From contig JAILHI010000039.1 of the NCBI GenBank assembly GCA_024695865.1, forward strand, positions 1-64,000: 64,000 bases of DNA, read 5' to 3'. Positions 1 through 64,000 of the stretch are shown piece by piece. This DNA is from Candidatus Gastranaerophilales bacterium (GTDB lineage: Bacteria > Cyanobacteriota > Vampirovibrionia > Gastranaerophilales > Gastranaerophilaceae). Within the stretch, counting starts at the first letter, position 1. The number at the start of each line of letters is the position of its first letter. The position numbers were made by a program, and so were the translations under genes. Under the pieces are notes generated by a model that saw only the letters and a program-made list of their open reading frames with translations, made no database searches and had not been told where the DNA came from.

Positions 1-4
1 GAAG

Positions 5-263
5 GGGATTGCCACGAAATCAAAGATTTTCTCGCAATGACAATATTCAATGTCATTCTGAGGCGAAGCCGAAGAATCCAGCCGATTAAAAAAATTCATG
101 TTAGCTGGATACTTCGCTAACGCTCAGTATGACAACCGACGTCTTTGCGAGGCTTGCCCGAAGGAATCCCCGAAACCGAACGGGATTGCCACGAAAATCA
201 AAGATTTTCTCGCAATGACAATATTCAATGTCATTCTGAGGCGAAGCCGAAGAATCCAGCCGA
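5..263. repeat. Two direct copies of an ~82-bp palindrome-rich repeat
   Basis: Copy 1 (5-85) and copy 2 (182-263) are identical apart from one A missing in copy 1. Each begins with an imperfect palindrome running from ATTGCCACG to CTCGCAATGA around AAAATC-AAA-GATTTT, followed by a second module (GTCATTCTGAGGCGAAGCCG...). The spacer (86-181) contains a GTTAGC/GCTAAC hairpin. A 36-bp stretch (183-218) recurs inverted and identical at 18009-18044. This looks like a REP/MITE-like intergenic family. No protein reading frame here is credible; the rest of 264-445 holds no gene I can support. Confidence 0.8.
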
Positions 264-445
264 ACATAATCACATTATATTGGTGCAAACGTTCCTCGTC
301 TTGAATTTTGACGGTTCAAAATCTTTGCATTCCATTCCGCTTTTACTGTTCGTAAAAACTTCATTTCAGCAGATTTTTCACAAAGACGGCGTTCCCTCGT
401 TTCACTCGGTCAGCCTTGTCAAAATTCGCTTTTTGCACCCTACAA

Positions 446-1501
446 CTATTTTTTATATATTTCTACAATATTAAATGGATTCTGAGATTCACTATTTCCA
501 CAGGTTCCACCAAATATCAGAATTGAATCGTCAGGCAGTAATATTGTTGAAAAATCTTCTCTCGGATATATAAAATCATTAATACGTACTAATTTATTTT
601 CATTTTTTGAATAAACCATATTGGGTTTTATTTTCTTCCCATTCATGAATGTATCAAAAAACACAATATCTCCATTTGAAAGATATATCGGTTTTTCCCA
701 GCCCAACGGATAGTTACTTTCTTTTAATGCCTGAAGTTTAGGGTTAATTTGCTTATATTCTTCCGAAATTTTGCAAGAATTATTTTTAAGATTATAAATA
801 TAATTTCTTGCGTTTTTACCATACAAAATGATTTCATTTTCATTAATCTGCTTTGCTTCAAAAAGTTCAAAATTATCAATTTTATCAGAGTTAATAAGTG
901 AAAAATCTTTTGAATTAAAATAAAATACCTCTGTTGTTGATTTTTTATCATTTTTATTAAATAACAAAATATTTCCGTTATCTAAAGATAAGAATTTTGA
1001 AAAATCAACACTTAAGTACAATTTTGACAAATCAGTATTTTCGTATGGAGTAAAGGTTTGATTATTTGTATCAAAAATCAATACGAAATTTTTATCACCA
1101 TCTTTTGTTATAAAATGATTATTAGCAACTAACAAAATATTACCATTTTTTAACTTTAATGAACTATGATACCAAGGTATATATTCATTGGGTATTTTAT
1201 TTTTAGTTTTATAAAACTTGTTTTCTTTCCAATTATATATTTCAGGCTGTCGAGTACCGCATTGACCGTCTATAAGTAAATAGTTATCTTTATCAATCAT
1301 TGTTACCGATGCTGACTTAAATTCTCCTTTTCCAGCCATTTGCCCATTTTCAAATATTCTTTTTTGAGGTGCTAAAAAATATAAACACAATAAAATAAGA
1401 ATTATAACCGATAGAATTGTAAGGGGCAAAAAGGAACGTTTGCACCAATCTGAAAATTGTATAAAAATTTGTTTATTATTATTTTGATTATTTTCAGTCA
1501 T
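446..1501 (-). CDS. Membrane-anchored kelch/beta-propeller-like protein
   Basis: This 351-residue protein has a short Lys/Asn/Gln-rich cytoplasmic start, one transmembrane helix (about residues 24-45) and a long extracytoplasmic part. That part carries recurring blade-like units ending in hydrophobic strands with NGNILL, NGDIVF or DDSILIFGG, typical of kelch or galactose-oxidase-type propellers; such folds usually bind protein or sugar and need not be enzymes. An AGGAT ribosome site precedes the ATG. The gene is visibly richer in A+T than its neighbours and is flanked by repeats, which suggests acquisition. No neighbour points to a partner. The propeller fold is inferred from repeat pattern only. 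Confidence 0.7.
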   Translation of the reverse strand: MTENNQNNNKQIFIQFSDWCKRSFLPLTILSVIILILLCLYFLAPQKRIFENGQMAGKGEFKSASVTMIDKDNYLLIDGQCGTRQPEIYNWKENKFYKTKNKIPNEYIPWYHSSLKLKNGNILLVANNHFITKDGDKNFVLIFDTNNQTFTPYENTDLSKLYLSVDFSKFLSLDNGNILLFNKNDKKSTTEVFYFNSKDFSLINSDKIDNFELFEAKQINENEIILYGKNARNYIYNLKNNSCKISEEYKQINPKLQALKESNYPLGWEKPIYLSNGDIVFFDTFMNGKKIKPNMVYSKNENKLVRINDFIYPREDFSTILLPDDSILIFGGTCGNSESQNPFNIVEIYKK

Positions 1502-1576
1502 TCATATTATCCTATATATATTCACAGAAAATGTTTTTCTATACTTCCCCAAAAAAATGAAAAATTGCTTATAAAC

Positions 1577-1607
1577 TAAAAAACGGGGCTTTGATTAAAA
1601 AGCCCCG
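1577..1607 (-). terminator. Rho-independent terminator of adhE
   Basis: A 9-bp GC-rich stem (1584-1592 pairing with 1599-1607, CGGGGCTTT/AAAGCCCCG) with a 6-nt loop is followed on the minus strand by a run of six T. It lies just after the adhE stop codon. Confidence 0.9.
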
Positions 1608-1622
1608 AAAATTTTATAAAAA

Positions 1623-4271
1623 CTATACAACACCGTTAAAGGCATCAATATAGATTTTCTTTATATCTTCCATCAAAGGATAAACGGGGTTTGCACCTGT
1701 ACACTGGTCGTCAAAAGCAAGTTCAACCATTTCATCAAGTTTATCGTAGAAGTCTTTTTCGGTATAACCGTTCTTTTCGATAAATTCTTTGATTGAGTTA
1801 GGAAGTTCAATATCTTTCATCAGTTTATCAACGGCTTCCAAAAGCAGTTGGGTTTTTTCTTCGTCGGTTTTACCGCCGAGTTTCAATTCATCTGCAATCT
1901 GAGCATATTTAAGAATAGCACAGGGATATTTATACTGCGGGAAGGTTGCCTGTTTCTTCGGACAATCGGTAGCATTGTATTTCATTACCTGTCTGATTAA
2001 TAATGCGTTTGCAACACCGTGAGGAACGTGGAACATAGCGCCGAGTTTGTGAGCCATTGAGTGACACAAGCCGAGGAACGAGTTTGCAAATGCCATACCT
2101 GCAATGGTTGCGGCATAGTGCATTTTTTCTCTTGCAAGCGGGTCGTCAGCGCCCTTGTGATATGAACGGCTTAAATACTTAAATACCAATTTGCAGGCTT
2201 CAAGTGCATTTGAGTTTGTGAAGTTTGTAGCCATACAGGATACATAAGCCTCAATTGCGTGAACAAGTGCGTCAATACCTGATGCCGATGTAAGACCTTT
2301 CGGCATACCGTCAACAAAGTTCGGGTCAACGATTGCCATTGACGGTGTCAGAGCATAGTCTGCAATTGCGTATTTAACGCCTGTTTTATCGTCTGTAATA
2401 ATTGCAAACGGTGTAACTTCGGAACCTGTACCTGATGTTGTAGGAATTGCAACCATAACAGCCTTTTTGCCCAAATCGGGAATCTGGCAGATTCTCTTTC
2501 TGATATCCATAAATCTCATTGAGATATCTTCAAATACCGTTTCGGGCTGTTCGTACTTCAACCACAGAATTTTTGCGGCATCCATAGGTGAACCGCCGCC
2601 GAGAGCGATAATGATATCGGGCTCAAACGGTCTCATAATTGCATAGGCTTCTTCAATCGTTGATAAAGTCGGGTCAGGTTTTACATCAAAGAAAATCTGG
2701 TGGTCAATGCCGATTTCATCTAACACGTTAATAATCTGGTCAACAGCGCCCGAGTTGAACAAAAATCTGTCTGTTACGATGAAAGCCTTTTTTCTGCCTG
2801 TTAAAACTCTCAAAGCCAGGTCTGTTGCGCCACGTTTGAAATATATTTTTTGGGGAACTTTGAACCAGAGCATATTTTCTCTCCTTTCGACGACTCTCTT
2901 GTAATTCAGCAAGTGTTTTACGGTAACGTTTTCGGATACCGAGTTTTTACCCCATGAACCGCAGCCGAGTGTCAAAGACGGTTCTAATTTAAAGTTGTAT
3001 AAGTCGCCGATACCGCCCTGTGATGAAGGCTGGTTTACAAGTACACGACATGCGGGCATTTTCTTTGCATAAGCCGTAATTCTGTCCTGATTTGCTTCAT
3101 CGGTGTAAAGAACGGAAGTATGACCTGCGCCGCCTTTTGATACCAGATAGTGTGCTTTTTCAAAGGCATCTTCGTAATTATCCGCCTTATACATTGCCAG
3201 CATCGGTGATAATTTTTCTCTTGAAAACGGGTCATTCCAATCAACAACATCTCTCGGAGCAATAAGCACCTTAGTGTTTTCGGGAACGTCAAAACCTGCA
3301 AGTTTTGCAATGTAGTGAGCGCTTTGTCCGACGATTTTCGGATGAGCCGTTCCTCTTGCGGGGTCTATGAAAGGAAGGTCTATAAGTTTTTGCATTTCCT
3401 TTTTGTTGAGGATATAAGCGCCTCTGTATTCAAATTCTTTTTTTACTTCTTCGTATTTGTCTTTAACTATTATGACGGAATTTTCTGCTGCGCAAATCAT
3501 ACCGTTATCAAAGGTTTTTGACATCAAAATCGAGGAAACCGCCATTTTGATATCGGCTGTTTCGTCGATAACTGCGGCAGTGTTTCCGGGGCCTACGCCG
3601 ACAGCGGGGTTGCCTGATGAATATGCTGCCGTAACCATTCCCGGCCCGCCTGTTGCCAAAATGCAGGAAATCTTTTTGTGCTTCATAAGTTGTCCAGATA
3701 ATTCAATTGACGGGGTGTCAATCCAGCCGATTATAAATTCGGGTGCGCCTGCTTTAACAGCCGCTTCCAAAACGACTTTTGCCGCCGCAATTGTACTTTT
3801 TGTTGCTCTCGGGTGAGGTGAAAAGATTATTGCGTTTCTTGTCTTTAATGCAATCAGTGTTTTGAAAATTGCCGTTGACGTCGGGTTTGTGGTAGGAACA
3901 ATACCTGCCAGAACACCGAGAGGTTCTGCAACAATTTTGATACCTGTTGCCTTATCGTGCTTGATAACGCCGCAGGTCTGAACGTTTTTATGTTTGTTGT
4001 AAACGTATTCTGCTGCATAGTGGTTTTTCATAATTTTATCTTCCAAAACCCCCATGCCTGTTTCTTCTATTGCCATACGGGCAAGCGGAATACGAGCCTT
4101 GTCGGCCGCTGCCGCTGCTGCCTGAAATATCTTGTCAACTTGTGATTGAGTAAAGGTTGCATATATTTTTTGTGCTTCACTTACTTTGTCAATAAGGACA
4201 TCAAGAGATTCAGCAGTATCTACAATCATATATTTATCTGTCGATTTTTCTTGTTTTTTAGACATATTCAT
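1623..4271 (-). CDS. adhE: Bifunctional acetaldehyde-CoA/alcohol dehydrogenase
   Basis: This 882-residue protein reduces acetyl-CoA to acetaldehyde and then to ethanol with NADH, regenerating NAD+ during fermentation; AdhE usually assembles into spirosome filaments in the cytoplasm. The N-terminal half is an acylating aldehyde dehydrogenase, with the catalytic Cys260 in NGMICAAENS. The C-terminal half, from about residue 460, is an iron-dependent alcohol dehydrogenase with GGGSPMDAAK and the metal-ligand histidines in HSMAHKLGAMFHVPHG. Length matches the family (about 870-890). The first ATG follows AAGGAGAG at good spacing and was chosen over the ATG two codons later. It is a single-gene unit with its own promoter and terminator. 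Confidence 0.98.
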   Translation of the reverse strand: MNMSKKQEKSTDKYMIVDTAESLDVLIDKVSEAQKIYATFTQSQVDKIFQAAAAAADKARIPLARMAIEETGMGVLEDKIMKNHYAAEYVYNKHKNVQTCGVIKHDKATGIKIVAEPLGVLAGIVPTTNPTSTAIFKTLIALKTRNAIIFSPHPRATKSTIAAAKVVLEAAVKAGAPEFIIGWIDTPSIELSGQLMKHKKISCILATGGPGMVTAAYSSGNPAVGVGPGNTAAVIDETADIKMAVSSILMSKTFDNGMICAAENSVIIVKDKYEEVKKEFEYRGAYILNKKEMQKLIDLPFIDPARGTAHPKIVGQSAHYIAKLAGFDVPENTKVLIAPRDVVDWNDPFSREKLSPMLAMYKADNYEDAFEKAHYLVSKGGAGHTSVLYTDEANQDRITAYAKKMPACRVLVNQPSSQGGIGDLYNFKLEPSLTLGCGSWGKNSVSENVTVKHLLNYKRVVERRENMLWFKVPQKIYFKRGATDLALRVLTGRKKAFIVTDRFLFNSGAVDQIINVLDEIGIDHQIFFDVKPDPTLSTIEEAYAIMRPFEPDIIIALGGGSPMDAAKILWLKYEQPETVFEDISMRFMDIRKRICQIPDLGKKAVMVAIPTTSGTGSEVTPFAIITDDKTGVKYAIADYALTPSMAIVDPNFVDGMPKGLTSASGIDALVHAIEAYVSCMATNFTNSNALEACKLVFKYLSRSYHKGADDPLAREKMHYAATIAGMAFANSFLGLCHSMAHKLGAMFHVPHGVANALLIRQVMKYNATDCPKKQATFPQYKYPCAILKYAQIADELKLGGKTDEEKTQLLLEAVDKLMKDIELPNSIKEFIEKNGYTEKDFYDKLDEMVELAFDDQCTGANPVYPLMEDIKKIYIDAFNGVV

Positions 4272-4306
4272 TTCTCTCCTTTTTAAAGAATAAAGTCCTA
4301 GAATGA

Positions 4307-4335
4307 CTTATAACACTACCAAAGAGGTTTGTCAA
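4307..4335 (-). promoter_or_regulatory. Sigma70-like promoter for adhE
   Basis: On the minus strand TTGACA (4330-4335) is separated by 17 nt from TATAAG (4307-4312), about 35 nt upstream of the adhE start. Near-consensus elements at ideal spacing fit a strongly expressed fermentation gene. Confidence 0.8.
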
Positions 4336-4366
4336 CTCTCACGGTAATTGATATTCGGGTATATTA

Positions 4367-4396
4367 TTTACAAAACGGTTTGCAAAATAGTATAAT
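4367..4396 (+). promoter_or_regulatory. Sigma70-like promoter for the J-domain gene
   Basis: TTTACA (4367-4372), an 18-nt spacer and TATAAT (4391-4396) lie 26 nt before the ATG at 4423. The promoter is divergent from that of adhE. Confidence 0.65.
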
Positions 4397-4422
4397 TTGG
4401 ATATGGTTTTGAAAGGATAGAT

Positions 4423-4773
4423 ATGAGTTTTTTCGGAAGGTTAAAAAATATAATAAAGAGTAATCTTTTTTATAATTCGGAAGAAGTTGATTTGTCCGAT
4501 GTAATTAATGATATTGAGTCAAAGGAAACCTTTTGTGAAAATGATACTGATAGTGTTAACACAAATAGTGCCGAACCCGATGCGGAATATTATGCTATAT
4601 TGGAAGTTCCTTACGGTGCCGCTTTTGAGGAAATCAAAAAATCGTATAAACGGCTTTTGAAAAAATACCACCCTGACCATTACCATAAAGATGCCGAAAA
4701 ATATAAAACAGCCGAAAAACTTGTTGGAAAAATCAATGAGGCTTACGGCTATTTTGAGCAAAAATTCAAATAA
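4423..4773 (+). CDS. Small J-domain (DnaJ-like) protein
   Basis: This 116-residue protein has a non-conserved acidic first half and a C-terminal J domain (about residues 52-115) with the HPD motif (KKYHPDHYH) that stimulates Hsp70 ATPase activity. It has no Gly/Phe or zinc region, so it is a type III (class C) J protein that would direct DnaK to a particular client. The start follows GAAAGGATAG. It lies 94 bp upstream of the PspA operon in the same direction. A role in handling PspA or membrane-stress clients is possible but is only a neighbourhood inference, because the next operon has its own promoter. Confidence 0.85.
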   Translation: MSFFGRLKNIIKSNLFYNSEEVDLSDVINDIESKETFCENDTDSVNTNSAEPDAEYYAILEVPYGAAFEEIKKSYKRLLKKYHPDHYHKDAEKYKTAEKLVGKINEAYGYFEQKFK

Positions 4774-4799
4774 TTTTGTAAATAATAGTCTTTTTTTGA

Positions 4800-4828
4800 T
4801 TGAAAAAACCTGTATATATTTATATAAT
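4800..4828 (+). promoter_or_regulatory. Sigma70-like promoter of the PspA/polyamine operon
   Basis: TTGAAA (4800-4805), a 17-nt spacer and TATAAT (4823-4828) precede the first gene by about 40 nt. I see no sigma54 (-24/-12) motif of the kind that drives the enterobacterial psp operon. Confidence 0.7.
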
Positions 4829-4867
4829 TACTTTATTGTTATTGTTTTTATTTTAAAGGAGCATATT

Positions 4868-5260
4868 ATGGCTGATTTTAAAAAGGTAAAAGAATACTTA
4901 TCGGAACTTGGTTATACAATTTCACGTGAAGATGCAGAAAATGAAATTGTTGTAATTTCTGATGAAAGAATGGGTATAAAAGAACTTATTATTGATTGCG
5001 AAGCGCCTATTATTGTCTTTGAGCAGTTTATTTTTAGAATTAAAGATAAAAATACTGCCAAAATGTTTTTAAGACTTTTGCAGATGAACAGAGCGCTCGT
5101 ACATGGTGCCTTTGTTGTCGATGAAGCGGGAGAACGTGTTTTGTTCCGTGACACCTTGCAACTCGAAAATCTTGATTTGAATGAGATTAAGGGCTCTATT
5201 GACAGTTTATCCATTGCAATGGTTGAATTTACGGACGAACTTTTGGAATTTGCAAAATAA
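4868..5260 (+). CDS. YbjN/YjfI (DUF2170)-like protein, first gene of PspA operon
   Basis: I start this 130-residue protein at the ATG at 4868, which follows AAAGGAGC; the longer frame from 4691 overlaps the J-domain gene and lacks a ribosome site. It is a cytoplasmic alpha/beta protein with no membrane segment. The layout (beta strands, then a helix with LRLLQMNRALVHGAF, then an acidic C-terminal helix) resembles YbjN or YjfI/DUF2170 proteins of the type III secretion chaperone-like fold. In Escherichia coli yjfI stands directly before the PspA paralogue yjfJ, the same arrangement as here, 11 nt apart. Its biochemical role is unknown; family assignment is moderate. Confidence 0.65.
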   Translation: MADFKKVKEYLSELGYTISREDAENEIVVISDERMGIKELIIDCEAPIIVFEQFIFRIKDKNTAKMFLRLLQMNRALVHGAFVVDEAGERVLFRDTLQLENLDLNEIKGSIDSLSIAMVEFTDELLEFAK

Positions 5261-5271
5261 GGAGATAATCA

Positions 5272-6027
5272 ATGTACAGTTTAATAAAAAGATGTTTTAA
5301 GTTTCTTCAGTCGCAGGCTCACGCACTTTTGTCAAAGTTTGAAGACCCCGTTAAACTTGCAGAACAATCAATCCGTGATTTGAAACAAAATTACGATGAA
5401 AGTCTGAAAAGTCTTGCGGAAGTAAAAGCAATTGTAATAACAACAAAACGCAATATTGAGGATAAAAAGCAGATTGCGGCAGATTATGAGAGAAAAGCGC
5501 TTATGCTCGTTAAAAAGGCACAAGACGGTCAGTTAGACCCGCAGGAAGCCGACAGGCTTGCTTCTGAAGCGCTTACCAAAAAAGCAAATGCCGTTAAGGA
5601 AGCAACAAAATTAACGGCTGACCTCAATAACTACGAGGCAATGGCTCAAAAAATGGAAGCAAAAATTGTTTCTCTGAAAGACCAGATAACAAAATGGGAA
5701 TCAGAGTTAACCACGATGAAGGCAAGATACAAAGTTGCAAAATCAACAAAGAAAATCAATCAGCAACTTACTGCAATCGGTGATGATTCCACAACGGCAA
5801 TGCTTGAAAATATGAAAACAAAAATTCAGGAAGAAGAAGCGCTTGCAACCGCTTACGATGAAATGCTATATCTTGAAAGCGATATCGATAAAGAAATTGA
5901 TAAAGCAATCGGCACATCTTATTCACCTGATGTTCAAAATGCTCTTGCAGAGTTAAAAACAAAACTTTTGTCGGATAATTCCGCAAAGGATTCTACAAAA
6001 GACCTGAAAAATCAACTTGATAACTGA
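5272..6027 (+). CDS. pspA: PspA/IM30 (Vipp1) family membrane-stress protein
   Basis: This 251-residue protein is nearly all long amphipathic and coiled-coil helices, as in ESCRT-III-like PspA/IM30. It begins with an amphipathic segment (LIKRCFKFLQSQAHALLSKFEDP) and the family-typical DPVKLAEQSIRDL, then long charged helices to about residue 215. Such proteins polymerise on the inner membrane and preserve the proton gradient under stress. A ribosome site AAGGAG precedes the ATG. It belongs to an operon with DUF4178, DUF350 and polyamine enzymes, so it resembles E. coli YjfJ more than the sigma54-controlled PspA. No long C-terminal Vipp1 tail is present. Confidence 0.92.
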   Translation: MYSLIKRCFKFLQSQAHALLSKFEDPVKLAEQSIRDLKQNYDESLKSLAEVKAIVITTKRNIEDKKQIAADYERKALMLVKKAQDGQLDPQEADRLASEALTKKANAVKEATKLTADLNNYEAMAQKMEAKIVSLKDQITKWESELTTMKARYKVAKSTKKINQQLTAIGDDSTTAMLENMKTKIQEEEALATAYDEMLYLESDIDKEIDKAIGTSYSPDVQNALAELKTKLLSDNSAKDSTKDLKNQLDN

Positions 6028-6055
6028 TAAGGTTTTTAATAGGAGAAAGAAGTAA

Positions 6056-6736
6056 ATGAATTTTTTATTTGGACTTTTGACCGTAATATTAGTTGTAATC
6101 ATTGTTTTAAACCCCTCCTTGATTCCGCTTGCCCTGATTTTGTCAATAATTCTCCTGATTGTATTTATTTTGAGAAACAGGGATATTCAAAAGCAGATAT
6201 ATCCGCCGATAAAGGACAAATTGCATATTTTAAATGTTGATAAAGGCGGTGTATTTACACTGACGGGTGTCGGCGATGATTCGGAAGAATTAACACTAAA
6301 AGTGGTTTCCAAAAATCTTTATCAGGAAGGTGATTTTTACTGGTATGAACTTGAATGTGACAAGGGCAGCGATGAAAAAGTCTGGGTTGATGTTGAGGAC
6401 GATGACGGCGTTATGGTCAACGTAATGCTCAAAAAACTTACCCTGTCGGATATCGGTGTTACATCAAGCCGCTTGGATACTATTGACGATAATGAGAGCG
6501 GAAGTGTCAGATATGGCGGTTCTTCTTACAAATATGTTGATTCTGATTCCGCCGTTTTTTACAGATTTTGTGACAGCAAAAATCCGCAAAAGTTCTATTA
6601 TTGGGATTTTGTCTGCGGTAATCGCATAATTTCCGTTGAAAAATGGTCGGACGGTTCTTTTGATGTATCTTTGTCGCAAAGAATGTTACCGTCGCAAATT
6701 ACGGTATTGTCAAACAAAAATGAGGAACAGGTATGA
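6056..6736 (+). CDS. Membrane-anchored DUF4178 protein
   Basis: This 226-residue protein has a hydrophobic N-terminus with one or two membrane helices (about residues 3-45) and a soluble beta-rich remainder. The remainder shows the DUF4178 pattern of aromatic strands, first WYELECDKG...VWVDVEDDDG and again YYWDFVCGN...SVEKWSDGSFDVSL with a closing LPSQITVL. DUF4178 proteins recur next to PspA, DUF350 and polyamine genes; their function is not established. The start follows TAGGAGAAAG, and the 3' end overlaps the next gene by 4 nt (ATGA). In position it matches E. coli yjfK. Domain assignment is from motif recall. Confidence 0.7.
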   Translation: MNFLFGLLTVILVVIIVLNPSLIPLALILSIILLIVFILRNRDIQKQIYPPIKDKLHILNVDKGGVFTLTGVGDDSEELTLKVVSKNLYQEGDFYWYELECDKGSDEKVWVDVEDDDGVMVNVMLKKLTLSDIGVTSSRLDTIDDNESGSVRYGGSSYKYVDSDSAVFYRFCDSKNPQKFYYWDFVCGNRIISVEKWSDGSFDVSLSQRMLPSQITVLSNKNEEQV

Positions 6737-7578
6737 AACCCGTATTAATAAGTCTTATTTATCTTTTTATATCAGGGATAATGGTTACATTGTCAAAGTT
6801 TTCTTTTGAAAAAATTTCTCAGTACAAACTTGATGAACAGATTAAAGAAAAAAACTTTGCTCCCGTCTTGTCTTTCTGCGGTTATATGCTCGGAATAATT
6901 TGTATTCTGGCAGGGGCATATATTGGGCCATCGGGTATGAGTTTTAAAGCGGATTTGCTTCTGTTTGTTCTTTATTCGTTTGTCGGTATTTTACTGATGA
7001 ATTTTTCCAATATCGTTACAGATAAATTTTTGTTGTATAAATTCAGCACAAAAAAAGAAATAATCGAGGATAAAAACGTCGGTACGGCTGCCGTTCATTT
7101 CGGAATTTACACAGCAACGGGTCTTATAATTGCGGCCTGTGTAAACGGTGAATACGGCGGAATTTTATCGTCGGTTGTTTATTATGTTTTGGGTATGCTG
7201 TTTTTATTTTTGTTTTTGAAAATTTATGACAAAATTATTCCCTATTCAATCCATGAGGAACTTGAAAAGGATAATTATGCCGTCGGAATTGCTCTGGGCG
7301 GTAATATTCTTGCAATCGGCATAATATTGATGAAGGCTACTTTGGGTGATTTTTCCGATTTGCGCCAAAGTATGATTTTGTATTTTGTTGATTTATCCTC
7401 GATAATATTGTTGTTGCCGAGTTTACGGTATATTTTGGGTAACCTCATAATCAGAACGGTCAATATTAATTCCGAAATTAAAAACAATAATATTGCGGCA
7501 GGTCTTGCAGAATTTATAACGGTTGTCTGTTTTGCGCTTTTAATCTTTTTTATGGTCGATTTCAGTTCGGTGGTATAA
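6733..7578 (+). CDS. DUF350 multi-spanning membrane protein (YjfL-like, duplicated)
   Basis: This 281-residue integral membrane protein has about eight helices arranged as two DUF350 units. The recurring unit begins with a charged NxAxG motif and an amphipathic glycine-rich helix (DKNVGTAAVHFGIYTATGLI; DNYAVGIALGGNILAIGII; NNNIAAGLAEFITVVCFALL). DUF350 proteins include E. coli YjfL and commonly accompany PspA paralogues; no transport activity is established. It overlaps the upstream gene by 4 nt and abuts the next one, so the genes are probably translationally coupled. It may be the membrane partner onto which PspA and DUF4178 assemble (inference). Confidence 0.8.
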   Translation: MKPVLISLIYLFISGIMVTLSKFSFEKISQYKLDEQIKEKNFAPVLSFCGYMLGIICILAGAYIGPSGMSFKADLLLFVLYSFVGILLMNFSNIVTDKFLLYKFSTKKEIIEDKNVGTAAVHFGIYTATGLIIAACVNGEYGGILSSVVYYVLGMLFLFLFLKIYDKIIPYSIHEELEKDNYAVGIALGGNILAIGIILMKATLGDFSDLRQSMILYFVDLSSIILLLPSLRYILGNLIIRTVNINSEIKNNNIAAGLAEFITVVCFALLIFFMVDFSSVV

Positions 7579-8184
7579 ATGAAAATAAACCCTCAGCAAA
7601 AGTTAAGAGATAAATTATTTTTCAACAATATCTGCATAATCATTTGCGTTTTTTGTATTGTTTGCTATTGTACTGCGCTTTCTTTGCAAAAATCTTCAAA
7701 ACAGCATTATGAGTTCAGTTCCTTGCCTAACAACGCAATTGTCGGGCCGATAAAGATTAATGACAAAAGTGCGGTATATAAGGTAACCGCAACTTTTTAC
7801 GGCAATAATTCTGCCGTCTATCTTTCGGGAGAAGCGCTTGATGCCGATAAAGATACTATTTATGAATTCGGTAAAGATTTATGGCACGAATCGGGCTACG
7901 ATTCTGAGGGATATTGGTCTGAAAGCGAACGGCAAATGGTGGCATATCTTACTTTCAGCGAAAAGGGAACATATTATCTTCAGTTTAATTCGGATAACAA
8001 CTATAATCTGAATAATCTCCTTATAAGGCTGGATTTGCAAAAAGGAAGTTCCGTTGCTCATTCTCAGGTCGGAACAATATTTATGATTTTAATTATGATA
8101 GCAGGATATTTTCTTAATAAAAAATGGGTCGATGAAAAGGTTACGATAATTATGGACAAGATACGGGATGAGTTAGATGATTAA
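7579..8184 (+). CDS. Unknown protein: TM - extracytoplasmic beta domain - TM
   Basis: I do not recognise a family. The 201 residues have a transmembrane helix at about 15-36, a roughly 125-residue probably extracytoplasmic domain rich in Tyr, Ser and short beta strands (KVTATFYGN, TYYLQFN), a second helix at about 165-180 and a short charged cytoplasmic tail (KIRDELDD). The ATG abuts the stop of the DUF350 gene, and the 3' end overlaps the next gene by 8 nt. The layout suggests a bitopic sensor or scaffold exposing a sandwich-like domain to the periplasm, possibly for the polyamine or PspA complex; this is inference from context. Confidence 0.75.
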   Translation: MKINPQQKLRDKLFFNNICIIICVFCIVCYCTALSLQKSSKQHYEFSSLPNNAIVGPIKINDKSAVYKVTATFYGNNSAVYLSGEALDADKDTIYEFGKDLWHESGYDSEGYWSESERQMVAYLTFSEKGTYYLQFNSDNNYNLNNLLIRLDLQKGSSVAHSQVGTIFMILIMIAGYFLNKKWVDEKVTIIMDKIRDELDD

Positions 8185-8416
8185 TTTTAAAGAAATTATA
8201 ATCTATGTAGTTACGATATTATTATTAACGACCGTGTATTATGCCTGCTTTAATTATGCGGAAAAGGGCTACGGCTATACGGGGTACAGAGGTTTTCACC
8301 ATCATCGTTCTTTTTGGTATTACAGAAATACAAACGAAGCCTTTTCGCCCAGCAACAGAGAAAGCAGCCAGAGCGGCAACAATTTTTCAAGACGGGGTCT
8401 GAGCGGTGGAAAATAA
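8177..8416 (+). CDS. Small single-span membrane protein of the PspA operon
   Basis: This 79-residue protein has one hydrophobic helix (about residues 5-24), a Tyr/Gly/His-rich stretch (YAEKGYGYTGYRGFHHHRSF) and a polar Ser/Arg/Asn tail. It overlaps the preceding gene by 8 nt and the following one by 11 nt, so it is translated as part of the operon. No family is recognised. A histidine- and tyrosine-rich juxtamembrane segment could bind metal, nucleotide or lipid head groups, but nothing in the sequence decides this. Confidence 0.7.
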   Translation: MINFKEIIIYVVTILLLTTVYYACFNYAEKGYGYTGYRGFHHHRSFWYYRNTNEAFSPSNRESSQSGNNFSRRGLSGGK

Positions 8417-9941
8417 AAGCGTCCTTTCAACAAAAGAAGCCGTTGTACTTTTGTTGTCAGTTTTTATTGTCGGTTTTTGCACAATCATTTATGAACTTTT
8501 AATCGGCAGCGTTTCCTCATATTTTCTTGGGGACAGCATAAAACAGTTTTCTCTTGTTATCGGACTTACAATGACCGCAATGGGCATCGGAACGTTGATT
8601 TCAAGGATTATAAACAAAGATTTAATTTATTATTTTATTTTTATAGAAATAATTCTCGCAATTACGGGCGGGCTTTGTGTTCCGATTTTGTATTACGCAT
8701 ATACCTTTGAGGCAATTTATTATCCCGTTATGATTTTGCTTATTTTGGCAATCGGTTGTCTTATCGGGCTTGAAATACCGCTTTTGACACGCATTATGGA
8801 AAAATATTACGACCTCAAAGATAACATTTCAAATGTTTTATCTCTTGATTATCTTGGGGCTTTTATTGCGACAATTGTCTTTCCGTTTGTTTTACTTCCC
8901 TTTTTGGGTATTTTTGAAAGTTCTGTTTTTGCAGGCTTTTTGAATTTGGTAGTTGCGATAATTAACTTCTTCTGGTTTAAGGATAAAATTTTCAGAAAAA
9001 AAGCCGCAAAATTAGTCTTTTTTATGGTTTTAATCTTTTTATTTTTGGTTGGTTTGTTTATTTGTTCCGACGGTATTGTCAAAAACTGGGAAAACAATAT
9101 TTTTGAGGACAGAGTTATTTTTTCAAAGCAGACACCCTATCAAAAACTTGTAATGACAAAGAACAAAGAGGATATAAGGCTGTTTATAGACGGAAATGTT
9201 CAGTTTTCCTCCATTGACGAATACAGGTATCATGAACTTCTTGTTCATGTTCCGATGTTTTTGGCGCAGCATAAAGAAAATATTCTTATTTTAGGCGGCG
9301 GCGACGGTCTGGCGGCAAGAGAACTTTTAAAATATAACGATGTTAAAAATATCACGGTTGTTGATTTAGATAAAGAAATGACCGACTTGGCAAAGACGAA
9401 TAAATACTTTTTAAAACTGAATAATGACAGTTTTAATAACGAAAAAGTGAAAATCTTCAACGAAGATGCCTTTAAATTTCTTGAAAACACTCAAAACCTT
9501 TATGATGTTATTATTGTAGATTTGCCCGACCCTAATAATTCTTCTCTTGCAAGACTATACAGCAGAGAATTTTATAAAATTCTCAAAAAGAAACTTGCAG
9601 TAAACGGTGTAATGGTTACTCAATCTACAAGCCCGTTTTTCTCGCCTGAAGCCTTTTGGTGTATTCAAAAAAGTCTGCTTGCAGCAGGGTTTAAAAATGC
9701 GGTTCCGTATCACATTTACGTTCCTTCTTTTGGTGATTGGGGCTTTATGATTGCAAGTGATAACACTATCCGTGCCGATAAAATCGATATCAAAATCCCT
9801 GCAAAATTTATCGATAATGAAGTCGCTAAAAATGCCTTTAAACTTGAAAAAGATGTTCAACGGACAAATATTGAGCCCTCAACTTTGGACAGACCGAAGA
9901 TTTTGGATTATTATTTAAACGGCTGGAGGTATTGGAATTGA
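8406..9941 (+). CDS. Membrane-fused spermidine synthase-like aminopropyltransferase
   Basis: This 511-residue protein fuses about seven membrane helices (residues 10-222) to a soluble aminopropyltransferase domain (about 240-480). That domain has VQFSSIDEYRYHE (265-277), the nucleotide-binding GGGDG (297-301) and VDLPDP with D372 and D375, expected to bind polyamine and act in catalysis. It would transfer aminopropyl from decarboxylated AdoMet, which the neighbouring SpeD supplies, to an amine at the membrane. The GTG at 8406 overlaps the upstream gene by 11 nt and keeps the first helix; the next methionine would delete it. Soluble SpeE is about 280 residues, so the membrane half is an addition. 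The acceptor amine is unknown. Confidence 0.88.
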   Translation: MENKSVLSTKEAVVLLLSVFIVGFCTIIYELLIGSVSSYFLGDSIKQFSLVIGLTMTAMGIGTLISRIINKDLIYYFIFIEIILAITGGLCVPILYYAYTFEAIYYPVMILLILAIGCLIGLEIPLLTRIMEKYYDLKDNISNVLSLDYLGAFIATIVFPFVLLPFLGIFESSVFAGFLNLVVAIINFFWFKDKIFRKKAAKLVFFMVLIFLFLVGLFICSDGIVKNWENNIFEDRVIFSKQTPYQKLVMTKNKEDIRLFIDGNVQFSSIDEYRYHELLVHVPMFLAQHKENILILGGGDGLAARELLKYNDVKNITVVDLDKEMTDLAKTNKYFLKLNNDSFNNEKVKIFNEDAFKFLENTQNLYDVIIVDLPDPNNSSLARLYSREFYKILKKKLAVNGVMVTQSTSPFFSPEAFWCIQKSLLAAGFKNAVPYHIYVPSFGDWGFMIASDNTIRADKIDIKIPAKFIDNEVAKNAFKLEKDVQRTNIEPSTLDRPKILDYYLNGWRYWN

Positions 9942-10291
9942 CGGAAAATTATCTCGGAAAACACATTTTGGCTGAATATTACGGCTGTGACAAAACTGTT
10001 TTAGACAGTGTTGAGGCTGTTGAAAATATTATGACAGAGGCTGCAAGAGCCGCTGATGTTACAATCGTTGAAAAGTGTTTTCATAAATTTTCGCCCTACG
10101 GTGTAAGCGGTGTAATCGTCATTACCGAAAGTCATCTTGCAATCCATACATGGCCTGAATATAACTATGCGGCGGTTGATTTTTTTACCTGCAATAAAAA
10201 CTGTAAAACTGAACTTGCGCTTGAAAACTTAAAAGAACTTTTTAAGGCGGACAAATTCACCTCACAATTAGTCAAAAGAGGTTCGTTTTAA
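9938..10291 (+). CDS. speD: S-adenosylmethionine decarboxylase proenzyme
   Basis: This small bacterial-type (class 1b) AdoMet decarboxylase makes the aminopropyl donor for polyamine synthesis. The proenzyme cleaves itself before the serine in TESHLAIHTWPE, leaving a pyruvoyl cofactor; the conserved GVSG, ESH and AAVDFFTC motifs are all present. I prefer the TTG at 9938, which overlaps the upstream stop (TTGA) and sits 7 nt after GGAGGT; the TTG at 9932 is only 1 nt from that site. The protein is then 117 residues, with Ser65 as the pyruvoyl precursor. It is the last gene of the operon and ends 1 nt from the convergent nuoN stop. Confidence 0.95.
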   Translation: MTENYLGKHILAEYYGCDKTVLDSVEAVENIMTEAARAADVTIVEKCFHKFSPYGVSGVIVITESHLAIHTWPEYNYAAVDFFTCNKNCKTELALENLKELFKADKFTSQLVKRGSF

Positions 10292-10292
10292 A

Positions 10293-11732
10293 TTACAAAT
10301 CAAGTGCGGCAAACATTGAAAGCCAGATAATCTGATTTGCGAAAAAGAAGGTTACAAGAGTCATTAAAGTACAAAAATACAGAACAATTTTTGTATTCAT
10401 CTGCTCTTTATAGAACAACTCACGTTTTGCAGATTTGTCAAACATAATGCCAATCAGTCTGAAATATCCGTAAATTCCTGCAACGGTAATTAATAACACT
10501 ATCAGAAGCACGGGTAAGCCCGATAAGTCAATTCGCATTGCGGACGAATATAAATAAAGCCTTGACAAAAATCCCGCTGTCGGCGGCAGACCCGCAAGTG
10601 CGGCAATACAGAACACAAAAGCAGATGTATAATAAGGTCTTATATAAAACAAACCCTTATAATCTTCTATGTTATCACTTTTTGCACAGGCTACGAACGT
10701 GATTCCGCCAGCCCAAATGCCGTAATTAATAAATAAATACACTATCGCAAAATATACAAAAGATGCCGTTCCGTAACTCGAAAAAATGCTGAGCCCCAAA
10801 AGCATCAAGCCTGATTGGGCAACTGCCGAATAGCCCAAAAATCTTTTTATGTCCGTTTGCCTTATTATAGCCAGAAAACCGCAGGCTATTGTCAAAATGG
10901 CGATTACAGACAGAATTAACTGCATTAAAGGCGCTTCTGTCATAATATTTCCGAAAAATCTTGCCAAAATGCTCAAACCCGCAACAACCGGAACAAAAGA
11001 CAAATAAGCGCAGACAGGATAAGGCGAACCCTGAAAAACATCGGGTATCCATCTGTTAAAAGGAACACAGCCTGCAAAAAACATCATTCCGAACACCATA
11101 AACATTGATGCAAGTACAAATAACAACGAACTGTCCTGACCGTAATAATGCAGATTCAGCAGGTTAAAATTCATTTCACCCGAAATGCCGTACATGACAG
11201 ATGCACCGAACAGGAAAAAGCCCATACCGACGGCAGAACTTATTAAATACTTTATGGCGGCTTCTTTTGGCTTGTATTTGTTCCAATATGCAATCAAAAT
11301 AATGTTTGAAATTGACATTCCGGAAAGTGCTATAAACATCGGCACAAAATCGTTTGCACCGACAAGACACATTGCCGAAAAAGTTGAGGTTAATAGAATT
11401 GTATAATATTCAAAGGCTCTGAAACGCAGTTTTTTAATAATATTTTGGGATAACAGAATTGTAAAAAATGTTCCCATTAAAATTAAAACCCTCATTACCA
11501 TTGTAAAATTGGTCTGAATATAGTTTTCGGAAAAAATAGTGTAACCGCCGTGAGCGATACCCGCCGTAATGGTTATCAGAGGCAGTAAAACCGCAAACAA
11601 GGCAATTCTGCTTGAAAATTTATATATCCTTTTTCCAAAAGTTAACGTCGCAACGATGTTGAAAATAATGAAAATCAACAAGATTGCTTCGGGAAGAAAA
11701 ACATTTTGTAATTCAAAGAATAATAAATTCAT
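10293..11732 (-). CDS. nuoN: Complex I antiporter-like subunit NuoN (NdhB-like), divergent
   Basis: This 479-residue, about 14-helix protein matches NuoN over its length: EYYTILL, KEAAIKYLISSAVG, PFNRWIPDVFQGSP, GYSAVAQSGLMLLGL and LAGLPPTAGFLSR. In active complex I this subunit moves a proton through a chain of Glu and Lys. Here the Glu of the usual LELxS motif is Ser (ALSGMS), the Lys of FKL is Phe (MFFAG), the Lys of VPKVA is Val (VPVVA) and the last Lys is Arg (FLSRLY). The fold is kept but the pump residues are largely gone. It ends the minus-strand operon, 2 nt after nuoM. Confidence 0.9.
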   Translation of the reverse strand: MNLLFFELQNVFLPEAILLIFIIFNIVATLTFGKRIYKFSSRIALFAVLLPLITITAGIAHGGYTIFSENYIQTNFTMVMRVLILMGTFFTILLSQNIIKKLRFRAFEYYTILLTSTFSAMCLVGANDFVPMFIALSGMSISNIILIAYWNKYKPKEAAIKYLISSAVGMGFFLFGASVMYGISGEMNFNLLNLHYYGQDSSLLFVLASMFMVFGMMFFAGCVPFNRWIPDVFQGSPYPVCAYLSFVPVVAGLSILARFFGNIMTEAPLMQLILSVIAILTIACGFLAIIRQTDIKRFLGYSAVAQSGLMLLGLSIFSSYGTASFVYFAIVYLFINYGIWAGGITFVACAKSDNIEDYKGLFYIRPYYTSAFVFCIAALAGLPPTAGFLSRLYLYSSAMRIDLSGLPVLLIVLLITVAGIYGYFRLIGIMFDKSAKRELFYKEQMNTKIVLYFCTLMTLVTFFFANQIIWLSMFAALDL

Positions 11733-11734
11733 TG

Positions 11735-13267
11735 CTATACCCTCAAAACCTCCGCTAACATATCCGTAACGTCAGAATAAAAACTCATTAAAGAATCGGG
11801 AAAACAACCGAAGAAAATGATAAACAGGCAGAGTATCAGAAGCACCATTAATCTGTGTCCTGTTATGTCATTATACTTCTTTTCCGTTTGGCTGATGCCG
11901 CCAAAACAGCCGTCTAAAAGACGAAGTCCCGATGCCGCCAGCAAAATAAAGGAAACAAAAGAAACGGCAGTGCAAATTTTAGGCATCAAGGCATCTGCAA
12001 AATCCGCCGAGAAGGCTCCCGAAAATACAAGGAAAAATCCCGAAAAACTTATTGTTAAAGGAACACCGATAACGGCAAAAATGATAATGTAAGATAAAGA
12101 CATAAGCCTCGGGGCAAATTTACCCAAGCCCGCAATCTCCTGAAAACTTTTTGTTTTGAAGGTTTGTTCTATATAACCCGTCATTATGCTTAATGCCGCA
12201 GCGACAAAGATATTTGCAAACATTATGAAGAAGGCTCCGTCAAATCCCGTTTTGTTTGCCGCAGACAAGCCAAGCAGGAAGAAGCCCATATAAACAATAT
12301 TTATGTAGGCCGTTGTTTTAACTATCTCTTTTTGTTTAAAGGCGCCAAACGATGCCCAAAGAATACCGGTAACGGCGATAAGCATAATTATCGGTGCAAA
12401 TTTAGTAAAAAGTTCGGGGAATAAGTCGAGATTAAACCGAATCAGACCGTATGCCGCCGTATTAATTAAAACTGATGAAATAAGCGCTCTGACAGGAGCA
12501 GGTGCTTCCGTCAGACATGATGTATAACAGGTGTGGAACGGAATTATAGGTAATTTTACCGCAAAACCGATAAACAGACACCAAAAGATTATATCCTGTA
12601 ATAATTCGGGAAAGATGTTATCTGCCTGATAAATTCTTAAAAAGTCTATGCTTGAACTTAATGTTCCGTTTGCGTGATATCCGTAATAGTATAAACTTAT
12701 CATTGCCACCATTAGCAGCAAACTTCCGGAAAAATTATACAAAATGTATTTTTGCGCTGCTTTGGGAGCCTTTACGCCGCCCCATTGCGAGATAAGTAAA
12801 AATATCGGGATAAGTTCGGTTTGCCAAAAGAGCAGGAAAACAAACATATCTTTTGCGCAGAAGATGCCCAAAGTCGATGAAAAAAGAACAAGCATAAGGG
12901 CATAATACATTTTGTGTTTTGTTCTTATCATCGTTTTTGAGATTATAAAGACAAAGAGGAAAATTAACGATGTGAAGGCACAAAGCAAAATAGTAAAGCC
13001 GTCAGCCCCAAAGGCTGCGTTGATGCCGAGTTTACTCAGCCAACTGTTTCCCAAAATAGTGATTTCCTGATAAAAATTGTCTGAACCGTACAGATAATAT
13101 GCCACAAAAAACAGTGAATACAAAAGATGTATTGTTGCAAAGGTTTTCGTAAATCTTCTTATGTAAATCTGATTAGTGCCAAAAAGCGGTGATGCAACGA
13201 TTAAAGCCGCTACTGCAGGTGCAAAAATTATAATATTTAATGATAATAAAGAAGTTATATCAAACAT
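11735..13267 (-). CDS. nuoM: Complex I antiporter-like subunit NuoM (NdhD-like), divergent
   Basis: This 510-residue protein matches NuoM with GIFCAKDMFVFLLFWQTELIP, QWGG, KYILYNFSGSLLLM, FAVKLPIIPFHTC and LTEAPAPV. The Lys in AVKLP (E. coli K234 equivalent) is kept. The Glu of FWE is Gln (FWQTE, with a Glu two residues on), the Lys of LLKMG is Asn (LINTA), the His of SHMG is Tyr (VYMG) and the terminal Glu of GFxxE is absent (SGFFLVFSG). It overlaps nuoL by 8 nt. The proton path is probably impaired or changed. Confidence 0.9.
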   Translation of the reverse strand: MFDITSLLSLNIIIFAPAVAALIVASPLFGTNQIYIRRFTKTFATIHLLYSLFFVAYYLYGSDNFYQEITILGNSWLSKLGINAAFGADGFTILLCAFTSLIFLFVFIISKTMIRTKHKMYYALMLVLFSSTLGIFCAKDMFVFLLFWQTELIPIFLLISQWGGVKAPKAAQKYILYNFSGSLLLMVAMISLYYYGYHANGTLSSSIDFLRIYQADNIFPELLQDIIFWCLFIGFAVKLPIIPFHTCYTSCLTEAPAPVRALISSVLINTAAYGLIRFNLDLFPELFTKFAPIIMLIAVTGILWASFGAFKQKEIVKTTAYINIVYMGFFLLGLSAANKTGFDGAFFIMFANIFVAAALSIMTGYIEQTFKTKSFQEIAGLGKFAPRLMSLSYIIIFAVIGVPLTISFSGFFLVFSGAFSADFADALMPKICTAVSFVSFILLAASGLRLLDGCFGGISQTEKKYNDITGHRLMVLLILCLFIIFFGCFPDSLMSFYSDVTDMLAEVLRV

Positions 13268-14696
13268 TAATATTTTCCGCCTCCAACAGTATGAAAAGAT
13301 ACAATAATAACATAACAGAAATAAATATAAGTGAATATATAAGATAATTTCTTATTTTTCCGTTTTGTGAAAAAGATATAAGCCACGATTTAACTCGGCA
13401 GCAATAGCCGACGATGTTAGCCGCTGCGGGTATCAGGTATTTGTCCGTAAGTCTTGTAATATTACACAAAAAGTCCGTAACCTGTTCAGCCGCAAAACAG
13501 CCAAATCGGGTAACAATATCGGCTGAATCGGATATGTTTTTTACCGTCTGAGTTCTGCAATAGAATTTTTCTCCCGAAATAAACCAAAATACATATAAAA
13601 CGGCAAAGAAAATAAACGGCATATAAAGCATTAAGTCAGATTTGAAAATACCCGTTTTTGAAGTCATGGTTAACGGCAAAATCACATATAATGCGGTAAG
13701 ACAGGAATAGACAATATATGAATTATCGTTTTTATGCAGATAAAATCTGTTTATGATTTCATATACCAAAGAGTATAACACTATCAGTGCGAACCAGATG
13801 AGTATTGTGTAAATGATTTTTTCGGATAAATCAAACATTGGCAATAATCTTATAACCAAAAGACTTCCCGAAATCGATAAGGATATAAACAGGAAATAAA
13901 AGGCGGGCGAGTAGTCGTATAAGGCCACCGCAGGTTTGGAATGAAACGGGAAAATACCTGATTTTGCGCAGATGCCCGTAAAAATCATTAAACATAAGAT
14001 ATAGAAATTTTCATCGGATATATAAACATACAAATCGGCTACAATGTCGTTAAAATTATTAAAACTCAGCAGGGAGCCTTCAAAAGTTAATTCGTAGGTA
14101 TTTATAAAATAAAATATAATAAATAATGCCGTTATAAGACAAAAATCACCGATTCTGTCAATAATCAGAAATCGTCTTGAGTATCTCATAACATTGTATT
14201 TTTCCGAGTTTAAATTCAAAAGCAGAAAGGCAGATGCACCTGTTACTGCCGCCAAAATTACCGACTGAACTAAATTTGAACTTAATACAAACGCTGTTAT
14301 CAGGAATAACAGCAGATTAAATCTGCCAAAATACGTAAGGAATTTGTCGTTATCCTGAAAGAATTTATATGATGCGATTTGTACCGTAAGAGCGGTAAGC
14401 AGGACTACAAACAGTGCGCAAACCGAAAACTTATCAATCAGACAGCCCATAGATACCGTCAAATCGGTCGTTTTTAACCATATAAAATCAAAGGAGAACG
14501 GCTCAAAATCTCCGAAGAACAAATAAAATATTAAAGCCGAAACAAAGGCAAGAGAAAGCGCATTTGCCGATATTGAAACAACCGCAACGGATTTTTCGGA
14601 AACCGAGTATTTGAAGAACTTTGCGAAAATTGCAAGAAGAAATGCAATCAACGGCAGCAAATATATTAAGGCTGTATTGTCGTATAAAATTTGCAT
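13260..14696 (-). CDS. nuoL: Complex I subunit NuoL (NdhF-like), shortened and divergent
   Basis: At 478 residues this is well below the usual 600 or more for NuoL. Recognisable pieces are DKFSVCALFVVLLTALTVQIASYKF, RRFLIIDRIGDFCLI, CAKSGIFPFHSKP and a C-terminus (SQNGKIRNYLIYS) resembling the long lateral helix and last membrane helix. The Lys in AKSG (K229 equivalent) remains. The GWE glutamate, the HAATM histidine segment and the HAFFKAL lysine are not found, and several central helices appear missing. Both ends align to NuoL in one open frame, so I read this as an internally shortened gene, not a frameshift. It overlaps nuoK by 1 nt. Confidence 0.85.
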   Translation of the reverse strand: MQILYDNTALIYLLPLIAFLLAIFAKFFKYSVSEKSVAVVSISANALSLAFVSALIFYLFFGDFEPFSFDFIWLKTTDLTVSMGCLIDKFSVCALFVVLLTALTVQIASYKFFQDNDKFLTYFGRFNLLLFLITAFVLSSNLVQSVILAAVTGASAFLLLNLNSEKYNVMRYSRRFLIIDRIGDFCLITALFIIFYFINTYELTFEGSLLSFNNFNDIVADLYVYISDENFYILCLMIFTGICAKSGIFPFHSKPAVALYDYSPAFYFLFISLSISGSLLVIRLLPMFDLSEKIIYTILIWFALIVLYSLVYEIINRFYLHKNDNSYIVYSCLTALYVILPLTMTSKTGIFKSDLMLYMPFIFFAVLYVFWFISGEKFYCRTQTVKNISDSADIVTRFGCFAAEQVTDFLCNITRLTDKYLIPAAANIVGYCCRVKSWLISFSQNGKIRNYLIYSLIFISVMLLLYLFILLEAENINV

Positions 14697-15019
14697 TATC
14701 CTTTTAATTCTCCTATGTCGTCAATATCTGTCGTACCTTTGAATTTATATATGTTCAGAGCAATAACGAGTCCGATTGCAACAAGCAGGGAAGCAAGCAT
14801 TATGATGCTCAAAGCGAGCATGCCGCCTTCAAAATGAGTTATGTCGCAATACACCGAAAGTGCCGCTAAATTTAGTGTAATCCCGCAAAACATTATTTCA
14901 ACAGAAATTAAGATTTTTAACAGATTTTTTGAAATAACAAGACCTAAAATGCCCATAGCAAAAAGGATTATGGCAATGGTCATAAAGTGATATAATCCTA
15001 TGTGTAAAAATCCTTCCAT
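14696..15019 (-). CDS. nuoK: Complex I subunit NuoK (NdhE-like)
   Basis: This 107-residue, three-helix protein has the family layout, ending in IDDIGELKG as in true NuoK. The first conserved membrane glutamate is kept (SVEIMFC, E36 equivalent). The second, normally in VAAAEAAIGL, is lost (IMLASLLVAIGL). In E. coli both glutamates contribute to proton transfer. It overlaps nuoJ and nuoL by 1 nt each (TAATG), indicating translational coupling. Confidence 0.9.
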   Translation of the reverse strand: MEGFLHIGLYHFMTIAIILFAMGILGLVISKNLLKILISVEIMFCGITLNLAALSVYCDITHFEGGMLALSIIMLASLLVAIGLVIALNIYKFKGTTDIDDIGELKG

Positions 15020-15546
15020 TATGAATTACCTCTTTTTCCGTTTTTGATATCCGACATTAATACACCTGCACCTATCAGTGCCGATGTGAGTATAAGCCCG
15101 ATGAAAAGAAAGGGTATTCCGTAGTTAATAAACATTTCTGTCGAAATATCTTTTGTTGAGGGCATTACACAATTAAGATTTATTCCTTCGTAACTGAAAC
15201 TGCCGTATTTGATGAAGATTGCAATAAGAACAACCAGTAAAAAGACAACAGCCAAAGAAATAACGTTTCTCACAAAGGAAGATGGTTTTTCAGCGGTTTT
15301 ATTTTTATTTTCTGTCAGAATTAAAAACATTAAGAACAAAAACGTCAGCCCGACAGCCGCAATCAGTATCTGAGAAACAGCGAGAAAAGGCAGTTCAAGA
15401 GAGAACATTAACATTCCGACACTGAAAAAGCATATAAATGCGCTTGTAACGGCATTTTTATTTTGTTCCGAAAAGATAGCAAAAAATCCTCCGCCCAATA
15501 CGAACAAAACGAAAATATAAAATATAACCGCTTCTGCATTAATCAT
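15019..15546 (-). CDS. nuoJ: Complex I subunit NuoJ (NdhG-like)
   Basis: This 175-residue protein has five membrane helices. Helices 1-3 match NuoJ (NAVTSAFICF...LPFLAVSQIL), and the end matches too (EMFINYGIPFLFIGLILTSALIGAGVLMS). The flexible third helix, normally VYAGAIMVLF with a conserved tyrosine, reads IAAVGLTFLF. I start at the ATG at 15546, about 10 nt after AAAAGG, in preference to the TTG at 15558 that touches that site. It overlaps nuoK by 1 nt. Confidence 0.88.
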   Translation of the reverse strand: MINAEAVIFYIFVLFVLGGGFFAIFSEQNKNAVTSAFICFFSVGMLMFSLELPFLAVSQILIAAVGLTFLFLMFLILTENKNKTAEKPSSFVRNVISLAVVFLLVVLIAIFIKYGSFSYEGINLNCVMPSTKDISTEMFINYGIPFLFIGLILTSALIGAGVLMSDIKNGKRGNS

Positions 15547-15576
15547 AATATATACCAACCTTTTCGGAATATCGTA

Positions 15577-16554
15577 TTATAAAACATAAAAACCTCCAAA
15601 TTTGACAGCAATAAAACCGACAGCAAATAAATTGCATATCGCAAGCGGCAATAAATATTTCCAGAAGGTTTCCGTTTTAATTTCCGAAGTAAAACGACTT
15701 TTTATGAAAATTATGCCGATATACAGAAGATATGTTTTTATAATAAGCCAGAAAGCCTGCTCTATTGACAAAACAAGCCCGTATAATAACGGAGAATGTT
15801 CAAAGAAATTTGCGGCGAAAAACGGGAGCGGAGGCATATATCCGCCAAAGAACAAAATGACAAGATATGCGCAGAGAGTCAGAAAATATGCGTTTTTCCA
15901 AAAGTGCATAAACGGGGTTTCACTGCTTTCGGGGTAAAAACGTGATGAGATTGCCGCAAGAGAAACAAGAATTACAACAACGCCGATAAGGCAGGGGAAA
16001 CAAAACATACTCAAAAAACCGTGCATATTCTGTATTAAAATTATGTCACGAAAGGCGGGGCTGTCTGTCAGTAATAAAACGCCTGTTGCAGACAAAACAA
16101 CGGGAAGAAGTCCGCCAAGACAAAAGAAAATATTGTGTAACTTTTCTTTTATAGCCGTTTTATCATCGGATAATTCAACACTGCCCAAAAGATTGAGCAT
16201 AGGAACAAAAAGAAAAGCCATAAAAAAGAATATTCCCACATCGGTTTTTATCGGGTATAAAGACGTTGTAACCGGTAAAAGCAGCCACATAAAAATCACC
16301 GATGCGATTGAAATTGTTGTTAAAAACTTTGATTTAGGCAGGTTGTTTTGGTCGGTTTCCGTGTTGATACCACTATCCGTGTTTATAAATTTTACCAAAA
16401 GTTTCTTTTCGATGAGATTAAAAATAACGACTGATACAAATAAAACAATCAGCATCAAAAGAAAGGTAACAGCATGCCATATAAAAAAGCCTGTTGTCAT
16501 CGTGAGATGGTTTTGCATTAAAAATACTATGTAATAGTTAATCAAAAAATCCAT
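15577..16554 (-). CDS. nuoH: Complex I subunit NuoH (NdhA-like), strongly divergent
   Basis: This 325-residue protein has about eight helices. Its best matches to NuoH are IEKKLLVKF near the start, DVGIFFFMAF, GGYMPPLPFF and the C-terminal KTYLLYIGIIFIKSRF...WKYLLPLAICNL. NuoH normally forms the quinone chamber and the entry of the proton path. Its hallmark motifs are absent: RxGPNRVG after the first helix, the SYE glutamate motif of helix 5 (here LGGLLPVVLSA) and the acidic PFDxPEAExEL...EYSG loop (here FYPESSETPF). A quinone-reducing role therefore looks unlikely. ATG at 16554 is chosen over an adjacent TTG. Confidence 0.8.
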   Translation of the reverse strand: MDFLINYYIVFLMQNHLTMTTGFFIWHAVTFLLMLIVLFVSVVIFNLIEKKLLVKFINTDSGINTETDQNNLPKSKFLTTISIASVIFMWLLLPVTTSLYPIKTDVGIFFFMAFLFVPMLNLLGSVELSDDKTAIKEKLHNIFFCLGGLLPVVLSATGVLLLTDSPAFRDIILIQNMHGFLSMFCFPCLIGVVVILVSLAAISSRFYPESSETPFMHFWKNAYFLTLCAYLVILFFGGYMPPLPFFAANFFEHSPLLYGLVLSIEQAFWLIIKTYLLYIGIIFIKSRFTSEIKTETFWKYLLPLAICNLFAVGFIAVKFGGFYVL

Positions 16555-16591
16555 CAAAATACACTTTCGTTTGTTGTTAACAGACTGTTTT

Positions 16592-16930
16592 TCATTCTTT
16601 TATCCTCAGCATGTTTTTCTGAATTGCATACCAGAGGGCAAGAACGAGGAAAATAACCAAAATACCGCCTTCGAGAAAGACGAAGGAGCGTAACTTGTTG
16701 AAGGCTGCTGCAAGCGGGAAAAACAAAACCGCCTGTATTAAAAATATGAAGAATACAAACAGATGAACAAAATAAGCCTGCGGTATCGGCATACGTGATA
16801 CCTGAAAAGGTTTATCTTCTTCGGTTTCGGATACATCAACGGTTTTTGATTTCTGCACGATTAAAACCGCCGTTCCCGCAATGAGAAAAGCAATTAAAAT
16901 ATAAAAACCTGTGATTAAAATGCTGTACAA
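16592..16930 (-). CDS. nuoA: Complex I subunit NuoA (NdhC-like), divergent
   Basis: This 112-residue, three-helix protein heads the operon. It aligns with NuoA through FFIFLIQAVLFFPLAAAF and WYAIQKNMLRI. The YECG motif of the quinone-site loop is replaced (KPFQVSRMP), and both acids of the FDVE motif in helix 2 are lost (FLIQ). The TTG start lies 8 nt after AAGGCGG. In ordinary operons nuoB follows; here the next gene is nuoH. Confidence 0.8.
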   Translation of the reverse strand: MYSILITGFYILIAFLIAGTAVLIVQKSKTVDVSETEEDKPFQVSRMPIPQAYFVHLFVFFIFLIQAVLFFPLAAAFNKLRSFVFLEGGILVIFLVLALWYAIQKNMLRIKE

Positions 16931-17030
16931 AATTTAAACCGCCTTGCAACATAAGTTATTATAATATTTATATCATGTAATCTTGTTGTTATAATGATTG
17001 TAAACAAATCTTAAAGTATTTAATTAAGGC

Positions 17031-17918
17031 ATGAACAAAAAACTCTTAAAAAAATTATATAGGTTTTTAATTTCGCTTACCGTGGTATTTTCGGTTTGCG
17101 AATTGGTTAATATGCCTCAAAACGTTTCAGAGTCTGTAAAAACCGCTTCTGCTGCAAAGGCCCAGCAGGGTCAGGAGGCTGAACAGTATATCCCTCAAAA
17201 CCTCAATTATGCAAAAATGATTCAGGATATAAAAAGAGAGGAGGGCGTTCCCGAGGAAGAACTCAAATCTCCGACAATCAGTGAAGATTTGAGAGAGGAG
17301 CGCATCAATCTTTCTTTATCCCCGAGAGAAACTTTGCAGGTGGCAAAACGCTGCGTTCAGGAGGCTATGGAGCAGCCAAGCGAGGCTAAAATACGATTAA
17401 AAGTCAGACAGGCTCTGCTTTATTATAAAGAGTTTTTGAAATACTATCCCGAAAATCTTGACGGTTTGCTGGGTGCGGGTGCAATGGCTACTTATTTGGG
17501 CAGAGAAGATGAAGCAAGAAATATTTTGATGCAGGCTTACGCTACCTATCCGACAAATCCTAATGTTCATAAGGCTCTTGGTGATTACAGTTTCAGATTT
17601 TCAAATTATAATAATGCTATCGAATACTACAATTTGTCTTTAAATTCGGGCAATCTTAAAGATTATGCGACAAATCTTTCGACGGCGCTCTGCTACGAAA
17701 AATTGGGCGAAGTCGAAAGGGCAAAAGAGTATTTTAAATTTGCACAGCATCTTAACCCCGAATCTGAAATTGCAAATCAGAGGGTTAAAATGTATGAGCA
17801 GATGGAGCATGAGGGTTACAGTGCCGACCCGAGAGTTTACGACGAGGCGACTAAACCGAACGAGGAAAACGACCTTGAACTTGAAACCTTAATCCTCGAC
17901 GCCCAACAGTTGAAATAG
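17031..17918 (+). CDS. TPR protein with N-terminal membrane anchor or signal
   Basis: This 295-residue protein has a basic, hydrophobic N-terminus (residues 3-25; an export signal or anchor), a polar linker and about four tetratricopeptide repeats at 105-250 (for instance GLLGAGAMATYLGREDEARNI, VHKALGDYSFRFSNYNNAIE). The C-terminus is acidic. TPRs bind partner proteins, so this is probably a periplasmic or membrane-associated scaffold. It is transcribed divergently from nuoA. The ATG follows TTAAGG. No specific function can be assigned. Confidence 0.8.
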   Translation: MNKKLLKKLYRFLISLTVVFSVCELVNMPQNVSESVKTASAAKAQQGQEAEQYIPQNLNYAKMIQDIKREEGVPEEELKSPTISEDLREERINLSLSPRETLQVAKRCVQEAMEQPSEAKIRLKVRQALLYYKEFLKYYPENLDGLLGAGAMATYLGREDEARNILMQAYATYPTNPNVHKALGDYSFRFSNYNNAIEYYNLSLNSGNLKDYATNLSTALCYEKLGEVERAKEYFKFAQHLNPESEIANQRVKMYEQMEHEGYSADPRVYDEATKPNEENDLELETLILDAQQLK

Positions 17919-18252
17919 TTTTTCTTTTTGCCACACTAAACTTGTTTCAGTATGTAGGCTGGGTGAAACCCAACGAATACTCTGCCCTCTGAATGACAGA
18001 AAATTGCGTCATTGCGAGAAAATCTTTGATTTTCGTGGCAATCCAGCAATATAATAATCAAATGATTTTTTGCTTTGTAATCAGCCGCAAACAAAAACCA
18101 AGACAGAAAACACGATTCCTGCGGAATGCTCCGACTCACTTCGTTCGTATTTAAACAAAAAATAAATTTTCGTTTGCAAGATAGCGGTAGGGTGCAAAAA
18201 GCATATGCGTTTGCACCGAAAAATTGTGTGCACCCAGCAAATACTTTTTATT
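17919..18252. repeat. Intergenic palindromic repeat cluster
   Basis: This 334-bp gap holds no supported gene. It contains a GGGT/ACCC hairpin (about 17954-17974). At 18009-18044 is a palindromic unit identical over 36 bp to the inverse of 183-218. At 18191-18217 is an 8-bp inverted repeat GGTGCAAA/TTTGCACC around an 11-nt loop, with a further GTGCACCC just after. The arrangement suggests several small repeat modules inserted side by side. Confidence 0.75.
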
Positions 18253-21200
18253 TTATTCCTCTGTTTTTGTTTCCGTTTCGGTTTTGGTTGTTGCCGTTTG
18301 TGTTTGAGTTTGAGTTTGCGTTTGTGTTTCTGCGGGAGCAAGAAGTTGTTTGCCTAGGTTGAGTAAGGTGTTTTTGCCTGCCTCTTTTAAGGTGTTTATT
18401 GCTTCCTCTTTTGTTGTCGGGATTGATTTTACGACATTTTCAACAACTTCCTTCGGAGAAAGCATTGATTGCGCTTCTGTCAAATCGCTTTCAGGGCTTA
18501 ACCATTTGAATGATTTTACTGCGGATTGCGGTTTTTCGATATTTCCCTTTATTTTAACAACAAATTTTGAAGTGTTGTCTGTTGAGGGGGCAGGTGTCAA
18601 CTGCGGAATTTTATTGATTTCTGCGGGTGTCGATTTTTCATTGATTGCGTTTAACACTCCCAGTGTTATTGCCGCCCATGAGGTATTGGATTTTTTCAGT
18701 AATCTTGTCGGATTAAGTTGTTCCAAAGGTCCTAACAGGCTTGCGACTTCTTCCGATACCTTACCGAGAATGAGCATATCCGCATTGTTGTTAGTCAAGT
18801 TCAGATTACCCGTAATGTACATACTCATGTTTTTACCTGATGAAGTTATCGGGCTTATTGCCATTAAACCGTTTTTAAACGTTACATTACCGTTTAATTT
18901 GTCAAATTCTGCTGTATTATGCGGAGATACTTTATTCATTACGGAGCCTATCTTTGTGGAAATAAAGGCAATAGATGCAAGGTTATCCGCCTTTAAGAAG
19001 GTTTCAAACTTACCGAGAGAGCCGAACTGACCTTTTGTTATGTTAAAATCGGCTTTTCCGTTTAAGGTGCGCATTTGTTCCTCGTAGGTTACACCTTTTA
19101 AGGTTATATCGGCTGAAAAACCTAACGTTCCGAAGATAGTGTTTTTCATTGCTGCACAGGCTGTTACGGTCTTATCCGCATTCATGCCCGCACCCGATAC
19201 AACGGCCGTAATGTAGGAATTGATTAAATTCATTGTAACATCGCCGTTGAAAAGTCCGTCGAAAGCATTTGCTTTGAGGTTATTCAGATAAACCACGTTT
19301 TTGATGAGTTTTAAATCGCTGACAATATTTTCTGCAATTATGTCGCCCGATTTGAGTTTTTGTATTTCAATACTTCCTGTGTTAACCTTTATCGGCATAT
19401 CGGCAGGAGCGCCGTTTGAGGGCGGATTGAGGGCGGGAACCTTTGCCATATATTCCGTGACTTGTGCTGCTTTGTCCGCATCAAGATTATCCGATTTGAG
19501 TTTTACATCGGTTATCGTTAAAATCGGTGCGAAGTCCAAAAGTCCTCTGCCGTTTAAATCAAGCGAGGTTCCGTTTAAGTTAAGTTTTTTCAGGTCAAAA
19601 TCAAAAACATCGCCTTTTAACGTAATATCACCGTTATCGAGTTTTGTTTTAAGTTGGGGTATATTCATATTTTCGCCTTTAACAACCCCTTTTATAACGG
19701 GCTTGTTTGCAGTTCCCGTAACCGTAATATCTGCATTTGCGTTCATTGAAGATTTTTCAAAAGCGTAAATTCCGATTTTTTTGTTTCCGTTTGTCTGAAT
19801 TTTTATGTTGTTAAGAGTTAAGTTTTTATCAAGTTTAATTCCGCCTGTTACGGATACAACGGGGTTTGAGGTGATTTCGGAATTTACATCGGTATATGAA
19901 CCCGAGAAAAGCCCCGTTTGTTTGAACGTAACCTTGTTGTTTGCTATTTCCGCAAGAAGTTGAATTGTCGAATTTTTACCCGTAATTTCGGCAATATCAA
20001 TCGGGGTAACGTATTCATTGGGACTTCCGTAGGCTCTGAACAAGATGCTTTGTTTTTTGTCATCACCTTTAATTAACAGTTTAACGGGAATAACGCCCTG
20101 TGATTTAATATACAGAGCCAAATCTTTTCCCGCAAGATTTTTGATGTCGATGGCACGCATCGAGCCATTTCCGATAACCGCAAATTCGGGTTTTTGTATA
20201 TAATTTTTGATTTCGCCCGAGATATTGAGGTTTGAAACACCGTTTATGATAAAGTCCGTCGGTTTAATAATTATATCCCTGTCGTTAAAATCAACATTTG
20301 TCTGGATATTTCTGATGGTTAAGCCCATTGCATCTGATGTAACAACAAGATTTTTGTTTGTAATTTTTCCGTTATAGGTTTTTAAATCTGTGTCCAAATC
20401 AACGGAACAGTTACCGTTGACGATATCAAGTCCGTCCGCAATATCTTTGACGATAAGGTTTACGATTTCCGTTTTGATTTTAGGTTCAATCTTGTCGAGT
20501 TTGCCGTTAATCAGAATGTCTAAACTCAAAATACCGTTTTTAACGAGATAGTTTTTCTTTAAATCGGCGGGGGCAAAGGAAGCATACAATTTTGCGAGCG
20601 GTAAATTTTTTGTATAAATTTTTATATCCGCTTCAGACTTTTCGTTGATTGTTCCCTGCGCAATAAACGGGGTTCCGTTGACGTAAACTTCCGTATCATC
20701 GATTTTGATATTGTTGTTATCGAGCAGTACGTTTGCTCTCATATTGCTCAAAGAAAGTCCTGTTGCGCTGTCCCTGACAGAGCCGTTTGAAAGTGTGATT
20801 TTGCCCGATGATTTAATGGTCTTTAAGTCGGTTTTAACTTTCATATCGGATTGCAAAATACCGTTTGCACTGATAGTGTCAAGGTTGTTTTGTATATTTG
20901 CCGTATCTAAAATCGCTTTTGCGAGTCTTAAAATACTGCTTAAATTGATTTTGTCGGTTTTGACGGCAATATTTGTATCAAAATCTTTGCCAAAGTGCAT
21001 ATCGCCCGCAATATTTGCGGTTTCTTTTTCCGCAAGACATAAATTACTGTCAATGTTTACGTTGTAGCCGCCGAAATCAAGTTTTAAATAACTGTACGGA
21101 AGCGCAAGTCCTCCGCCTATGTTCATCGTTGTGTCCGTAACATAAAGGTTTCCGTTGATTTTGGGTGATGCTTGACCTTCCGTTATGGAAAGTTTTGTCT

Positions 21201-22002
21201 GAATTTTTGATTTTAAATTGTATTTGCCGAACATTTCGACGGGATTTATAAAATCCGCATTGTTTGTTTGCGAAGTTGTATTTTCTTCGGGAAGTGTAAA
21301 TTCGGGAACATAGGTTTTTACATCGATATTTGCGGTAATATTTTCGTTATCGTCATATTTTAAAATCGGGTTTGAAGTGATTTTAAGGTGTTTGCCGTCA
21401 AATTTAAGAGTTAAATTGCCGCCGTGCAGGGATAACTTATGTTTGTTTTTAACATCGTTGATTAAAATATTGTAGTTGTCGATATTGAGTTTGTTTATTT
21501 TGATTTTTATGTCCGATAAATTGAACTGAGGGGTTTCTGCGGCTTCTTCTTCCGCTTTTTCTTCTTCTTTTTCCTGATTTGTGTTTGCAAAATATTCGGT
21601 TAAATAATCCGCTATTTCGTATTGCGTAGATGTTTTGTTTAAATCAAGATTTACGGTCGGATTTTTAATATCCGCACAAGTTACTTTTATTGTTTTAAAT
21701 AAAAGTGACGGTAAAGAAATTCTGAAGGTTAAATTGTCAAAGTTAAAGACTTTTTTATCCTCGGGCATGGATAAAACGAGATTGTCGGCTTTGACACCGA
21801 TACTCATTAACGGTGTTGTTATGACTTTAAGGCTGTCATAATTCAAATCAAGTCCCGTATTTTGCTTGACAAAAGCCTTTACGGTTTTATCCTTATCGTA
21901 AAAGGTATTTACCGCAATCGGCAAAATCAGCACAATAGCAAGATATGCAATTACAATTAACGATAAAAAAACTATACACGTATTTTTCAAAAATTTAAAC
22001 AA
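18253..22002 (-). CDS. Large AsmA-like envelope protein
   Basis: This 1249-residue protein has one N-terminal membrane helix (about residues 8-32) followed by long repetitive beta-rich periplasmic sequence. The start resembles AsmA (VKAFVKQNTGLDLNYDSLKV, then KADNLVLS), and the C-terminal third carries the AsmA/TamB-type pattern GLMAISPITSSGKNMSMYITGNLNL. Such proteins form grooved bridges thought to carry phospholipid between inner and outer membranes. The extreme C-terminus is low complexity (repeated Thr-Gln, then Thr-Glu-Lys). It starts with TTG 7 nt after GAGGAG, and that ribosome site lies in a perfect inverted repeat. A second, short AsmA-like gene lies just upstream. Confidence 0.88.
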   Translation of the reverse strand: MFKFLKNTCIVFLSLIVIAYLAIVLILPIAVNTFYDKDKTVKAFVKQNTGLDLNYDSLKVITTPLMSIGVKADNLVLSMPEDKKVFNFDNLTFRISLPSLLFKTIKVTCADIKNPTVNLDLNKTSTQYEIADYLTEYFANTNQEKEEEKAEEEAAETPQFNLSDIKIKINKLNIDNYNILINDVKNKHKLSLHGGNLTLKFDGKHLKITSNPILKYDDNENITANIDVKTYVPEFTLPEENTTSQTNNADFINPVEMFGKYNLKSKIQTKLSITEGQASPKINGNLYVTDTTMNIGGGLALPYSYLKLDFGGYNVNIDSNLCLAEKETANIAGDMHFGKDFDTNIAVKTDKINLSSILRLAKAILDTANIQNNLDTISANGILQSDMKVKTDLKTIKSSGKITLSNGSVRDSATGLSLSNMRANVLLDNNNIKIDDTEVYVNGTPFIAQGTINEKSEADIKIYTKNLPLAKLYASFAPADLKKNYLVKNGILSLDILINGKLDKIEPKIKTEIVNLIVKDIADGLDIVNGNCSVDLDTDLKTYNGKITNKNLVVTSDAMGLTIRNIQTNVDFNDRDIIIKPTDFIINGVSNLNISGEIKNYIQKPEFAVIGNGSMRAIDIKNLAGKDLALYIKSQGVIPVKLLIKGDDKKQSILFRAYGSPNEYVTPIDIAEITGKNSTIQLLAEIANNKVTFKQTGLFSGSYTDVNSEITSNPVVSVTGGIKLDKNLTLNNIKIQTNGNKKIGIYAFEKSSMNANADITVTGTANKPVIKGVVKGENMNIPQLKTKLDNGDITLKGDVFDFDLKKLNLNGTSLDLNGRGLLDFAPILTITDVKLKSDNLDADKAAQVTEYMAKVPALNPPSNGAPADMPIKVNTGSIEIQKLKSGDIIAENIVSDLKLIKNVVYLNNLKANAFDGLFNGDVTMNLINSYITAVVSGAGMNADKTVTACAAMKNTIFGTLGFSADITLKGVTYEEQMRTLNGKADFNITKGQFGSLGKFETFLKADNLASIAFISTKIGSVMNKVSPHNTAEFDKLNGNVTFKNGLMAISPITSSGKNMSMYITGNLNLTNNNADMLILGKVSEEVASLLGPLEQLNPTRLLKKSNTSWAAITLGVLNAINEKSTPAEINKIPQLTPAPSTDNTSKFVVKIKGNIEKPQSAVKSFKWLSPESDLTEAQSMLSPKEVVENVVKSIPTTKEEAINTLKEAGKNTLLNLGKQLLAPAETQTQTQTQTQTATTKTETETKTEE

Positions 22003-22003
22003 A

Positions 22004-22041
22004 ATTATACTCCTCAGATTTAATTATACGAGGAGTATAAT
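22004..22041 (-). promoter_or_regulatory. 12-bp inverted repeat covering the RBS of the AsmA-like gene
   Basis: A perfect 12-bp inverted repeat, ATTATACTCCTC (22004-22015) and GAGGAGTATAAT (22030-22041), is separated by 14 nt. On the minus strand the 3' arm contains the GAGGAG ribosome site of the TTG start at 22002, so the transcript could fold to hide it. Its symmetry would also suit a dimeric repressor. No T-run follows, so it is not a typical terminator. Confidence 0.7.
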
Positions 22042-22085
22042 ACAAAATATTATTAAATTATATAGCCGATATGAATATGTTCAAA

Positions 22086-22766
22086 CTATCTTAACATAAT
22101 TGTGTTTGATTTAGGTGCTTCTCTCAGAACTTCTTTAGATTGCTCGGGTCTGATAATCATTTCGGAATCTCTTTTCTTCTGGAAAGAGCCTGTTTTTTTG
22201 TTGTAGTTTAAAATATTGTAGGCATAAATTTCGATTGTAGGAACCTCAAGAATGTATTTTGGCATTTGAGGGTTGAAATTCTTTTTGATGTTTTGCAGAT
22301 AGAAATACTTTCCTGTTTCGTCCTGATAGAGATTTATTTTTGTTGTTCTGAAAACAAACTCTTTAAAACGGATTGTTTTCATTGCAAGAGGAATTGCGGG
22401 AATTTCAAAAATAGCAAGTCTTGACTGCAAAAACAGACCTTTATCGTTTATGGTTGAAGAACCGGGGTAATATAATTTCAAGTCTTTAAATCTGACACCA
22501 AAATCGACTGAGTTTGTGGTATAGAATTTTGCGTCCTTGTAATCCACTTTGAAACCGATTCTTTTTTCAAGGAAGTTATTAACTTTTTTTTGTGTAATAT
22601 GTGCGTTTAATAACGCAGGAACTCCGTAGAGCCAAGTGAAATATATCATAGATGACAAGAAGAAGATTATAAGAAAACCGCCGTATTTTCTTATCATTTT
22701 TTGGGATTTTGTTCTTTTAACCAAAATCTTTTTCTTCTTTTTTACAACTTTTTTTTCTGTCGTCAT
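22086..22766 (-). CDS. Short AsmA-N-terminus-like membrane protein
   Basis: This 226-residue protein has a very basic cytoplasmic start (KKVVKKKKKILVKRTK), one membrane helix (about residues 33-55) and a region like the start of AsmA proteins (VNNFLEKRIGFKVDYKDAKFYT...GVRFKDLKLYYP). Usual AsmA proteins continue for hundreds of residues; this one stops after a polar tail. It may be a natural short form or a truncated copy. I chose the ATG at 22766, 5 nt after AGGTG, over an upstream GTG. It lies 83 bp before the large AsmA-like gene in the same direction, so the two may act together in lipid transfer. Confidence 0.75.
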   Translation of the reverse strand: MTTEKKVVKKKKKILVKRTKSQKMIRKYGGFLIIFFLSSMIYFTWLYGVPALLNAHITQKKVNNFLEKRIGFKVDYKDAKFYTTNSVDFGVRFKDLKLYYPGSSTINDKGLFLQSRLAIFEIPAIPLAMKTIRFKEFVFRTTKINLYQDETGKYFYLQNIKKNFNPQMPKYILEVPTIEIYAYNILNYNKKTGSFQKKRDSEMIIRPEQSKEVLREAPKSNTIMLR

Positions 22767-22881
22767 AAAATACACCTGATTTTTTACTTACTGAAAATAT
22801 CATATCATAAAATTGATAACATTGCAGTTTTTTTAATTTTATGTAAAAATTGTTTAGATAAATGCTCAAAGGAAAAGGGAA

Positions 22882-23919
22882 ATGGCAGGTTTTAAAAGTT
22901 GCAAATGTATAGAACATGAGGTTGTTTTAGACTTCATGAATGTTGTAAGGCATTGCAGTAACCACAATTTAGAATTTGGCGGCCGACCTGTTATATATGA
23001 TTATTTTGACGGAAAAAACTTTACAAAAGAAGAATTTTTTAACAAAAAGCGTGTTCACAGACAAATGTTCAGAGAGGGAAAATGCCCGTCAACATGCCAA
23101 AACTGTTTTCACCTGCGTGAAATGGAATGGGACGATGATGATTACATTGATTTTCTTTTGCTGACTCCGTGGGCTGAATGTAACTCAAAGTGTATATATT
23201 GCCCTGTTTGTACAGATGAATACGTTAAACAGAATACAAAAAAATACGATGTGTATTCTGCCGTTAAATATATGATGGAAAACGATTTTTTCATTCCCGA
23301 AACCGTGTTTGATTTTGCGGGCGGCGAGCCTACTTTGTATGAAAAATTTGACGATATTCTTGAACTGATATTTGAAAAGGGCTATAAAAACGTTGTTATT
23401 CATACAAACGGCATTAATTATTCCGATACCGTCGCAAAACTTATCAAAAACGGTCAATGCAAGGTTTTGATTTCGGTAGATTCCGCAAACAGAGAATTGT
23501 ATAAAAAAATAAAACGGGTGGATAAGTTTGACGACGTAAGAGAAACCATGCGAAGATATTCGGCGGCGCAGACGGCAATCAGACCCAATGCGATGAAGTC
23601 AAAATACATTCTCGTTCCTGGGATAAACGATACGGAAGAATTTATTCTTGAATGGCTTGATATGTGTCAGGAACTCGGTATCATTTCCGTAATCTTAAAT
23701 CTCGATTTTAACTGGATTGTGAAAAATACCGATTTGGCATACAAACAAAAAGACATGCCTCGTTCACCCGAAAATACCACAAGACATTTGTATGATTTAA
23801 TAGATTTTACAAAAACGGAAGCCGAAAAACGAGGCATTATAACATCGCTTTACGGAGAAATTTTTACAATAAAAACTCTTGTAGAAGGCGAAGTTACAGA
23901 AAATATTATCGACCCGTAA
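22882..23919 (+). CDS. Radical SAM protein with extra N-terminal cysteines
   Basis: This 345-residue protein has the radical SAM cluster motif CxxxCxxC at C100, C104 and C107 (WAECNSKCIYCPV) and the downstream FAGGEPTL motif. It therefore binds a 4Fe-4S cluster and cleaves AdoMet. Before the core lie six cysteines (C7, C9, C25, C68, C72, C75) that could bind another cluster or zinc; I see no SPASM-like cysteine set at the C-terminus. AAAGGAAAAGG precedes the ATG. A cyclophilin gene follows after 17 nt. The substrate is unknown; no precursor-peptide gene is evident nearby. Confidence 0.88.
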   Translation: MAGFKSCKCIEHEVVLDFMNVVRHCSNHNLEFGGRPVIYDYFDGKNFTKEEFFNKKRVHRQMFREGKCPSTCQNCFHLREMEWDDDDYIDFLLLTPWAECNSKCIYCPVCTDEYVKQNTKKYDVYSAVKYMMENDFFIPETVFDFAGGEPTLYEKFDDILELIFEKGYKNVVIHTNGINYSDTVAKLIKNGQCKVLISVDSANRELYKKIKRVDKFDDVRETMRRYSAAQTAIRPNAMKSKYILVPGINDTEEFILEWLDMCQELGIISVILNLDFNWIVKNTDLAYKQKDMPRSPENTTRHLYDLIDFTKTEAEKRGIITSLYGEIFTIKTLVEGEVTENIIDP

Positions 23920-23936
23920 AATATAAGGAGAAGAAA

Positions 23937-24413
23937 ATGGATTTAGAAAATACTTTGTATTTGTATTTAAAAGACGGAAAAGTAACGATTGAACTTTTTC
24001 CCGAAAAGGCGCCCAATCACGTTGCCAGAATTAAAGAATTAGTCAGACATAATTTTTATGACGGACTTTTATTTCACAGGGTAATTGAAGATTTTATGGC
24101 GCAGACGGGCGACCCCGAAGGTAACGGAACGGGCGGAAGCGGTGTAAACTTAAAGGCTGAATTTAACGATATGCCCCACAAAAGAGGTACTGTTTCAATG
24201 GCAAGAGCGCAGCACCCCGACAGCGCTGACAGTCAGTTTTTTATCTGCTTTAAAGATTGTTCTTGGCTTGACGGTCAATATACCGTCTGGGGACAGGTTA
24301 CGGACGGTATGGAATTTGTTGACAACATCAAAAAGGGCAGCAGATATCTTAACGGTGCGGTTGAAGAACCCGATTCTATTGTCAAAATGGTTGTCGCCGC
24401 TGACGAAGCCTAA
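23937..24413 (+). CDS. Cyclophilin-type peptidyl-prolyl cis-trans isomerase
   Basis: This 158-residue protein is a complete single-domain cyclophilin that speeds proline isomerisation during protein folding. Characteristic segments are FHRVIEDFMAQTGDPEGNGTG, the active-site Arg in HRV, MARAQHPDSADSQFFIC and GQVTDGMEFVD. No signal peptide is present, so it is cytoplasmic. AAGGAGAAG precedes the ATG. It probably shares a transcript with the radical SAM gene 17 nt upstream. Confidence 0.95.
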   Translation: MDLENTLYLYLKDGKVTIELFPEKAPNHVARIKELVRHNFYDGLLFHRVIEDFMAQTGDPEGNGTGGSGVNLKAEFNDMPHKRGTVSMARAQHPDSADSQFFICFKDCSWLDGQYTVWGQVTDGMEFVDNIKKGSRYLNGAVEEPDSIVKMVVAADEA

Positions 24414-24485
24414 AAATAATAGTCGCAAATACTTATTTATGTTATCATTATATTGTCTTGCGTTATATAAGAAACAGGTAATACC

Positions 24486-26405
24486 ATGTCTGCTATATTG
24501 CTGGAAAAAAGTGAAAAAAATTATATAAAGTACAAATTTAAAGGTTTTCAGTCGATTTGCGACTATCTTGAAGATGCTGCAAACAGAAATGCTATGATGC
24601 CCGCAATAACCGATAAATACAATAATATCGAGCAAAATTATGCGGAATATATTTTGCAATCCAAGGATTTTGCATCGGGCTTGCAGAGTTTGGGTATCCG
24701 AAAAGACGATACAATCGGTTTGTTTTCGGAAAATAACGGAAGATGGATTGTCGTTGATCAGGGGATATTAAGATGCGGAGCAAGAGATGCCGTTCGTGGT
24801 TCAAACGCTCCCGTTGATGAACTTGATTACATTATCGGACAAAGCGACAGTTGTGCGCTTGTTTTGCAAAACTCGATGCTTTTCGACAAATTAAAGCCGT
24901 ATTTACCAAAATATGACCTGAATTTTATTGTTATTATGTTTCACGATGCGAAGTATAAATACGAGGATGTTAATTGTCCCGTTTATACTTTTGACGATAT
25001 TTTGGCTATGGGCAAAAAACATTGTTATGCGCATGTTGATATCACACCCTATGATATCGCTTCCATTCTTTATACCTCGGGTACGACGGGCAATCCGAAA
25101 GGTGTTATGCTGACTCACGGTAATTTCCTTTATCAGTTTGAAACACTGCATAAATGTATTTTGTGTACATCGGGTGAAACTATTTTGGCAATTTTGCCTA
25201 TTTGGCACGCTTATGAAAGAGTCGGAACCTATTATTTTTACGGCAGGGGTTGCCATATTTGCTATACAACACTTTCAAAAATTAAAGACGATATGATTGC
25301 ATTTGCTCCGAGTATGATGATGTCGGTGCCGAGAATTTGGGAAGCCGTCAGAACGGGCATTTACGCAAAACTCAAACAAAAATCACCAATGTTATACAAC
25401 GTTTTTGATAAAGCGGTTAAATTCAGTATGGCTTACAAAAGTCATTCAATGTACGTTGAACAAAGGATTACCGACCAAAAGAAATACAATCCGCTTGCAA
25501 TGGTTTACCATGCAGGCATGGGGCTTGTAATGAAACCGCTTCATGAGTTTTTCAAACGAACTCTTTATAAAAAACTCAAGGATATGGCTGGCTTGAATTT
25601 CAGATTGAGTATTTCGGGCGGCGGAGCCTTATCTTCGCTTGATGAAAGATTTTATGACGCTATTGGTGTTAATCTTAGAGTCGGCTACGGTCTGACGGAA
25701 ACTTCACCCGTTTTGACCTTGAGAAGTCTTAATATTAAAAACTTTTTAGGCTCGGCGGGTATTCCTATTACGGGTACCGATATCAGAATTGTTAATCCCG
25801 AAACGAAGGAAGAATTGCCTTTCTTTGAAAAGGGCTTGGTTATTGCAAGAGGCCCGCAGATAATGAAGGGTTATTATAAGGACGAAAATGCAACAAGAGC
25901 GGTTCTTGATTCAAACGGCTGGTTTAACACGGGTGATTTGGGTTATATGACAAACACTCACAACCTTGTTTTGCAGGGCAGAATGAAAGAAACGATTGTA
26001 CTTTCAAACGGCGAGAACGTTGAACCTATACCGATTGAAGATGCTTGCCTTGCAAGCCCGTATATCAATCAGATTGTTCTTGTCGGTCAGGATCAGGGGG
26101 CAATCGGGGCTTTGGTTGTGCCGACAAAAGAGGCGCTTGAAAAATGCGGAATTGACACAAGAGGCTTGAGAATGCAGAAAGATGTTTGTGTTAAAAATCC
26201 CGCTTTGAGAAAACTTATTAAATCGGAAATTGATACCTATATTAAAACAAAAAGCAAACTGAAACCTTTTGAAAAGATTATGAAATTTGAAATTTTAAAA
26301 GACGGCTTCAGTATTGATAACGGACTTATGACATCAACCGCAAAAATAAAGCGTAATAAGGTTTTTGAAACTTATAACGATGTTATCACGGGCATGTATC
26401 AATAA
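24486..26405 (+). CDS. Long-chain acyl-CoA synthetase (AMP-forming)
   Basis: This 639-residue member of the adenylate-forming family activates fatty acids with ATP and CoA. It shows the P-loop-like YTSGTTGNPKGVMLTHGN, the GYGLTETSP motif, GWFNTGDLGYM and a C-terminal KxKRxK region. Length and motifs fit the FadD15-like long-chain group. There is no strong ribosome site; the ATG follows CAGGTAATACC. In a fermentative organism it more likely recycles exogenous or membrane fatty acids than feeds beta-oxidation (inference). Confidence 0.92.
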   Translation: MSAILLEKSEKNYIKYKFKGFQSICDYLEDAANRNAMMPAITDKYNNIEQNYAEYILQSKDFASGLQSLGIRKDDTIGLFSENNGRWIVVDQGILRCGARDAVRGSNAPVDELDYIIGQSDSCALVLQNSMLFDKLKPYLPKYDLNFIVIMFHDAKYKYEDVNCPVYTFDDILAMGKKHCYAHVDITPYDIASILYTSGTTGNPKGVMLTHGNFLYQFETLHKCILCTSGETILAILPIWHAYERVGTYYFYGRGCHICYTTLSKIKDDMIAFAPSMMMSVPRIWEAVRTGIYAKLKQKSPMLYNVFDKAVKFSMAYKSHSMYVEQRITDQKKYNPLAMVYHAGMGLVMKPLHEFFKRTLYKKLKDMAGLNFRLSISGGGALSSLDERFYDAIGVNLRVGYGLTETSPVLTLRSLNIKNFLGSAGIPITGTDIRIVNPETKEELPFFEKGLVIARGPQIMKGYYKDENATRAVLDSNGWFNTGDLGYMTNTHNLVLQGRMKETIVLSNGENVEPIPIEDACLASPYINQIVLVGQDQGAIGALVVPTKEALEKCGIDTRGLRMQKDVCVKNPALRKLIKSEIDTYIKTKSKLKPFEKIMKFEILKDGFSIDNGLMTSTAKIKRNKVFETYNDVITGMYQ

Positions 26406-26472
26406 ATACGGCGCAAATGTCTTATTTTAGTTATTGGTTTCGCCCGCAACTGTCATTGTTTCGGTTGAAAAA

Positions 26473-27318
26473 CTAATACTTTTCGGTTCGTTTTTCCATA
26501 AAATACCGAACGGTTTTATTTATCCAACTTTGCGGGAAAATTTTTGCCGCAAGCATAATAAAAAAGGAATCGGCGCCAACGGTGTAAGAGGCTTTCGGAT
26601 TAGCCGTTTCAACGGCTTTTAAAATTGTTTTTGCAACGTCAATCGGTAAAGAACCTCTGTTGTTGTTTGCTCTTGCATTTTCGGCGAGAAACTTCATTTC
26701 TTTTTCGTATTTTTTCTGTATTCTCTCTGATGATGTTTCAAAGACGGGAATGTTTGACTCTACCGATTTATCCCAGAACGGTGTTCTTATACACCCGGGT
26801 TTGATTGATACTATTTTTATATTTTTATTTTTAAATTCGTTTGATAGGCTGTTTATCATTATGTCGGCTGCTCTTTTTGATGCGCAATACGGAGATAGGA
26901 ACGGAAAAATACCGCTTGCAGCCATAGAACTGATATATATAATTTTGCCGTCATAAATCAGGGGTAAAAACTTTTGGATAACCGCAATAGCACCAAAAGT
27001 GTTAACCTCAAATTGTTCTTTAATCCTTTTTAAAGGCAGGGCTTCCATCGGGCCTGCAACCGCAATACCTGCGCAATTTATAAGTGCATCAAGTTTGGAC
27101 GTTTTTTTCATAACGTACCAGAAGGCTTTTTCTATCCCGCCCGAATTTGTTACGTCCAAAAATACCGCATTTATGTTTTTGTGCAGTTTTTCAAGTTCGA
27201 ATTTGTCGGATTTTTTTCTGACACAGGCAAGCACTTTGTAGCCGTTTCCTGCAAACAAAACAGCCGTTTCTTTGCCTATTCCTGAAGATGCCCCTGTAAT
27301 CAATACTGTTTTTTCCAT
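26473..27318 (-). CDS. Short-chain dehydrogenase/reductase
   Basis: This 281-residue SDR has the cofactor motif TGASSGIG at residues 7-14, NCAG (in place of NAG), a catalytic Ser in YISSMAAS and YCASK with the catalytic Tyr and Lys. The C-terminal hydrophobic stretch (ADSFFIMLAAKIFPQ) may touch the membrane, as in SDRs acting on lipids or retinoids. The substrate cannot be read from the sequence. It converges on the acyl-CoA synthetase gene. Confidence 0.9.
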   Translation of the reverse strand: MEKTVLITGASSGIGKETAVLFAGNGYKVLACVRKKSDKFELEKLHKNINAVFLDVTNSGGIEKAFWYVMKKTSKLDALINCAGIAVAGPMEALPLKRIKEQFEVNTFGAIAVIQKFLPLIYDGKIIYISSMAASGIFPFLSPYCASKRAADIMINSLSNEFKNKNIKIVSIKPGCIRTPFWDKSVESNIPVFETSSERIQKKYEKEMKFLAENARANNNRGSLPIDVAKTILKAVETANPKASYTVGADSFFIMLAAKIFPQSWINKTVRYFMEKRTEKY

Positions 27319-27354
27319 ATTTTTGTTGTATCATAAATATACAGAAAACGAAAG

Positions 27355-27720
27355 GTGTTTGTTATTACAAATCAGACGGTACAGACGGGGAAAAAAGGCG
27401 AGGACATTGCAGCGCAGTATCTGCAAAAATCGGGTTACACGATTTTGGAACGCAATAAACATTTTTCAAAAAACTGTGAAATTGATATTATTGCAAAGGA
27501 TAAAGATACGACGGTTTTTGTTGAGGTGAAAACCCGTAAATCGCTGAACTTCGGTCATCCTTTTGAGGCGATAAATAACGCAAAGATGCAAAAAATCTTT
27601 CATGGTGTTCTGCTTTATTGTGCCGAAAATAAAATATCAAAATACAGAATTGACGGAATAGCCGTTATCGGAACGGTTTCTCCGCAAATTGAACATCTTA
27701 AAAATCTGAGTTTGAATTAA
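27355..27720 (+). CDS. YraN/UPF0102 family nuclease-fold protein
   Basis: This 121-residue protein shows the UPF0102 pattern: GKKGEDIAAQYLQKSGYTILERN, EIDIIAKD and FVEVKTRK. It keeps the ExK core of the endonuclease-like (Holliday-junction resolvase-type) fold. Function in the family is not settled; DNA processing is suspected. The start is uncertain: the GTG at 27355 touches AAAGG, while an ATT codon at 27364 has better spacing. Its stop directly abuts the convergent mnmA stop. Confidence 0.9.
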   Translation: MFVITNQTVQTGKKGEDIAAQYLQKSGYTILERNKHFSKNCEIDIIAKDKDTTVFVEVKTRKSLNFGHPFEAINNAKMQKIFHGVLLYCAENKISKYRIDGIAVIGTVSPQIEHLKNLSLN

Positions 27721-28791
27721 CTATTGTGACGATTTTATAACTCCGCCGCCGAGAACAGTGTCGCCGTCATAGAATACGGCAGATTGACCTATTGCTATTG
27801 ATTTTTGCATATCATCAAAAATCACCTGAACTTCATCGTTGCCGCAGGGCGTAATAATTGCGGGTACGGGCTGCTGAGTTGAACGTATTTTTGCGGTTAT
27901 TTTTCTGTCTTCCGTCAGGCCGTCAATCGCTATCCAGTTTAATTTATCAGCAATCAAAGACTTTTTAAAGGTTTTATCGGCAAAACCGACAACCACCTCG
28001 TTTGTTTCTTTTTTGAGCGCTAACACGTATAGTGCTTCCGTCGATGATACGCCTAAACCTTTTCTTTGACCTATTGTATAATTCCAGATGCCTTTGTGTT
28101 TGCCTAGAATTTTTCCGTCCGTATCAACGATGTTGCCTTCTTTTTCTTCAACCTGTAAAAGTTCGTTGTAATCTCCGCCGTAAAAATCCTGACTGTCGGG
28201 CTTTTCTGCGGAATTTAATCCGTGTTTTTTTGCAATTTCTCTGATGGTGTCTTTTGTATATTCGCCTAACGGCATAATTATATTTTTAAGTTGTTCCTGT
28301 TTTAAGCGGTAAAGAAAATATGATTGGTCTTTCTTCGGATTGACACTTCTTTTGAGCAAAAATCGTCCATTTTCTTCGGTTATTCTTGCGTAATGTCCCG
28401 TTGCAAATTTGTCAAATTCAACGCCGTTCTTTTTTGCAAGTTCGGGCAAAATGCCGAATTTTACAAGTGCATTGCACCATACGCAAGGATTTGGTGTGTG
28501 TCCGTCAAGGTATTCTTTTTTGAAATTTTCAAGAACAATTTTTTCATATTGGTTTGAACAATCGAAAACATAGTAAGGGATATCAAGTTGATTGGCGATT
28601 TTGCGTGCTTCTTCAATATCCTCTTGTTCGTCAGGGCCATAGCAGGCATTTTTGTGTCCCTCGCTGACGGCTATGCCGTTCTTGCCCCAGATAGACATTG
28701 TTGCGCCCATAACTTCATTTCCCTGCTCTTTCAGGATAAGTGCCGCAACCGATGAATCGACTCCGCCCGATAAACCGACCAGTATTTTCAT
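27721..28791 (-). CDS. mnmA: tRNA-specific 2-thiouridylase, variant lacking the second catalytic Cys
   Basis: This 356-residue enzyme makes 2-thiouridine at the wobble position of Lys, Glu and Gln tRNAs. Visible are the PP-loop SGGVDSSV, the catalytic Cys103 in NPCVWCN (with Cys106), ATGHYAR and the C-terminal beta-barrel. The second catalytic cysteine, in STGICFIG of E. coli, is replaced: the region reads DSQDFYGGDY with Tyr204. An unusual insert around residues 41-58 brings in Cys50 (HKNACYGP), which might compensate. Start: ATG after TTGAGG. Confidence 0.93.
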   Translation of the reverse strand: MKILVGLSGGVDSSVAALILKEQGNEVMGATMSIWGKNGIAVSEGHKNACYGPDEQEDIEEARKIANQLDIPYYVFDCSNQYEKIVLENFKKEYLDGHTPNPCVWCNALVKFGILPELAKKNGVEFDKFATGHYARITEENGRFLLKRSVNPKKDQSYFLYRLKQEQLKNIIMPLGEYTKDTIREIAKKHGLNSAEKPDSQDFYGGDYNELLQVEEKEGNIVDTDGKILGKHKGIWNYTIGQRKGLGVSSTEALYVLALKKETNEVVVGFADKTFKKSLIADKLNWIAIDGLTEDRKITAKIRSTQQPVPAIITPCGNDEVQVIFDDMQKSIAIGQSAVFYDGDTVLGGGVIKSSQ

Positions 28792-29026
28792 TTTTACCTC
28801 AATCTTTGTTACGTTTAAATGTTAACAAAAAAATGATTTTTCATAAAAATTTTTTGTAAAAATTTTTGTCAAAATGTAAATATTTTTGATTTTTGCGTTA
28901 AAAATATTTTTTTTCGTCATTATTTAATATGTTTACAGTATAACTATTTTAAAAAATTTGTATATAATAGTCTTGTAAAACTTGATAATGATATTAAAAT
29001 CATTACATATTGAATGGGATACGTAT

Positions 29027-30046
29027 ATGAAAAACAAAAAGAATTTTTTAATAGTTTTAACGATATTGCTGGGTATGAATTTTCATGTTTTGGCGTCTGC
29101 TCTTTGTCCGCAGCCTGTAAGAAATGCGATTGCAAAATATAAGGCGCAGGATTATGTCGGCTGTATTCAGGACTTGGAAGATTATTCCGACGAAGACCCC
29201 TCTAATGCCGTAAGTTATTATTATACGGGTATTGCATATATGAAGGTCGGAATGAAAGACAGAGCGATAAACGCTTTTCAAAAAGTTGCGACCATTAACA
29301 GTATTCCCGTTCTTTCTTCATATTCCATTCAGGCTGTAAACTGTATGAACAACAATATAAACCCTTGCGTTTATAAAAAATTCTCTGAAACTGATATTGA
29401 AAATATGATTGCAAATCCGAAAGACTTCTTTGTCAATAAAGCCAAAGAAGAAGCAGAGGGTAAAGCAAATACTCAGGTTGTTGAGGATATTTCGGATATC
29501 GACAGGCTGATAAAAGGCGAATATCCTGAAAACGTTCACCCCGATGCAAGACGTGTTGTTGAAGAAGCAAGACTTATGCAGGAACAGGAAAGAGTTAATG
29601 CTGAACTCAAAAAGAGAACAAAAGGCACAACTAAAGAACCTGAAAAAAAGAACCCTGATTTAAGCAGTAAAGAAAGTACAACAAAAATTGCTTCGGGTGA
29701 TTTATCCGACAAAGAAATCGCTGATGCTGTCAGAACGTTAAGCAAGGCGGGCTATAAGTTTACGGCGCCTGATGCCGATAACGACAAAAAGAACATCAAT
29801 CCGTACAAGCAGATGGCTGCACAATATGCAATGCAGGACGATTATGCACAGATGGCACTGATGTTCGGAAACAACAATAACAGAAATAACTCATTTGATG
29901 CAATGTTACCGTATCTTCTTATGCAGGACAAGCAAAACGATGACGGTGCAAAAAGAAAACTTGACCCTGAATTAATCAAAGCAATGATGATGAATCAGAT
30001 GATGGGTGATTTTGATTTGGGCTTTGACAACGATAAAAATAAATAG
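29027..30046 (+). CDS. Exported hypothetical protein with TPR-like region
   Basis: Starting at the ATG at 29027, this 339-residue protein begins with a clear signal peptide (KNKKNFLIVLTILLGMNF, cleavage near HVLASA). Residues 30-100 form two TPR-like helical hairpins (AIAKYKAQDYVGCIQDLEDY, YTGIAYMKVGMKDRAINAF). The rest is charged and low complexity, with Asn/Met-rich stretches near the end. An upstream in-frame ATG at 28982 would put a hydrophilic leader before the signal and is rejected. It stands 2 nt before another hypothetical gene. Function unknown. Confidence 0.75.
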   Translation: MKNKKNFLIVLTILLGMNFHVLASALCPQPVRNAIAKYKAQDYVGCIQDLEDYSDEDPSNAVSYYYTGIAYMKVGMKDRAINAFQKVATINSIPVLSSYSIQAVNCMNNNINPCVYKKFSETDIENMIANPKDFFVNKAKEEAEGKANTQVVEDISDIDRLIKGEYPENVHPDARRVVEEARLMQEQERVNAELKKRTKGTTKEPEKKNPDLSSKESTTKIASGDLSDKEIADAVRTLSKAGYKFTAPDADNDKKNINPYKQMAAQYAMQDDYAQMALMFGNNNNRNNSFDAMLPYLLMQDKQNDDGAKRKLDPELIKAMMMNQMMGDFDLGFDNDKNK

Positions 30047-30048
30047 TA

Positions 30049-30723
30049 ATGAACAGATTTGAATTATTAAAAATAATATTTGAAAAAAAAGATTATACTT
30101 TGGCTGAAAAACTTTGTATGACGAATGTGAACAATGATTCCATACGAATGCTCGCTAAAGTTTTGTTTTTCAACAAGAAGTACGAAAGAGCGGAAATTCT
30201 GTTCAAAAAACTGCACATGTTCACGGAATACGGATATTGCAGACTTTATCAGAGAGATAAAAAAACTGCGGATAAAGTATGGTTTGCGCAAAAAGACGAG
30301 TCGCCGCTTTTATTGTGGGCAAAGGCGCTTTCGGGATATATTGAAAAAGAACAAAGACGGGAACCTACCTTCTTTCAAATAAGAAATTTTTATGAAACCG
30401 ATTTGGATACTTTGCTTAGTTTGAGAATGAACAGGTATGCGGAAAATTTAATTAGCAGTATTCAGTATTTTGCCGATATTAACCCCGAGGTTTATAAGTT
30501 TACGGCAAGAGTTTTGTATAATCACGGATATTATACTCTGGCGGAAAAGTTCATAAATACCGCAAAAGATTATTTTTATGAAGACACCGAACTTCACGTG
30601 ATTGATGCCGAAGTAAGAATGGCTCTGAACGAAAAATCCGCAGCCATAAAATCGCTTCAAAATGCGCTTGATATTTCACCTGCATACTATCCTGCCAAAA
30701 AACTTCTTGCAAATATAAAATAA
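30049..30723 (+). CDS. Hypothetical TPR-like helical protein
   Basis: This 224-residue protein, without signal or membrane segment, is made of helical hairpins resembling TPRs (YERAEILFKKLHMFTEYGYC; YTLAEKFINTAKDYF; KSAAIKSLQNALDISPAYYPA). It follows the exported TPR-like protein by 2 nt and is surely cotranscribed with it. A cytoplasmic partner or scaffold role is possible; no enzyme motif is seen. Confidence 0.75.
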   Translation: MNRFELLKIIFEKKDYTLAEKLCMTNVNNDSIRMLAKVLFFNKKYERAEILFKKLHMFTEYGYCRLYQRDKKTADKVWFAQKDESPLLLWAKALSGYIEKEQRREPTFFQIRNFYETDLDTLLSLRMNRYAENLISSIQYFADINPEVYKFTARVLYNHGYYTLAEKFINTAKDYFYEDTELHVIDAEVRMALNEKSAAIKSLQNALDISPAYYPAKKLLANIK

Positions 30724-30745
30724 TTATTAATTTATTGGCATTATT

Positions 30746-30775
30746 TTGTTTACTGTTGTAGAATAGAATTATAAT
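30746..30775 (+). promoter_or_regulatory. Candidate clpC promoter
   Basis: TTGTTT (30746-30751), an 18-nt spacer and TATAAT (30770-30775) lie 24 nt before the clpC start. I see no CIRCE element and no CtsR-type heptad repeat. Confidence 0.5.
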
Positions 30776-30799
30776 TTAGAAATATAATGGATAATTATC

Positions 30800-33301
30800 A
30801 TGTTTGAACGTTTTACGGAAAAAGCAATCAAGGTTATAATGCTTGCTCAGGAAGAAGCAAGACGTTTGGGTCATAACTTTGTCGGAACCGAACAGGTTTT
30901 ACTCGGATTAATCGGCGAGGGAACGGGTGTTGCCGCAAAAACGCTTAAATCAATGGGCGTAACACTAAAAGATGCAAGAGCTGCCGTTGAAGAAATTATC
31001 GGCAGAGGCGCAGGCTTTGTGGCAGTAGATATTCCTTTCACTCCGAGAGCAAAAAGAGTTCTTGAATTGTCTTGGGACGAAGCAAGGCAACTCGGACATA
31101 ATTACATCGGTACGGAACATTTGCTTCTTGGATTAATCAGAGAAGGTGACGGTGTTGCCGCAAGAGTTTTGGAAAACCTCGGTGTCGATTTAAACAAAGT
31201 AAGAACCAATGTTGTTAAAATGCTCGGTGAAATCAAGGGCGGAACGACATCTTCGGGAAGTTCGACATCAAGTTCTTCCGCAGCAACCCCGGGCGGAAAA
31301 ACCAAAACGCCTATGCTTGATGAATTTGGTACGGATTTAACACTTGCCGCTGCGGAACAAAGACTTGACCCTGTCGTCGGCAGAGAAAAAGAAATCGAAC
31401 GTGTAATTCAAATTCTTGCAAGAAGAACAAAAAACAACCCCGTTCTGCTTGGTGAACCCGGTGTCGGTAAAACCGCTATTGCAGAAGGCTTGGCTATAAG
31501 AATTGTTAATTCGGAAGTTCCCGACCTGCTTGACGGCAAAAAAGTTATCCAACTTGATATGGGTCTTTTGGTTGCGGGCACAAAATACAGAGGTGAGTTT
31601 GAAGAACGTCTTAAAAAGATTATGGACGAAATCAGACTTGCAGGTAACGTCATTCTCGTAATTGACGAAATGCACACTCTGATAGGTGCAGGTGCCGCAG
31701 AGGGCGCAATTGATGCCGCAAACATTTTGAAACCCGCTTTATCAAGAGGTGAAATTCAGGTTATTGGTGCAACAACAAACGACGAATACCGTAAGTACGT
31801 TGAAAAAGACCCTGCATTAGAAAGACGTTTTCAGCCGATAATTATTGCGGAACCGTCTGTTGAAGACACAATCGAGATTATAAAAGGTTTGCGTCATAAA
31901 TACGAAGACCACCATAAACTCAATATTTCCGATGAAGCAATCGTTGCGGCAACGGAATTGTCTTATAAATATATTACGGACAGATATTTGCCCGACAAGG
32001 CTATCGATATTATCGATGAAGCCTGCTCAAAGGTCAGAATACAGACAAGCACTTTGCCTCCCGAGGGTAAGGAACTTGAAAAAGAACTCAAAGAAATTGT
32101 CAGAAAAAAAGAAGAAGCCATCAGAAATCAGGAATTTGAAACCGCATCAAATTTAAGAGATGATGAGGCTGATTTAAAAGACAAAATCAGAGAAGTTTCT
32201 GAAAAATGGCGTGAAGAAAATGAGGCTAATAAGCCGACCGTTGTTGCGGAACAGGTTGCCGAAGTCGTCAGCACGATGACGGGAATCCCGACTACAAAGA
32301 TTACCGAGGGCGAAAGTGAAAGACTTTTGAAACTCGAAGAAACGCTCCATGCAAGAGTAATCGGACAACATGATGCAGTTGTTGCAATCTCCAAGGCAAT
32401 CAGACGTGCAAGAGTCGGACTTAAAGCACCTAACAGACCAATTGGAAGTTTTATTTTTGCAGGCCCCACGGGTGTCGGTAAAACCGAACTTGCAAAGGCG
32501 CTTGCAGAGGCTGTTTTCGGCTCTGAGGACAATATGATAAGAGTCGATATGTCAGAATTTATGGAAAAACATTCAACGGCAAAACTTATAGGTTCACCTC
32601 CGGGGTATGTCGGATATGATGATGGCGGACATTTGACCGAAACAATCAGAAAGAAACCTTATTCCGTTATTCTTTTTGATGAAATCGAAAAGGCTCACCC
32701 CGATGTGTTCAACATTATGTTGCAAATTCTTGATGACGGCCGTCTGACAGATGCAAAAGGCAGATACGTTAACTTCAAAAATACGATTATCATTATGACA
32801 AGTAACGTTGGTGCAAGCATGATTTCAACGGGTTCAAAACTCGGATTTTCTGTTGCGGGTGATGAATCAAAGGATAAATACGAACACCTTAAAGATACGG
32901 TTATGGAAGAAATGAAAAAGGCATTTAAGCCTGAATTTCTTAACAGAATTGATGAAACGATTGTCTTCTCGCATCTTTCCAAACCCGAAATCAGACAAAT
33001 TGTTGACCTGCTCTTTAAAGACCTGTTCAAGAGATTAGAATCACAGGATTTGAAGATAGAAGTTTCAGACGAAGTCAAAGATTATCTTGCTGAGGACGGA
33101 TATTCCGAGGCTTACGGTGCAAGACCTCTCAAACGTTTAATTCAGAAAAAGGTTGAAGACGGTCTTGCCGAAGAAATTCTCGGCGGTCATTTTAAAGCGG
33201 GTAAAAAGATACTTCTTACTTTAGAGGATAAGAAAATCAAATTTGCAACCGTGGCTGATGACAGCAGTAAAGTTACTTCGGAAGAACAAAAAAGCGAATA
33301 A
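30800..33301 (+). CDS. clpC: ATP-dependent chaperone ClpC
   Basis: This 833-residue Hsp100 unfoldase feeds substrates to ClpP. It has two N-terminal Clp repeats (about residues 2-145), a Ser/Thr-rich linker, AAA+ module 1 (GEPGVGKT), a UVR-like segment in the middle domain ([19 protein letters not shown]) and AAA+ module 2 (GPTGVGKT, with a D2 C-terminal part). The UVR segment and long middle domain mark ClpC and not ClpA or ClpB; ClpC is typical of Firmicutes and Cyanobacteria. A terminator follows the stop. Confidence 0.97.
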
Positions 33302-33308
33302 AATATAA

Positions 33309-33334
33309 AAGGCGGTTTTCAAGACCGCTTTTTT
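33309..33334 (+). terminator. Rho-independent terminator of clpC
   Basis: The stem GCGGT (33312-33316) pairs with ACCGC (33324-33328), extended by flanking A/T pairs, and is followed by a run of six T. It lies 10 nt after the clpC stop. Confidence 0.85.
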
Positions 33335-33400
33335 ATTTATTTACAATCGGTTGAAAATATTGTTTAACCATGTCAAAATATGCTCAACAGAGGACTCGAT

Positions 33401-34741
33401 ATGAAAATTGTAATTTCAGGCGCAAATAACAGAGCATTGCTGATTGCAACATCACTTTTTGAAGACCACGATGTCGTGCTTATTGATGATACCGAAAATC
33501 TCGGTGATGATTTTAACAACCTTGATATCGAGGTTGTTGAGGGTAATGCCTCTGACATAAAGATATTAAAAGAAAATCATCTTGATGAGGCTGATGTTTT
33601 TATTGCCTGTACGGATTCCGATGAGGCAAATATTGTTTCCTGTATAATGATGAAATCTGTTTCCCAGGCGAGAACGGTTTGTTTTATCAGACAGGAATCT
33701 TATTATGATTCTTTAAATGCGGTCAAAAATTCGAGGTTTAACCGAGATATTTTTGCCGATTATGTTATAAGACCCGAAGAACTTTTGACGCAGGAACTTT
33801 TCAGAATAATTACCGTTCCGAGTGCTACTCACGTTGAAAATTTTGCAAAGGGTAAAGCGAGAATGCTGGAATATCCGATAAAATCCACTTCCCCTATTGC
33901 AAATAAGAAAATCCGTGACTGCAATTTTCCGCCCGAAGTTTTGATTGTCGGAATTACCAGAAACGGTGAATTATCCTTGCCGACAGGTGATACGCAGTTG
34001 CTTGAAGGTGATAAGGTTATTTTTATGGGCGCCGTTAAATCTCTTGATATTCTTGCGGCAAACGTTTTCAGAGAAGATATTAAAATCGACAGTGTTACGA
34101 TTATCGGCGGCGGTACGGTTGGTCTTATGCTCGCACAGACTCTTGAAGAAGCGGATATTCACTGCAAAGTTTTTGAAATCAATATGAAACGGTGTGAATA
34201 TATTTCCGAAAATCTCAAGAAATCTCTTGTTATTAATGGTGATGGTACCGATGTTCAACTTTTGCTGAATGAGGGTGTCGAGGATTCTGACGTTTTGGTT
34301 TGTGTTACGGATAATGATGAAAAAAATCTTCTTTGTTCTCTGCTTGCCAAACAGTCGGGTGTTAAAAAAGTTATTTCGAGAGTTTCAAAAGCGGTCAATG
34401 TTAATCTTTTTGAAAAAGTCGGAATTGATGTTGCAATTTCTCAAAATGAAGCGGCGATGCATGAAATCTACAATCATTTGATAGTGCCGGATATTTCAAT
34501 TCTTGCAACCGTTGAAAGCGGTCAGGGCGAGATTATGGAATTGTCTTTGCCGATTAATTTCAAGCAGAGAAAAATTATGGACTTGAAACTTCCCTATAAA
34601 GCCGTTATTGCAATTGTTGAACGCAGAAACAGGGTTATTATCCCAAAAGGCGATACTCTTGTTTTTCCGCAGGATAACCTTATAATTTTCACAATGCAGG
34701 AAACATCTGCGGCTATTCAGAAGTATTTGTTCAGTTGTTGA
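33401..34741 (+). CDS. trkA: Trk potassium uptake regulatory protein TrkA
   Basis: This 446-residue protein has two RCK units, each a Rossmann-like nucleotide domain plus a C-terminal TrkA_C domain, and gates the TrkH channel. The second Rossmann motif is normal (IIGGGTVGLMLA). The first reads ISGANNRALLIA in place of the usual GxGxxG, so only the second site may bind NAD(H) or ATP normally. I start at the ATG at 33401 after AGGACTCG; the frame extends upstream to 33380. trkH follows after 7 nt. Confidence 0.93.
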   Translation: MKIVISGANNRALLIATSLFEDHDVVLIDDTENLGDDFNNLDIEVVEGNASDIKILKENHLDEADVFIACTDSDEANIVSCIMMKSVSQARTVCFIRQESYYDSLNAVKNSRFNRDIFADYVIRPEELLTQELFRIITVPSATHVENFAKGKARMLEYPIKSTSPIANKKIRDCNFPPEVLIVGITRNGELSLPTGDTQLLEGDKVIFMGAVKSLDILAANVFREDIKIDSVTIIGGGTVGLMLAQTLEEADIHCKVFEINMKRCEYISENLKKSLVINGDGTDVQLLLNEGVEDSDVLVCVTDNDEKNLLCSLLAKQSGVKKVISRVSKAVNVNLFEKVGIDVAISQNEAAMHEIYNHLIVPDISILATVESGQGEIMELSLPINFKQRKIMDLKLPYKAVIAIVERRNRVIIPKGDTLVFPQDNLIIFTMQETSAAIQKYLFSC

Positions 34742-34748
34742 GGCGGGA

Positions 34749-36206
34749 ATGAGATTAAACTTTATATCAATAGCCATCAGTTTAATTATCAAGTATATGT
34801 CGGTTGTTATGCTTGTTCCTTTCTTTGCCGCTGTATATTATAAAGATAATACTTCGGTTATTGCCTTTGCAATTACAATATTTGTAACTCTTGTTATCGG
34901 TTTTCTTCTCAACCCCAAAAGAATTGACCCTGATTTGCTTAACGATTTTAAAAAATCCGAAGCGCTTGCAACAGTTGCTTTTTCTTGGATATTACTTTCT
35001 TTGATAAGTACAATTCCGTATTTGTTTTACGGTATGCCCCCGATTAATGCTCTTTTTGAGTCTGTTTCGGGTATTACAACTACGGGTGCAACGATTATCA
35101 CGGATTTTTCGGCTTATCCGAAAACTATGTTCCTGTGGCGTTCATATACCCAGTGGCTCGGCGGTATGGGAATTATTGTCCTGTTTATTGCAATTTTGCC
35201 GCAGTTTGCTATTGCGGGCCGTCAGATGTTTTCGGCGGAATCTCCCGGGCCTACGGACGGAAAGTTTACTCCGAGAATTAAATCTTCAGCCGCTGTTTTA
35301 TGGAAGATGTATATTCTTTTTACGATAGTTTTAATTCTTCTTTTAAAGTTCTTCGGTATGCCTTTGTTTGATGCGGTTTGCAATTCTTTTTCGGCAATTG
35401 CATGCGGAGGTTTTTCGCCTAATCCGCAGAGTATAATCGGGTATAATAACCCGAGATTTATCTGGACAATCGCTTTCTTTATTTTTTTATCGGGAACAGG
35501 TTATCCTTTGATTTACAAAATTTTTGTTCAGCGTCGTCCGCTTGCCCTGCTTAAAAATGATGAATTTTTTACCTATGTCGGTATAATTTTGTTATTTTCG
35601 GCAATCATTGCTTTGATTTTAATTGTTGATAAAACCTATAATGTTTATAATGCTATTGAAGAAAGTATTTTTCAGGTTATTTCCATAATGACGACGACGG
35701 GCTTTGCGACAGTTGATTATACAAAATGGCCTTTTGTTGCCCAAATGATGATTGGTATTTTATTCTTTACGGGTGCCTGTGCGGGTTCTGCTTCAGGCGG
35801 TCTTAAAATCATAAGAATAGTTTTTGTCTATAAGTATATCAGACGGGAATTGTTTAAAATCCTTCACCCTAACGCAGTTATTCCCGTTCGTGTAAACGGA
35901 TTGCCCGTTTCCAACGAGATTACCGCGCAGATGATGTCCTTTGTAATTTTCTATTTTGTTATTTTTGCAATAACGGCACTTGCCGCAACAATGATAGAGC
36001 GCAATATTCCCGTCGGCATTACGGGTGCAATAGCATCGCTCGGAAATACAGGCCCCGGTTTGAGTCTGATAGGGCCGATGGGTAATTTTGATTTTCTGCA
36101 GCCCGCAACAAAGATAATTTTTATTTTCAATATGTTGATAGGTCGTCTTGAATTGATACCGTTTTTGGCATTTTTACATCCCGATTTTTATAATATAAAA
36201 AAGTAG
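34749..36206 (+). CDS. trkH: Trk-type potassium transporter, channel subunit TrkH
   Basis: This 485-residue integral membrane protein matches TrkH in length and in its four pore-loop regions: SVSGITTTGATI, FSAIACGGFS, IMTTTGFATVD and LGNTGPGLSL. It imports K+ and is gated by TrkA, whose gene is 7 nt upstream. GAGGCGGG precedes the ATG. aroA follows after 12 nt. Confidence 0.95.
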   Translation: MRLNFISIAISLIIKYMSVVMLVPFFAAVYYKDNTSVIAFAITIFVTLVIGFLLNPKRIDPDLLNDFKKSEALATVAFSWILLSLISTIPYLFYGMPPINALFESVSGITTTGATIITDFSAYPKTMFLWRSYTQWLGGMGIIVLFIAILPQFAIAGRQMFSAESPGPTDGKFTPRIKSSAAVLWKMYILFTIVLILLLKFFGMPLFDAVCNSFSAIACGGFSPNPQSIIGYNNPRFIWTIAFFIFLSGTGYPLIYKIFVQRRPLALLKNDEFFTYVGIILLFSAIIALILIVDKTYNVYNAIEESIFQVISIMTTTGFATVDYTKWPFVAQMMIGILFFTGACAGSASGGLKIIRIVFVYKYIRRELFKILHPNAVIPVRVNGLPVSNEITAQMMSFVIFYFVIFAITALAATMIERNIPVGITGAIASLGNTGPGLSLIGPMGNFDFLQPATKIIFIFNMLIGRLELIPFLAFLHPDFYNIKK

Positions 36207-36218
36207 CGAGATTGGATT

Positions 36219-37499
36219 ATGGATTATAAAACAAGGCAGGCAAAACAGTTAAAGGGAAGTGTCGTTATCCCGCCAGATAAATCGATAAGCCACAGAACAG
36301 CGATGTTTGCGGCTCTTTCAAAAGGTCTTGTAAATATCAAAAATTATTCAAAAGGAGCGGATTGCCGCTCGACTCTGAAAATTGTCGGGCAACTCGGCTG
36401 CGAAATTAAATTTAATTCCGAAACAGATATTACAATCAATGCAAAAAATGCCTTATCGGCACCGATGGACAAACTTGATTGCGGCAATTCGGGAACGACA
36501 ATGCGTATGATGGCGGGTATTCTTGCGGGGCAGCCTTTTGACAGTGTGTTGTTTGGTGATGTCAGTTTAAGCAAAAGACCGATGAAACGTATTATTGAGC
36601 CTTTGACACTAATGGGAGCAAAGATTGAACATAATGATTTTAAGGCACCTTTGACAGTTCACGGTCAAAAGTTACAGGCAATAACTTATAATTCACCGAT
36701 TGCATCTGCACAGGTTAAGTCTGCTTTGCTTATAGCAGGAATGAATTTAGACGGTGTTACAACGGTAAATGAGCCTTATCAGTCAAGAAATCATACCGAA
36801 ATTATGCTCAAATATATGGGTGCTGATATTATTGAACATTCGCCCCTTTCGGTGTCTGTCAGAAAATCTGAGATACAGCCAAAGGACTTGGAGGTTGTGG
36901 GAGATATATCTTCTGCGGCATTTTTCATGGCAGCTGCCGCTATTGTTCCAAATTCCGATGTTACGATTCAGAATGTCGGTATCAATCAGACACGTTCTGG
37001 CATGATTGACGTGATGAAACGAATGAACGCAGACATCTCGCTTTTGAATAAAAGAAATATTTGCGGCGAGGACGTTGCAGATATTAATGTTAAATATTCC
37101 GACTTAAAGGGAACCGTTATTGAGGGTGCAGATATCCCGAGGCTGATTGATGAACTTCCCGTAATTGCAGTTATGGCTACTCAGGCAGAGGGTACGACGA
37201 TTATCAGAGATGCTTCTGATTTGAGAAACAAAGAATCAGACAGAATTACCACCATTGTAAATCAACTGAAAAATATCGGTGCTGATATTGAGGAAACACC
37301 TGACGGAATGATTATAAACGGTAAAACCGAACTCAAGGGCGGCATCGAAATTGATTGCCACCACGACCACAGAACCGCAATGAGTTTTTACGTTGCGGGT
37401 TTGATTGCAAAACAGCCTATGTTAATCCGTGAATTTGAGTGGGTAAATACATCTTTTCCCGAATTTTTAGAGTTGATGAACAAAATTTGTTCTGATTAA
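36219..37499 (+). CDS. aroA: 3-phosphoshikimate 1-carboxyvinyltransferase (EPSP synthase)
   Basis: This 426-residue enzyme joins shikimate-3-phosphate and phosphoenolpyruvate in the shikimate pathway to aromatic amino acids. Motifs seen are PPDKSISHR at the N-terminus, GNSGTTMRM, LSKRPMKRI, NKESDRI and DHRTAMSF. The GNSGTT form, in place of GNAGTA, places it with class II-type EPSP synthases, which occur in Gram-positive bacteria and others. It is cotranscribed behind trkH. Confidence 0.96.
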   Translation: MDYKTRQAKQLKGSVVIPPDKSISHRTAMFAALSKGLVNIKNYSKGADCRSTLKIVGQLGCEIKFNSETDITINAKNALSAPMDKLDCGNSGTTMRMMAGILAGQPFDSVLFGDVSLSKRPMKRIIEPLTLMGAKIEHNDFKAPLTVHGQKLQAITYNSPIASAQVKSALLIAGMNLDGVTTVNEPYQSRNHTEIMLKYMGADIIEHSPLSVSVRKSEIQPKDLEVVGDISSAAFFMAAAAIVPNSDVTIQNVGINQTRSGMIDVMKRMNADISLLNKRNICGEDVADINVKYSDLKGTVIEGADIPRLIDELPVIAVMATQAEGTTIIRDASDLRNKESDRITTIVNQLKNIGADIEETPDGMIINGKTELKGGIEIDCHHDHRTAMSFYVAGLIAKQPMLIREFEWVNTSFPEFLELMNKICSD

Positions 37500-37538
37500 A
37501 AATTTGAAAGAATTTAAAATAATTGTTAAAATACAAAT

Positions 37539-38459
37539 ATGGAGCAAAGGATACAGGAACTAAGGCAAATAATTCATGATGACCCTGCAAATTTTCAGGC
37601 GATGAGAGAACTTGCATCTATTTTAATGGATATCGGGGAAAATGAAAGCGCTTTAAAGGCAATTTTGTATCTGCTTAAAATTTTTCCTGATGAGGCTAAA
37701 TTACATTACAATCTCGGAATTATCTATGAAAAATTAAGACAGGACGATAAGGCTATCAACGAATATCAGACAGCCACACAGTTAGAGCCTGATGATCCTG
37801 ATTATATGTATAATCTTGCCTGTGCTTATGTGAATAAAAAAGAATATGAAAATGCAAAGATACTTTTTCAGAAGGTTTTGAATACCGATACCGAAGATTC
37901 AAATTCCATGTTCCATCTCGGTATGATAAATTCAAGACAGGGAAATTCAAAAGAGGCTATTGAATTTCTTGAAAAGACAATAGAAATTAATCCCGAAGAT
38001 ACTATTGCCCGCTTTTATCTTGCGTATGAATATAAAAGAACGGGGCGGGTTGAAGAAGCGCTTGAACAGTATTACAAGGTTACAGAATATTCTCCTGATT
38101 ACAGTTGGGCTTATTTCAACATTGCCGAAATTTACTGGGAGCATGGTGAAGTAGTTAAAGCAATTGAAAATCTTGATAAGACGATTGATTTGAACCCGCA
38201 CGATACAAAGGCTTATGAAATTTTTATTAAAATTTTGCTCAAAGAAAACAATGAGCAGGGTGCTTTGGCGGTTGCGAGAAAGGCTTTGCAGGATAATCCC
38301 GATAACGGCGATTTGTATTATGTTGCGGCAAAGGTATGTAAAAAACTTAAAGATATACCGAATTGTCAGAAGTTTTTAAAAGCGGCAATACAAAATCAGG
38401 CGACTTTATCCGTACCTGCAAAGGAACTTCGTCAGGAACTTAAAGAAATTGGCGGTTAG
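37539..38459 (+). CDS. Tetratricopeptide repeat protein
   Basis: This 306-residue cytoplasmic protein consists of about eight TPR units (for example LHYNLGIIYEKLRQDDKAIN, MFHLGMINSRQGNSKEAIEF, AYFNIAEIYWEHGEVVKAIE). Such solenoids bind partner proteins and give no enzyme activity of their own. It lies between aroA and secA in the same direction. No partner can be named from the sequence. Confidence 0.85.
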   Translation: MEQRIQELRQIIHDDPANFQAMRELASILMDIGENESALKAILYLLKIFPDEAKLHYNLGIIYEKLRQDDKAINEYQTATQLEPDDPDYMYNLACAYVNKKEYENAKILFQKVLNTDTEDSNSMFHLGMINSRQGNSKEAIEFLEKTIEINPEDTIARFYLAYEYKRTGRVEEALEQYYKVTEYSPDYSWAYFNIAEIYWEHGEVVKAIENLDKTIDLNPHDTKAYEIFIKILLKENNEQGALAVARKALQDNPDNGDLYYVAAKVCKKLKDIPNCQKFLKAAIQNQATLSVPAKELRQELKEIGG

Positions 38460-38581
38460 AGGTAAAATCATATATTTTTTGAAATAATAATAAGAAATTT
38501 ATCGTAAATTGTGTTATGTATTGTTATAAGTAGTATTCTATACGTATTTTTATGCTAAACTGTTAGTTGAGAGGTAACAGC

Positions 38582-41344
38582 ATGATAGGTTTATTATTAA
38601 AATTACTCGGCGACCCTAATGAAAGAAAAATCAAGAAGTTAATGCCGACAATAGATTTTATAAATTCGCTCGAAGAATCAATGTCAAAACTGACAGATGA
38701 AGAATTAAGGGCGAAAACGGACGAGTTTAAGGCTCGTTTGGCACAGAGAAAAACGTCAACCGACCCGAAGGAAGACAGAAGGCTTGAAAAAGAGGAATTA
38801 GATAAAATTCTTCCTTATGCTTTTGCGGTTGTAAGAGAGGCGGGCAAAAGAGTTTTGAACATGCGCCATTTTGATGTTCAACTTATAGGCGGTATGTTTT
38901 TGCACGAAGGTCATATTGCGGAAATGAGAACAGGTGAAGGTAAAACACTTGTTGCAACGCTTCCCGCTTATTTGAATGCTCTTACGGGTAAAGGTGTTCA
39001 TATCGTAACGGTAAACGATTATCTTGCAAAACGTGACAGCGACTGGATGGGCAAAATTTATAAGTTTTTGGGCTTATCTGTCGGTGTTGTTCTTGCAGAG
39101 CATGCCTATGACGATTTTGAACAGAAAAAACACGCTTATGAGTGTGATATCACCTACGGAACGAACAACGAGTTCGGTTTTGATTATCTCCGTGACAATA
39201 TGGCATCAAGTATTGAACAACAAGTTCAAAGACCGTATAATTATGCGATTATCGACGAAGTTGACAGTATTTTGATTGATGAAGCGAGAACACCTCTTAT
39301 TATCAGCGGTCGTCTTGATAAATCAGCCGATTTATACAGAACAATGGCAAAAATTGCTCCTCAACTTGAAGCCGTTAAGGATTACGAAATTGATGAAAAA
39401 AATAAAAACATCATTTTGACGGAAGACGGTATCGATAAGGCGCAGGAACTTTTACAGGTAAAAGATTTGTTTGATATTTCAACGCAGTATGCTCATCATC
39501 TTTTACAGGCATTAAAGGCGAAAGAACTCTATAAACCCGATATTGACTACGTTATTAAAAACGGCGAAGTTATGATTGTTGATGAATTTACGGGACGTCT
39601 TATGGACGGCAGACGCTGGTCAGACGGACTTCATCAGGCAGTTGAGGCAAAAGAGGGACTGAAAATTCAGGACGAAACGCAAACGCTTGCGGGTATTACG
39701 TTCCAAAATCTTTTCAGACTTTATCCGAAACTTGCGGGCATGACGGGTACTGCCGTTACGGAAGAAGCCGAATTCGGTAAAATCTACAATCTTCCCGTAA
39801 CGGTTATTCCGACTAATAAAACAGATATCAGAATTAATATGCCCGATGTCATTTATAAAACTGAAGTCAGAAAATATCAGGCTGTCGTCGATGAAATTAT
39901 TGAAATGCACAAAATCGGCAGACCTGTTTTGGTTGGTACTATCAGTATCGAAAAATCGGAATACATTTCCGCTTTGTTAAAGAAAAAAGGTATCAAACAC
40001 AATATTCTGAATGCAAAGCATCACGAAAAAGAAGCGTTTATTATTGCGCAGGCGGGCAGATTGGGTGCGGTTACGATTGCAACCAATATGGCGGGCAGAG
40101 GCACCGATATTCTGTTAGGCGGCAACCCCGAATATATGGCTTTTGAGGAATTAAAGGCAAGACACATGTCGCCCCAGCACCCGAATTACAAAACAATAAA
40201 AGACGAAATCTTTGCAAAATCAAAAAAAATTACCGATGAAGAACATGCAAAGGTTGTAGAACTCGGAGGACTTCATGTTATCGGTACGGAACGCCACGAA
40301 TCAAGACGTATTGATAACCAATTACGTGGTCGTGCGGCTCGTCAGGGCGACCCCGGTTCAACAAGATTTTTCCTGTCTTTACAGGATAATCTTATGAGAA
40401 TTTTCGGCGGCGAACAGGTTATCAAACTTATGGAAACCTTTAACGTTGACGATGATATGGCTATCGAATCTCCGCTTATTACACGTCAGATTCAATCTTC
40501 CCAGAAGAAAGTCGAAACTTATCACTTTGATATAAGAAAACACGTTCTTGAATATGACGATGTTATGAATATGCAGAGAGAAAAGTTCTATTCTCAAAGA
40601 CAGCGTGTCTTAAAGGGTGAAAATCTGTACGAAGATATTTTGTATATGATTGATTGTGAACTTGACAGACTTCTTAAAAGTTACATTGCGCCCGGAATGG
40701 ACCCAGCCGAATATTCAAAAGAGGATATTGAAACACTTGTAAAAGAATTGATATCAATTGCGCCGCAATTATCCAATAAAGTTACGGTTCAGGATATTAT
40801 GGGGCTGCGTTTTGAAAACGTGTTTGAAAAAATGAAGGATATGCTGCTCGATGCGTACAGAGCGCATGAATTGCAGATAGTTACTTTCTATAACGATATT
40901 GTTTCAAAATACGAACATGATTTTGACCCGCAGGTTCCTTTTGAGAGTGATAACGTTATGCGTTCGCTTGAAAGAGATATTTTGCTTCGAGTAATTGATA
41001 TGAAGTGGATTGACCATTTGCACAATATTGATATGCTGCGTGACGGTATCGGTCTGCGTGCCTACGGTCAGAAAGACCCTCTTATCGAGTACAAAAAAGA
41101 AGCCTATGACCTCTTTAACAGAATGATGTACGATATCCAGTCGGAAACGGTTAAGCACATTTTCCGTTCAAAATTCGGTATTCAGATTGTAAACCCGACG
41201 GGTATAGATGAGGCGGTTTCTGCCGATGTTACCGAAGAACAGGCGGTTGACCTTGATGAGATAATTGATGATGAAATTTCCTGCCCCTGCGGAAGCGGAA
41301 AGAAGTATGAAGACTGCTGCGGAAAAGATAAAAACAAAGAGTAA
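38582..41344 (+). CDS. secA: Preprotein translocase ATPase SecA
   Basis: This 920-residue motor drives proteins through SecYEG. It has Walker A in GEGKTLVATLPAY, a DEVDSILIDEA Walker B region, the preprotein cross-linking domain, motor 2 with TNMAGRGTDI and QLRGRAARQGDPG, and a C-terminal zinc-binding tail CPCGSGKKYEDCCG that binds SecB or the ribosome. I chose the ATG at 38582, 7 nt after GAGAGG; an in-frame TTG at 38567 precedes that site and is unlikely. waaA follows after 12 nt. Confidence 0.97.
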   Translation: MIGLLLKLLGDPNERKIKKLMPTIDFINSLEESMSKLTDEELRAKTDEFKARLAQRKTSTDPKEDRRLEKEELDKILPYAFAVVREAGKRVLNMRHFDVQLIGGMFLHEGHIAEMRTGEGKTLVATLPAYLNALTGKGVHIVTVNDYLAKRDSDWMGKIYKFLGLSVGVVLAEHAYDDFEQKKHAYECDITYGTNNEFGFDYLRDNMASSIEQQVQRPYNYAIIDEVDSILIDEARTPLIISGRLDKSADLYRTMAKIAPQLEAVKDYEIDEKNKNIILTEDGIDKAQELLQVKDLFDISTQYAHHLLQALKAKELYKPDIDYVIKNGEVMIVDEFTGRLMDGRRWSDGLHQAVEAKEGLKIQDETQTLAGITFQNLFRLYPKLAGMTGTAVTEEAEFGKIYNLPVTVIPTNKTDIRINMPDVIYKTEVRKYQAVVDEIIEMHKIGRPVLVGTISIEKSEYISALLKKKGIKHNILNAKHHEKEAFIIAQAGRLGAVTIATNMAGRGTDILLGGNPEYMAFEELKARHMSPQHPNYKTIKDEIFAKSKKITDEEHAKVVELGGLHVIGTERHESRRIDNQLRGRAARQGDPGSTRFFLSLQDNLMRIFGGEQVIKLMETFNVDDDMAIESPLITRQIQSSQKKVETYHFDIRKHVLEYDDVMNMQREKFYSQRQRVLKGENLYEDILYMIDCELDRLLKSYIAPGMDPAEYSKEDIETLVKELISIAPQLSNKVTVQDIMGLRFENVFEKMKDMLLDAYRAHELQIVTFYNDIVSKYEHDFDPQVPFESDNVMRSLERDILLRVIDMKWIDHLHNIDMLRDGIGLRAYGQKDPLIEYKKEAYDLFNRMMYDIQSETVKHIFRSKFGIQIVNPTGIDEAVSADVTEEQAVDLDEIIDDEISCPCGSGKKYEDCCGKDKNKE

Positions 41345-41356
41345 ACAGGAGAAAAA

Positions 41357-42607
41357 ATGTTTTTAATATACGAAATTTTGTTACCGATTTTGGCGCTTGT
41401 ATTATCCCCTGTTATTATAATAGCACTGATAGTGGTACCGAAATTTCGTGCAGGTTTTTTTCAGAAACTCGGTTTTTATAATAAGGATTTTAAGGGTCAG
41501 AACACAACCGTTTTTCATGCTGTTTCGGTAGGTGAAACAAATGCCATTGCGGATACGGTTAAAGCCTATAAAGAAAAGTATCCCGAAAGAAAAATCGTTA
41601 TTACAAACACTACAAAAACGGGTCATGATATCGCCTCTAAAATCTTTAAAGATGTTGCCGATGAAATAACTTATTTTCCGTTTGATTTTTGTTTTTCGGT
41701 AAATTCTTTTTTTGATACTTATAACCCCGAAAAAATTGTTATTGCGGAAACTGAAATATGGCCTGCTTTTGTAAAGGAAGCCAGCAAAAAGGGTATTCAC
41801 GTTTACATTGCAAACGGCAGAATTTCGCCTCATTCTTATGAGGGTTATATGAATTTTTCATGGGTCTTTAAAAAGGTTTTATGTCTTTATGAAAAAATCT
41901 TTATGCAGACAAAGGCAGATGCCCAGAGAATTAGAGATATCGGTGCGCCCGATGATAAAGTTGAGTTTATGGGCAATCTGAAATTCGATATTTCAAGAAA
42001 TATGTCCGATGATGAACAAAATGCTTTAAGAGAGCGTTTTCATGTTCAGTACCCCGTTTTGATTGCGGCAAGCACACATGAGGGTGAGGACGAAATTGCT
42101 CTTAATACTTATAAAAGGTTAAAAGAAAAGCATGACGATTTGAAGTTGTTAATTGCTCCCCGTCATCCCCAGAGATTTAATTCCGTTTATGATTTAATTC
42201 AAAAATACGGCTTTGCTAACGGCAGAGTAAGTGAAAATGCTAATTTTGACGATGCGGATATTATTTTGGGCGACACAATGGGCGAACTTGCAAAATTTTT
42301 CTCATTTTGTTCTGTCGCTTATATCGGCGGAAGTTTCTTCGGCCCTGGCGGGCATAACCCTCTTGAAGCAAACATCTGGAATAAACCTGTTGTTTCGGGC
42401 CCCAATGTAGCAAATTTCAAGGATATTTACAAAATTCTGACCGAAAAGGGTGCCGCTGTTGTTGCACAGGATACAGAGGAATTTTATCAGGCACTTGATT
42501 TGTGGTTCTCTGATATAACCGAACTTGAAAAGGCATCTGCATTTGCAGGTGATGTTTTCGCCGAAAACAGAGGGGCAGTGCAGTTTTTGATTAACAGACT
42601 CAATTAA
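41357..42607 (+). CDS. waaA: 3-deoxy-D-manno-octulosonic acid transferase
   Basis: This 416-residue GT30 enzyme adds Kdo to lipid A precursor at the inner membrane. It has an N-terminal membrane helix, then HAVSVGETNA, ETEIWPAF, NGRISPHS, a STHEGED motif and the GGxxNPLE-like GPGGHNPLEAN near the C-terminus. Its presence indicates an LPS-bearing outer membrane. The start follows CAGGAGAAAAA. Confidence 0.95.
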   Translation: MFLIYEILLPILALVLSPVIIIALIVVPKFRAGFFQKLGFYNKDFKGQNTTVFHAVSVGETNAIADTVKAYKEKYPERKIVITNTTKTGHDIASKIFKDVADEITYFPFDFCFSVNSFFDTYNPEKIVIAETEIWPAFVKEASKKGIHVYIANGRISPHSYEGYMNFSWVFKKVLCLYEKIFMQTKADAQRIRDIGAPDDKVEFMGNLKFDISRNMSDDEQNALRERFHVQYPVLIAASTHEGEDEIALNTYKRLKEKHDDLKLLIAPRHPQRFNSVYDLIQKYGFANGRVSENANFDDADIILGDTMGELAKFFSFCSVAYIGGSFFGPGGHNPLEANIWNKPVVSGPNVANFKDIYKILTEKGAAVVAQDTEEFYQALDLWFSDITELEKASAFAGDVFAENRGAVQFLINRLN

Positions 42608-42647
42608 GGTAAATTTCGGTTGCCATAAAAAATTGTTGCCTTGCATC

Positions 42648-42677
42648 TTTGCGAGCCGACTTGTCGGCGTGGCAATC
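42648..42677. repeat. Palindromic repeat unit TTTGCGAG...CGTGGCAATC
   Basis: The unit has the same ends (TTGCGAG and CGTGGCAAT) as the palindromes at 183-218 and 18009-18044, but a different palindromic core, CCGAC-TTG-TCGG. It appears to be a modular family with constant termini and a variable core. Confidence 0.65.
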
Positions 42678-42707
42678 TTTTTAATTTTTTCAGGGAATTA
42701 TCTATAA

Positions 42708-42889
42708 GTTACCACAAAAATTAACCTAATACGTCACTGCGAGGGCTTGCCCGTAACGCCGTTTATTGCGAGCGATGTGATTGGTTTGCCCGTGGCAGTC
42801 CCTTAAAAATCTGTTTAGGATTGCCACGCTCACTGTGTTCGCTCGCAATGACGATAAACATAAAACTTGATAACTGTTTTTGTGGTAAC
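42708..42889. repeat. 182-bp MITE-like element with 13-bp terminal inverted repeats
   Basis: GTTACCACAAAAA (42708-42720) and TTTTTGTGGTAAC (42877-42889) form perfect 13-bp terminal inverted repeats. Between them lie palindromic units with TGCGAG/GTGGCA ends, the clearest at 42819-42853 (GATTGCCACG...CTCGCAATGACG). There is no open reading frame. A target-site duplication is not evident. With 42648-42677 this accounts for most of the 302-bp gap between waaA and the next gene. Confidence 0.6.
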
Positions 42890-42909
42890 AGTCAGATATT
42901 TAACTTCTT

Positions 42910-44058
42910 TTATTCTTCTTCTGTTTTTTCGGTTTCTTCCGATTTTTCGGTTTCAGCGTGAATATCGACTTCCTGACCTGCCTTTTTGGCGTTTCTTAAT
43001 TCAATTAGTTTGTCTTTGTCTAAAACTTTTAAATTGATATGTCCTTCTGATTCGCTTGTAAGCGTTTCTTTAATATCAACGGGGTATGAATAGTAACTGT
43101 CAGGCAGTTCGCCGTTTACAATTCTTCCTTCGACGTGTTCTATGTAAACCTGCGGGTTTCTTGAAAATTCGGGGTGAATTTTGAGCCATTCAAGGTAAGA
43201 CATACTGCTTCTCGGGTTGTTACAGCCTGCGCATTCCGAGAGGAAATTAGCCGCCGTATTTTTGCCGCCGAGAGAATGAGGATGAACATGCTCCGCCGTT
43301 GCAAGAGATGGAGCATATAACGTTTGAGCAATGATTGTCGGTGATTTGCCGACGATGGTTTTCATTACCTTTTCAACGGACTTGTAGTCCAAAGGCATTT
43401 TCATAATCATATCTTCAAGCGCATTATATTTATCTTCGGGAATTGTGTTTTTAAATTTTGCAAGTTCTTCCGTTAAATTCGGTCTGTAAAAATCGTTATT
43501 CTGATTAAAATTGTCGGTTTTTGACATCAAAAATTTGAAAATTTCGGAATTTTCGCCGAAGTTTTCTTCACAATAGACGGAAGCGTTAAGTAATACATCG
43601 GTACAAATATTGTTAAAGTTTGCGGGTAAGTTTTCGTTTGCTTTATTTATTGCCTGCATTAAGTTCATATCTGTGCCTCTTGCGGTTTTTGCCGCCATCA
43701 TTGCACATGCTCTTTCGTTTGAACGAAAAACGGGTTCTTCTTCCTGTTCGATTCTGTCTGCAAGTTTATTGCCTTTTGCCATATTTAAACGGTTTACATG
43801 CTTTTTTGTTGAATCTGGTGTAAGCATAATCAAACCGCAGCAGGGGCAGGGAACATCTTCAAGTTTTTTGATTTTAAAACCGGATGTGCCGCCAAAATTA
43901 ATTGATTGAGCCGCTTTAAAATAATTTGCCGCCGCTTTTGATGATGTTTTGTTGTCTGTGTTGCCGATTTTGTTTTCAGCCGCAGGCAAAGGTTTTTCTG
44001 CTTCTTTTGAAGCAGGCTTTGCGGGTATAAATTTATTTGTAAGCGATGATATTTCCAT
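42910..44058 (-). CDS. HNH-endonuclease-like zinc protein
   Basis: This 382-residue protein has a polar N-terminus with SINFGGTSG, a CPCCG zinc knuckle (C71-C74), a helical middle and a treble-clef-like HNH region (AEHVHPHSLGGKNTAANF followed by CAGCN, C276-C279). The tail is acidic (ETEKSEETEKTEEE). HNH domains usually cut DNA, with the first His activating water. The wide spacing of the two cysteine pairs is unusual for HNH proteins. No toxin, phage or restriction neighbour is seen. The start has a weak ribosome site. Confidence 0.65.
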   Translation of the reverse strand: MEISSLTNKFIPAKPASKEAEKPLPAAENKIGNTDNKTSSKAAANYFKAAQSINFGGTSGFKIKKLEDVPCPCCGLIMLTPDSTKKHVNRLNMAKGNKLADRIEQEEEPVFRSNERACAMMAAKTARGTDMNLMQAINKANENLPANFNNICTDVLLNASVYCEENFGENSEIFKFLMSKTDNFNQNNDFYRPNLTEELAKFKNTIPEDKYNALEDMIMKMPLDYKSVEKVMKTIVGKSPTIIAQTLYAPSLATAEHVHPHSLGGKNTAANFLSECAGCNNPRSSMSYLEWLKIHPEFSRNPQVYIEHVEGRIVNGELPDSYYSYPVDIKETLTSESEGHINLKVLDKDKLIELRNAKKAGQEVDIHAETEKSEETEKTEEE

Positions 44059-44142
44059 AATTTTCTGTTTTTAAGAAACAATCACATAAATTATTTTTGC
44101 TAATTTTTAAATAAATATTTATATATATTAAGATGTAATACA

Positions 44143-44172
44143 AAAAAGTCATTCCCGAAAGAATGACTTTTT
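44143..44172 (-). terminator. Terminator after rubredoxin gene
   Basis: A 12-bp stem AAAAAGTCATTC/GAATGACTTTTT (44143-44154 with 44161-44172) and 6-nt loop gives a T-rich tail on the minus strand. It lies 19 nt beyond the rubredoxin stop. Confidence 0.8.
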
Positions 44173-44190
44173 GTATTTTTATTTTTTTGT

Positions 44191-44352
44191 TTATTTTACT
44201 TCTTCAAAGGCTTCTTTGCCTGCCATGCAAACTGGGCAAACAAAATCTTCGGGCAAATCTTCAAAAGCCGTTCCGGGTGCGATACCTGCTTCGGGTACAC
44301 CGACTGCGGGGTCGTATTCCCATGTGCATAAAGTGCAAACATATTTTTTCAT
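44191..44352 (-). CDS. Rubredoxin
   Basis: This 53-residue protein ([15 protein letters not shown]... to EEVK) has the four iron-ligand cysteines of rubredoxin as CTLC (C6, C9) and CPVC (C39, C42), with the typical [17 protein letters not shown] between them. It is a one-electron carrier, in anaerobes often feeding oxygen- or superoxide-detoxifying enzymes. AAAGGAGAAG precedes the ATG. It lies 11 nt after the diguanylate cyclase gene, so the two share a transcript, and a terminator follows. Confidence 0.95.
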
Positions 44353-44363
44353 AATCTTCTCCT

Positions 44364-45965
44364 TTAATTGTTATCTGTTAAACATTTATAAAAACCATTT
44401 TGGTGGTGGACGTAAATACAGTTTTTACCGTCATTTTTTGCTTTATAAAGTGCATCATCCGCAGTTTTTATTAACCCCTCTGGTTCATTTGCGGAGGACG
44501 GAAATTCCGAAATTCCGATACTGACACTTGTTCTTAAAGTTACTTTATCGTCAATCGGCACTTCGATTTTGGCGATATTTTTTCTGAGTCTTTCTGCAAT
44601 AATTGTTGCATCTTTTGCGGCAGTTTCGGGAAGAATAACCGTAAATTCTTCGCCGCCGTATCTTGCGGGAACGTCTATGTTACGGCAGGTGTTTTTGATT
44701 GTTACCGCAATTTCTTTAAGAACTCTGTCCCCGATTAAGTGGCCGTAGGTATCGTTTACATGCTTAAAGTTATCAATATCCATCATCAGTAGGGACATAA
44801 CGTGTTTATATCTTGTTGCCCTTGTAACTTCGGCATCAAGCAGAGTTTTGAAGTGACGGTGAATGTATAATTTTGTCAGGCCGTCTTTTGTTGCAAGTTC
44901 GTACAATTTTGCGTTGTCTATTGCGATTGCCGCCTGATTTGAAAGAGCCTCGATAAATTCCAAATCCTGTCTGTTAAACAGTTTATTGTTCTTTTTGTTT
45001 GTAATGTTGATAACGCCGATTGCTTCGCCTTTTGCGATAAGAGGAACACAAATCATTGAAGATATGTTGTTAAGCATGTTTGCCTGTTTAAAACGGGGGT
45101 CATTCTGACCTAAGTTTGTGATGATTGATTTTTTTTCGGCAAAAACTTTACCTGCAATACCTTCATTGATTTTGAGTTTGCTGCATTCGATAACCCCGTT
45201 GTTGATGTCAAATTCAACTTTCGGGTCTTTCAAACCGTAAACAACCTTAACCTGTAAGGTGTTGTCGCTCATATCGTAAAGCATTAATGAGCCTTTTTCC
45301 GCATCAATAGTTTCAAGCGCTCTGCCTAAGATTACCTGAATTAAGCCTTTTAAGTCATCAATGAAGTTAACCGCCTGTGAGATGTTATACAGGATAGACA
45401 GATTGTGCAAAGACTTATGTAAAAAGGATATTTGCGATTCCTGTTCTGCCTGCCGTACAAACTTTACGAGCAAAGGTTCTATGCAGTAGAACATTTTGTT
45501 TAAAAGCAAAAGTTCTTCCTGTTCAAACGGTTCGCCGTCTTCTTTTCTGCCTATTGAACATACGCAGAACGGAATATCGTCTTTGAAAAAGACTTTGAAA
45601 TATGCAGAGTTTAAATCATCAAGAGATGCGTTTTCCCAAAGATTTTTGTAGGTCGGGGTGCCGTCAGAGTTGACGGTAGGCAAAAGTTCTTTTCCCGCAT
45701 AATTCAGAAAATCGGCATATTCCGCATCAAATTCAAAGGGGTGTTCAAGTGAGGTGTTGTTGACGGACTTATATGCCTGGTCTTTTTTGACGAAAAATAC
45801 GACATCGTTAAGGTTAAAATTCGAGGTCATAAAAAAACTGATTTTATTGAGCAAATCATCAAGGGAATACGCCTGACTTGACAGAATATTTAACTCAAAA
45901 AGATTGTTAAGTTCCAAAAAATTCTTTTGGAGATTTAAAATCTTATCTGATAAGTCTTGAGCCAT
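44364..45965 (-). CDS. GAF-GGDEF diguanylate cyclase
   Basis: This 533-residue cytoplasmic protein makes the second messenger cyclic di-GMP. An N-terminal GAF-like region (about 15-170) is followed by a canonical GAF domain (about 185-355; [29 protein letters not shown]) and a GGDEF domain with the active motif GGEEF at 437-441. An inhibitory I-site RxxD (RNID, 428-431) stands five residues before it, so product inhibition is likely. The tandem sensor domains may bind small ligands. A rubredoxin gene follows in the same unit; a redox link is only a suggestion. Confidence 0.95.
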
Positions 45966-46066
45966 GTACTCATTTCCCCTTCAACGACCTCTTGTTATAA
46001 TTATTATATCATCAAACTCAAAAATCAATAGAAAAAGGTCGTATTTTAAGAAAAGTAATTATTCGG

Positions 46067-46663
46067 TTATTTTAATTCGTTTAAAAGCACGTTTGTAATT
46101 ATTTGAGAGTATTTTCCGTAGGTATTCATTGAAATAATAATGACATTTTTGCCGTCTTGTTCCGCAACACCGATAATGCCCTGAACGCCGTGCACGGGGA
46201 TATTTACAATGTCTGAATCAAATTTTACATAAGGAATGGTTTGGCCCATTGCTTTTACGGAATCCTGTCCTTTGATTTCAAAATTTTCAAACTGCAAAAT
46301 TTTAAAATCTTTTACAAAATCCATAATTTTTTCATTTGCTTTTTTGTTGTTAAAATCTGCCTTTGTCAAAGTATCGTTTTTAGTCGGTTTTGAAAAATAA
46401 AATCTTTGTGAGGTTGCGCCGTGTTTTACGTAGACGTAATTGCCGATTTTAGGAAGTTTTGATGATGAAACAAGTTCAAACTCTTTGTCAATTTTTGAAA
46501 AATCGGCTATTTGTGCGGCTTTTTCCATTTTTGTTGTTTGAGCCTGTTGAAACGGGTTGTGGATAAATTCGCTGACAAACTGCCAGCCGCCTATTGCAAC
46601 AAAGCCGATAGCCGCTAAAATTAATATGATTATAAATATAAATTTTTTTAAACAACCGAACAT
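46067..46663 (-). CDS. Hypothetical single-span membrane protein
   Basis: This 198-residue protein has a membrane helix at about residues 7-28 and then a soluble, mixed alpha/beta, probably periplasmic domain. That domain has no motif I can name (YVYVKHGATSQRFYF, GVQGIIGVAEQDGKNVIIIS). It is divergent from mutS with about 55 bp between the starts. Confidence 0.7.
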   Translation of the reverse strand: MFGCLKKFIFIIILILAAIGFVAIGGWQFVSEFIHNPFQQAQTTKMEKAAQIADFSKIDKEFELVSSSKLPKIGNYVYVKHGATSQRFYFSKPTKNDTLTKADFNNKKANEKIMDFVKDFKILQFENFEIKGQDSVKAMGQTIPYVKFDSDIVNIPVHGVQGIIGVAEQDGKNVIIISMNTYGKYSQIITNVLLNELK

Positions 46664-46718
46664 TTTTTTACCTCAAAACTTGTTATTTAATTATTGTTTA
46701 ACTAAAATTAGTATAGTC

Positions 46719-49295
46719 ATGACAAAAAAAGAAATCAATAATATAAACAGTTTCGATGTGGATTTGAGTCTTGCAACCCCGATGTTGCGGCAATATCTTG
46801 ATATTAAAAGAAAATATCAGGATATTATCCTGATGTACAGAATGGGCGATTTTTATGAATGTTTTTTTGAAGATGCCCTGACGGTTTCAAAGGCGCTTGA
46901 AATTACGCTGACGGCACGTGACGGCGGCGATTTGGGAAAAATTCCCATGGCAGGTATTCCTGCAAAGGCTTTTGATAATTACTTGCCGAAACTTCTTGAA
47001 AAGGGTTTTAAGGCTGCTGTCTGCGACCAGATGGAAGACCCTGCGCTTGCAAAAGGACTTGTAAAACGTGAGGTTACTCAGGTTATTACGGCGGGAACAA
47101 TCAGCGAATTGAGTCTTGTTAATTCCGACAAAAACAATTGGCTTGCCGCAATAATCAACGTCGAAAACGTGTACGGACTTGCCTATACGGATATTACAAC
47201 GGGTGAATTTTTTGTTACTCAGGGCGGACTTTCGGAAATTCTTGCAGAACTGCAAAGAATAAAGCCGTCAGAAGTTCTCGCTCCAGTTAAAAAGCAGAAA
47301 GTTCTGCCGTTTCAGATAGTTCCCGATGAAAAATTTGATTTGCCCGAACAAATTTATCTGAGTTACAACTGCTCAAAAATGTCGTCGATTGCCTTTGATA
47401 AGGCACTTGCCGAAAAAAATATAAAAGAACTTTTTGAAACGGAAACCCTGTCATCGTTCGGCTATAACGAATTTCCCGAGGGCTTCAGAGCCGCAGGCGC
47501 TATTGTTGCCTATCTGAATGAAACAAGAAAAGCAAATCTGCCAAAATTTGACACGATTAAATCTTATAATATTTCAGAGTTTTTGTCGCTTGATATCAAT
47601 ACCGCAAGAAATCTTGAACTGCTTTATACGAACAGGGACAAATCAAAATACGGAAGTCTTTTGTGGGCTGTTGACAAGGTTAAAACCAATATGGGCGCAA
47701 GACTTCTTAAAAAGTGGATTACACAGCCTTTAAAAGATGTCGAAAAAATCAATAAAAGGCTTGATGCGGTCGAGGAACTTTTAAATAATTCTTTTGCATC
47801 TTCCTCTTTATCCTCTGTTCTTGCAAAAGTCTATGATATTGAACGTCTTGCCGTAAAATTGAGTAATTCTTCGGCAAATCCGAGAGATATTCTCGCAATA
47901 AAAAATTCACTTTTGTTGCTGCCTGAGATTGTTGAAATTCTCGGTAATTTTAACAGCGAATTTTTGCGGTTTAATGAGGATATTGACGATTTAACGGAAT
48001 TTGCATCTATTGTTGACAGAACCATCAAAGAAGATGCCCCCGTCGGTGTTAAAGACGGCGGAATTATTAATGACGGTGTGAACGGCGAACTCGATTATTA
48101 CAGAGAACTTTTAAACGGCGGTGAGAAAAAACTTGCGGAAACAGAGGCAAAGGAAAAAGAACGAACGGGAATTAAAAATCTGCGTATTGGTTACAGCAAG
48201 ACTTTCGGATATTTTATTGAGGTTACGAACTCAAACCTCGGACTTGTTCCGCAGGATTATATCAGACGGCAGACACTTACAAATGCCGAAAGATTTATAA
48301 CAGAAGAACTCAAAACCTTTGAAACCGAAGTTTCAGCCGCAAAATTTAAGTCTGTTGAAACGGAATACAAAATCTTCTCTGATTTGCGAGAGTATGCAAA
48401 AGAGTTTGCGGATAAAATCAAAGAAATTGCTCACAGATTTGCCGTTATGGACGTTTTGTTGTCTTTTGCAACGGTGGCAGCGGAAAATTCTTATGTCCGT
48501 CCGATAATTAATGACAGTAATGATATGTATATAAAAGACGGCAGACACCCTGTTCTTGAAAAAGTTTTGCCGATGGGAAAATATGTTCCGAACGATTTAA
48601 GATTGCGGGCAAACGTTACAAATTCAACCGATACGCAGTTTATGATTTTAACGGGGCCTAATATGGCGGGTAAATCCACCTTTATGCGCCAAAATGCACT
48701 TATAGTGATTATGGCTCAAATGGGCTGTTTTGTTCCCGCTTCTTATGCAGAAATCGGTGTTGCGGATAAGATTTTTACAAGAGTGGGGGCTTCGGACGAT
48801 TTATCGCTCGGTCAATCAACCTTTATGGTAGAAATGAGTGAAACGGCATATATTTTAAACAGCGCAACGGAAAAAAGTTTTATTCTGCTCGATGAAATCG
48901 GCAGAGGCACAAGCACCTACGACGGTGTTGCTATTGCTTGGTCCGTTGCAGAATACATAGCAACCAAAATCAAAGCGAGAACGGTTTTTGCAACACACTA
49001 CCACGAACTTAACGTTATGCCGAGAAAATTTGAGCAGATTAAAAATTACAGAATAACAATCAGCGAAAAAGACGGCGAAATCGAATTTTTAAGAAAAATT
49101 GTCGAGGGCTCTGCAAGTAAAAGTTACGGTGTACAGGTTGCCAAAAAAGCAGGGCTTCCCGAATGTGTCATTTCAAATGCCCAAAAGTTAATGGTTGAGA
49201 TGCAGAAGGAATTTCAGAAAGACCTTGCGGGTAAGAAAAGACAGGGTGTGAAAAACCCCGAAATACCGCAATTAACACTGCCTTTCGGAGATTAA
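46719..49295 (+). CDS. mutS: DNA mismatch repair protein MutS
   Basis: This 858-residue protein recognises base mismatches. It has the mismatch-reading Phe-x-Glu motif (MGDFYECFFEDA), the core and clamp domains, Walker A GPNMAGKST, LDEIGRGTSTYDG with Walker B, and the FATHYHEL switch. The ATG at 46719 gives the standard length and N-terminus; the open frame extends upstream to 46557 across the divergent gene and is not credible. No clear ribosome site precedes the ATG. mutL lies about 12 kb downstream. Confidence 0.95.
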   Translation: MTKKEINNINSFDVDLSLATPMLRQYLDIKRKYQDIILMYRMGDFYECFFEDALTVSKALEITLTARDGGDLGKIPMAGIPAKAFDNYLPKLLEKGFKAAVCDQMEDPALAKGLVKREVTQVITAGTISELSLVNSDKNNWLAAIINVENVYGLAYTDITTGEFFVTQGGLSEILAELQRIKPSEVLAPVKKQKVLPFQIVPDEKFDLPEQIYLSYNCSKMSSIAFDKALAEKNIKELFETETLSSFGYNEFPEGFRAAGAIVAYLNETRKANLPKFDTIKSYNISEFLSLDINTARNLELLYTNRDKSKYGSLLWAVDKVKTNMGARLLKKWITQPLKDVEKINKRLDAVEELLNNSFASSSLSSVLAKVYDIERLAVKLSNSSANPRDILAIKNSLLLLPEIVEILGNFNSEFLRFNEDIDDLTEFASIVDRTIKEDAPVGVKDGGIINDGVNGELDYYRELLNGGEKKLAETEAKEKERTGIKNLRIGYSKTFGYFIEVTNSNLGLVPQDYIRRQTLTNAERFITEELKTFETEVSAAKFKSVETEYKIFSDLREYAKEFADKIKEIAHRFAVMDVLLSFATVAAENSYVRPIINDSNDMYIKDGRHPVLEKVLPMGKYVPNDLRLRANVTNSTDTQFMILTGPNMAGKSTFMRQNALIVIMAQMGCFVPASYAEIGVADKIFTRVGASDDLSLGQSTFMVEMSETAYILNSATEKSFILLDEIGRGTSTYDGVAIAWSVAEYIATKIKARTVFATHYHELNVMPRKFEQIKNYRITISEKDGEIEFLRKIVEGSASKSYGVQVAKKAGLPECVISNAQKLMVEMQKEFQKDLAGKKRQGVKNPEIPQLTLPFGD

Positions 49296-49297
49296 AA

Positions 49298-51034
49298 ATG
49301 TCAAATTTAAAAAAAATATCAGCATATCTTTTTTTGTTTTTCGGCAGTTTTGTTCTTTTGTATTTGCTGTCTTTGCTGATGCTTAACCCGGCTATTGATA
49401 CGGGCAGAGAACTTTATATCCCGTTCAGAATGTTAAACGGCGAAGTTCTCTATAAAGATATTTTCAATATTTACGGGCCTCTGGCTTATCAGATAAATGC
49501 ATTTTCTTATTGTTTGATGGGTGCAAGGATTAATTCCCTGAGAATTTTCGGAATTTTTAATTTTATGCTGATATTGAGTTCAATATGGTTCATTTTGAAA
49601 GAATTTTTTGAAAAAGATGATAAAATAACGGTTTTTTCAAAATTCACAAAAGGTTTTAAGGACTGTATGCTTGTTTTCATTCTGCTTTCCTTATATTCGT
49701 TGGGGATTTTTAACTACATTTTGCCGTATTCCTTTGCAATGACATACGGGCTTTGTTTCTTTTTGTGGTCTTTATTCTGTTTAATTGAATTTTCAAAAAC
49801 CGATTTACCGAAGTTTGCATATCTTTCCTGTTTGTTTGCGGGCGGTGCTGTTTGCTGTAAATACGAGTTTTTTGCTTATCTCATATTTCTTTTGTTGTAT
49901 CTTTTATTTTGCAAAAAGCCCAAAACGTTTTTGATTTCTGTATTATCGCTTGCAATTATCCCCGTAATTTCTTTCGGAACTTTATTTTTGCAGGGAATGT
50001 CCTTTGCCGATTTATCAAAAACCTTTCAGATAATGAAAACAATGGCTGATACAGTTGCAATAAAATACCTTTATACAAATTTTACGGGAACATATTTTAA
50101 TTTAAAGGTTTTCGGTATTTGTTTCGGCAAAACTCTTGTCCTTGCCGTTATCGGCGCAATTTTGTATTTCTTTGGCAGATTATGCCGAAAAGATAAATTC
50201 CTGACACTGATAGTTTATACATTTTCTTTTTTAGGAATGATTTATACTGGAACGGTCGGTTTTTCGCTTTTTGCAATAATAAATACTTTGCTGCTGATTA
50301 TTTATTTTAAAAAGATTTACGCAAATAAGCCTGTTTTTATATTTATGTCAGCATCGATTTTGTTGTCTTTAAAAACATTTTTTGCGGTAAATATTGAAAC
50401 CTACGGGGCTTATACTCTGCCTTTGTTGATTATTTCGATTTTTGTTTTCCTGTCCAATATTGACTATTGCGAAGACAATGAAGTGAAAAGTAACATCTTA
50501 AACACTTATAGTGTTATTGTCTTTTTCTTTGTTTTAATTTTTGTGATAAATTCAACCATTATAAATTTAAAAAAGCTGCACGGTTTTATTACGACGGAGC
50601 CGATACTCACTTCAAATCATATTGAACAGATAACAAAAACAGAATACACATATCCATATATTGCAGAACCCATTAATATGGCAATAGCTTACATTTCAAA
50701 TAATACAAAAACGACAGACAAAATCGTTGTTCTTCCCGAAACACAGTTTTTGAATTTTGTAACAAAACGCCCTGCGGATAATCTCTATGACAGTTTAACG
50801 CCGTTATATTTTGAAACTTTCGGAGAAGATAATATCATAGAACATTTTAAAGAAACAAAGCCCGAATATTTTATTCTGAACAACAGAAACACCATTGACT
50901 ACGGTAAGCGTTATATCTGCGAGGATTACGGACAGAACTTCTGTTCATTTGTTGATAAGAATTACAAAAAGGTTGAAACCTTCGGCGAAAAACAGTATAT
51001 TTTACAGGTATTTAAAAGAAAAGATTTATTATGA
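49298..51034 (+). CDS. GT39/ArnT-like membrane glycosyltransferase (putative)
   Basis: This 578-residue protein has about eleven membrane helices and the pattern DTGRELYIPFRMLNGEVLYK followed by DIFNIYGPLAYQ after the first helix. That is the acidic-loop signature of GT-C fold sugar transferases acting on lipid-linked sugars. A soluble C-terminal domain (about 450-575) follows. It starts 2 nt after mutS and overlaps rimO by 4 nt. The sugar donor and acceptor are unknown; LPS or surface glycan modification is plausible. Confidence 0.75.
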   Translation: MSNLKKISAYLFLFFGSFVLLYLLSLLMLNPAIDTGRELYIPFRMLNGEVLYKDIFNIYGPLAYQINAFSYCLMGARINSLRIFGIFNFMLILSSIWFILKEFFEKDDKITVFSKFTKGFKDCMLVFILLSLYSLGIFNYILPYSFAMTYGLCFFLWSLFCLIEFSKTDLPKFAYLSCLFAGGAVCCKYEFFAYLIFLLLYLLFCKKPKTFLISVLSLAIIPVISFGTLFLQGMSFADLSKTFQIMKTMADTVAIKYLYTNFTGTYFNLKVFGICFGKTLVLAVIGAILYFFGRLCRKDKFLTLIVYTFSFLGMIYTGTVGFSLFAIINTLLLIIYFKKIYANKPVFIFMSASILLSLKTFFAVNIETYGAYTLPLLIISIFVFLSNIDYCEDNEVKSNILNTYSVIVFFFVLIFVINSTIINLKKLHGFITTEPILTSNHIEQITKTEYTYPYIAEPINMAIAYISNNTKTTDKIVVLPETQFLNFVTKRPADNLYDSLTPLYFETFGEDNIIEHFKETKPEYFILNNRNTIDYGKRYICEDYGQNFCSFVDKNYKKVETFGEKQYILQVFKRKDLL

Positions 51035-52344
51035 AAATTGCGTTAATTAATCACGGTTGTGCAAAAAATTTAATAGACAGTGAATTGATGGCGGGCATGT
51101 TGGCTGATGCGGGTCATCGAGTTACTCTTGATGAAACAAAGGCTGATGTGGTTTTGATAAATACCTGTTCCTTTATTCACGATGCGGAAGAAGAATCCGT
51201 GCAATCAATCGTTAAAATGATTAATGAGGGCAAAAAAGTTATCGTTGCAGGTTGTCTGCCTCAAAAACATAAAAAAGAACTGGAAAAAGCACTTCCTGAA
51301 GTTAAGGCTTTTTTAGGTACTTCTGATATAAACAAAATTGTCGAAATTGCGGATAAAATAGCAAGAGATGAGCAAATCTACGACGTTTCGACAAACCCTC
51401 TTTACCATTACCCCGAAGAAGCCGAAAGACAGCAGATAACGGTCGGTTCTTATTCTTATCTCAAAATTGCAGAGGGCTGCGATTGCGAGTGCGGGTATTG
51501 TATTATACCAAAATTGAGAGGCAAAGCCGTTTCAAGACCGATTGAAAATATTGTTGCGGAAGCCGAAAAACTCACTAAAAAAGGTGTTACGGAAATTATT
51601 CTTATTGCACAGGACACAACCGCCTACGGCAAGGATTTGTACGGAAAACCCTCGCTTGCAAAACTTTTGACGGAACTTGTCAAAATAAAAGATTTAGGCA
51701 GAATAAGAATAATGTACACATACCCGACAGGCATTACGGACGAACTTTTAGAGGTTATTAAAAATAACGAAAAAATCTTTAAATACATCGATATTCCTTT
51801 GCAGCATTCAAGCCCTGCTATTTTAAAAGCAATGAAGCGTCCTGCAAATGATTACCGCAAATTAATCAAAAAAATAAGAAAAGCCGTTCCCGAGATTGCT
51901 TTGAGAACGACCTTTATTGTGGGCTATCCTAATGAAACAAAAGAGGATTTTGAACATCTTAAAAAATTTGTTGCCGATATTAAATTTGACAGGCTGGGCG
52001 TTTTTGAATATTCGCTTGAAAAAGGCACTTATTCCTATACTTTGCCAAACAGAGTGCCTGCACGGGTGAAACACAGCCGAAAAAATCAGATTATGAAATT
52101 ACAGCAAAAAATCTCAAAAGAACTCAATGAAAAATTAATCGGCAAAACAATCGAATGTATTGCCGAATACATCACCGATGACGGTTTGATTACCGCAAGA
52201 ACCTTCAAAGATGCCCCCGAAATTGACGGTGTAATATATTTAAAAACCCGAAACGATGATATTGATGTCGTTCCGGGTGATATAGTCAAGGCTATTGTAA
52301 CGGGTGCCGATAATTATGACCTTTTCGGTGAAATTATTGCTTAA
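51031..52344 (+). CDS. rimO: Ribosomal protein S12 methylthiotransferase RimO
   Basis: This 437-residue radical SAM enzyme adds a methylthio group to an Asp of ribosomal protein S12. The N-terminal domain binds one cluster through C10, C46 and C75 (NHGCAKN, NTCSFI, VAGCLP). The radical SAM cluster uses C150, C154 and C157 (GCDCECGYC). IPLQHSS and a C-terminal TRAM domain complete the fold. NHGCAKNLIDSE and the NTCSFI form favour RimO over MiaB. Its stop overlaps the stop of the convergent gene by 4 nt. Confidence 0.93.
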   Translation: MKIALINHGCAKNLIDSELMAGMLADAGHRVTLDETKADVVLINTCSFIHDAEEESVQSIVKMINEGKKVIVAGCLPQKHKKELEKALPEVKAFLGTSDINKIVEIADKIARDEQIYDVSTNPLYHYPEEAERQQITVGSYSYLKIAEGCDCECGYCIIPKLRGKAVSRPIENIVAEAEKLTKKGVTEIILIAQDTTAYGKDLYGKPSLAKLLTELVKIKDLGRIRIMYTYPTGITDELLEVIKNNEKIFKYIDIPLQHSSPAILKAMKRPANDYRKLIKKIRKAVPEIALRTTFIVGYPNETKEDFEHLKKFVADIKFDRLGVFEYSLEKGTYSYTLPNRVPARVKHSRKNQIMKLQQKISKELNEKLIGKTIECIAEYITDDGLITARTFKDAPEIDGVIYLKTRNDDIDVVPGDIVKAIVTGADNYDLFGEIIA

Positions 52345-53009
52345 AGTCTTTCGATTGTCGTTTTTACATCTCCGCCTTTATAATTTACGGGTACAATCAT
52401 AAATTTTACGGGCGGTTTATCGGGGTCATATTCTTTATCTGCTTTTGACTTGTCTTTTGATTTTGTTTTGGATTTCTTTTGATTTTTATTTTCAAGATTT
52501 TGTTTTACATTTGAGGTTTCCTGTTTAATAACCTCCTGAGTGGTTGTTACTTCTTTTTTTACGGTTTCTGTATTTGTTTGGATATCTTTTTTAACCTCTT
52601 GCGTTGTTTGATGTATTATTCTTGTCTGATTTTTTGTATTTTGCATATATGCAGGAACTAAATCAGTTTGATTTTGATAGTTCTTAATTTCTTCTTCACT
52701 ATCTTGTGTAGTTTCCTGTGCGGGTGTTTCCTGCGTTTTTACGGTCTGATTATTTTCGGTTTGATTTGTTGTATCGGTTTTTTGCTGAACTTTTTGTTCG
52801 GTCGGCTCGGTTGCGGCAGGTGTTTGGGTTTCGCCGGCAGTTACCGCTTCGCCGTTCATATTAAAATTATATTTTCCAATTTCGTATTTGTTTGGTGCTG
52901 TTGTCTGAACGGCAGGTTTTGCGGGGGCTTTTTGTTTTGAAACATGAGTTGCCGCCCAAACAGGTGTTGTAACACATAAACATAAAATTGCTGCCAGTAA
53001 TTTTTTCAT
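52341..53009 (-). CDS. Secreted low-complexity Gln/Thr/Lys-rich protein
   Basis: This 222-residue protein has a clear signal peptide (MKKLLAAILCLCVTTPVWA), then a long disordered stretch of Thr, Gln, Glu and Lys repeats (QTTQEVKKDIQTNTETVKKE), a Lys/Ser-rich run (KSKTKSKDKSK) and a short ordered tail (PPVKFMIVPVNYKGGDV). It may be a periplasmic linker or surface protein. No family is recognised. Confidence 0.7.
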   Translation of the reverse strand: MKKLLAAILCLCVTTPVWAATHVSKQKAPAKPAVQTTAPNKYEIGKYNFNMNGEAVTAGETQTPAATEPTEQKVQQKTDTTNQTENNQTVKTQETPAQETTQDSEEEIKNYQNQTDLVPAYMQNTKNQTRIIHQTTQEVKKDIQTNTETVKKEVTTTQEVIKQETSNVKQNLENKNQKKSKTKSKDKSKADKEYDPDKPPVKFMIVPVNYKGGDVKTTIERL

Positions 53010-53103
53010 ATATACTCCCTGATTGATAAATATTGTTTTACTTTTTTAATGTAATATATTTTTCGGATATTTTCAAATATTTTACAGTTTGAAACGATGA
53101 AGA

Positions 53104-54993
53104 TTATATTTTTTCCAAAGTTGTGATATTCGGGTCTAAAAGTCGTCTGCCGACGTTATCAAACTGAATGGAGCAGAGGAGTTTTTTGCCGTAATTTATA
53201 ACTTTTTCAATAGTACCCGTGCCGTATTGAGCATGAGAGACCCTGTCGCCTTCCTGAAACGTTATATTTTGCTGAACGGAAGGTTCTTTCGGTTCATAAA
53301 CCTGTAATTCATCGGGGTTGGGCATTTCCCTTTGTGTTGTTGAGTTTGCTGTCGATGCAGAAGTTGTATTTGATGCTTTAATTTCAATCTGTTGTTCCTG
53401 TCGGTAATTATTAGCGGCAGGCGGATTGTTTCGGAGATTTTGTTCGGACTTTTTCACTTCTTCTTCCGAATAAAAATCTTTTACCTCTGCTTGAGCAGGC
53501 TCGGCATTTTCAATTTGCTGAACAGGAGTATCAGTTAACTTTTTTTTTTCAAAATCTTCGGCAGATTCTTCAGTTTGGTTTATAATTTGTTCATCAGCCG
53601 TGTTTTCTGTTTGCTGCTGAAGATCCGTTTGAACCGCAACTTCTTCTGTTTCCTCTTGCTGAACGGTATTCTCCTGTTCCCGTATCATCATTTCTCTTAC
53701 TGCGGCTATATTTACCATATCCAGATTATCAAGGTCTGAATTTGAAATATCATCAAAACTGTTTGAATTATTGTCTTTCTGAAGTTCCGCAAAGGCTTTT
53801 GTAAGTGATACGGGCAGCGGTATAAATAGTGTATTTTCTCCGTATAAAATCAATTCATCGTTTCCGAGTTTGTCTAAAAAGAAACCGAATTTATCATCGG
53901 ATAAATTTTTCTCTGACGGCGCAAATAATACAAAATTGCCGCAAACCGATTTAATTTTGTTTAAAAACGGGTTGTCATAGTTTATAATCGGCAAAAGACG
54001 AAGGTTCGGCTTTTCGTAGATTTGTTTAAGTATGGACGCCGATGAATTTTCTTCCGTAATATCCGCTAATATGTAAACCTTTTTCTTGATAACGTTAACC
54101 ACCGATTTTAAAATTAAAGGATAGAATTTTTCATCAACCTGAGATACGTCAAGTTTTAATGAACCGTTAACGGAATCAATTGCGGCAAATTGTTCTTTTT
54201 TATCCGCAAAAATTTGTTTTTGTCTGTATTTCATAAGTTTGTTGCCGAAAACCATAAGACTTGCGTTATTAATATTTTTGGATTCGGACATTATGATATT
54301 TACAAACGTGTCAAAGGGAATAAAGCCGTCCTCGCTTGAATCAACGTATTTTTGCACCGATAAAATGATGCTTTGTATGTATGCTTTTGCTTCAACGGGG
54401 CAATCGTTTAAATCGTTTTCAAAAATGTAATCAAGCGCAATGCTGTCTAAAGGCAGTCTGAAATTTTTGCCGAAGATAGCGGTATTATCTGCTTCTATTC
54501 CTTTGTATCTGCCGTCAAAGTCGAATAATAAAAATCTGACTTTGTTGTCTTTTAAGGCATCGGTTATGGTCTTAACAGCCATTTGTTTTTGTTCCGCTCT
54601 GTCGCAGATAATTGCACAGCCTGCGGATAAAAATTTCAAATCCGTAATTACTTTGATATCAGAGTTTCGGATATAATCGCCCCACTCAATGCCGTCGCAT
54701 TTCGGTTTGAAAAGTTCGATAATGTCTTTTGCATCAAGAAATCCGACAGGAGAGTTTTTAGACGGTGTCTGACCCTTGTATCTCGTTAAAACGTTGTTTT
54801 TATCAACAGAAAGGTGAAACTTAACTGATGCAAGGTTGATGTTTTCGTTGTCCGTTGTTGAAATATTTGTAACCTGCGACACTATGGTCGAGTTTTTATC
54901 CTCGATAAACAGAAAATCCGATAAGAAAAGGGAATTTTTCTGAGGTACATATAATATCTCTGCGGTATCGTTTTTTACCTCATAAATTTGCAT
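53104..54993 (-). CDS. Probable inactive HerA-like ATPase with UvrD-type Tudor tail
   Basis: The last 55 of 629 residues match the C-terminal Tudor domain of UvrD/PcrA helicases (GDRVSHAQYGTGTIEKVINY ending LDPNITTLEKI), which in PcrA contacts RNA polymerase. The N-terminal part (1-420) resembles HerA/DUF87 ATPases: a beta-barrel start, then SAGCAIICDRAEQKQMAV at the place of Walker A but without GxxGKS, FLLFDFDGRYKG, and a late LGNDELILYGENTLFIPLPV. A Gln/Glu-rich linker (430-570) joins them and contains a coding run of ten A. The HerA link is weak; the Tudor call is firmer. Cytoplasmic. Confidence 0.6.
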   Translation of the reverse strand: MQIYEVKNDTAEILYVPQKNSLFLSDFLFIEDKNSTIVSQVTNISTTDNENINLASVKFHLSVDKNNVLTRYKGQTPSKNSPVGFLDAKDIIELFKPKCDGIEWGDYIRNSDIKVITDLKFLSAGCAIICDRAEQKQMAVKTITDALKDNKVRFLLFDFDGRYKGIEADNTAIFGKNFRLPLDSIALDYIFENDLNDCPVEAKAYIQSIILSVQKYVDSSEDGFIPFDTFVNIIMSESKNINNASLMVFGNKLMKYRQKQIFADKKEQFAAIDSVNGSLKLDVSQVDEKFYPLILKSVVNVIKKKVYILADITEENSSASILKQIYEKPNLRLLPIINYDNPFLNKIKSVCGNFVLFAPSEKNLSDDKFGFFLDKLGNDELILYGENTLFIPLPVSLTKAFAELQKDNNSNSFDDISNSDLDNLDMVNIAAVREMMIREQENTVQQEETEEVAVQTDLQQQTENTADEQIINQTEESAEDFEKKKLTDTPVQQIENAEPAQAEVKDFYSEEEVKKSEQNLRNNPPAANNYRQEQQIEIKASNTTSASTANSTTQREMPNPDELQVYEPKEPSVQQNITFQEGDRVSHAQYGTGTIEKVINYGKKLLCSIQFDNVGRRLLDPNITTLEKI

Positions 54994-55177
54994 GCCATTT
55001 TCCCTTTCTTGAATTTATTATACACAAAAAATCGAATTTGTTAAAACATGTCAAATTGTGTGTATTCATATAACCGCTTGAAAGTAAATGTTTACACTAA
55101 ATTGTTAAATAATTGAATTTATTTTTTTTGAGTGTTATAACTGTACGAGAAGAAGATATTTTTACAAAGGAATTAAT

Positions 55178-56962
55178 ATGGAAAAGACTAATGAAAATTT
55201 GCATATTTTAAGACACTCGGCATCGCACATTATGGCACAGGCTGTACAAAAATTGTTTCCCGGAACAAAACTTGCCATAGGCCCTGCTGTTGATAACGGT
55301 TTTTATTATGATTTTGATACGGAACATTCTTTTACCGAAGATGATTTGGCTAAAATTGAAGAAGAAATGAAAAGTATCGTAAAACAGAATTTAACCTTTG
55401 AAAGATATGAAATTCCCGATGTACAGAAACAAATTGATGAATTTAAGGCAGAGGGCGAGATATACAAGGCTGAACTTCTTGAAGAACACAGAAACGACAA
55501 TCCGACTTTATATCTGACAAAAGATAAGGACGGAAATGTTCTCTTTAACGACCTTTGCGCAGGCCCTCATTTACCGAATACAACTTACATTAAGGGCAAT
55601 GCGATAAAACTTATGAAGGTTGCAGGCGCATATTGGAGAGGCAACGAAAAGAACAAAATGCTTCAGAGAATTTATGCTACTGCTTTCTGGAACAAAGAAG
55701 ATTTGGCTGCCTACCTTAATTTATTGGAAGAAGCGCAAAAACGTGACCACAGAAAACTCGGCACACAACTTGATTTGTTCTCGGTAAGAGAAGAAATCGG
55801 CGGCGGTCTGGTATTATGGCACCCTAATCTTGCTGTCGTCCGTGAAGAAATTGAAAACTATTGGCGAACAGAACACAGAAAAAGAGGTTATGTAATTGTT
55901 CATACACCTCAAATTGCAAAATCTAAACTTTGGGAATTGTCGGGTCACATCGACCATTACAGAGAAAATATGTTCTTTATCCAAAAAGAAAATGAAGATG
56001 ACGAACAATATATCGTAAAACCGATGAATTGTCCTTTCCATATTTTGATTTACCAGTCAAACAGACATTCTTACCGTTCTTTGCCTTTGAGAATGGCGGA
56101 ACTCGGAACTGTTTACAGAAAAGAAAAATCGGGCGCTTTATCCGGTCTGACTCGTGTTCAGGGCTTCACGCAGGACGATGCTCACATTTTCTGCACCCCC
56201 GAACAGTTAGTCGATGAAATTAACGGCATTATTGATTTTGTTGCAGACACAATGAAAATCTTTAATATGGACTTTGAAGTTGAACTTTCTACTCGTCCCG
56301 AAAGTTATGTCGGAAAACTCGAAAACTGGGAACTTGCCGAAAAAGGACTTAAAGAGGCAATGGACAGACGTGGAATGAAATATGATATCAATGAAGGCGA
56401 TGGAGCCTTTTACGGTCCGAAAATTGACTTTAAGGTAAAAGATGCTATCGGAAGAACATGGCAATGTGCAACAATTCAACTTGATTTTAATTTGCCCGAA
56501 AGATTTGATATCAAATATCAGGATAAAGACGGTTTGTTGAAAACCCCCGTTATGCTGCACAGAGTTATTTTCGGCTCAATGGAAAGATTTCACGGTATTC
56601 TTATCGAGCATTATGCGGGCGCTTTTCCGACATGGCTTGCTCCGACACAGGTTGCAATCGTTCCTATTGCGGAACGTCATAATGACTACGCAAAAGAAAT
56701 CTATGACAAACTCTTTGCACAAGGCATAAGAGTCGAACTCGATGACCGTTCCGAAAGTATGAATTACAAAATCAGAGAAGCCTTGCAGGATAAGAAAATT
56801 CCTTATGTTGCGGTTGTCGGCGATAAAGAAATCGAAAGCGGTGAAATTGCATTAAGAGTACGTGCAGTCGGTTCTGTCGGAACTCTGAAGGTTGATGATT
56901 TTATTGCAAAACTCGAAGATGAAATAAAATCCAAAAAATCCAAACCTGAAATCGGAGCATAA
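55178..56962 (+). CDS. thrS: Threonyl-tRNA synthetase without TGS domain
   Basis: This 594-residue class II synthetase charges tRNA-Thr. It starts directly with the editing domain (HSASHIMAQ, DLCAGPHL) and lacks the roughly 60-residue TGS domain found in E. coli ThrS (642 residues); TGS-less forms of about 600 residues are known in cyanobacteria. The catalytic core has the zinc ligands Cys (PMNCPFH), His (TQDDAHIF) and His (MLHRVIFGS), then an anticodon-binding domain. AAAGGAATTA precedes the ATG. The 150-bp leader shows no T-box. Confidence 0.95.
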   Translation: MEKTNENLHILRHSASHIMAQAVQKLFPGTKLAIGPAVDNGFYYDFDTEHSFTEDDLAKIEEEMKSIVKQNLTFERYEIPDVQKQIDEFKAEGEIYKAELLEEHRNDNPTLYLTKDKDGNVLFNDLCAGPHLPNTTYIKGNAIKLMKVAGAYWRGNEKNKMLQRIYATAFWNKEDLAAYLNLLEEAQKRDHRKLGTQLDLFSVREEIGGGLVLWHPNLAVVREEIENYWRTEHRKRGYVIVHTPQIAKSKLWELSGHIDHYRENMFFIQKENEDDEQYIVKPMNCPFHILIYQSNRHSYRSLPLRMAELGTVYRKEKSGALSGLTRVQGFTQDDAHIFCTPEQLVDEINGIIDFVADTMKIFNMDFEVELSTRPESYVGKLENWELAEKGLKEAMDRRGMKYDINEGDGAFYGPKIDFKVKDAIGRTWQCATIQLDFNLPERFDIKYQDKDGLLKTPVMLHRVIFGSMERFHGILIEHYAGAFPTWLAPTQVAIVPIAERHNDYAKEIYDKLFAQGIRVELDDRSESMNYKIREALQDKKIPYVAVVGDKEIESGEIALRVRAVGSVGTLKVDDFIAKLEDEIKSKKSKPEIGA

Positions 56963-56964
56963 TA

Positions 56965-57624
56965 ATGTTAAAAAAATGTCTTATCTCAATGATAATACTT
57001 CTTGTTTCTTCGGCATGCGCCTTTGCAGACAAGATACCTTCATCTTCAAAAAGCGTAAAGCATTACGGTATCGGGTTGCTAAAAATCAATGATGATTTTG
57101 ATGTTTACGATAAACCACATGCAGATGCAAAAATTATCAGACATTTTATCCTGCCCGCTGCCAAATCGGCAATTGTGCAGGATTCAAGAAAGGGTGCTAA
57201 TCCTTATATAGTCAGTATTCCTGCTCAAAGACAGTTTTTTGCAGCAATCTACGAATATCCCGAAAAAAATTGGGTTCAGATTTACTACAACCAGAACGGA
57301 AAAGAAGTAGGCTGGGTTAAAATGCCCGAAAAATCAGACTTTTTGACATGGAAAGAGTTTGTCTATAAATACGGCAAAAAAAACGGCATCGTCCTGATGA
57401 AAGATGTTCCGACTTCGCAGTACAAATTGTATGCACAGGATAACGAATCCGCTCAGGTTGTTGATGAATTTACTTATCCCGAATATATTGCATTAAGAAT
57501 GATTAGGGGTAATTGGGCATTGGTTACCGTCGTTGATACAGGAACCGTCTATAAAACAGGCTGGTTTAGATGGAGAACCGATGACGGAAAATTAAGAGTT
57601 TTCCCGAAAATGAAACAAAAATAG
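56965..57624 (+). CDS. Exported SH3-like hypothetical protein
   Basis: This 219-residue protein has a signal peptide (MLKKCLISMIILLVSSACAFA). The Cys in SSAC lies close enough to the cleavage site that a lipoprotein is possible. The rest is beta-rich, with WVQIYYNQNGKEVGWVKMPE and GNWALVTVVDTGTVYKTGWF, which resemble bacterial SH3 repeats that bind cell-wall peptides. It starts 2 nt after thrS. No catalytic domain is seen. Confidence 0.7.
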   Translation: MLKKCLISMIILLVSSACAFADKIPSSSKSVKHYGIGLLKINDDFDVYDKPHADAKIIRHFILPAAKSAIVQDSRKGANPYIVSIPAQRQFFAAIYEYPEKNWVQIYYNQNGKEVGWVKMPEKSDFLTWKEFVYKYGKKNGIVLMKDVPTSQYKLYAQDNESAQVVDEFTYPEYIALRMIRGNWALVTVVDTGTVYKTGWFRWRTDDGKLRVFPKMKQK

Positions 57625-57729
57625 ATTAAGTTTTTTCAAATAATACTTAACAATACGGTATAAAACACTTTTATTATTTGTAAATATGTTTTATAATTTA
57701 GAAGTTATTATGTAGGAGGCTAAAATTTT

Positions 57730-58083
57730 ATGCGAATTATCGTAAACGGACGAAACATTGAAATTACAGATGCAATTAAAGCGTATACCAAAGAAAAAAT
57801 TGGTAAAGTTTTAAATCACTATGACCAGATTCAGACTTTAGAAGTTGTATTAAGTGTTATAAAAAACCCGTCTGTAAGCGAAAGCCATACGGCTGAAGTT
57901 ATTTGTAAAATGACATCAGGCTCGATTAAACTTGAAGAAACGGCAGAATCAATGTATGCTTCAATTGATTTGCTGGCAGACAAATTATTAAGACAAGTTG
58001 AAAAACATAAAAGCAAATACATAAAAGCCGCAAAGAATGCATCTATCAGAACAGATGCTCCCGAAGAAAAGGAAGATAAATAA
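57730..58083 (+). CDS. hpf: Ribosome hibernation promoting factor (short form)
   Basis: This 117-residue protein fits the HPF/RaiA family, which binds the 30S decoding site in resting cells. It shows RIIVNGRNIEITDAIKAYTKEKI, a central beta sheet and a basic helix (LADKLLRQVEKHKSKYIKA). It lacks the C-terminal dimerisation domain of long HPF found in Firmicutes and Cyanobacteria. TAGGAGGC precedes the ATG, and a strong terminator follows. Confidence 0.93.
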   Translation: MRIIVNGRNIEITDAIKAYTKEKIGKVLNHYDQIQTLEVVLSVIKNPSVSESHTAEVICKMTSGSIKLEETAESMYASIDLLADKLLRQVEKHKSKYIKAAKNASIRTDAPEEKEDK

Positions 58084-58095
58084 CAGATTTTTTAT

Positions 58096-58130
58096 GCGGA
58101 AAATATATTCTGAATATATTTTCCGCTTTT
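58096..58130 (+). terminator. Rho-independent terminator of hpf
   Basis: GCGGAAAATATATTC (58096-58110) pairs with GAATATATTTTCCGC (58112-58126), followed by TTTT, 12 nt after the hpf stop. Confidence 0.88.
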
Positions 58131-58152
58131 ACAAAAGTTACGGACAATAAAT

Positions 58153-58416
58153 ATGCTGCCAATTATTACTGAAGAACAATCATCATTAGTTTTCGCTGAA
58201 ATTTTTCAGGATGTTCATGCGTGGAGAAAACGTATGATTCACTATATAAAGGAAGAAAATCCCGAGATTAATTCTGCAATAATTGAGGCTGCAAATAATA
58301 CGGAACTTGACCCGAAAGCCGTTGCTCTCGGTGCTTATATGACATATATCCTGTTGGAAACGGCAATGAAGGAAGATAATGACGACATTGCTTTAAAGGA
58401 TTTTACAACGGATTAG
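58153..58416 (+). CDS. Small acidic helical hypothetical protein
   Basis: This 87-residue protein without signal or membrane helix is mostly helical and acidic (MLPIITEEQSSLVFAEIF, ELDPKAVALGAYMTYILLE). I do not recognise a family. The frame is complete and has coding-like codon use; the ribosome site is weak (TTACGGACAATAAAT). Confidence 0.6.
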   Translation: MLPIITEEQSSLVFAEIFQDVHAWRKRMIHYIKEENPEINSAIIEAANNTELDPKAVALGAYMTYILLETAMKEDNDDIALKDFTTD

Positions 58417-58456
58417 TTTTTTTATTTCAAAAAGGTTATTAATATATTTCAGCAAT

Positions 58457-58933
58457 ATGAAAAAACTGTTCATCCTTTTGTTAATTATTTTTGTTTTTGA
58501 GCCTGTTGTGTCGGCTAATCATTTATATCCCGAAAAATATTATCAGACGGAATGGTGCGGTAAATGGAACGGAAAGCAGGAATATAAACTGAAGGACAGT
58601 ACAAGAGTTGATTGTCTGACCAAAAACTATGCCGTTGAGTTTGATTTTGCGCCCAAATGGGCTGAAAGTGTCGGACAATCTTTGTATTATGCAAAGATGA
58701 CTAAAAAACACCCCGCAGTTATTCTTATAATTGAAAAGCCTGCCGATTGGAAATATTATCACAGACTAAATAAAATTGCCGCCGATTATAATATTACCGT
58801 TTGGTATATGAAAAGTCCCGCCTATGATGATAAGGGTAAAGGCGGAAGCAAACAAAAGACCGATTTTGATGCGGTTAAGGTTGTTTCTGATTTTGTCGAT
58901 AATCTTTTTGATATGATAAAATTATATTTTTGA
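58457..58933 (+). CDS. Exported protein with nuclease-like core motif
   Basis: This 158-residue protein has a signal peptide (KKLFILLLIIFVFEPVVSA), then YQTEWCGKWNGKQEYKL, RVDCLTKNYAVEFDFAPKWA and GQSLYYAKMTKKHPAVILII. The D-x(n)-E-x-D/K arrangement resembles a PD-(D/E)XK nuclease core and a small family of exported proteins seen in many bacteria. The substrate is unknown. Two cysteines (WCGKW, VDCL) could form a disulfide in the periplasm. Confidence 0.7.
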   Translation: MKKLFILLLIIFVFEPVVSANHLYPEKYYQTEWCGKWNGKQEYKLKDSTRVDCLTKNYAVEFDFAPKWAESVGQSLYYAKMTKKHPAVILIIEKPADWKYYHRLNKIAADYNITVWYMKSPAYDDKGKGGSKQKTDFDAVKVVSDFVDNLFDMIKLYF

Positions 58934-58948
58934 TTTTTATTTTTTTAT

Positions 58949-58985
58949 AAAAAAAAGAGGGCAAATTTCTTTGTCCTCTTTTTTA
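58949..58985. terminator. Bidirectional terminator between convergent genes
   Basis: AAAAGAGGGCAAA (58953-58965) pairs with TTTGTCCTCTTTT (58970-58982, one G-T pair), with A-run before and T-run after. It serves both the exported protein gene and the SLH gene. Confidence 0.85.
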
Positions 58986-59003
58986 TTTATATCCTTTTCA
59001 AAA

Positions 59004-60428
59004 TTAGAAGATAACAACTAATTCTTCATCAGGATTCAATGCTGAATTGTTAGAAGCTTTCGGGTAGATGAGGTAAACGAGTTCATCAGTAACTTCATAA
59101 AGAATACCAAATGTACCGCTGATTGCTGTCTTAGTAATATCAACAATGCCTTTACCTACTGCCAAGATGCCATTTCCAGCGCTCTTAACACCTGAACCGG
59201 GGTGTAAGCAGAGTGTTTCAACGAATAAATCTGAAGCATCGTCACCCAATTCTTCAAGTCTGTCGCCTGAAACGTTAAGTGCGTTTGCACCTGAACGTCC
59301 GATGATACCTGCAACTCTGCCTGTTGCTGAGAACGGAGCGCCGCAAATTCTAGCGAGGATGTTGGGGTTCTTGATAGTTTCAGCAGTTGCTTCTGAAACT
59401 GTGTTCGGGAAGTCAACAACTACTTTACCGTCTTTGATGTTTTCAAATTTAACTTTGATGTAACCGGGGTGGTTAACGCCGGGGCGTTTAACTTCTGTGA
59501 TTTCACCTGTTACAGTTGAACCTTCAGGGAATGTAGTTCCTGCAATTGTAACTTCTTTTGTTGTTTTTGCTGTGAATTTTTCACCAACATTTGAATGTCT
59601 AGCACTTACTCTGCTGTTCATTTTCATTGTAAGAACAGTCGGAGCATATTTTTTAACTACATCAGGAGCGTTTGCATCTGTTGCAAGCTTCTTAGTGTAA
59701 GCCAAATCACTTCTTAATGCGCTGATTAAGTAAGCAACCTGTTGTTTTGAAAGATATTCATCATCAATAACTTTCTGAGGATCCGGAGTTTGTTCAAGTA
59801 ATTTTGAACCGATAACTTCTTTTGTTGCATTTACAGACCAAAGAGGAATGTATTTGATTTCCTGGTCTTTGAATTCAACGTTAGTAATATCTTCGATGTT
59901 TACATCTACGATTTGAGCGATTGTAGCAAATACTTCTGCTTTTGTAACCGGTTGGTCAGGTCTGAAATTGCCATCGGGGTAACCAATCATCAAGTTAGTA
60001 TCGTATGCTGTATCAATCCAAGATTTAGCCCAATAGTTATCAGTGATATCTTTGAAAGCATCCTTTTTAACTGTTTGTCTGTCTGAAGCAAATGTTTCAG
60101 CAAGAATAACTGCCAATTCTGAACGCAAAACCGGCATTTTGGGGTTCCAGTTAACATCGTTGGTGTTTGTTTTCAAAACGTTGAGTAAGTCTTTTGCAAA
60201 AGAATCAACAAAAACGTTTGATTTTTCTACAACGCCAACTTTGTTTGCTGTTTCTGCAACTTCGCCGCCTACGAGGTAGTTAGCTTTTGTTGTTGCATAA
60301 GAATGAGCCTGTGAACCGAACAACGTCGGGTGAGCGTACTGCTGAACTTCCGTATCAGCTGCATTTGCTGCCATTGAAACTGCACCTGTAAGGATAGCTG
60401 CTGTTAATAATGATTTTAAATTTTTCAT
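59004..60428 (-). CDS. Surface protein with S-layer homology domain
   Basis: This 474-residue protein has a signal peptide (MKNLKSLLTAAILTGAVSMAANA) and an SLH domain at about residues 120-172 (FKDITDNYWAKSWIDTAY, IGYPDGNFRPDQPVTKAE), which binds cell-wall polymer. A further helical region, a beta domain (TIAGTTFPEGSTVTGEI) and a glycine-rich C-terminal part follow. Cyanobacterial SLH proteins are often outer-membrane porins, but no clear barrel is seen here. Codons are more uniform than in neighbours, and the promoter and AGGAG site are good, as expected for an abundant protein. Confidence 0.88.
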   Translation of the reverse strand: MKNLKSLLTAAILTGAVSMAANAADTEVQQYAHPTLFGSQAHSYATTKANYLVGGEVAETANKVGVVEKSNVFVDSFAKDLLNVLKTNTNDVNWNPKMPVLRSELAVILAETFASDRQTVKKDAFKDITDNYWAKSWIDTAYDTNLMIGYPDGNFRPDQPVTKAEVFATIAQIVDVNIEDITNVEFKDQEIKYIPLWSVNATKEVIGSKLLEQTPDPQKVIDDEYLSKQQVAYLISALRSDLAYTKKLATDANAPDVVKKYAPTVLTMKMNSRVSARHSNVGEKFTAKTTKEVTIAGTTFPEGSTVTGEITEVKRPGVNHPGYIKVKFENIKDGKVVVDFPNTVSEATAETIKNPNILARICGAPFSATGRVAGIIGRSGANALNVSGDRLEELGDDASDLFVETLCLHPGSGVKSAGNGILAVGKGIVDITKTAISGTFGILYEVTDELVYLIYPKASNNSALNPDEELVVIF

Positions 60429-60476
60429 CGTATTTTATCTCCTAAGCTATTAAATCGACTACTTTACTCTTAAAGT

Positions 60477-60505
60477 ATTATACAAATATGTCATTAAGTC
60501 AACAA
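60477..60505 (-). promoter_or_regulatory. Promoter of the SLH surface protein gene
   Basis: On the minus strand TTGTTG (60500-60505), a 17-nt spacer and TATAAT (60477-60482) lie about 50 nt upstream of the ATG, with AGGAG close to the start. Confidence 0.65.
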
Positions 60506-60678
60506 TTATTTACAATTATAACAATTATTTTAAAATTTTTACTGTATTTGTTTGATTTTTCCCATAATTACTGTTTTTATATTTCTGATTAAATCATACG
60601 AAAAGAGGATTAAGTAATTCGGATATAATTTTTTTGTTTGTCTTATGTATAATTTTATTATGGGAGGTAAAATTTATT

Positions 60679-60858
60679 TTGTTAAGATTAATATGTAAAA
60701 CTTCATTATTTTGCCTCTGTCTGTATATTTGCTTTTGGTGCTATCAAAATCTGGATATGGTGTCTGTGATTACAGGTACAAAAAATTCGGTTAAATATGA
60801 ATTTAGTAATGAAAATATTAATCAGACTATAAATTCTGTTAAACATTTATTAAAATAG
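60679..60858 (+). CDS. Small exported or membrane protein (candidate)
   Basis: This short frame, from a TTG 10 nt after GGAGGT, encodes 59 residues: a Cys-rich hydrophobic helix (LICKTSLFCLCLYICFWCY) and a polar tail (TGTKNSVKYEFSNENIN). The helix could be a membrane anchor or signal. It is followed by mutL after 36 nt. Outside this frame, 60506-60678 shows nothing I can support. Confidence 0.45.
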   Translation: MLRLICKTSLFCLCLYICFWCYQNLDMVSVITGTKNSVKYEFSNENINQTINSVKHLLK

Positions 60859-60894
60859 TCTTAATAAAAAATGTTTTTATACTAAAATTTTTAT

Positions 60895-62664
60895 ATGGCT
60901 CGTATAAAAAAATTATCCAAAAATTTAATTAACCAAATTGCAGCGGGAGAAGTAATCGAAAGACCGTGCTCTGTTGTCAAAGAACTTGTTGAAAATTCTA
61001 TTGACGCAGGAAGTACACGCATTGAAATATCTGTTTCAAACGAGTGCAGAAATATCAGAATAGCCGATAACGGCTGCGGTATATATCCCGACGATGTTTA
61101 TACCGCCTTTGAAAAACACGCTACAAGTAAAATCAGTGATGAAAAAGATTTGTGGGATATTCATACTCTCGGGTTCCGAGGTGAAGCGCTTGCAAGTATA
61201 TGTTCGATTGCAAAGATTATCTGCACCACAAAGACAAAAGATTATGATTACGGTGTCAGAGTAACCGCAGAAAATTCCGTTGTAACAAAAACAGAAACGG
61301 GCTGCGCTTTGGGTACCGTAATGGAGGTTGAAAATATTTTTTACAACCAGCCTGCAAGATTAAAATTTTTAAAGGCGGAAAGAACCGAGTTTTCTTATAT
61401 TCAGGAGGTTGTAACTCAGGCAGTATTTGCAAATCCCGAAATATCATTTACTTTGATACATAACGGCGAGGAAGTTCTTAAAACTATCGGAAGTGCGAGC
61501 CTCTTGCAAAAAATTACCGACATTTATTCTACCGATATTGCCAAAGAACTGAAAGAACTTGATAAAACGGATAAAATGTCTGGTATGCGTATAACGGGTT
61601 ATGTTTCAACGCCTGATTATACAAGGTCAAGCAAAAAGGCTGTAAGAATTTATGTAAATTCAAGACCAGTTAAATGTCCTGTTGTTTTAAAGGCAATCGA
61701 TATGGCGTACAAAAATATGCTGCCAAAGGGCAAATATCCTTTTGTGATTCTGAAAATTGACATTAATCCGCACGATATTGATGTTAACGCTCACCCCACC
61801 AAAAAAGAAATCAGATGGCGTGACCCTAATTTAGTTTTCAATTTTGTTATTTCGGCGATTGATAAAGCACTTACCTCGTCTAATTACAGCCCGCAAAATT
61901 ATTTCTTAAAAAGTGAACCTTCTTTTTCTTTTAAAAAAGAAGAAACCGATGATGCTTATTATATAAGTGAAAAGACCGAGAATACCATTGTAACGCCGAT
62001 AGTTCGTGAAGAAACTTTATTTGAAAATAAACCTCTTGCATATCAGGAAACGGAACAGCCGTCTTTGATTCCGACGGTTTTTCAGACGGAAACCGCATCG
62101 GATAATGAATTTACCATTATCGGACAACTTAAAAATACATATATTCTTATTGAAACAAAGGACGGTCTGGAAATCGTTGACCAGCATATCGCTGATGAAA
62201 GATATCTTTTTGAAAAACTCAAAAATCAAAAAGAAACGGCATCTCAGTTATTGCTTTTAAGCGATGTAATTGATTTGGAGCCGGAGGAAGTAGAACTTCT
62301 AATGTCTGCAAAAAATCATTTGAATAAATTCGGATATGAAATTGAAAAAATTTCTTCATCTCAAATAAAATTTATAAGAGTCCCGCAGTTGTTATCAAGA
62401 GTAAAACCGCAGGAAATTGCGTCAGAACTGATACATAATATTAACGGTTCACTTGACGGGGCGGAAGAAAAAATTCTTGTAACAACATCTTGTAAAGCGG
62501 CGGTTAAGGCGGGAGAAAAACTTTCTGTCTGGCAGGCGGAAGAATTAATCAAACGCTGGAAATCAACCAAAAACCCCGAAGTCTGTCCTCATGGCAGACC
62601 TATCAGCCATTTTATTTCAATTGATGAAATTGCTAAATTTTTTGACAGACAAAATAAAAAATAA
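60895..62664 (+). CDS. mutL: DNA mismatch repair protein MutL, endonuclease type
   Basis: This 589-residue protein couples MutS to strand removal. The N-terminal GHKL ATPase has AAGEVIERPCSVVKELVENS, DNGCGI, and TLGFRGEALASI. The C-terminal domain carries the metal-binding endonuclease motif DQHIADERYLFE, SCKAAVKAGE and CPHGRPISH, so this MutL nicks DNA, as expected where MutH is absent. The linker (about 340-400) is disordered. No ribosome site is evident before the ATG. Confidence 0.95.
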   Translation: MARIKKLSKNLINQIAAGEVIERPCSVVKELVENSIDAGSTRIEISVSNECRNIRIADNGCGIYPDDVYTAFEKHATSKISDEKDLWDIHTLGFRGEALASICSIAKIICTTKTKDYDYGVRVTAENSVVTKTETGCALGTVMEVENIFYNQPARLKFLKAERTEFSYIQEVVTQAVFANPEISFTLIHNGEEVLKTIGSASLLQKITDIYSTDIAKELKELDKTDKMSGMRITGYVSTPDYTRSSKKAVRIYVNSRPVKCPVVLKAIDMAYKNMLPKGKYPFVILKIDINPHDIDVNAHPTKKEIRWRDPNLVFNFVISAIDKALTSSNYSPQNYFLKSEPSFSFKKEETDDAYYISEKTENTIVTPIVREETLFENKPLAYQETEQPSLIPTVFQTETASDNEFTIIGQLKNTYILIETKDGLEIVDQHIADERYLFEKLKNQKETASQLLLLSDVIDLEPEEVELLMSAKNHLNKFGYEIEKISSSQIKFIRVPQLLSRVKPQEIASELIHNINGSLDGAEEKILVTTSCKAAVKAGEKLSVWQAEELIKRWKSTKNPEVCPHGRPISHFISIDEIAKFFDRQNKK

Positions 62665-62698
62665 ACAAATTTGAAAAAATATGCTACTATAAAGACAA

Positions 62699-63430
62699 AT
62701 GATTAAATTTGTCGGTCAATGTGTTATAAATTTGATTACTGCCGTAAAATATATGTTTGACGGCAGAGTGAAATTTTCATCCGTTATAACAAATGCCGCA
62801 TCGATAGGTTATGATTCCCTGCCGATAGCGCTTGCCATAGTTTTTATTGCCTCTGTTGTTATTTCTCTGCAAATTTCAAAACAGTTTTTGATGTCAGGCG
62901 GAGAAAGTTATGTCGGCGGTTTTATGGCGGTTGCTTTAATCCGAGAACTTGCCCCCGGTTTTGCGGCGCTTGCGATTTCTGCAAGAGCGGGTACCGCAAT
63001 AAGTGCGGAAATAGCCAATATGAAAGTTACTTCTCAGGTTGATGCAATGAAAACCTTAAAGGTTAATCCCGTCGGATATTATTTTGCTCCGAGAATACTT
63101 GCGGCATCAATTACTATTCCCGCTATTGTTGTTTTGTCGGAACTGTTCGGAATTATCGGCGGTATGGCTGTGTCATATCTGACAATCGGACTTCACCCCG
63201 CAAGATATATGACATCGGTTTGGCTTTTATTAAATTTAAAAGATATATATATAAGCATTTTAAAGGGCTTTATTTTCGGTGTAATTATAACAACCGTCTG
63301 TGCAACGCAGGGTTATAACACCGAGGGCGGTGCCAAAAACGTCGGTATTGCAACAACCGAAGCCGCAATAAAATCGACTGTATTTTTACTTACAGCCGAT
63401 TTGATAATTGCTTTATTATTTTATTTTTAA
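62699..63430 (+). CDS. mlaE: MlaE-family lipid ABC transporter permease
   Basis: This 243-residue membrane protein has five to six helices and the MlaE signature LIRELAPGFAALAISARAG with TSQVDAMKTLKVNP. With an ATPase and an MCE protein it moves phospholipid between membranes. Those partner genes are not in the window; in cyanobacteria and plastids they also lie apart. The stop abuts the convergent pilT stop. Confidence 0.93.
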   Translation: MIKFVGQCVINLITAVKYMFDGRVKFSSVITNAASIGYDSLPIALAIVFIASVVISLQISKQFLMSGGESYVGGFMAVALIRELAPGFAALAISARAGTAISAEIANMKVTSQVDAMKTLKVNPVGYYFAPRILAASITIPAIVVLSELFGIIGGMAVSYLTIGLHPARYMTSVWLLLNLKDIYISILKGFIFGVIITTVCATQGYNTEGGAKNVGIATTEAAIKSTVFLLTADLIIALLFYF

Positions 63431-64000
63431 CTATCTTGCGATGTTTGCAAGACGTTTAAATTCATCAGGTCTCTGGCTCTTTTGCAAAGCATCTTCCATT
63501 GTAACTTTACCTGCTTTGTAAAGGTCTTTAAGAGCAATTTCCAGAGTCTGCATACCGTATTGACCGCCTGTCTGAATTGCGGAATAAATCTGCGCCGTTT
63601 TACCTTCACGAATAAGGTTGGAAATAGCGGAGTTAACAATCATAATTTCCTGAGCCATAACACGACCGCTCTTTGTTCCGTCTTCGTTCAGTTTTGTGAG
63701 CAGTGTTTGTGAAAATACGGCAACAAGTGAACTTGAAAGTTGGATTTTAACCTGTTGCTGCTGTGCTTCGGGGAAGACGTCGATGATACGGTCAACCGTT
63801 TGAGAAGCCGACGAGGTGTGCAAAGTACCCATTACCAAGTGACCTGTTTCTGCTGCTGTCATTGCGAGCTGAATTGTTTCCAGGTCACGCATTTCGCCGA
63901 CGAGTATGATATCAGGGTCTTCACGAAGTGCTGAACGCAGGGCATTTGCAAATGAACGGGTATCTTGTCCCAACTCACGCTGGTGGACTATACTTTTTTT
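63431..64000 (-). CDS. pilT: Type IV pilus retraction ATPase PilT (5' part beyond window)
   Basis: The last 189 codons are present and the frame is open to the window edge (VHQRELGQDT at its start here). Seen are the Asp box REDPDIILVGEMRD, the AAETGHLVMGTLHT His box and the C-terminal arginine-rich NLIREGKTAQ typical of PilT and not PilB. It powers pilus retraction and twitching. The Walker A motif would be upstream, outside the window. Confidence 0.93.
   Translation of the reverse strand, partial: KKSIVHQRELGQDTRSFANALRSALREDPDIILVGEMRDLETIQLAMTAAETGHLVMGTLHTSSASQTVDRIIDVFPEAQQQQVKIQLSSSLVAVFSQTLLTKLNEDGTKSGRVMAQEIMIVNSAISNLIREGKTAQIYSAIQTGGQYGMQTLEIALKDLYKAGKVTMEDALQKSQRPDEFKRLANIAR

Follow-up and report, generated by a model that had tools for sequence, protein, structure and literature searches.

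A complex I operon reduced to its membrane-arm genes in a Gastranaerophilales bacterium, and repeated reductions of complex I among its relatives

Introduction

Complex I is regarded as the product of two joined modules, one membrane-bound and antiporter-like, the other soluble and hydrogenase-like; in complex I as well as in Mrp, protons are carried by glutamate-lysine (E-K) pairs. The ion pairs of transmembrane helices 5 and 7 (TM5 and TM7) form part of the proton path proposed for complex I (PMC9271201). Mrp antiporters (CPA3) are redox-free membrane complexes of NuoL/M/N-, NuoK-, and NuoJ-like subunits, and homology connects NuoL with the N-terminal part of MrpA, NuoM and NuoN with MrpD, NuoK with MrpC, and NuoJ with the C-terminal part of MrpA (PMC7419157). 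Antiporter-like subunits are also found in related organisms, namely, in the Ehr and group 4 hydrogenase-related complexes of Melainabacteria (PMC6349859). No description of a complex I made up of the membrane arm only was found in searches of the open-access literature. The main text of a study on Melainabacterial complex I (PMC8235220) does not contain the words "missing," "lack," "incomplete," or "membrane," and bins with fewer than 7 genes were left out of its concatenated tree.

Here, we analyzed an operon in a 64,000-nucleotide stretch of DNA (the window) from a metagenome-assembled genome of the order Gastranaerophilales (GCA_024695865.1, here G000; 2.16 Mb, 106 contigs, 89.5% complete), which is taken to come from a nonphotosynthetic relative of cyanobacteria. 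The operon shares its membrane-gene order and predicted NuoH fold with the 11-subunit complex I of cyanobacteria and Melainabacteria (NDH-1, or Nuo without E, F, and G), to which its ancestry is traced by a tree and by flanking genes. Unlike that complex, it is without nuoB, nuoC, and nuoD, whose products supply the N2 cluster and quinone site, and likewise without nuoI, the quinone loop, and most proton-path charges, and its NuoL is internally shortened. It resembles Mrp in its redox-free set of NuoL/M/N-, NuoK-, and NuoJ-like subunits but differs in having separate L and J genes, two MrpD-like subunits, and A and H, and in having mostly lost the E-K pairs; no MrpB, -E, -F, or -G was found in the operon or in neighboring genes. 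The window complex descends from complex I, not from Mrp. Ehr and group 4 complexes have large and small subunits, neither of which was found in the window's genome.

Results

The initial annotation had recognized seven membrane subunits in canonical nuo order, and this was borne out by intact open reading frames (7/7) and by Pfam, NCBIfam, and structural model matches. The operon extends from position 16930 to 10293 on the reverse strand and comprises nuoA (16592 to 16930; 112 amino acids [aa]; PF00507, 35.6 bits), nuoH (15577 to 16557; 326 aa), nuoJ (15019 to 15558; 179 aa; PF00499, 59.6 bits), nuoK (14696 to 15019; 107 aa; PF00420, 62.9 bits), nuoL (13260 to 14696; 478 aa), nuoM (11735 to 13267; 510 aa; TIGR01972, 329 bits, above the cutoff), and nuoN (10293 to 11732; 479 aa; PF00361, 182 bits). 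Pfam confirmed NuoA, NuoJ, NuoK, NuoM, and NuoN, and NuoL weakly. NuoH was too divergent for Pfam and gave only weak NCBIfam NuoH matches; it was assigned from alignments and an AlphaFold model (pTM 0.79), for which the best PDB match was cyanobacterial NdhA (TM 0.79), and its predicted fold is still NdhA-like. NuoL is not full length, a point that the annotation had overlooked: compared with about 620 residues, ∼140 are gone internally, with the lateral-helix end and the last transmembrane helix retained. The same loss was seen in G002, a member of the window's genus, and a NuoL model matched known NuoL across ∼345 residues with moderate confidence.

Genes for hydrophilic subunits were missing where they had been expected. 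Between nuoA and nuoH, where G003 and G046 carry nuoB-C-D, the window has a gap of 34 bases (16558 to 16591, reverse strand), and 18 bases (15559 to 15576, reverse strand) separate nuoH from nuoJ, where nuoI stands in G003, G016, and G046; these spacings show B, C, D, and I to be cleanly missing, and no nuoI, whose product would bear two 4Fe-4S motifs, is present at this operon site. The absence of nuoE, -F, and -G, which had likewise been counted as a loss, is nothing unusual, as the family's full operons read A-B-C-D-H-I-J-K-L-M-N. Searches of the entire, 89.5% complete G000 genome yielded no match to PF01058 (NuoB), PF00329 (NuoC), PF00346 (NuoD), or PF00374 (NiFe large subunit), in agreement with the proposed membrane complex without electron input, and in three 98 to 99% complete genomes with the same reduction (G012, G060, and G031), no B, C, or D was found elsewhere.

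A separate hydrogenase-like set was detected in G002, G066, and G092 (L090 to L092) and in members of the genus with J-K-L-M-N operons described below (the J-N genus), and was not found in G000, G012, G060, or G031. At L090, L091, and L092, this operon encodes a fused C+D-like large subunit (∼490 aa), a NuoB-like subunit, a NuoH-like subunit, and antiporter-like subunits; the genomes concerned gave no NiFe large-subunit match, and the product is probably an Ehr-type complex. Its large subunit was considered as a NuoD replacement and rejected, as it belongs to an operon with membrane subunits of its own and is missing in other reduced genomes. UbiA, tried as an indicator of quinone synthesis, did not discriminate, being present in 16/16 genomes searched. 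Of 22 genomes with reduced or full operons that were searched, none had cytochrome bd and 21 had the F-type ATP synthase, so that neither tracks the reduction.

The annotation had also missed the loss of proton-path residues and of the NuoH quinone loop. Across 15 full operons, the TM5 glutamate, TM7 lysine, and TM8 and TM12 charges of NuoL, NuoM, and NuoN and E36 of NuoK were nearly invariant, and these charges were mostly gone in the reduced sets. In the window, 11 of 14 proton-path charges were lost, compared to 71 of the 205 remaining positions that are invariant (p = 0.0015). This excess was also found in G002, G092, G012, G060, G037, and the intermediate G004, tests within one lineage not being independent; G031 and G066 showed no significant excess, and the two classes of positions were eroded to about the same extent in the J-N genus. 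Substitutions in the window comprised E72L in NuoK (E36 retained), E144A in NuoL (K229 retained), E144Q, K265N, and E407F in NuoM (K234 retained), and E133S, K217F, K247V, and K395R in NuoN; of the proton-path residues, the TM7 lysines of NuoL and NuoM and E36 of NuoK are all that is left. Window NuoA has lost the YECGM loop, which faces NuoB/D and contains a conserved cysteine, and carries D79L, and in NuoH the GPNRVG quinone loop and the PFDLPEAESE acidic loop are deleted. These NuoA and NuoH loops were conserved in full operons except that of G051. The TM7 lysine position of NuoM was occupied by K or R in 22/22 reduced sets, and the corresponding Lys/Arg of NuoL was retained in all but one; the NuoN E-K pair was retained in the J-N genus. 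No single proton pathway was common to all reduced lineages.

We surveyed 383 genomes of the family, all drafts and most or all of them metagenome bins, several originating from animal guts. Most had no complex I at all. True nuoH was counted in 94 genomes of the survey table, together with nuoD in 87 and without it in 7. A-H-J-K-L-M-N as the only set occurred in 7 genomes from three genera, several of them with 98 to 99% completeness. Conservation of the seven-gene operon had been raised as a check by the annotation; the set recurred in G002, in G012 and G060 (one genus), and in G031, G066, and G092 (another genus). In G002, one contig holds A and the start of H, and a second holds the remainder of H together with J, K, L, and M, with nuoN lying beyond the contig end. 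G003, from the same genus as the window, carries the full A-B-C-D-H-I-J-K-L-M-N operon, as do at least 15 further relatives examined, and the 11-gene order was present in the other full operons examined, 16 of which were tabulated; in G043, B and C were seen as one frame.

Fifteen of the 383 genomes, 14 of one genus plus G037, had J-K-L-M-N only, which is a further step of the same reduction. Neither A nor H was found within these operons, true nuoH was absent elsewhere in the 15 genomes, and a NuoA search of 7 of the 14 J-N-genus genomes and of G037 gave nothing over the cutoff. The five-gene operon (L101 to L115 and L077 to L079) lies between proS and ispG in the 14-genome genus and occurs separately in G037.

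Two genomes held states between the full and the reduced sets. G004 (L050) carries A-B-C-D-H-J-K-L-M-N without I; its NuoD motif QHPSTHG is changed to QNSSISG, and the NuoB cysteines remain. On the M+N tree, G004 is the sister of G000/G002 (support, 81), and it represents an intermediate with a wrecked quinone site. G051 (L087), the sister of the J-N genus, has all eleven genes, with degraded quinone-site, NuoH, and NuoM residues. From both states, loss of redox function seems to come before gene loss.

Full and reduced operons have flanking genes in common, in support of the suggested deletion of hydrophilic genes from a normal operon, which close relatives keep between the same flanks. A TPR-protein gene (17031 to 17918, forward strand in the window) stands divergently beside nuoA in G000, G002, G003, G004, and G046, and homologues adjoin the complete operon in G015 as well as the J-N operon in its sister, G037; the gene marks the site and is a possible candidate for an accessory or assembly factor. 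ispG follows nuoN in G003, G016, G046, G015, G037, G051, and the J-N genus, and at the opposite flank, G051 (full) and the J-N genus share the same proS-like gene.

In a phylogeny based on the J, K, L, M, and N subunits, reduced sets were nested among full ones: G000/G002 grouped with G003 and G004 (support, 100), G037 with G015 (99), and the J-N genus with G051 (99), and the other two A-H-type genera were placed elsewhere. Approximately unbiased (AU) tests on M and N of 18 genomes rejected one origin of all reduced sets (p = 2e-49), of the A-H sets (p = 0.0018), and of the J-N sets (p = 0.0002). Because lost genes are not easily regained, these results imply at least four losses. The exact position of G012 is unsure because of long branches (G012 and the J-N genus); some reduced branches were longer, with 0.75 in G037 versus 0.23 in its full sister.

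Selection on the remaining genes, likewise among the suggested checks, was evident from close pairs. Ratios of dN/dS in J-N-genus pairs were 0.10 to 0.13 for L, 0.07 to 0.11 for M, and 0.12 to 0.16 for N, and those for L, M, and N in G012/G060 were 0.12 to 0.18, indicating purifying selection; dS in the closest pairs was 0.3 to 0.5 and unsaturated, and for G000/G002 it was high, making those ratios indicative only. Decay of the membrane genes in sister genomes was not seen, with intact frames in 22/22 reduced sets. Neither of the two outcomes that the annotation had named as refutations, relocated redox genes or decay in sisters, was observed. When 5% of sites in the window's seven genes were randomly redrawn, ∼12 stops arose, and the genes were intact in 0 of 200 replicates. 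The low dN/dS and this drift simulation together argue that the genes are maintained. H, A, J, and L evolve fast (37 to 50% identity between G000 and G002), and part of the complex may hence be under weak constraint.

Discussion

Very probably, the window operon descends from that of an 11-subunit, cyanobacterial-type complex I, was stripped of B, C, D, and I through in-place deletion, and was retained by selection as a membrane-only complex, a judgment that applies to these three points jointly. As electron input and a docking surface are missing and the ion pairs are broken, the sequences make redox-driven pumping of protons very unlikely. A membrane half that selection keeps without its electron half must have a task independent of electrons. 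The explanation as a whole, a redox-free and apparently pump-disabled descendant of complex I with a role of its own in the membrane, is somewhat probable. The seven membrane proteins presumably still assemble as an arm, and tentatively, this arm might act as a stand-alone, nonredox ion-conducting or ion-exchanging (Mrp-like) complex. The J-K-L-M-N end stage consists of exactly the subunits common to complex I and Mrp, which together with the TM7 Lys/Arg of NuoM in every reduced set favors such a complex, a structural role being the main rival. With E-K pairs largely lost, proton antiport of any ordinary kind is disfavored. In the mechanism that we propose, an ancestral A-B-C-D-H-I-J-K-L-M-N complex would first have failed in its redox function through degradation of the quinone site, as in G004 and G051; the electron-input genes would then have been deleted in place, and the remaining arm would have been selected as a stand-alone ion-conducting or ion-exchanging complex, with other lineages continuing to J-K-L-M-N.

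A structural or regulatory membrane complex without ion transport, selected for its fold, assembly, or a protein-binding surface, is less likely but deserves weight. Such a role would fit the preferential loss of proton-path over other invariant residues in an otherwise retained fold, and the fact that no one proton pathway was kept across all lineages; the persistent TM7 Lys/Arg of NuoM and, with one exception, NuoL, and the E-K pair of NuoN in the J-N genus are harder to reconcile with it. That the membrane genes merely linger as a relic being lost is improbable. Most of the family has no complex I, charges and loops decay, and reduced branches such as that of G037 are longer, yet drift would bring stops at once, all reduced frames are intact, the 14-genome genus retains J-K-L-M-N at one site, and the dN/dS values largely refute this reading. 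Comparably doubtful is an arm energized by another soluble module (hydrogenase-like, Ehr-like, or of some other kind) docked in place of B-C-D-I: the hydrogenase-like set that could provide one in some genomes comes with membrane subunits of its own and was not found in four others, NuoH and NuoA no longer have their docking loops, and J-N operons have no A or H to dock on. An assembly or binning artefact, conceivable for draft genomes that are mostly or all metagenome bins, can be dismissed, as the gap is internal to a single contig and flanked by intact genes, 7 plus 15 genomes from different projects agree, and loops and residues of the remaining subunits covary with the loss, replicated changes that refute it.

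There is perhaps an even chance that these operons represent a new class of redox-free membrane complexes, which would have originated four or more times through loss of both the electron arm and the proton-pump chemistry and taken on a new membrane job. One bacterial family displays full, half-dismantled (G004 and G051), seven-gene, and five-gene stages, in which complex I was taken apart several times, its modular evolution run backwards. This natural series can be used to ask what role the membrane arm has on its own and which residues are needed only for redox-driven pumping, and it poses the question of why a cell keeps the membrane part of a machine without its engine.
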